From a virus, in the IMG/VR virus record IMGVR_UViG_3300044941_000207, positions 1-22,304 of that record: a stretch of 22,304 nucleotides of DNA. One strand, 5' to 3'. Below are positions 1 through 22,304 of the stretch, one piece after another. How positions within the stretch are numbered: the stretch's first letter is position 1; every line of letters starts with the position of its first letter. The notes below the pieces were generated by a model that was given only the letters and a program-made list of their open reading frames with translations, did not search any database and was not told the origin of the DNA. A program made the translations under genes and the position numbers.

Positions 1-266
1 GCCAGCGCCAGGATCGACGATGCAGTCGTCCCGGTCGCCCTGACACGCCGCACGCCGAACGGCAAGATAATCCCGTCAGGCGCGACCACAGGCACATCGG
101 TCTGACCACCTACGGTGTCCACCCGCAGCGTGCCGCCGACGCCAACGTAGAGCGCAGAGGCCCATACAGGCAGGTCGGTGTTGTCGTTTGGTGTGACGGG
201 GTGCAAATTGGGTGCTGTCTGCCTGGTGTTCAGACGGCTATTGTAGAGCAGCAATTCCAAGCTCAT
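1..266 (-). CDS. Spike-base-like phage structural protein, N-terminal part (cut by window edge)
   Basis: Reading leftward from an ATG at 266, the frame stays open to position 1, giving about 88 residues with no stop. The protein begins MSLELLLYNSR and continues with a run like TPNDNTDLPVWASALYVGVGG, then TLRV, then ILPFGVRRVRATGTTASSILAL. This beta-rich pattern (an N-terminal threonine/aspartate motif, an 'ALYVGxGGxLRV' strand, a 'LPxxVRRVxATGTTA' strand) resembles the spike-base family (RCAP_rcc01079 type) of the Rhodobacter capsulatus gene transfer agent and similar small phage proteins. The start is well supported: an AGGAGGT Shine-Dalgarno lies at 271-277, and the ATG overlaps the upstream stop as ATGA. 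Its place after the lysis genes is unusual for a structural gene. The family assignment is from memory of the motif, not from a search. Confidence 0.6.
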   Translation of the reverse strand, partial: MSLELLLYNSRLNTRQTAPNLHPVTPNDNTDLPVWASALYVGVGGTLRVDTVGGQTDVPVVAPDGIILPFGVRRVRATGTTASSILAL

Positions 267-430
267 TCGGACCTCCTGTTTTTGAAGTGCAATGCAGGCG
301 CGCCGTCGTCGCCGACGTGCCAGTGGTGGTCGCCGCGCGGCTGGTCCCCGCGCGCTGCGGCCGCACAGAAGGCGACAACAAACGCGCCGATGACACCGCC
401 CGTCAGCATGCCCGCGATGAATTCAATCAT
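263..430 (-). CDS. Small single-span membrane protein, 55 aa, lysis region
   Basis: The frame encodes 55 residues starting MIEFIAGMLTGG. Residues 3-25 form one hydrophobic, glycine- and alanine-rich membrane segment. It is followed by a short polar tail rich in His, Asp and Arg (GDHHWHVGDD). The ATG at 430 overlaps the stop of the preceding 76-aa gene by 8 nt, and the gene's own stop overlaps the next start as ATGA. This pattern suggests a real, translationally coupled gene despite its size. I do not recognise the family. A role as an accessory lysis protein is inferred only from its neighbours; it could equally be an uncharacterised phage membrane protein. The local Shine-Dalgarno is weak, consistent with coupling. 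Confidence 0.6.
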   Translation of the reverse strand: MIEFIAGMLTGGVIGAFVVAFCAAAARGDQPRGDHHWHVGDDGAPALHFKNRRSE

Positions 431-653
431 CGCCGCGGAACCCGCGCTCCAGCCGGTCGCGCAAGCCAATCAGGCCGAGGCCGAGGGCGATCAGACCAGC
501 CGGGGATGCGTCGCTCGATCCGGTCACCTGCGCGATCACCTGCCTGAGATCGCCAAGCGTTCCGGTGTCGGGCAGCAGCAGCGAGGCCGCTCCCGTCACA
601 ATGGCAAGGACGCCCGCCCACCAGGTGAGCGACGTCGGCAGAATGTAGCGCAT
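423..653 (-). CDS. Small membrane protein with two hydrophobic segments, 76 aa, lysis region
   Basis: The protein of 76 residues starts MRYILPTSLTWW. It has a first hydrophobic segment at about 8-28 and a second at about 51-65, separated by a polar loop with Asp, Arg and Gln. It ends in a charged tail (LRDRLERGFRGDD). Two short spans with a charged C-terminus are compatible with a small holin or antiholin, but no specific family is recognised. The start lies 4 nt after the lysozyme stop. A GGAGG in the last lysozyme codons sits 10 nt upstream of the ATG. The gene directly follows the endolysin, so a role in lysis is a reasonable inference, not a demonstrated one. Confidence 0.65.
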   Translation of the reverse strand: MRYILPTSLTWWAGVLAIVTGAASLLLPDTGTLGDLRQVIAQVTGSSDASPAGLIALGLGLIGLRDRLERGFRGDD

Positions 654-657
654 GGGA

Positions 658-1380
658 TCAGGTCCTCCGATTCATGGTGGAGAAGAAAGCGGCCAACCGC
701 TGCCACCAGCCGGGCGCGGGGGCGGGCGATTGCGGCGGTGCAGGCAGTGGCGGCTTCGGGGCGGGCTGCTGAATGGGCGGCGGCAGCGGTGCAGGCGGCG
801 GCGGGGGCGCGGGGGGCGCGGGCTGCGGGCGCAGAAGGGCCAGCGCCTCGGCCTCGGTCAGCCGTCGGATCGGCCGCGAAAAGTCCACGCGTCCGCTACG
901 GTCCACTGACCAGACCGGGATCGTGCCGCCGGAATAGATCCCATGGCGAAACAAGGCGCGTTCGGCCTCGCGGCGGGGGATGATCGCCTCCGGTCGCCGC
1001 CAGTTCAGAAACGCATCGGCGGCGGCGGCGCGGTTCCCGGCGTTGAGGAGTTTTGTCAGGCTCGCCCGGGCGATGGCGCCCGTGTTGTAGTGGAAGGACA
1101 CCAGCGCATCGAACTCGTGGGGAGCGAGCGGCACCTTGACGGCGCGGAGCACATCAGCCTCGTAAACGGCAAGGTCTTTGCGGAAGACCCGGAACGCCAT
1201 GCAAATCCCGGCGTCAAGGTCCGACGGCATCCCGCGCGGCAGTGTGGCCGGATCAGGCGGCCCGGCTGCGGCGGTGTGGCCGATGCCGAAGGTCCAGACG
1301 TTCTTCACGTCCAGATACGGGCCGGGCACGATGCCTTCGTGCCGGACGATGGCCACAAGTCCCCGATCTGTGGTTTGCAT
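658..1380 (-). CDS. Endolysin: GH24 (T4-type) lysozyme with proline-rich C-terminal tail
   Basis: This 240-aa protein is a muramidase that would cleave the glycan strands of peptidoglycan during lysis. The GH24 catalytic triad is visible as Glu15 (RHEG), Asp24 (PYLD) and Thr30 (WTFGIGHT). The spacing of 9 and 6 residues is identical to Glu11-Asp20-Thr26 of T4 lysozyme. The catalytic domain occupies about residues 1-150. It is followed by a short linker and a proline/alanine-rich stretch at about 185-223. The protein ends in an aromatic, amphipathic segment (GWWQRLAAFF, 224-233) with a basic tail. There is no N-terminal signal or SAR segment, so it probably depends on a holin for export. The ATG at 1380 has a GAGGT Shine-Dalgarno 6 nt upstream. 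Confidence 0.93.
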   Translation of the reverse strand: MQTTDRGLVAIVRHEGIVPGPYLDVKNVWTFGIGHTAAAGPPDPATLPRGMPSDLDAGICMAFRVFRKDLAVYEADVLRAVKVPLAPHEFDALVSFHYNTGAIARASLTKLLNAGNRAAAADAFLNWRRPEAIIPRREAERALFRHGIYSGGTIPVWSVDRSGRVDFSRPIRRLTEAEALALLRPQPAPPAPPPPPAPLPPPIQQPAPKPPLPAPPQSPAPAPGWWQRLAAFFSTMNRRT

Positions 1381-1384
1381 GGGG

Positions 1385-1516
1385 CTACCTCAAAAGCGAG
1401 ACGACGAGGATCAGCGCCGCGATGGCAAGACCTACGCGAAGACGGTGGCTGAACGCATGTTGAGCATTCACCGGATCAAGGCAAAGGGCGCGCACGAGGC
1501 GGATCAGATTATTCAT
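1385..1516 (-). CDS. Tiny membrane protein, 43 aa, between holin-like gene and lysozyme
   Basis: The 43-residue frame starts MNNLIRLVRALCL. It has a basic N-terminal half and one membrane segment at about 27-42 (VGLAIAALILVVSLL). Its ATG at 1516 overlaps the end of the holin-like gene by 8 nt, and an AAGGA lies 7 nt upstream of the ATG. Its stop lies 4 nt before the lysozyme ATG. Its position inside the lysis cassette suggests an antiholin, a regulator or a spanin-like piece. It has no lipobox and is very short for an Rz protein. Function is unknown; the gene call rests on the ribosome-binding site, the coupling and the clear membrane segment. Confidence 0.55.
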   Translation of the reverse strand: MNNLIRLVRALCLDPVNAQHAFSHRLRVGLAIAALILVVSLLR

Positions 1517-1859
1517 CCTTCGTTCCTTCCTTCGCAGCGCGCAGCCGGGAAAGAGCGAGTTCGATGACAGCCGGGCCGAAGACACCCACAAGATAAGCTG
1601 CCGACCCCACCGCTCCGCCCGCCGGAATCGCGTGCGGCGGCAATCCAAGCCACACAGTCACGACCGCCATGGAAAGGCTGCCCATGCCAACCGCGATCAG
1701 GCCACCGAGCAAAACATGACGCAGCGCGTCGCGCAGGCGCATCTTCGTGGTCAGAGCGTTCGTTGCCCCGCCAAGCGCGCCCCAGAGGGCGAGAATCACC
1801 GTTTGGGTAGCCACGAGCTCGATTATCACGCGTGCCCAGATGCCCTTGTCGTCGCTCAC
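1509..1859 (-). CDS. Putative phage holin (three membrane segments), 116 aa
   Basis: The protein of 116 residues has hydrophobic segments at about 11-34, 47-72 and 80-103. The N-terminus is short and polar (MSDDKGIWAR). The C-terminus is highly charged (RLRAAKEGTKDE). Three spans plus a charged tail just upstream of an endolysin is the usual form of a class I holin, which would form membrane lesions that release the lysozyme. The start is a GTG at 1859 with GGAG about 8 nt upstream. Basic residues RLR between the first and second spans suggest a cytoplasmic loop there. I cannot name the holin family; the call rests on topology and context. Confidence 0.7.
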   Translation of the reverse strand: MSDDKGIWARVIIELVATQTVILALWGALGGATNALTTKMRLRDALRHVLLGGLIAVGMGSLSMAVVTVWLGLPPHAIPAGGAVGSAAYLVGVFGPAVIELALSRLRAAKEGTKDE

Positions 1860-1880
1860 GTATAGATCTCCGTTGACGAT

Positions 1881-2195
1881 TCACGACTCCGGTGCCGCGT
1901 CAAACGGCGGAAGCGCCACAGGCCCGTCCTCGTCCACATCTGCCGACGCTGGAAACCGCCGTGCCTCGGGGGCGTTCGGCCCGTGCGGCAGTAGCACAGG
2001 GACGGTGAGCAGACCGTCGGTGTCCCGCGTCACATCGCCCGCGATCCAGTCGGAAGCAATGTCGCCCTGCGCCAGTGTTCCGCCGTTCGGCACGCCGGAA
2101 AGATCAATGGCAGTGCCGTTGAGCGTCAGCACGTTACCCGCGACATGGATGGTCAGTTCGCCGTCCATGCGGATCGGAGAAAACACAAGCTGCAC
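1881..2195 (-). CDS. Small protein following the tail fibre (possible fibre assembly or tail accessory protein)
   Basis: The 104-aa protein begins MQLVFSPIRMDGELTI and looks beta-rich in its first half. A middle segment contains DWIAGDVTRDTDGLLTVPVLLPHGPNAPEA. The C-terminus is acidic and proline-rich. The start is a GTG at 2195 with a very strong AAGGAGG Shine-Dalgarno, 7 nt upstream, that overlaps the TAA stop of the tail fibre gene. Genes of this size and style directly downstream of a tail fibre often encode fibre-folding or attachment helpers. That role is inferred from position only; I do not recognise a named domain. No signal peptide or membrane segment is visible. Confidence 0.7.
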   Translation of the reverse strand: MQLVFSPIRMDGELTIHVAGNVLTLNGTAIDLSGVPNGGTLAQGDIASDWIAGDVTRDTDGLLTVPVLLPHGPNAPEARRFPASADVDEDGPVALPPFDAAPES

Positions 2196-2207
2196 GGCAA
2201 ACCCTCC

Positions 2208-3713
2208 TTAGAACCAGCGACCAACCGCGTGCAATGCCACCTCGCGCGTGGCGGCGCTTTGTGACGACACAGCGGTCACGGCGTAGGTAGCTGATGTGGT
2301 GCCGGGCACGTTGGCGCTTACGGCCCCGAACGCCGTCAGGTTTCTGGCGACTGGAGTGAAAACAGGCGCAGCAGAAAACGCCGCCGGAAACGTCCACGTT
2401 TGCCCGGACGATCTGAATCCGCCCATGAAGGCGGTGTCGATGGCAAGGCTAACGCTAACGGCACGAGTGCAGATTTGCGTCCCGTCTGCAAACCGCACAT
2501 ACTCGCCGTTCGAGTTCGACCCGCGCTCGATCACGGCGCCAGTCGGCACCCCGCCGGATTCGCTGACGGCTCCGAGGATGTCCCATTGCGAATACAGCCG
2601 ACGCCACGGCATCCAGCCGCTCGGCGGCTGGCCGGTGGAATTGCGCATCCAGACTACGACGCGATCCGGGCTGAAAAGCCGCACAGTGGCCATTTGAAAT
2701 ATGGATTGCGCACTTCGCCACCAGTTTTGCAGAATGACAAACGCCGCGGCTGTGTCTGGCGGCAGAGTTCCTGCGCTCGTGTTATTGAACCGATACCAGC
2801 CGCTCGGAATATTAAATGCGTCAATGTCCCCGCCCGGCACTGCGGGCGGATCAGCGGCCACGTTTCCGATGTTGAAATCGCCCACCTTCAGCAGGCGCCC
2901 TGCGGTCGAATCGGTGGCACTCTGCGTCACCGCCGTCCCGGTGATTTGGCCCGTCACCTGCGCCCCCGCCGTGGTGACGCGCAGCCGCTCCGTCCCGCCT
3001 GCGGCAAAGGCCAGCGCGTCCGCACCGGCCCGGTAGAGCCCGGTGTCCGAATCGCTCTCGAACGTCGCAGCAGGTGCCGCCGCCGTGCCGTCGGTCAGGC
3101 GCAGCGCGACCAGCGCGCGAACAGCGGTCGAGAGAATCCGCAACCGCTCAGCCCCGCCGGCCGATACGCCGAGAGCATCCGCGCCCTGCCTGAACAGCCC
3201 GGTGTCGAGGTCACCCGCAAACGCCACACCGGGCAGCGCCGCCGTCCCGTCTGCCAGCGGCAGCGCGCCCGCGGCGGTGCCGGGCAGCGCGAGTGTGATC
3301 CAGCCGGTACCGGTGGAGACGATCAGTGCCGCCCGGCCCGGCCCCAGCGCCGCCGTCGCCGCCCCATCGATCTGATCGCCGCCCGAACGCGTCAGCGTAA
3401 TCGTGCCGGTGCCTCTGTTCGCGACAACGACCGCAAAACCCGCCCCCAGCGTGGCCGCCTCCGCCAGCGTCAGTGCCCACGTGCCGGTGCAGACAATCAC
3501 CCGGCCGCGATCGGCCGCCGAGACGCTGCGCGCAGACGACGCCACCGCATGGCCCGAGACAAGCGCCCCGAGCGCCGCCAGCGCATCCGCCGGGTCGGAT
3601 GACGTGCCCAGCGCCTCGGCAATGAAATCGCGCATCTGCACCAGCGCGTCCGACAGGGTCTGCGCCGCCATCGGCTCCTGCTGGAACGTCGCAGCCGCGG
3701 GCAAGGTGGTCAT
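2208..3713 (-). CDS. Tail fibre protein with tandem repeats and C-terminal knob domain
   Basis: This 501-aa protein would form the receptor-binding fibre at the tail tip. Residues 1-60 are a likely attachment segment with a coiled or helical part (SDALVQMRDFIAEALG). Residues 60-145 are beta-rich. Two tandem copies of a fibre repeat follow, one from about 153-192 and one from about 206-246, with a period of 53 residues; both contain DGTAA, DTGL(F/Y)R and GADAL. Residues about 276-380 (DAFNIPSGWYRFNN, WMRNSTGQPPSGWMPWRRLY) match the pyocin-knob type domain. The C-terminal 120 residues (GSNSNGEYVRFADGTQIC) match a common fibre tip. The ATG at 3713 overlaps the TipJ stop as ATGA, which fixes the start; the frame is open further upstream but that part overlaps TipJ. 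Confidence 0.9.
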   Translation of the reverse strand: MTTLPAAATFQQEPMAAQTLSDALVQMRDFIAEALGTSSDPADALAALGALVSGHAVASSARSVSAADRGRVIVCTGTWALTLAEAATLGAGFAVVVANRGTGTITLTRSGGDQIDGAATAALGPGRAALIVSTGTGWITLALPGTAAGALPLADGTAALPGVAFAGDLDTGLFRQGADALGVSAGGAERLRILSTAVRALVALRLTDGTAAAPAATFESDSDTGLYRAGADALAFAAGGTERLRVTTAGAQVTGQITGTAVTQSATDSTAGRLLKVGDFNIGNVAADPPAVPGGDIDAFNIPSGWYRFNNTSAGTLPPDTAAAFVILQNWWRSAQSIFQMATVRLFSPDRVVVWMRNSTGQPPSGWMPWRRLYSQWDILGAVSESGGVPTGAVIERGSNSNGEYVRFADGTQICTRAVSVSLAIDTAFMGGFRSSGQTWTFPAAFSAAPVFTPVARNLTAFGAVSANVPGTTSATYAVTAVSSQSAATREVALHAVGRWF

Positions 3714-6580
3714 GGGGGATCTCCCAGATAGGTCCAGATGGTGTCGCCGAGGGTCTGCCAGACGGTCTGGCCGCGGCGCCGGGTCCAGACGTATTCGAGG
3801 TTGGCGTCCTCGCGCGTGAGCCAGACGATTGGCCGAGCCACGCCGGCCTGCGTCTCGGCCCATGGCCCCGCGCTGCGGCCGATGGCACGGACGCGGAAGC
3901 GCGTACGCGGCCCGTAGGGCGGGCGCAGGGTGACGCTCGCCGACGCCGTCTCGGCCGCGCGAGTCCAGCCGGCAGCGCTGACCGTACGGATGCCGCCCTC
4001 GGCCATCTCGATCTCGTAATGCGTGGCCCCCGGCGCGGGCGACCAAGCAAGGAACGCGATCGCGTCGGGCGACAACACAACCGAAAGCCCCGTCACCACC
4101 GGCGCGTCAGGCAGGCGCGGCAGGGCGCCCGTGCGCAGGGGCGGCGGTGCGACACCAATCTCGGCCACGTGCACGGCCGGGTCTTCGATCACCGCCTCGA
4201 TTTCGACCGTCACGGCGTCGCGCGGGCGCACCGCTGCCACCTTGGCCAGCGCCGCCCAGCTGTTCGCGCGACCGAACGCGACCATGGTGCGCAACCGACC
4301 CTGCCCGGTGTCCGGGGTCAAGCCGGGATCGACAGCAAGGACCGCCTCGCGGTCGGTCGCACCGCGGCTCGCCGCCACAGGCCCGGCAAGCGAGCCGTCG
4401 CGGCGGCGCAGGCCGATGACATGACCCGACCCCGACCAGTCGAGCGGCTCGGAGAGCGTCAGCCGCCGCGTCGCAGCATCCCAGGCCACCGCCTCGGCCT
4501 GCGCGCCCCAGCCCACAAGATCGTGCTGCAGCGCGATGAGGTCGCCCGGCGCAGGGATGAAGCCTTCCATCTCGGTGGCGAAGCGCACGACCCGGCGGCG
4601 GTAGCGGTTCGCGGCGGCCTGGTAGAGCCCTTCGCGCAGCGCCTGCGCCCGGCTTGTCACCCCGTCGAGACGCAGCGTCGCCGGGCGGCCTCCGGTGCTG
4701 CCGGGCAGGCGAGCAATCACGCGCTCGGGCTGCCACGTCTGCGCGTCCAGATAGCTCACCTCGACAGCGTCGGCAATGCCCGTGCCCGGCATTAGCCAAT
4801 CGATCCCGAACGATCCCTCGACGATATTCCTCTGCGAAAACAACGCGACCGGAATCGCCTCGGGGCCGTCGCGCACCACGCGCAGCCGCCCGCCCTGCAT
4901 CAAAACCCGCGATCGGCCCGTCAGCGCCACCCGCGCCGCCGCATCCCACCAGCCGCCCGCCTCGGTCAATCGAATATCGCAGAAGTCCCCCCGAGCGGTC
5001 CAGAGCGCATCAAGCGCCAGCAGACCCGCAAGGTCAATTTGCGCGTCCGGCAGGCCCGGCCCGTAATCCGCGTTGCGCGCCATGTCGGCCAGCGCCCAGG
5101 CTATCGAGCGCGTCGGTTGCGGCGCCGTCCAGTGGCTGCCAGTCCAGACCGGCAGCTTTCGGGTGGCGGTCACATGGACCTGCCGCGATGCCTGACGCGC
5201 CAAGTTGCCGGTGGCGCGGAACCGCATCGCAAGCAGCGTGACCGGCGGCCAATTCTGCGCCTCGGTCAGATAACCGCGCAGGCCGCCCCAGGCGACGTCG
5301 TGAGCGTTTGTTTCGACGGTGGACCGAACATCGGTACGCCAGGCGCGCACCGCCCAGCGGCCGGCCGTGGGCAGAGGATAGCGCCACGACCGCCGCTGCG
5401 GCGTGCGCGTCTTGTCGCGCAGCGTCTCCTCGCCCAGCAATATCCAGTCGCCAAGCGGCGCGCCGGCATCGTCAATCCGCCGCGCCTCGAAACGCACGGT
5501 AGTCGCCAGTTCAGCCAACCGCCCCTGCGCGTCAGTCGCGTACAGACCGCCCGGCCAGACAAGATCGACCCCGACAGCCGTCGCCGTCGTGCCCGGAGCC
5601 GAGGCCGGAAAGCCCTGAGCGCCGCCAAGGATGCTTTCGACCTGGAGCGTGCCCGAAGTCGCCGTCCATCCCGGCGCCTCGACCGTCCAGGTGTCCTCAT
5701 CCGGCACGGTGCCGATGGCGGCGATCACCGTGGGCTGACCCGGTGCAGTCAGGCGCACGGTCTGCCCGCTGGCCCGGCGGTGTCTCGTCTCGGTCACCGT
5801 CAACGTCGCGCCCGAACGAGTAAAGGCGCAGCTCTCCCGCCCGCGCAGGTCCTGCCCCGAGACGAGCGACGATGTTTCGACCGCCGACGGGAACAGCGTC
5901 ACCTGCCCGCCGGGCGGAATCACCTCGTATTCGACCTCGCCGAAGGATTCGACCGGCACGTCGCCGATGGCGATCCGCTCGATCTCGTATTCGCCCGCGC
6001 CAAGGCAGTAGAGGCAATAGAGGAATTGCTCGTTCCCCGCCGTCTCGGCCCAAGGAGCAGCGGCAAAGTCAGGCTGCGTCCGCAAGCGCCCGTACTGCAC
6101 CGGGATCGGCTGTTCAAGACGCGCCGCGTTGCCCTGCGGCGTCAGGCTGAACACCTCGCCCGGCCCCGGGCCGCGGTCGATCGTGGGCGGCGGCAGCAGC
6201 GCGTTGATCAGCGCGTTTCCACCGGCAAGGATGGCAAGCTGCGCTACGCTGGTGCCGAATTTCCCGAGCCCCAGCAGCCCTGCCGCCGGGCCTGCGACCA
6301 CGATCAGCGCCAGCGACAGGATCGCGCGCAAGGGGTCCGATCCGCCCTGCCCGCCCCCGCCCGCCGGAAGCACGATCAGCGCAAGGTGATCGCCATCGGC
6401 AAGCCGCCGCCGCCAGCCCGCGCGCAACAGCGGCCGCCCGTTCAGAATGGCGACGACCGGACGCCCGCGCCCCACGACGCCCCGCGCCAGCGCCCGCACC
6501 CGCGCGCGCCGACGCAGCACCCGCCGCTCCGCCGAGGCCGGGTCGAACGGATTGCGCAGAGTGACGACCGCGATCCTCAT
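3710..6580 (-). CDS. TipJ-like tail tip / host specificity protein (gpJ analogue)
   Basis: The 956-aa protein is the central tail-tip fibre hub, equivalent in position to lambda gpJ. The N-terminus looks like a beta-grasp-type segment (VVAILNGRPLLRAGW, then LADGDHLALIVLPAGGGG). Two glycine/alanine-rich hydrophobic stretches follow at about residues 85-130. This layout is characteristic of TipJ-type tail proteins. The long central part contains hub-like beta domains. Towards the C-terminus a fibronectin-like stretch is visible (PDAPVVTGLSVVLSPDAIAFLAWSPAPGATHYEIEM). The ATG at 6580 overlaps the NlpC/P60 stop as ATGA, so I reject longer starts inside that gene. The stop overlaps the fibre start in the same way. 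It is somewhat shorter than lambda gpJ (about 1130 aa). The hydrophobic hairpin may embed in the tail tip or contact a membrane. Confidence 0.9.
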   Translation of the reverse strand: MRIAVVTLRNPFDPASAERRVLRRRARVRALARGVVGRGRPVVAILNGRPLLRAGWRRRLADGDHLALIVLPAGGGGQGGSDPLRAILSLALIVVAGPAAGLLGLGKFGTSVAQLAILAGGNALINALLPPPTIDRGPGPGEVFSLTPQGNAARLEQPIPVQYGRLRTQPDFAAAPWAETAGNEQFLYCLYCLGAGEYEIERIAIGDVPVESFGEVEYEVIPPGGQVTLFPSAVETSSLVSGQDLRGRESCAFTRSGATLTVTETRHRRASGQTVRLTAPGQPTVIAAIGTVPDEDTWTVEAPGWTATSGTLQVESILGGAQGFPASAPGTTATAVGVDLVWPGGLYATDAQGRLAELATTVRFEARRIDDAGAPLGDWILLGEETLRDKTRTPQRRSWRYPLPTAGRWAVRAWRTDVRSTVETNAHDVAWGGLRGYLTEAQNWPPVTLLAMRFRATGNLARQASRQVHVTATRKLPVWTGSHWTAPQPTRSIAWALADMARNADYGPGLPDAQIDLAGLLALDALWTARGDFCDIRLTEAGGWWDAAARVALTGRSRVLMQGGRLRVVRDGPEAIPVALFSQRNIVEGSFGIDWLMPGTGIADAVEVSYLDAQTWQPERVIARLPGSTGGRPATLRLDGVTSRAQALREGLYQAAANRYRRRVVRFATEMEGFIPAPGDLIALQHDLVGWGAQAEAVAWDAATRRLTLSEPLDWSGSGHVIGLRRRDGSLAGPVAASRGATDREAVLAVDPGLTPDTGQGRLRTMVAFGRANSWAALAKVAAVRPRDAVTVEIEAVIEDPAVHVAEIGVAPPPLRTGALPRLPDAPVVTGLSVVLSPDAIAFLAWSPAPGATHYEIEMAEGGIRTVSAAGWTRAAETASASVTLRPPYGPRTRFRVRAIGRSAGPWAETQAGVARPIVWLTREDANLEYVWTRRRGQTVWQTLGDTIWTYLGDPP

Positions 6581-6960
6581 GCCCACTCCGGTCGGCGCAG
6601 GACCGACACAATCCGATAGCCCGTCTCGCCGATCCGCCCGACAGGCGTGCAGATCGCGCCCGTCCGCTCGATCGCGTGCAACACGTGCTCCGGCGCCACC
6701 CAGATCCCCACATGGCACGGGTGCCGTCCCCGCGCCATCAGCACGCCGTCGCCCTCGGCAGGCACCGCGACCGCCACCCAGCCCGCAGCGCCCGCCGCCA
6801 ACGCCCGCGCGCCCGCACGCGCGTCGGACGGATCAACCGGAAGCGGCTCGACCGCGCGCCCGAACTCCTCGGCCCAGACGGCGCGCGCCAGCGACCAGCA
6901 ATCGCTCACGCCGGGAACCCATGGCGTGCCGACCCAGCGCCCCACCCAGTGGTCCGTCAT
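6577..6960 (-). CDS. NlpC/P60-family tail peptidase (gpK-like)
   Basis: This 127-aa protein has the minimal NlpC/P60 cysteine peptidase layout. Cys21 lies in GVSDCWSLAR, His83 in PCHVGIWV, and a second polar residue, His95, in EHVLHAI. Such tail-associated enzymes cleave peptide cross-links of peptidoglycan during tail assembly or DNA entry. It corresponds to the C-terminal half of lambda gpK; the N-terminal JAB metallopeptidase half of gpK is absent, as in many gene-transfer-agent-like tails. The ATG at 6960 and the stop both form ATGA overlaps with neighbours. Function is inferred from the catalytic triad and position between a DUF1833 protein and TipJ. Confidence 0.9.
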   Translation of the reverse strand: MTDHWVGRWVGTPWVPGVSDCWSLARAVWAEEFGRAVEPLPVDPSDARAGARALAAGAAGWVAVAVPAEGDGVLMARGRHPCHVGIWVAPEHVLHAIERTGAICTPVGRIGETGYRIVSVLRRPEWA

Positions 6961-7487
6961 ACCCCGAGTTCCAGCGTCGGGAAACGCTCGCGCGTATAGC
7001 TCAGCCGCGGAAACCGCTCGTTGACAAGGTCGGCCCAGGCGGCCGTGGCGGTCATCCGCGCGACGCCCGCACTGACCGTCCGCAGCGTCAGCCCGCGCAC
7101 CACATACTCCGGCCCGTCAAGCGCCGTCGCGACGATGAAGCGTCGCCAGATGATCTCGATCGGGTCAAGCGTGGCGACAGCTGCGTCGATCTCGGCCACG
7201 ATCTCGCGCCCGGCCGTGTCGATCTCCGCCTCGAGAACGCCCGGCGCGTCCGGCGTTGCCTCGGGCGGGCGCAGGCGAAAGGCAAGCGGCACGAAAGACA
7301 CCACCGCACCCGCATCGCGCGCCGCATCCGCCTCAAGCCGCGCATCGAGCGCTTGACCGTCGGCCACGATCCGCAGCGGCTGCGTGATGGCCGGATGCCA
7401 GACCTCCAGCGTGTCGAGGATCACGGTGCCGTCGGGGACGCTGGCATAGGCCTCGGCCAGTGCGGCGGATAGCGCAGGATCAGGCAT
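6957..7487 (-). CDS. DUF1833-like minor tail protein (gpL position)
   Basis: The 176-aa protein begins MPDPALSAALAEAYASVPDGTVILDTLEVWHPAITQ, close to what I recall of the DUF1833 family of phage minor tail proteins. It is mixed alpha/beta with an internal LEAEIDTAGREIVAEIDAAV helix and ends in RLSYTRERFPTLELGV. It occupies the place of lambda gpL, next to the NlpC/P60 gene, so it probably belongs to the tail tip complex. The ATG at 7487 is preceded by GGAGG with a 6-nt spacer and overlaps the end of the upstream gene by 8 nt. The frame extends further upstream to 7649, but that part overlaps the previous gene and lacks a better ribosome-binding site. Confidence 0.85.
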   Translation of the reverse strand: MPDPALSAALAEAYASVPDGTVILDTLEVWHPAITQPLRIVADGQALDARLEADAARDAGAVVSFVPLAFRLRPPEATPDAPGVLEAEIDTAGREIVAEIDAAVATLDPIEIIWRRFIVATALDGPEYVVRGLTLRTVSAGVARMTATAAWADLVNERFPRLSYTRERFPTLELGV

Positions 7488-8385
7488 CTCGGGCCTCCAC
7501 GGGCAGGGTGAATTCCCAGTTGAGCGAGGGGCGCGGCTCAGCCAGAAGAGGGCCGAGCGGCAATACCTCGCGCCGGACGTAACCGCCGCCCACCGCGATC
7601 TGACAGAAGAACCAGGTCGACCCGCCCGCTGCCCCGAGCGCAGTGCCATCGGCCGCAGTGGGCACGAACACGCCCTGCTCGCTGCGCCCGCGCCGGGCGT
7701 TCACCTGCCCCACGCCGAGCGCCGGACCGTCAAGGCCCGCCAAGGACACCAGCCCGGCATGCATCGTCGTCACGCGCAACCGCACCGGGTTCCCGCCACC
7801 GCCGACCGGGGCGGTGATCCGCACCCGCGTCCAGTTGCTGGCAGGCGACACCGCAACCTCGACGTTGGCGTCGAGCGCCAGAACGGTGCGCAGAGAAAGA
7901 TCAACGTCCGCCCGACGCTGCACCCCGTCGCGCCCGACGATGCCCACACGCGCCTGCGAACGGCCAATCGGCAAGAGCGACAGAACCGCGGTCGCGCGAT
8001 CCCCGGCGGTCCATCCCGGCGGCGACAACGCCACCTCGGCGTAATGCTCGCCGGTCGATCCATCCTCGCGCAGCACGTCGCAAGGCACCGCGTCCGGCCC
8101 GATCGCGCCCCCCGCACTGCGGCTGGACCCGCTGAATGTCCAAGACGCCATGCTGTCCGATGCCCCGGCCAGAGACCATGCCTCGTCCCCCCACCACGCG
8201 CGCAGGGCATTGAACTCCGCATCGGTCAGACGCCCGGCCAGCGTCGGGCGGTCACGGCGGGTGGTGGTGATGCGACGGGCACGAACCGCAATCTCGAACT
8301 CGGTACGCCGCGCCATGTCGGCCAGTTCCAGCCGGTAGCCACGAGCAACCGGCACCGGCAGGCTGTCGGGCCAGCGCCGGGTCAC
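7480..8385 (-). CDS. Distal-tail-like minor tail protein (gpM position)
   Basis: The 301-aa protein begins with WPDSLPVPVARGYRLELADMARRTEFE and continues to LTDAEFNALRAWWG at about residue 60. This N-terminal pattern is typical of short minor tail proteins that link the tail tube end to the tip. The middle (about 75-220) is a separate beta-rich region (SMASWTFSGSS, then ASNWTRVRITAPVGGGGNPVRLRVTTM) that looks like a jelly-roll or carbohydrate-binding-like insert. The C-terminal part returns to the tail protein pattern (LLAEPRPSLNWEFTLPVE). The start is a GTG that overlaps the tape-measure stop as GTGA. No exact family is assigned; the role is from position and the N-terminal motif. Confidence 0.8.
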   Translation of the reverse strand: MTRRWPDSLPVPVARGYRLELADMARRTEFEIAVRARRITTTRRDRPTLAGRLTDAEFNALRAWWGDEAWSLAGASDSMASWTFSGSSRSAGGAIGPDAVPCDVLREDGSTGEHYAEVALSPPGWTAGDRATAVLSLLPIGRSQARVGIVGRDGVQRRADVDLSLRTVLALDANVEVAVSPASNWTRVRITAPVGGGGNPVRLRVTTMHAGLVSLAGLDGPALGVGQVNARRGRSEQGVFVPTAADGTALGAAGGSTWFFCQIAVGGGYVRREVLPLGPLLAEPRPSLNWEFTLPVEARDA

Positions 8386-11312
8386 AGTCCGGGCCTCCGC
8401 GGACCGAACATCTGCCGCAACGCCGCCGTCAGCTGGCCCCGCCCGCGCGCGGCATTTTCCGTCAGCGCGCCGTCCACCAGATCGACCAGCATGCGGATCA
8501 CGTCGTCGTCGCCGTCCGCGAACCGCTCCTCGGTCACCCGCTCCTGCCCCGTCGCGCCGTTGAGGACAACCTCGACCCGTGTGCCCCGCGCAGGCGGCGG
8601 CGTGCCAGCCGCCGAGCCGGTGCCGCGCGGCGCGTTGGCGCGCAACATGCTCGCCGGCAGCACGTCGAGCAGACCCTGCGGCACCCCGCCGCGCGCAAAG
8701 GCCGCAACGCGATTTGCGAAATCCGGCGACACACGGATCGAACCGGGCAGCGCGACAGCAAGGTGGCCCGAGGCGGCGCGCGCCAGCGGCAGCACCATTT
8801 CTCCGTCAGGCGCAAGCGCCCGCACACCCCCGCGACCCACCAGCGGCAGAATCGCCTCCGCCCCCGCCTCGCCCATCAGCCCGACGCCGCCCCGCATCGG
8901 GAACAGCGTCGGCCGATCCACCACGCTGTCCCGGTAAGCCCCAAGCCCCGACGAACCGCCCGCAACGACGCCACCTCGCGCAAACGGCAAGAGCCCAAAC
9001 AACCCGTCGATCAGCGGATTGATCATCGGCATGATGAACTGCTGCGTGATCCGCTCGGCGGCGATTCGGGCGATGGTCGCAATCACGAGGTCGCCGAAGG
9101 CCGCGAAGGCCTCGCCCATCGTCTTCGTGCCCTTGAGGAAATCGGCGATGATGTCCTCGAAGCCGTTCGACAGCGCATCGCGGATGCCTGCGTTCGCCGT
9201 CCCGAGCTCGGCAACCATCCCGGCCAGCGCCGCCCGCAGCTGCTCGGCCGACAGCTGACCCGCCGGACCCATCGCCTCGATCCGGGGAATCAGCTCGGCA
9301 AGCGCCGTCGCCGCCCGCCGCTTGGCAGCCTCCACCGCATCCGCCCCTTCGGCGGTCGTCATCAACCCCGCCCGCACCTGCTCGTGAATGCCGGCCACAG
9401 CGAGGGCCACATCCTCCATCGCTCCGCGCGCGCGCGCCTGCAGCTGATCCAGCCCGTCGCCGGAAGCGCGCCCACCGCCCCCGCCGCCGCCGCGCAGCCC
9501 GCGTTCAAGCGCAAGTGTAGCTTGTTCGATCTGCGCCGCCTCGCGCTCGGCCGCTATGTACCTTGCGCGACTTTCCCCCCATGCGCGCAGCGCGGCGTTG
9601 CGCTGACCATCGGGCAGCGTGGCAATCGCCGGCAGCGGATTCTCGCGCTCGAAACGCAGCGCCGCAAGTTGCGTCGCCCGGCCGACCGGATCGCCGACCG
9701 TTTGCGCCCTCACTCGCGCCTCGGCCAGCCGGTCCTGCGCCGTGCGCACCGCCCGCTCGGCGGCACCGACCGCCGCGGCCAGTTCGGCGGTCAGCCCCTG
9801 CGCCTCCAGTCGCGCCACCGCTATCGGCGAGGCAAGATCGACCCCGGACAGCCCTTGCGCGGCCTGCCATGCGTCGAGCAGCTGCTGCCGCAGGTCGTCG
9901 GCAACACCTTCAGCGCGCAGCGACGCATCGAGCGCCTCGCGCTCCGCCGCCGCGCGCGCAACGACCGCCTCGGCACTTTCGCGACCGTATCGTGCCTCAA
10001 TGGCCGCGATCTCGGCGCGGCGCTGAAAGGCCGCAATATCCGCTTGCACACGATCCGCCGCATCCAGCGCGGCAATCTCGGCGCGAACGGTCGCCACCGC
10101 CCGTGCGTAGGACGTGGCGGCGCGGCTCGCTTCCTCCCACCGCGCCCGCTGCTCAGGCGTCGCGTCGCGAGGCAGCGGGTTGGCCGCGGCAAACTCGGCC
10201 GCCGCCATCGCCACCGCCCGGTCGGACGCCGACAAACCGCGGGTGGCGAGCTCAAGCTGCGCCCGCGCCAGATCGTCGAGCTTGCCGCGCGTCCGGTCGG
10301 CGGCGTTGCCCAGCGCCTCGATTCCCTGCGCGCCTGCTTGACCCGTGATCCGGGCCATGTCGGCGGCGCCCCGCGTCAGTTCCGCCAGCGCAGCCCCGAG
10401 TTCGCGCGCCTGCGCCGGAGCCTCCGCCAGCGTGCCGCCGAACTGCTGCTGCAAAGTCGCCAGCGCTGCAGCCGCAGATTGCGCAGTCGCCGCGTCGTCG
10501 CCCGCCGCGCGCGCCTCCCGCAGCCTGTCGAACGCCTTAGCAAGCGACGCAGCACCGTTGATCGAAATTCGCCACCGCTCGGCAAGTTTCTGCAGGTCCA
10601 GTCCGACCAGATCAATCTCGAGCGAACCAGCGTCGTCCGGACCCGCCGTAGCCGCATCGCGCCTGACGCCGGGCAGCGCGGCCGCGTCCACGGCTGCGTC
10701 GAGCCTCGCGCTCGCGCGCGCACGCGCCAGTTCAAACTCCGCGCGCAGCGAGGCCTGCACCGCGTCGGCCAGACGGCCGTAGGCCGCGATCTGCCGCTCC
10801 ACAGGAACGCTCGCCGCCTCGCCGGCAGATTCCAGCGCCTTCACCGCGTCGGCAAGACCCTTAAGCCGATCCTCGGCAGTGCCGGCCTTCTCGCCCGCCG
10901 ATGTCAGCCACTGCACCATCGCGGCACCGACGGCGATGCTGCCGATGGTAATGAGACTGATCGGGTTCAGCATTCCAAGGAACGCCTGCCCCAGCGCCCG
11001 CACAGCGCCCCCCGCGCCGAGCGGGCCGAGCACCTGCGCGATCTGCGTGCCCTGCTGAACGGCCAGCGTCAGCGGGTTCTGCCCCGCCATCAGCATCTGG
11101 CCGATGTCGTTGAACTGCGCTGTCAGGTTGCCGACCGCGCCGGCCGCAAGCGTCGCGCCTTGCGCGACCTGTGCACCGCTTTGCTGGCCCATCTGGCCGA
11201 CGCTGCGCATCTGCGCGCCCGCTCCGCGAAGCCGATCCTCGACCTCACGGATCGCGCGCATCGCATCCGCGCTGTTCGCGCCGATCACCAGCTGCAGCGC
11301 CACGTCGCTCAT
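8382..11312 (-). CDS. Tail tape measure protein (lambda gpH type)
   Basis: The 976-aa protein sets tail length and is threaded inside the tail tube. The N-terminal part contains FNDIGQMLMAGQNPLTLAVQQ followed by GTQIAQVLGPLGA, a lambda-family tape measure signature. A hydrophobic glycine-rich segment follows at about 105-140. Long alanine/arginine/glutamate-rich helical and coiled-coil repeats fill the middle. An unusual glycine run sits near residue 610. The lambda tape-measure C-terminal domain is visible (IADFLKGTKTMGEAFAAFGD, then IATIARIAAERITQQFIMPM). At the common rule of about 0.15 nm per residue, a tail near 150 nm is expected. The ATG overlaps the end of the T frame as ATGA. Confidence 0.95.
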   Translation of the reverse strand: MSDVALQLVIGANSADAMRAIREVEDRLRGAGAQMRSVGQMGQQSGAQVAQGATLAAGAVGNLTAQFNDIGQMLMAGQNPLTLAVQQGTQIAQVLGPLGAGGAVRALGQAFLGMLNPISLITIGSIAVGAAMVQWLTSAGEKAGTAEDRLKGLADAVKALESAGEAASVPVERQIAAYGRLADAVQASLRAEFELARARASARLDAAVDAAALPGVRRDAATAGPDDAGSLEIDLVGLDLQKLAERWRISINGAASLAKAFDRLREARAAGDDAATAQSAAAALATLQQQFGGTLAEAPAQARELGAALAELTRGAADMARITGQAGAQGIEALGNAADRTRGKLDDLARAQLELATRGLSASDRAVAMAAAEFAAANPLPRDATPEQRARWEEASRAATSYARAVATVRAEIAALDAADRVQADIAAFQRRAEIAAIEARYGRESAEAVVARAAAEREALDASLRAEGVADDLRQQLLDAWQAAQGLSGVDLASPIAVARLEAQGLTAELAAAVGAAERAVRTAQDRLAEARVRAQTVGDPVGRATQLAALRFERENPLPAIATLPDGQRNAALRAWGESRARYIAAEREAAQIEQATLALERGLRGGGGGGGRASGDGLDQLQARARGAMEDVALAVAGIHEQVRAGLMTTAEGADAVEAAKRRAATALAELIPRIEAMGPAGQLSAEQLRAALAGMVAELGTANAGIRDALSNGFEDIIADFLKGTKTMGEAFAAFGDLVIATIARIAAERITQQFIMPMINPLIDGLFGLLPFARGGVVAGGSSGLGAYRDSVVDRPTLFPMRGGVGLMGEAGAEAILPLVGRGGVRALAPDGEMVLPLARAASGHLAVALPGSIRVSPDFANRVAAFARGGVPQGLLDVLPASMLRANAPRGTGSAAGTPPPARGTRVEVVLNGATGQERVTEERFADGDDDVIRMLVDLVDGALTENAARGRGQLTAALRQMFGPRRPGL

Positions 11313-11575
11313 GCGTCGTCCTCTTTGTCGTATCCCATCAGCCAGTCGCGGCGGTCGTCTTCCGAGCCGCCTTCGTCCAGAGCCTCAAGAGCTGCCTCGA
11401 ACGTGTCGCGATCCGCCCAGACGGCGGTGCGAATTGCGCTCATCAACCGCGCGACAGCCTGCGCCTCGACGCGGGCGTGACCGACCATCAGCACCCGCAG
11501 CTGCGCCCCGGTCAGGGCCAGCACCTCGCTCAGAGCGTGTCCGCGTCCGACGAGCCAGGCGACGATTTCTCCCCA
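11309..11575 (-). CDS. T-like chaperone domain, probably made as a G-T fusion by -1 frameshift
   Basis: This frame lies one base back from the gpG-like gene and encodes about 88 residues. It begins PWGEIVAWLVGRG, continues HALSEVLALTGAQLRVLMVGHARVEAQA and ends in an acidic tail (DDRRDWLMGYDKEDDA). The 'LALTxAQLRVLM' helix resembles small tail assembly chaperones. The frame has no ATG or GTG, and its only TTG is at 11755, well before the coding-like part. Independent initiation is therefore unlikely. In lambda-type phages the equivalent T region is reached by ribosomal slippage from G. Slippage near the G run at 11571-11574 would give a fusion of about 213 aa. No canonical X-XXY-YYZ heptamer is in phase, so the exact slip site is inferred. 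The frame ends in an ATGA overlap with the tape measure. Confidence 0.7.
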   Translation of the reverse strand, partial: WGEIVAWLVGRGHALSEVLALTGAQLRVLMVGHARVEAQAVARLMSAIRTAVWADRDTFEAALEALDEGGSEDDRRDWLMGYDKEDDA

Positions 11576-11949
11576 CGGCGGGCCGCTGCCCCGGCGGGCG
11601 GTTCCGCGCCGCTCGCCAGCGCCGCCACCAGCGGCCCCGCGGTGAAATCCGCTACCGCCCGAACCAGCGCAAAACTCGCCCGGATCGCTTCCGCCGCGTC
11701 CGCCTCGACAATCGCCGCGCGCGGAATACCGGTCGCAAGCGCGAAGTCGTCCCAAAGATCGCCGCTGGCAACCTCAAGCGCGTCAATCACATCCTCGGCG
11801 TTCAGCGCGGCGCCGAACCGCCCCGCAAACCGCCGCGCGGCGGCGTAACGACCCAGCGTCAGCGCCGCAAGCGGATACGCCTGCCCGCCGAGATGGATCA
11901 CGCCGGGCGGCGGCGGCACAAGCGCGTCAAGATCATCAGTACCGTTCAT
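11530..11949 (-). CDS. Tail assembly chaperone (lambda gpG-like), 139 aa
   Basis: The protein of 139 residues lies between the tail tube and tape measure genes. This is the position of lambda gpG (140 aa), which coats the tape measure and recruits tube subunits. It begins MNGTDDLDALVPPPPGVIHL. A globular helical part follows (LTLGRYAAARRFAGRFGAAL, then VIDALEVASGDLWDDFALAT). The end is low-complexity, and the last 14 residues (GEKSSPGSSDADTL) look like read-through of a frame that normally shifts. The start ATG at 11949 lies 11 nt after the tail tube stop, with only a weak upstream GGGATCC. A longer start at 12177 would overlap the tail tube gene for more than 200 nt and is rejected. Confidence 0.85.
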   Translation of the reverse strand: MNGTDDLDALVPPPPGVIHLGGQAYPLAALTLGRYAAARRFAGRFGAALNAEDVIDALEVASGDLWDDFALATGIPRAAIVEADAAEAIRASFALVRAVADFTAGPLVAALASGAEPPAGAAARRGEKSSPGSSDADTL

Positions 11950-11960
11950 GCCGGGATCCC

Positions 11961-12950
11961 TTACGACACGATGATCCGCATGAAATTGTCGTTCGGGTCG
12001 TCCTTGTCGAGGATCAGCCCGAAGTTGACGTTCACCCGACGGAAACCGTTGTCGTCCAGGCCCTGCAACTCCTGCCGCTGCAGGCGACGAGCGAACACCG
12101 CAATCCGGTTGCCGTTCGTGGTGCCCAGCGTCCAGCCGAACGTCGTCTCGACCGAGTTGTTCATCTCGGTGCGCCACGTGGCCTCCTGCGCGGCGGTCAG
12201 TTCCATCATCATCTCGCCTTTTGGCTCACGGGCAGTGATGACCACCTTCTCGCCGCCGATGATCGGATCGTAGGTCAGATTGTCGCCCATATCGAGACTG
12301 AAGCCCTTCGCAGGATAGGACGTGCCGCCGCTGATCGTCCCGCCGGCGTAGGTGCAGCCGAGCCGCACCTGACTGGCCGTGGCCTCGTACGGCATCAGCG
12401 GCGTCTTCCATGCAGCGAAGGGGTTCGCCGGGCCGCCCCAGGCAGCCTCGGTGCCATTGGTGTCGTAGCCGCGAAACCGAAAGCGCGCGTAAGGAACCTG
12501 GTACGCGTTGAAGAAAAACTGGACCGTCCCGCGCGCGCCACGAGACACGTAGACGTGCCCGTCCTCCCAGTAGCGGATCGTCAGACTCTCGCCCGGATCG
12601 GACACCGGCGTGTACTCGACGCGGGACGAAGGCGTGATCGCCTCGGCGAACTGACACGCGCGCAGCAGCGTCCCCCAAGGCGGCGCAACGCCCTGCGCGC
12701 CCGAGGGTCCAAGTTCGACCTCGAACTCGATCTCCTGCACGCGCGGTCCGGGAATCTCGTCCGAAGCGCCGAGAAACCGCAGGTAGAGATCGCGCGGCTC
12801 GTTCATCCGCTCGATCCGGTGCCGCGGGCGATTGCGCGGCAGAATCTGCAGCGCATCCGCCCAGCTCCACCCCGGATCGGTCGGCGGACCGGAGCCGTAG
12901 CTCGGCTCGATAACCGCCATGAGAGCGATGCGGCGGGCAAGACGGGTCAT
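11961..12950 (-). CDS. Tail tube protein (major tail protein)
   Basis: The 329-aa protein precedes the G/GT chaperones and the tape measure, where the tube subunit sits in siphoviruses. It is beta-rich, with segments such as EIEFEVELGPSG, RFRFRGYDTNG, GFSLDMGDNLTYDPIIGGEKVVITAREPKGEMMMELTAAQ (read in two parts) and a C-terminal VNVNFGLILDKDDPNDNFMRI. The 'treat as a deviation from a reference value' style of the central part is typical of phage tube subunits. It is longer than lambda gpV (246 aa); about 90 N-terminal residues may be an extra domain or handle. The ATG at 12950 has GGAG with a 7-nt spacer. An internal ATG at 12920 lacks a ribosome-binding site. Confidence 0.85.
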   Translation of the reverse strand: MTRLARRIALMAVIEPSYGSGPPTDPGWSWADALQILPRNRPRHRIERMNEPRDLYLRFLGASDEIPGPRVQEIEFEVELGPSGAQGVAPPWGTLLRACQFAEAITPSSRVEYTPVSDPGESLTIRYWEDGHVYVSRGARGTVQFFFNAYQVPYARFRFRGYDTNGTEAAWGGPANPFAAWKTPLMPYEATASQVRLGCTYAGGTISGGTSYPAKGFSLDMGDNLTYDPIIGGEKVVITAREPKGEMMMELTAAQEATWRTEMNNSVETTFGWTLGTTNGNRIAVFARRLQRQELQGLDDNGFRRVNVNFGLILDKDDPNDNFMRIIVS

Positions 12951-12951
12951 C

Positions 12952-13131
12952 TCAGGTCTCCTTCGTCAGGCGGACGTACGCGCCGGCAACGGCGTCCCAG
13001 CGCCAGCTGCCCGGACCGGGCGGCGGCGGAGGCTCGACGGCCTCGGGCGGGGCAGGTGGCAGGGCAGGATCAGGCAGAACAGATTCGGGCGACACGCCGG
13101 AATCGGCAATCGCAGGCTCGGGTTCGGACAT
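12952..13131 (-). CDS. Small acidic, proline-rich protein, 59 aa
   Basis: The 59-residue product starts MSEPEPAIADSGVSPE, has a proline-rich middle (EPPPPPGPG) and ends in a compact basic and aromatic motif (SWRWDAVAGAYVRLTKET). The ATG at 13131 has a GAGG about 9 nt upstream, and the gene fits between the tail-terminator-like stop (13142) and the tail tube start (12950). A longer frame from 13215 would overlap the previous gene and is not preferred. No domain is recognised. Its place at the head-tail junction suggests an accessory connector or tail protein, but this is a positional inference. Confidence 0.65.
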   Translation of the reverse strand: MSEPEPAIADSGVSPESVLPDPALPPAPPEAVEPPPPPGPGSWRWDAVAGAYVRLTKET

Positions 13132-13141
13132 GATGTGGTCC

Positions 13142-13567
13142 TCATGTATCGGGGAACAGCCGCAACTGGGTCGCGACCGCAAAATCCTCTCGCCAGACGG
13201 CAAGGCCGGAGTCATAGGCCTGCATCTCGCCGCCGAGGTATCGGAACGGCGCAGAACCCTCGGGTGCGCTCACCGGCAACCAGCCGCATAGCGCGTTACG
13301 AACACCGGAAATCGCCGCCTCGAACGACACAGCCTCTGCGGCGGCAGGTGCGCCGGGTGGCACACGCGCGAAGTGCAGAAACACGCTCATTCGCGACTCA
13401 AGCATCTGCACATGCGCTGCCATCAGACTTTGATCGCTGGCCCTGACACTCATCGGCCCGACCAGCGCGGCAGGCAGCGGCATCTCGTGAGCCGAGGCAA
13501 ACAACGTATCGACCGTGGCAAGGCCCGGCACCTGTTCCGCAATCCGCGCAACGACATCACCGATCAC
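13142..13567 (-). CDS. Tail terminator-like protein (gpU / Gp37-like)
   Basis: The protein of 141 residues lies between the gpFII-like gene and the tail tube, where lambda-like phages carry the tail terminator that caps the tube and joins it to the head. The N-terminus (MIGDVVARIAEQVPGLATVDTL) forms a helix. The C-terminal half shows the usual pattern of this group: NALCGWLPVSA, PFRYLGGEMQAYD and LAVWREDFAVATQLRL. The start is a GTG that overlaps the previous stop as GTGA. The assignment is supported by size (gpU is 131 aa), order and the C-terminal motif, not by a search. Confidence 0.75.
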   Translation of the reverse strand: MIGDVVARIAEQVPGLATVDTLFASAHEMPLPAALVGPMSVRASDQSLMAAHVQMLESRMSVFLHFARVPPGAPAAAEAVSFEAAISGVRNALCGWLPVSAPEGSAPFRYLGGEMQAYDSGLAVWREDFAVATQLRLFPDT

Positions 13568-13881
13568 GGCGCCACCTCGATCAGCTGGCAGACCGTCCAG
13601 CCACCCCCGAGCGGCCCGGCCGGGTAGGGGTTCAGCACCTGCCAGCGCCGCGCATCGCCGGCGACCGCGATTCGGTCGCCGCGCGCAACCGCGACTCCCG
13701 CGGGCAGATGGACGGTCGGCTCGCGCACGATCGCCGGCCGACCGTCGGCCGTCTCGACGGTGACCGGCTCGTCCCGAAGGATCCCGCGCACGACAACGGG
13801 GTCGCCCTGTGCGGGCAGGATTGTGACGTCGCGGCCGAACGCGGCGAAAAGCGCCGGCGCAAGGTTGGCGAACGGGTCCAT
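13564..13881 (-). CDS. Head-tail joining protein (lambda gpFII-like)
   Basis: The 105-aa protein directly follows the major capsid gene. It starts MDPFANLAPALFAAFGRDVTI and is otherwise made of short beta strands (VVVRGILRDEP, TVHLPAGVAVARGDRIAVAG, RRWQVLNPYPAGP). This matches the compact beta fold of gpFII-type attachment proteins (117 aa in lambda), which sit on the head connector and receive the tail. The ATG at 13881 lies 4 nt after the capsid stop; the ribosome-binding site is weak, in line with coupling. The assignment rests on size, order and the strand pattern. Confidence 0.75.
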   Translation of the reverse strand: MDPFANLAPALFAAFGRDVTILPAQGDPVVVRGILRDEPVTVETADGRPAIVREPTVHLPAGVAVARGDRIAVAGDARRWQVLNPYPAGPLGGGWTVCQLIEVAP

Positions 13882-13885
13882 GCCG

Positions 13886-14908
13886 TCAGTTCGACGTGTG
13901 AATCCGCACGACCACCCGAGGCCGCTTGTTCACCGGCAGGATGTTGGCCTCGGTCATCACATCGATCCACCGGCCCTTCGCGTCCATCTGCTGACGCGCG
14001 TAGATCGGCTGGCCGATTGTGTTGACCGCCTCCAGCAGGTCCGCCGGCGCGCCGTAGGTGCGGAACGTGTCCATCGTCCCGAGCGGGAACGCAACGCCCT
14101 CGTTCGCCGGCACCAGCCGTTCGCTGGTCCCGCCCGCAAGCGTGACGGTGGCGTTGTATTCCTCGAACACGATGCCGCCGAAAGGGAAGTTTCGCCGCAC
14201 ATCCTCGCGCAGGGGCTGAGCGCCCGTCGCGGCGTAGAACTTGTAAGCCTCTTCCGTTTTCGGATGCGCGATCAGCTTGTCAAAAAACTCGCGGCTGACA
14301 AGCGCATGGATCGATGTCATCGTCTCGCCCAGCAGGTTGTCCTCGATAGCGCGAATCACCTCGCGGACCTTGCCCTGCACGTTCGTGGCCGGCGTGCCGA
14401 GCACGAAATCGACGGAGATTTGCGTGAGCCCGAACTCCGTGAAGTAGTTGTAGAGCGTCGTGCCCGCGCCGTCCTTCACGATGCCGCGCAGCGCGTTCAT
14501 CTCCATGTACTCGCGGGTCTGGGCATGCTTGCGGCGCATCAGCGTCAGCTTGCGGCTCATGACATCAGCAAGAGGGTCGGTCTGGCCCGAGGATCCCAGC
14601 GCCGGGATGCCCTGCACGTCGGCGACCGTGATGACGTCGTCGTGCGGAATGTGCGGGATCGCGAAGGAGCGCATCGAGCGTCCCTCGCGCGTACCCACCG
14701 TGGCGGGCGCGCCCCAAGGCCGCGAGGGCAGCAACTGCAGCGTCCCCTCGTACTGCTCGATGATCACGCTGCGCTGCGTGACACCCTCGAACTCGAACAG
14801 CCCAAGCTGGCCGAGCCGCGTGTAGAGGTTGGGCAGGATGTTGATGGCCTGCGTCATTTCGGCCAGCGAATAGCCGCCGGCGTCGAACGGGTTGCGAACA
14901 ATGGTCAT
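13886..14908 (-). CDS. Major capsid protein (lambda gpE family)
   Basis: The 340-aa protein is almost exactly the length of lambda gpE (341 aa) and forms the icosahedral shell. Family features include the N-terminal NPFDAGGYSLAEMTQAINIL, then RLGQLGLFEFEGV, then VMSRKLTLMRRKHAQTREYMEMNALRG (the long spine helix, read in parts), GALVS-like SIHALVSREFFDKLI, the YKFYAATGAQPLREDVRR segment and the C-terminal MTEANILPVNKRPRVVVRI. Its neighbour upstream encodes the gpD-like cement protein and the gene downstream the joining protein, as in lambda. The ATG at 14908 has GGAG 7 nt upstream. Confidence in the family is high. Confidence 0.95.
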   Translation of the reverse strand: MTIVRNPFDAGGYSLAEMTQAINILPNLYTRLGQLGLFEFEGVTQRSVIIEQYEGTLQLLPSRPWGAPATVGTREGRSMRSFAIPHIPHDDVITVADVQGIPALGSSGQTDPLADVMSRKLTLMRRKHAQTREYMEMNALRGIVKDGAGTTLYNYFTEFGLTQISVDFVLGTPATNVQGKVREVIRAIEDNLLGETMTSIHALVSREFFDKLIAHPKTEEAYKFYAATGAQPLREDVRRNFPFGGIVFEEYNATVTLAGGTSERLVPANEGVAFPLGTMDTFRTYGAPADLLEAVNTIGQPIYARQQMDAKGRWIDVMTEANILPVNKRPRVVVRIHTSN

Positions 14909-14933
14909 GGCTTTGCTCCGTCAGGATTCGGGA

Positions 14934-15314
14934 TCAGGCGTTGGCGCGCGCGACGATGCCGACGGCGGCAAGCTGGCCCCACTTGGCCTCGCGCTTGGCC
15001 GCGTCGTCGACGCTCGCGTGATAGGTCAGCGAGCCGCGCGACACGATCGCGGGGCCGCGCGTCACGACGACTCCGGTGCGGTCCCCGGCAGTCGCATCGA
15101 CGGCCTCGATCAGAACCGCGACCGCTGTCTGCGATCCGTCCGACCCCGTCGCCGGGCTCAGGGTGTATTTCCCGTTCGACGTGATCCGGCCAAGGACCGC
15201 ACCGACCGTGTAAGCGGTGCCCGCAAGCAGCGTCACCGCCTCGCGGGTGTAGTTCTTCTCGAGATCGAACTTCAGAACGTCGCCCTCGGTGGGCGCCTGG
15301 GTCAGCGTCGGCAT
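14934..15314 (-). CDS. Head decoration protein (lambda gpD-like)
   Basis: The protein of 126 residues lies just ahead of the major capsid gene, as gpD does in lambda (110 aa). It would bind as trimers on the expanded capsid and stabilise it. The sequence has the gpD pattern: DVLKFDLEKNYTREAVTLLA, TVGAVLGRITSNGKYTL, GSDGSQTAVAVLIEAVDATA, and a C-terminal KWGQLAAVGIVARANA. The start at 15314 has a near-perfect AAGGAGG Shine-Dalgarno 6-7 nt upstream. Together with a 59-nt leader containing a hairpin, this fits a highly translated structural gene. Confidence 0.93.
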   Translation of the reverse strand: MPTLTQAPTEGDVLKFDLEKNYTREAVTLLAGTAYTVGAVLGRITSNGKYTLSPATGSDGSQTAVAVLIEAVDATAGDRTGVVVTRGPAIVSRGSLTYHASVDDAAKREAKWGQLAAVGIVARANA

Positions 15315-15342
15315 GTGGTCCTCCTTTGAATGCCGGATGAAT

Positions 15343-15363
15343 CAGCGACGGCGCCCGCCGCTG
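15343..15363 (-). other. RNA hairpin in the leader of the decoration/capsid genes
   Basis: On the transcribed sense this 21-nt element forms an 8-bp stem (CAGCGGCG with CGTCGCTG, one G-U pair) and a 5-nt loop. It sits in the only long gap of the operon, between the protease/scaffold stop (15374) and the decoration gene start (15314). There is no following T tract, so it is not a standard intrinsic terminator. It may protect or mark a processed mRNA end for the highly expressed D and E genes. That role is inferred. Confidence 0.5.
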
Positions 15364-15373
15364 AGGTCTGGGG

Positions 15374-15772
15374 TCAGTTGACGGCCCGCCTGGCCTTCTC
15401 CGCCTCCGCGACGGCGCGTGCACGGGCGACGATCGGGCTTTCGGCAGACCTGCCCTGCGGGGCTGCACGCTCGGGCGTGACGGCGGTAGCCTCTGCGCGG
15501 TCCGCAAGCGCCGCCAGAACCTGCCTGCGCAGCGCATCGGCGCTCGTGCCCGCGCGCATGGCCGCAGCAACGTCGACGGTCACCCCGAGGCGTGCGGCCT
15601 GCGCCCCCACCTCCGCCAGCGCCGCGGCCTCGGCGCGCGACATGACCGGAAGCAGGGCGCCGCCCGAAGCTGCCGCATCGCCCGCGGTCGCGGGCGGCGC
15701 GCCAACCTCGTCTGGTTGACCGGTCGTAGTCGCCTCTTGCATCTCGACCTCGGTCGTCGTCTCGTCGTCCAT
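15374..15772 (-). CDS. Scaffold protein from an internal in-frame start (lambda Nu3-like)
   Basis: An ATG at 15772 inside the protease gene, in the same frame, has a strong AAGGAG Shine-Dalgarno with a 6-nt spacer. It would produce a separate 132-aa protein that is the C-terminal part of the protease product. The sequence starts MDDETTTEVEMQEATTTGQP, is acidic and disordered at first, then helical (SRAEAAALAEVGAQAARLG, LRRQVLAALADRAEA, ARARAVAEAEKARRA). This is the typical composition of a capsid scaffold. In lambda, Nu3 is nested in gene C in exactly this way, and gpC and gpNu3 act together in prohead assembly. Expression from this start is inferred. Confidence 0.75.
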   Translation of the reverse strand: MDDETTTEVEMQEATTTGQPDEVGAPPATAGDAAASGGALLPVMSRAEAAALAEVGAQAARLGVTVDVAAAMRAGTSADALRRQVLAALADRAEATAVTPERAAPQGRSAESPIVARARAVAEAEKARRAVN

Positions 15773-16825
15773 GGAAAGCTCCTTCCTCGTGATGGCGCCG
15801 CATTGCGCGGCGTGAAACGGCAGCGCACCAGCGCGCGCGCCGGTTGCGGGCTTGATGCCGTGAGCGGCCCCGGTCCGGGCTTCGCTTGCGAACTGCTCGA
15901 ACGCAGCGCGCAGGTCCGCCACCTCGTCCGCAAGCCCGGCTGCCACCGCATCCGCCCCGCGCAGGATTGCGGCCTCGGTAGCCAGAGCAGCGCTGCGCGA
16001 CAGCCGCGCGCCGCGACCCGCCTCGACTGTTGCGGCAAAGAGTTGCCGGACGGATTCAAGGTCGACCTGCCACTCGGCACGAACCGTATCGGGCAGCGGC
16101 TCGAACGGATTGCCGTCGACCTTGCGCGCACCGGCATGGATCAGCGTCACGGCATAGCCGCCATCCTCCAGTGCGCCCGACATGTCGACATGCATCGTCA
16201 CGACGCCGATGCTGCCGACCTCGCCGGTGCGCGGCAAAATGATCCGATTGGCCTGGCTCGCGATCGCATAGCCCGCCGACAACGCAGCCTCGGCAACAAA
16301 GGCGCGCACCGGCTTCAATGCCCGCGCTGCCCTGATCCGGTCGGCAAGGTCGAAGGCGCCCGCAACCTCGCCCCCATGGCTGTCGATCTCGAGCGCGATT
16401 CCGGTCACCGCAGGATCGGCCAGCGCCGCGTCGAGTTGCGCCGCCAGCCCCTCGTAGGACGTCTGCCCCGAGGACTCCCCGATCCAGGCGCCCCGGTGCA
16501 CGAGCGTGCCGGTCACCGGAATGACCGCAATTCCGTGGCGCAAGGCAAACAACCGACCGCCCTCGCTGTGCGCGGCCTCGCCGCCGAGAATCGAGGCTTG
16601 CGGGCGCCGCCCATGCGGGAAAGCAGCCACATCTGCCCGGCCCAGCACGGAGGACAGCCGCAATTCAGCAGGCTGCGGCGCACGTGCCATGCCCTCAGGA
16701 AGCCGAAGCTCGATCCGCCCGCCGACAACGCGCGCGCCAAGCCCCGCAAGGATCGCGGCGGCCTTGCCGGGTTCGATCAGCAGCGGGCGATTGAACATCC
16801 GCGCGGCAATATGGGGCATCAGCAT
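15374..16825 (-). CDS. S49-family prohead protease (lambda gpC-like) with C-terminal scaffold region
   Basis: The 483-aa protein belongs to the S49/SppA-ClpP type prohead proteases. The oxyanion segment EIDSHGGEVAGAF lies at 146-158. The catalytic serine is Ser183 in AALSAGYAIAS, and the general base is Lys235 in AGARKVDGNPFEP, as in SppA-type Ser-Lys enzymes. Residues 352-483 form the scaffold-like extension that is also read from an internal start. The protease would mature the prohead by removing scaffold and portal pieces. The ATG at 16825 has GGAGG with a 6-nt spacer; its start codon lies 2 nt past the portal stop. It is slightly longer than lambda gpC (439 aa). Confidence 0.93.
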   Translation of the reverse strand: MLMPHIAARMFNRPLLIEPGKAAAILAGLGARVVGGRIELRLPEGMARAPQPAELRLSSVLGRADVAAFPHGRRPQASILGGEAAHSEGGRLFALRHGIAVIPVTGTLVHRGAWIGESSGQTSYEGLAAQLDAALADPAVTGIALEIDSHGGEVAGAFDLADRIRAARALKPVRAFVAEAALSAGYAIASQANRIILPRTGEVGSIGVVTMHVDMSGALEDGGYAVTLIHAGARKVDGNPFEPLPDTVRAEWQVDLESVRQLFAATVEAGRGARLSRSAALATEAAILRGADAVAAGLADEVADLRAAFEQFASEARTGAAHGIKPATGARAGALPFHAAQCGAITRKELSMDDETTTEVEMQEATTTGQPDEVGAPPATAGDAAASGGALLPVMSRAEAAALAEVGAQAARLGVTVDVAAAMRAGTSADALRRQVLAALADRAEATAVTPERAAPQGRSAESPIVARARAVAEAEKARRAVN

Positions 16826-16826
16826 C

Positions 16827-18302
16827 TCAATCCTCCACGCCGCCGGTCGGCGACCGCTCGTCGTCGCTTTCAGCGGCGTCCTCGCCGCTTGCCTGCGCGG
16901 GCGCTTGCGCGGGCGATCCCGGCCGACGGAAATCAAGACCCAGCGCGCGCTCGCGCGCCCGCTCGGCCGCGATCTCGCGGTCGAGGATCTCCACGTCGTA
17001 CCCGCGCTCCGAGACGGCCTGTGTCCGGCTCTTCAGGCCCGCCTCGATCAGCGCAAGCTCGGCATGCACGTCCTTCAGCGGATCAACCCAATCCCAGCGG
17101 TCAGGCAACCACGAGCACGCCAAATACTCGCCGCGCCGGCGCTCGAAACCCGGCAGCGACAGCGCGCCGCTCAGCACAGCCACGTCCATCCAGCGAATCC
17201 AGACCGCCCGGCAGAACTGGTGGACCATCACGCTGTGCTGCCAGGCCGAGACGCGCCGTCGGAACTCCACCAGCCCCGCGCGGCTGTTGGCAAAGGAGGC
17301 CTTCGTCAGATCCTGTGCAAGGTAGGCATACGGAATCCCGAGCGCGGCCGAAATCTGCAAGAGCGTGCGGAACTGGAACGGCTCATAGGTCGCGCCGCTG
17401 TCGGCCGGGTCCGCGACCTTCACGTCCTCACCCGGCTCCAAGCGCACCACCTGCCCCGGCGCAACCTCGAACCCGTCATCCGACGGTTCGCCCAGCGGGT
17501 TTTCCTCGTCGGCCGGCGAGGTGATGAACATCGCGTACATCGCCGCGACCTTCTTCCGGTCAAGCTCGGCGTCGTCGTATTGGTCGAGCAGGAACAGCTT
17601 CACGATCGCCGGGGCGAACCGCGACACGCCGCGCAGCTGCCCCGCTTCAACGGGGTCGATCACGTGGATGACCTCGTCCGCCGGCACCCGCACCGTCTCT
17701 CCCGCAAGCCCGGGATCGGTGCTGTCCGCGGGGTGCCGCCGGTAGAAATGATAGGCGACACGCCGACCGATCGCGTCGAACTCTATCCCTTGCCGGATCG
17801 GCCCAGCCGTTCCGGGTCCGCTCATGTGCAGCGGAAGCATCTCAGACGGCAGCATCTGCAGCTGCAGCGGCACGGACAGCCCGTCGTCGGCGCGCCGCGG
17901 GCGGAACCGCACGAAAGCCTCGCCGGCAATGAAAACCTCGCGCGCGATGCGCCGTTGCAGGCCGTACAGGTCGGTCAACCCCTCGGCATCCGCCTCGTCG
18001 GTCCACGTCAACCAGAGCCGCTGGATCGCCTCCTTGCGCACGGCAGACCCGATGCTCGAGCTGGGCTTGATCCCGGCACCGACCGCATTGGAAGCCCAGC
18101 TTTCGACCGCATTCGCCGCATAGCCGTTGTTGCGCACCAGCCACCGCGCACGCGCGGTCATGTCGGGGCCAGCGGCCGCAATCAGCGTGTTCACATGCGC
18201 CCGCGTCGGCTGGAAGCCGCGCAGCCGGCGATTGCCTTGCGCACCGTCGAAGCCGCCGATCCACGCGCCAATGCGCCTGCGGAACCGCGAAAACGCGACC
18301 AT
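16827..18302 (-). CDS. Portal protein (lambda gpB family)
   Basis: The 491-aa protein forms the dodecameric DNA portal at one capsid vertex. Lambda-type portal features are clear: RARWLVRNNGYAANAVESWA followed by SNAVGAGIKPSS near the N-terminus, REVFIAGEAFVRFRPRR, VIHVIDPVEAGQLRGVSRFA, QISAALGIPYAYLAQDLT and KASFANSRAGLVEFRRR. The C-terminal 60 residues are charged and low-complexity (EDAAESDDERSPTGG), perhaps removed by the prohead protease. The ATG at 18302 overlaps the gpW-like stop as TGATG, so I prefer it to the GTG one codon upstream. The order gpW, portal, protease matches lambda. Confidence 0.95.
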   Translation of the reverse strand: MVAFSRFRRRIGAWIGGFDGAQGNRRLRGFQPTRAHVNTLIAAAGPDMTARARWLVRNNGYAANAVESWASNAVGAGIKPSSSIGSAVRKEAIQRLWLTWTDEADAEGLTDLYGLQRRIAREVFIAGEAFVRFRPRRADDGLSVPLQLQMLPSEMLPLHMSGPGTAGPIRQGIEFDAIGRRVAYHFYRRHPADSTDPGLAGETVRVPADEVIHVIDPVEAGQLRGVSRFAPAIVKLFLLDQYDDAELDRKKVAAMYAMFITSPADEENPLGEPSDDGFEVAPGQVVRLEPGEDVKVADPADSGATYEPFQFRTLLQISAALGIPYAYLAQDLTKASFANSRAGLVEFRRRVSAWQHSVMVHQFCRAVWIRWMDVAVLSGALSLPGFERRRGEYLACSWLPDRWDWVDPLKDVHAELALIEAGLKSRTQAVSERGYDVEILDREIAAERARERALGLDFRRPGSPAQAPAQASGEDAAESDDERSPTGGVED

Positions 18303-18517
18303 CACAGATCCTTCACGGCATGCGGCCGGAACACCCGGCGTCGCGGTCGTCCCGCCTCTGCTGCGGCGATACGGCGCTCAAGGTCCGCAATCGCGCGCGC
18401 CATATCCGCGTCCGAAGCATAGGTGACCGACTGCCCCAGGAACGTCGCCTGACGCACGCCACCAGCGCGCAGCGACCGCAGATGGGCCAACTGCGCCTGC
18501 ATTTCCTCGACAGTCAT
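18302..18517 (-). CDS. gpW-like head-tail joining protein
   Basis: The protein of 71 residues (lambda gpW is 68 aa) begins MTVEEMQAQLAHLRSLRAGG and has a short strand pair (VRQATFLGQSVTYAS) followed by a long helix (ADMARAIADLERRIAAAEAG) and a basic tail. This helix-beta hairpin-helix layout is that of gpW, which binds the portal after DNA packaging and allows tail attachment. The gene lies between the large terminase and the portal, as in lambda. Its ATG overlaps the terminase stop as ATGA, and its stop overlaps the portal start. Confidence 0.9.
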   Translation of the reverse strand: MTVEEMQAQLAHLRSLRAGGVRQATFLGQSVTYASDADMARAIADLERRIAAAEAGRPRRRVFRPHAVKDL

Positions 18518-20511
18518 GAAGCCATGTACCTCGGTGTATATACACGCCGACGCGGCGCGCGCAGCATCACGGTGCGCCCGGCGGGCGGATCAGGCGGCAC
18601 AGGCGCAAGCGGCGCGGCCGGAGTGTCCGCGCGGGGCGGCGACGCGCCCAGTTGCGCTTCAAGATCGGCCCACTTGCGCTCGTCCCAGCGGTCCAGGCCC
18701 ATGTGCCAGGCAGCGGCGCGGGCATAGACCCGGCAGTCGAGCGCCTCGTTGCGGTCCCGCGTCTTGCGCCATTCCAGCCTGGGAAAGCCCTGCCGCGTCC
18801 TGATTGTGACCAGCTGCTCGGCGGTCAGTTGCCGCAGCACCTCCGAATTGAGCTGCCTCGGAAAGTGGATGTAACCCTGCGGCCATGCCGCCCCGTCAGC
18901 CAGTTCCTCGTCCGTCGGTCGCGGCAGGCGCAGGAAGCGGTAGGTTTCCGACTTGAAGACCGCGACCGCCACCTTCCAGAGTTGCAGGCCCTTCCTGATC
19001 CTGCGCCCGCGCTCGCTGACCTCAACGTACGTCGGCCCGTCCACGGGCGAGGTGCGGTCGAACCCCGATACGCCCTTCACGGCCATCACCTGATGCCGCG
19101 TCTGCGCCCGCACCCAGCGATACACCGCATCCGTCGTCGCCCCGTCGCCGGTGTCGATCGCCAGCTTCGCCAGACCCATGCGTTGCCCGCTGGCATGCGG
19201 CCACGTGCGCGTCAGCAACTCGGACAGCGCCTGCCACGGCGCCGCAGTGCCCGGATCGCCGTGGATCATGACGACATCGACAAGCCACGAGCGGAGGTTT
19301 CGGCCGAACCCCCAGACATAGGCCTCGATCCGGTCGCGCTGCACGTCCACCCCGGCGGTCAGCACGAGGACGCCGTCAGGCACATGGCCCTGATCCCAGT
19401 TCTCGCGCCTCTCATAAAGCCGTTCCCAGTCGGGCGCCTCGCCTTGCTCCTGCCACGTGACGCCCTGCACCGTGTTTCGCAACGTCTTCAGCGCCGCGTC
19501 ATTGCCCTGCGCAGCCTCCCAGCCGCGGGCAATCTCCTCCCACGACAACCAGCCGAGCGGGGAATAGAGGCCCGAGATGTGAAAGCCCACCGTCCCCGAC
19601 GCCCGGGCTGCGGCGATCTGGTCGGCAGGCGCAGTCGCCTTCCAGTGCGCCCCGTTGGCCTCGTCCATCATCGCCGTCTTGTGGCGCTCCTCGATCGCCT
19701 CCTCGCAATGCTCGCAGATGTAGCGAACCGTCTCGGGCCGCCCCTTTTCCCAGCGAAGGCGCTCAAACTTCAACCATTGCAGACCGCCGCAATGCGGGCA
19801 CGGAACGAAGTACCGGCGCTGGTCGCTGGCCTCGAACTCCCGCTCGATCCGGCTCAGACCGCTAATCGTCGGGGTCGACACAAGAAACACCTTGGCCCGG
19901 TGACCGAAACTGATCGTCCGCGCCTCCGCCAGCGCGATCGGATCGCCCTCGCCATCGACGTCGCCCGGATAGGCGTCCACCTCGTCAAGGAAGACGTACC
20001 GGGCCGGCATCGACCGCAAGCCCACGGCGCTGTTCGCGCCGGTCAGCACGAACTGCCCGCCGGGAAACCGTTTCGCCAGAATCGTGTTGCCGCTGTCGCG
20101 CGACCGCGACGGAGCGACAAGCGCCCGCAGCACCGCGCTTTCCTCGATCAGCGGGTCGATCCGCTGCTGACTCAGCCGCTTGGCCAGATCGGTCGTGGGC
20201 TGCACCGCCAAGAACGGCCCCGGCGCCCGGTGCACGCAGAACCCGAGCCAGTTGTTGCCTGCCTCGGTCGCGCCGACCTGCGCAGCCTTCATGAACACAA
20301 CCCGCCGGGCCGGATGGCTGGGCGAAAGGGCGTCCATGATCGCCCGCATGTAAGGCGTCCGGGCGGTGCGATACGGCCCGGCTTCCGACGCCCCGCGAGA
20401 CGACAGGACGCGATGCCGGTCCGCCCATTCCGACACCGTCTGACGAGGGTCCGGCGCCAGCCCGGACAACCACGCCGCCCGCAACTCATGCGCCCCGTCG
20501 AAATCGAACAT
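18514..20511 (-). CDS. Terminase large subunit (lambda gpA family)
   Basis: The 665-aa protein is the ATP-driven packaging motor and nuclease. With the start at 20511, an adenine/Walker A-like motif lies at 74-86 (MKAAQVGATEAGN) and Walker B at 173-179 (VFLDEVD). Two CxxC pairs lie at 238/241 and 266/269 (CPHC, CEHC), a zinc site common in this family. The C-terminal nuclease domain shows Asp389 in GVDVQRDR, Asp453 in AIDTGDG, and Glu589/Asp592 in EALDCRVYA. The ATG at 20511 is preceded by GGTGG with a 5-nt spacer. A GTG at 20520 is possible but lacks a ribosome-binding site. Its length is close to lambda gpA (641 aa). Confidence 0.96.
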   Translation of the reverse strand: MFDFDGAHELRAAWLSGLAPDPRQTVSEWADRHRVLSSRGASEAGPYRTARTPYMRAIMDALSPSHPARRVVFMKAAQVGATEAGNNWLGFCVHRAPGPFLAVQPTTDLAKRLSQQRIDPLIEESAVLRALVAPSRSRDSGNTILAKRFPGGQFVLTGANSAVGLRSMPARYVFLDEVDAYPGDVDGEGDPIALAEARTISFGHRAKVFLVSTPTISGLSRIEREFEASDQRRYFVPCPHCGGLQWLKFERLRWEKGRPETVRYICEHCEEAIEERHKTAMMDEANGAHWKATAPADQIAAARASGTVGFHISGLYSPLGWLSWEEIARGWEAAQGNDAALKTLRNTVQGVTWQEQGEAPDWERLYERRENWDQGHVPDGVLVLTAGVDVQRDRIEAYVWGFGRNLRSWLVDVVMIHGDPGTAAPWQALSELLTRTWPHASGQRMGLAKLAIDTGDGATTDAVYRWVRAQTRHQVMAVKGVSGFDRTSPVDGPTYVEVSERGRRIRKGLQLWKVAVAVFKSETYRFLRLPRPTDEELADGAAWPQGYIHFPRQLNSEVLRQLTAEQLVTIRTRQGFPRLEWRKTRDRNEALDCRVYARAAAWHMGLDRWDERKWADLEAQLGASPPRADTPAAPLAPVPPDPPAGRTVMLRAPRRRVYTPRYMAS

Positions 20512-20546
20512 CGCTACCACCAGTCATTTGGACTGTGGCCAAACGC
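20512..20546 (-). other. Short intergenic gap with small stem-loop before the large terminase gene
   Basis: This 35-nt gap is one of only two clear gaps in the operon. On the sense strand it contains TTTGG and CCAAA (20543-20539 and 20531-20527) separated by 7 nt, a weak 5-bp stem. There is no T tract. It may only be a spacer; no function is claimed. Confidence 0.3.
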
Positions 20547-20843
20547 TCATCCGTCGATCCCCGACGGAACGAGGTGCCAGTCCTGACCGCTCGCGACAAT
20601 GCAGCTCTCGCCGTTCGCCCGAACCAGAACCAGCGTCCACGACCCGTCGGGCCCCACATAGACGACCATGATCGACGGGCTCGCCCCGTCGGTGACGCCA
20701 CGCGCGACCGGCGACTCCCCGAACCTGTGCCGCAACGCGCCGTCAATAGCGTCCGAACGGCCGCAGCCGATCCTCATGACTTGAGCCTCGACCGGCGCTG
20801 CAAGCGCGATCACGACCCCCGCCAGTCCGAAAACCAGCCTCAT
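20547..20843 (-). CDS. Small exported protein of unknown function inside the terminase gene pair
   Basis: The 98-aa protein has a clear Sec signal peptide: a short basic start (MR), a hydrophobic core (LVFGLAGVVIALA) and a likely AxA-type cleavage after PVEA at about residue 20. The mature part has two cysteines (in GCGRSD and SCIVASG) that could form a disulphide in the periplasm. It also contains a beta-rich segment (SIMVVYVGPDGSWTLVLVRA) and ends SGQDWHLVPSGIDG. The ATG at 20843 overlaps the small-terminase stop as ATGA. A secreted product between the two terminase genes is unlikely to take part in packaging. It may be a moron gene that modifies the host envelope. I do not recognise a named family. 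Confidence 0.8.
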   Translation of the reverse strand: MRLVFGLAGVVIALAAPVEAQVMRIGCGRSDAIDGALRHRFGESPVARGVTDGASPSIMVVYVGPDGSWTLVLVRANGESCIVASGQDWHLVPSGIDG

Positions 20844-21445
20844 CGCAGGTCAACCCCAATCTCGGCCAACTCGCCCAGATGTTCGCGCAGGTAGCGGTCC
20901 AGCACCTGCTCCATCCGGTGCGGGTCGACACCCAACTCCGCCGCCATGTTCGCTGCCACGCGCGGCGGCCAGCCGATCCAGGCGTCCCGCTCGCGTCGCG
21001 CCAGATCGAAGACCATGGCCGAGGCCCGCGCCCTATCGACCAGCTCGCCCTTGGCCTTGCCCAACCTGACCTTGGCCAGCTGCGCCTTGATGACCTCGTT
21101 CGCAAGCCGCGCCTGCAAGAACGAAACCTCACCGCCCGGCGCTTCGCCGGGTTCCGGATCGGCCCCGGCCTCGTGCAGGGTGTCCCGTACCGCCTCGAGC
21201 GCGGTCTGCGGTACCGGCTTCGTGCCCGCACGCGCCGACACTGCCTTGGCCAAGGCCGCCGTCGCCGTCGCCAGACCTCCACGCTTCTTCGCCGGATCGG
21301 TCGCACCGTCCCACTGCCGGTCCGCCTTCGCCGGGTCGATGGTCCCATCCGGCTCGGCCGTGATCCGCCCCGTCGAAAGCGCCTTGCGGACGGCCGATTC
21401 CGACACGCCCCGCCGGCGGGCGTATTCGCGCCGGGAAATGCCCAT
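20840..21445 (-). CDS. Terminase small subunit (Nu1-like)
   Basis: The 201-aa protein immediately precedes the packaging genes. Its N-terminus carries a helix-turn-helix (REYARRRGVSESAVRKALST, residues about 6-25), followed by the small strand GRITAEPDGTID, the layout of Nu1-type DNA-binding heads. A middle alanine-rich linker follows. The C-terminal half is helical (SFLQARLANEVIKAQLAKV, ELVDRARASAMVFDLARRER, then AELGVDPHRMEQVLDRYLRE) and is likely to drive oligomerisation and contact with the large subunit. It would recognise the cos or pac site. The ATG at 21445 lies 4 nt after the upstream stop. Lambda Nu1 is 181 aa. Confidence 0.88.
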   Translation of the reverse strand: MGISRREYARRRGVSESAVRKALSTGRITAEPDGTIDPAKADRQWDGATDPAKKRGGLATATAALAKAVSARAGTKPVPQTALEAVRDTLHEAGADPEPGEAPGGEVSFLQARLANEVIKAQLAKVRLGKAKGELVDRARASAMVFDLARRERDAWIGWPPRVAANMAAELGVDPHRMEQVLDRYLREHLGELAEIGVDLR

Positions 21446-21449
21446 GGCG

Positions 21450-22193
21450 TCAGTCCCCGATCGGCAAATTGAGCTGGGCCAGTGTCATCGTAACGTCGCC
21501 CTTGCGCACCCGGCGCTGCCGCAAGTCCGACCGATCCTGTGCGGCTTCGACTGCCGCCGCCGATGCGCCGTCGCCGGCCGGCAGCGCCCGGTAGCGGTCA
21601 TAGATGGCGGCGATGATCCTCCGGTTGTCCTGGCTCCGACCGGATTCCTCCCAGAGCCCGTCGAACCACGCGCGATAGAACTCCGCCACCGCGTCGTCCA
21701 CGTCGATGTCGAACTGCTCGGTCCGCAAGTTCTTGTTCAGGTTCATCGACGACCGGAACACCGCCCGCCGCCCCGGACCACCGTCGACGATGATCACCTT
21801 CGCATGCACCGACAGGCACCGGAACGCATCCACACCCAGAATCTCGATCAGCGGCCCCGCAAACTGCGGCGATTTCTCGAAGGTGGCCCGGTCAAGCAGA
21901 AACCGGATGTCCGTAATGCGCCCGTCCACGCGGATCGCGCGTGTCCGTTCGACATCGTAGATGCCGGTGGTCCAGGTCGAGACCCGGACCGCGGCAGGCC
22001 CGAGCTGATCGACCATGTGCTCAAGCGCGTCGATCGCCGAAAACTGCCCGGCCGTGACGCCCGTCATGCGCATGCCCGGCGGCAGCGGTCCAATCGTCTC
22101 GGCCGCGCACTCAAGGCGGCTGACGACCCGCGCCACAGTCTTCCCGAGGTAGCGCAGTGCCCGCGGCCGCTGGTTGGACCCATCGCCCTTCAT
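21450..22193 (-). CDS. Phospholipase D-like (single HKD motif) phosphodiesterase, probably a nuclease
   Basis: The 247-aa protein carries one complete PLD-superfamily motif: His130 and Lys132 in SVHAKVIIVDGG, Asp137 at the right distance (HxK-x4-D), and Asn151 in the following SSMNLN. Enzymes with one motif usually form dimers to build the active site and include nucleases such as the Nuc/BfiI type. The segment before it (RVDGRITDIRFLLDR) and the one after (RTEQFDIDVDDAVAEFYRAWFDGLWEES) fit the PLD fold. There is no signal peptide, so it should be cytoplasmic. It ends 4 nt before the small terminase start, so both are probably made together. I chose the ATG at 22193 because GAGGTG lies 6 nt upstream; an ATG at 22286 has no ribosome-binding site and would translate through a repeat array. 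Confidence 0.8.
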   Translation of the reverse strand: MKGDGSNQRPRALRYLGKTVARVVSRLECAAETIGPLPPGMRMTGVTAGQFSAIDALEHMVDQLGPAAVRVSTWTTGIYDVERTRAIRVDGRITDIRFLLDRATFEKSPQFAGPLIEILGVDAFRCLSVHAKVIIVDGGPGRRAVFRSSMNLNKNLRTEQFDIDVDDAVAEFYRAWFDGLWEESGRSQDNRRIIAAIYDRYRALPAGDGASAAAVEAAQDRSDLRQRRVRKGDVTMTLAQLNLPIGD

Positions 22194-22216
22194 GACGTGC
22201 ACCTCAGCCCGATCCT

Positions 22217-22259
22217 TGCGCACCTGCGCACCCGACCTGCGCACCCGACCTGCGCACCC
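22217..22259. repeat. Tandem 13-nt repeats with four TGCGCA palindromes upstream of the operon's first visible gene
   Basis: The plus strand holds two exact copies of TGCGCACCCGACC (22225-22237, 22238-22250) and a third partial copy (22251-22259). A further TGCGCACC stands just before them (22217). TGCGCA is its own reverse complement, giving four evenly placed palindromic cores spaced 8, 13 and 13 nt apart. The array is directly upstream of the PLD gene, two genes ahead of the terminase. It could be a protein-binding site or a simple slippage-derived repeat. Confidence 0.7.
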
Positions 22260-22304
22260 AAGATTCCGTTCTGTCGCTAGGAACATAACGCGGCGCGAAC
22301 AACC

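Follow-up and report, generated by a model that had tools for sequence, protein, structure and literature searches.

The window we analysed, the whole 22,304-nt stretch of virus record IMGVR_UViG_3300044941_000207, carries two overlapping frames between a tail tube gene upstream and a tape measure gene downstream (Table 1). Further upstream lie tail terminator and head-tail attachment proteins, with head genes resembling those of lambda (terminase gpA, lambda portal, S49 peptidase, gpD and capsid E). G/GT tail assembly chaperones made by -1 frameshifting are conserved among tailed phages, and the lambda G/GT slip site is G_GGA_AAG. Like lambda G/GT, the window has its second frame at -1, places both frames between the genes for the tail tube and the tape measure, and is predicted to pair gpG with a minor gpG-T fusion; it differs in having no heptamer, in a slip that would fall ~38 codons before the gpG stop and in its sequence families. 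Residues 2-138 of gpG match phrog_1442 'tail assembly chaperone' (E=4.9e-8), while the Pfam model DUF6631 was matched by the gpG of relatives only, the window protein being below its reach. An AlphaFold2 model of gpG (mean pLDDT 81.6) had as its best viral-structure match a protein of Stenotrophomonas phage DLP_5 (E=1.9e-3). The fused protein of a relative also matches DLP_5, whose record names that gene tail assembly chaperone. A fold search of gpG against the PDB gave no credible match.

Table 1. Features of the G/T locus and its flanking genes, in window coordinates.
Feature	Position	Strand	Basis or remark
Tail tube protein (Phage_tube_2)	11961..12950	(-)	E=2.7e-9
gpG-like tail assembly chaperone, 139 aa, 0 frame	11530..11949	(-)	phrog_1442 match, AlphaFold2 model
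T frame, -1 relative to G	11309..11773	(-)	Open from 11773 to stop at 11311-11309
T-frame part of predicted 213-aa gpGT, 111 aa: HRGAAGGGAGERRG...EDDA	11309..11644	(-)	Would be entered after slippage
Shine-Dalgarno-like stretch TCGGGCGGTA	11653..11662	(-)	-7.2 kcal/mol with anti-SD; register of family-average peak
Best-supported candidate slip tetramer T_TTC (last base of GAT + TTC, gpG codon 102, Phe)	11644..11647	(-)	Positional homology to relatives' T_TTT_TTC; tetramer scan
Rival in-phase tetramer G_GGG, three codons past T_TTC	11635..11638	(-)	Tetramer scan
Predicted hairpin just downstream of slip, candidate stimulator	11615..11640	(-)	RNA folding
Conserved Trp codon opening the T domain	11573..11575	(-)	Invariant W in family; lies in the T-GGG run of the preliminary description
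GTG in T frame, 5 bases past gpG stop, possible restart codon	11522..11524	(-)	Start-codon scan
Tail tape measure protein (TMP_2)	8382..11312	(-)	ATG overlaps T stop

A preliminary description of this DNA had reported a 139-aa gpG-like frame followed one base back by a second open frame, and both frames are as it described them. It had also stated that the second frame holds no ATG or GTG and only a TTG at 11755. As worded this is wrong, and it holds just for the frame upstream of the conserved part of T, where that TTG is the sole ATG, GTG or TTG; downstream of the conserved start, GTG codons are present at 11524 and 11494, and ATG codons at 11488, 11443 and 11338. The T region matched no model in Pfam or NCBIfam and gave weak matches in PHROGs. 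Sequenced phages searched with the window gpG or with a T consensus gave no match, and all sequenced-phage matches came from a D3112-like T or from the fused protein of a relative.

The two-frame layout is kept in close relatives (L002 and L003) and in a Rubellimicrobium thermophilum locus (L004/L015). The DNA of L002 has no ATG start and appears to start at GTG. A further ~20 loci came from searching genomes and viral contigs with profiles and patterns; through one group of them we reached Pseudomonas phages D3112, MP22 and MP29, the last two of which have gpG as well as the joined product annotated. Wherever the T domain has a homologue, it is in the -1 frame and sits between gpG and the tape measure gene. 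T homology starts at an invariant Trp, and a scan requiring neither this Trp nor the GGG found only loci that have both. These comparisons support the proposal in the preliminary description that gpG and gpGT are made in this phage by a programmed -1 shift lacking a canonical heptamer.

We found that the relatives place the slip site within gpG. Of 21 non-redundant members, 14 (17 of 25 rows) encode a DFF or GFF motif of gpG as T_TTT_TTC or T_TTT_TTT, D3112 and MP22 among them; the MP22 record annotates TTTTTTC as a slippery sequence, and the slip site of PaMx73 has been published as T TTT TTC (PMC4378225). At the same gpG codon position there is T_TTT_TTG in L049, T_TTT_TCG in L004, and T_TTC_AC[CG] in the window, L002, L003 and L044 (T_TTC_ACG in the last). 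Two loci, L020 and L059, carry C_CCT_TTC six codons further downstream, and every other member has a U_UUN motif upstream of the Trp. Across the family the DFF/GFF slip motif lies 14-27 codons upstream of the Trp. In L040, L045 and L052 a T-frame stop stands directly before the heptamer, so the shift cannot occur earlier; in L020 and L059 gpG ends 3 codons past the Trp codon, which leaves no room for a much later shift. Together these stops confine the family's shift to the interval from the DFF position to the Trp. The five loci that lack a full heptamer at this position (the window, L002, L003, L004 and L044) form one clade (support 100/99), around which L020/L059 and L049 branch. In the window the motif reads V-A-D-F-T, encoded GAT TTC ACC, so that only T_TTC remains of the heptamer. 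This lineage therefore appears, from its alignment with relatives, to have lost the seven-base slippery sequence while keeping the four-base U_UUC.

The overlap of the window holds no in-phase X_XXY_YYZ heptamer, in agreement with the preliminary description, which had missed the in-phase Z_ZZN tetramers. There are three of these, with P codons at 11673 (T_TTT), 11646 (T_TTC) and 11637 (G_GGG). T_TTC is of a shift-prone type (A_AAG, U_UUY, C_CCY). In E. coli, where the whole set of Z_ZZN tetramers has been measured, those tested with a pseudoknot rank A_AA.G >> U_UU.C > U_UU.U > C_CC.U = C_CC.C > A_AA.A, G_GG.N is not or barely shift-prone, and tetramers shift poorly when they lack strong stimulators (PMC4066793). 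Because of this ranking and of its alignment with the relatives' heptamer, T_TTC is the best motif of a known type in the interval, at the homologous position. The T_TTT at 11674-11671 was set aside as a slip site as it is not conserved, the same codon pair being TCG TTC in L002. Transcriptional slippage was likewise set aside, the overlap containing no long homopolymer. The choice of GAT before TTC was not counted as evidence of slipping, given that genes of the window prefer GAT there anyway (6 vs 2).

Across the family, candidate stimulatory signals flank this position. Within +-240 nt, the family's mean fold energy is lowest exactly at slip+6 (-22.8 vs about -16.5), elsewhere ranging from -12.9 to -19.3, and the mean for the window's clade at slip+6 is -29.0. 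In the family mean, pairing with the anti-SD is strongest 6-8 nt upstream of the slip (-6.5 vs about -2.5), though the Shine-Dalgarno-like stretch is weak in L044. In kind and in register, the fold and Shine-Dalgarno-like peaks of the family match what commonly stimulates frameshifting in bacteria. Taken by itself, the window's fold ranks in the top 1.9% of local windows for stability but does not surpass synonymous shuffles (p=0.25), so it is largely set by the protein and its codon usage.

The strongest competitor to T_TTC within the window is G_GGG, at which tRNA-Gly would re-pair from GGG to GGG. This tetramer is in phase, its re-pairing would be perfect, and it is kept in all five loci with a reduced site, one of which (L044) has a full G_GGG_GGG heptamer; it is absent from L049. 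However, the poor shifting of G_GG.N in E. coli (PMC4066793) argues against it, its GGG falls within the predicted hairpin, whereas the structure peak of the family fits the register of the TTT/TTC site, and its position is not homologous to that of the relatives' heptamer. We therefore regard a shift on G_GGG as unlikely. The two sites would yield different junction peptides, AVADFTAGAAGGGAGER for G_GGG and AVADFHR for T_TTC.

We counted differences between pairs of relatives by T-codon position (1/2/3). Upstream of the slip the counts were 40/17/8, so that changes concentrate at gpG third positions (independent pairs p=5e-5); the linker was unphased at 53/50/54 (p=0.48 for independent pairs); and from the Trp on they were 30/14/65, concentrating at T third positions (p=5e-6, again for independent pairs). 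This pattern indicates that selection on the T frame already holds from the Trp onward. The T frame is, on this evidence, under selection while having no start of its own ahead of the conserved domain.

These counts also bear on whether a separate T could be made by translational restart at GTG 11524, after ribosomes terminate at the gpG stop (11532-11530). A GTG or ATG is present at T codon +17/+18 past the Trp in 8 of 8 members of the window's wider clade, and L004 and L044 have TGATG. The product would comprise 71 residues with the N-terminal part missing. However, the T codons before the GTG are better conserved (WGEIVAWLVGRGH) than the rest of the domain and show T-frame wobble bias. Being both conserved and T-phased, not only in the counts from the Trp on but also in three independent clade pairs (1/3/12), they are therefore translated in the T frame. 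Most relatives with TTTTTTC, moreover, have no start codon at that position. Restart may add an extra short T product and, as far as the conserved codons indicate, cannot replace the fusion; as the source of T we hold it to be very unlikely.

The preliminary description had named as its best local candidate for the slip the run T-GGG-GAG-AAA (11575-11566), ~70 bases (24 codons) downstream of T_TTC. T-GGG is indeed shared by all family members but MP22, and this held for the search that did not require it, but it is accounted for by the invariant Trp of the T domain and the small residue (Gly/Ala) that follows. When the overlap was aligned across relatives the rest of the run proved not to be conserved: AAA is AGA in L002 and L003, GAG-AAA is GCG-AGT in L004, and after GGG there is CAG, CCG or CCA in L050, L024 and L048. 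Re-pairing would also be poor (GGG to UGG, GAG to GGA), and the motif homologous to the relatives' slip site is DFF/GFF, well upstream, where the T frame opens at the heptamer in three of them. We consider slippage on this run highly improbable. Nor is there need for the accompanying suggestion of a non-standard site suited to a GC-rich host, as GC-rich relatives use T_TTT_TTC. A decayed overlap that had split what was once a single frame, or a sequencing error, which the preliminary description had named as something that would overturn its reading, is conceivable for one window from an unannotated virus record but is refuted by the relatives: over 20 independent loci, isolate genomes and sequenced phages among them, show the same -1 layout.

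Taken together, we think it likely that the window makes use of an ordinary programmed -1 G/GT frameshift on a reduced slip site, U_UUC. Sequence comparison shows the layout of the frames, coding in T from the Trp on, the homology of position and the registers of the stimulators across the family, whereas we infer the slippage itself, the use of U_UUC as its codon and its efficiency. During reading of gpG, tRNA-Phe would decode UUC at 11646-11644 and slip one base back onto UUU (the last base of GAU plus UU), with which it can also pair. Reading would go on as CAC CGC GGG ... and cross a variable linker in the T frame before entering the T domain, which begins with the Trp at 11575. The product would be a minority fusion from the chaperone gene, as in lambda, and a slip at T_TTC predicts a gpGT of 213 aa with the junction ...AVADF|HRGAAGG.... 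U_UUC would be the remnant of the relatives' U_UUU_UUC after a change from DFF to DFT in the lineage of the window, and the downstream hairpin and the upstream Shine-Dalgarno-like stretch probably assist.

Among known systems, the Casadabanvirus phages D3112, MP22, MP29 and PaMx73 share with the window the gpG family (phrog_1442, DUF6631), a T domain starting with W, the position of the slip at the same gpG motif and the -1 frame. They differ in using the canonical T_TTT_TTC (GFF) where the window has T_TTC_ACC (DFT), and the window's head genes are of lambda type. The chaperones of RcapMu, RcWaterboi and S-CBS1 have a similar tail tube gene upstream and the -1 layout, whereas their T region is unrelated (DUF1799 in RcapMu) and their slip site is a canonical heptamer, GGGAAAC or AAAAAAC, immediately ahead of the gpG stop. 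The proposed mechanism resembles the Z_ZZN tetramer frameshifting of bacterial insertion sequences (IS1/IS3 families), in which a single A-site tRNA re-pairs on U_UUC with the help of stimulators, although there the signal belongs to a transposase (PMC4066793). The literature searched yielded no tail chaperone that uses a U_UUC tetramer.

This is a known kind of recoding, and its interest lies in the reduced site and in the natural series of slip sites within one gene family. The authors of PRFect noted 22 SEA-PHAGES genomes that have an annotated frameshift and no motif in the overlap (PMC10885494). The slip can sit tens of codons ahead of the recognisable T domain, and sites of this kind escape tools limited to XXXYYYZ or to the vicinity of where T homology starts. 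The graded series TTTTTTC, TTTTTTG, TTTTTCG, TTTCACC and CCCTTTC offers a test of how -1 signals evolve while the product continues to be needed. We tentatively suggest, as a possibility well short of an even chance, that a clade of alphaproteobacterial phages has moved its G/GT frameshift off the canonical heptamer, with one branch relying on a bare U_UUC and its neighbour on a relocated C_CCU_UUC, and that start codons gained near the gpG stop could supply a separate T by restart. If this is true, a recoding signal is seen here being taken apart and rebuilt.

In the wider clade of the window, a GTG or ATG codon lies 17–18 codons past the conserved Trp that begins the T domain (at 11524 in the window, and in relatives L004, L044, L049, L020 and L059), while most relatives with TTTTTTC have neither codon at that distance. 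That codon in L004 and L044 shares bases with the stop of gpG, the tail assembly chaperone, as TGATG, and at ~9590–9602 of L044 an in-phase G_GGG_GGG heptamer adjoins T_TTC_ACG. In L002 and L003 (near 2985), gpG has no ATG; its start codon appears to be a GTG that shares bases with the stop of the tail tube gene (GTGA).

The T of Pseudomonas phage pAN (L057, 1519–2060) is unannotated, despite a T_TTT_TTC and a T frame opening with WGFVVQRLIGAGH; in the records of D3112 (L055, 1585–1713) and PA1/KOR/2010 (L058, 1585–1713), a short ORF of its own, rather than a frameshift product, is entered for the T region. Tail-tube relatives from Rhodobacter, Synechococcus and Vibrio phages (L007, L009, L010, L011, L012, L013 and L014) lie beside a chaperone of a different type from the window's. 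Most of these loci have a canonical GGGAAAC or AAAAAAC immediately 5′ of the gpG stop, and none of their records annotates a fusion.

Additional open reading frames in the window
Feature	Coordinates	Strand	Location
905-aa ORF	8763–11480	+	antisense to tape measure and T
278-aa ORF	21450–22286	−	near terminase genes

The 278-aa ORF has no Pfam match, and its stretch HAKVIIVDGG...SMNLNKN resembles phospholipase D motifs. Residues 668–832 of the window's tape measure (8382–11312, − strand) match the RcGTA tape-measure model at 61 bits, below the cut-off of 220 bits. The 905-aa ORF is probably a by-product of GC-rich coding.
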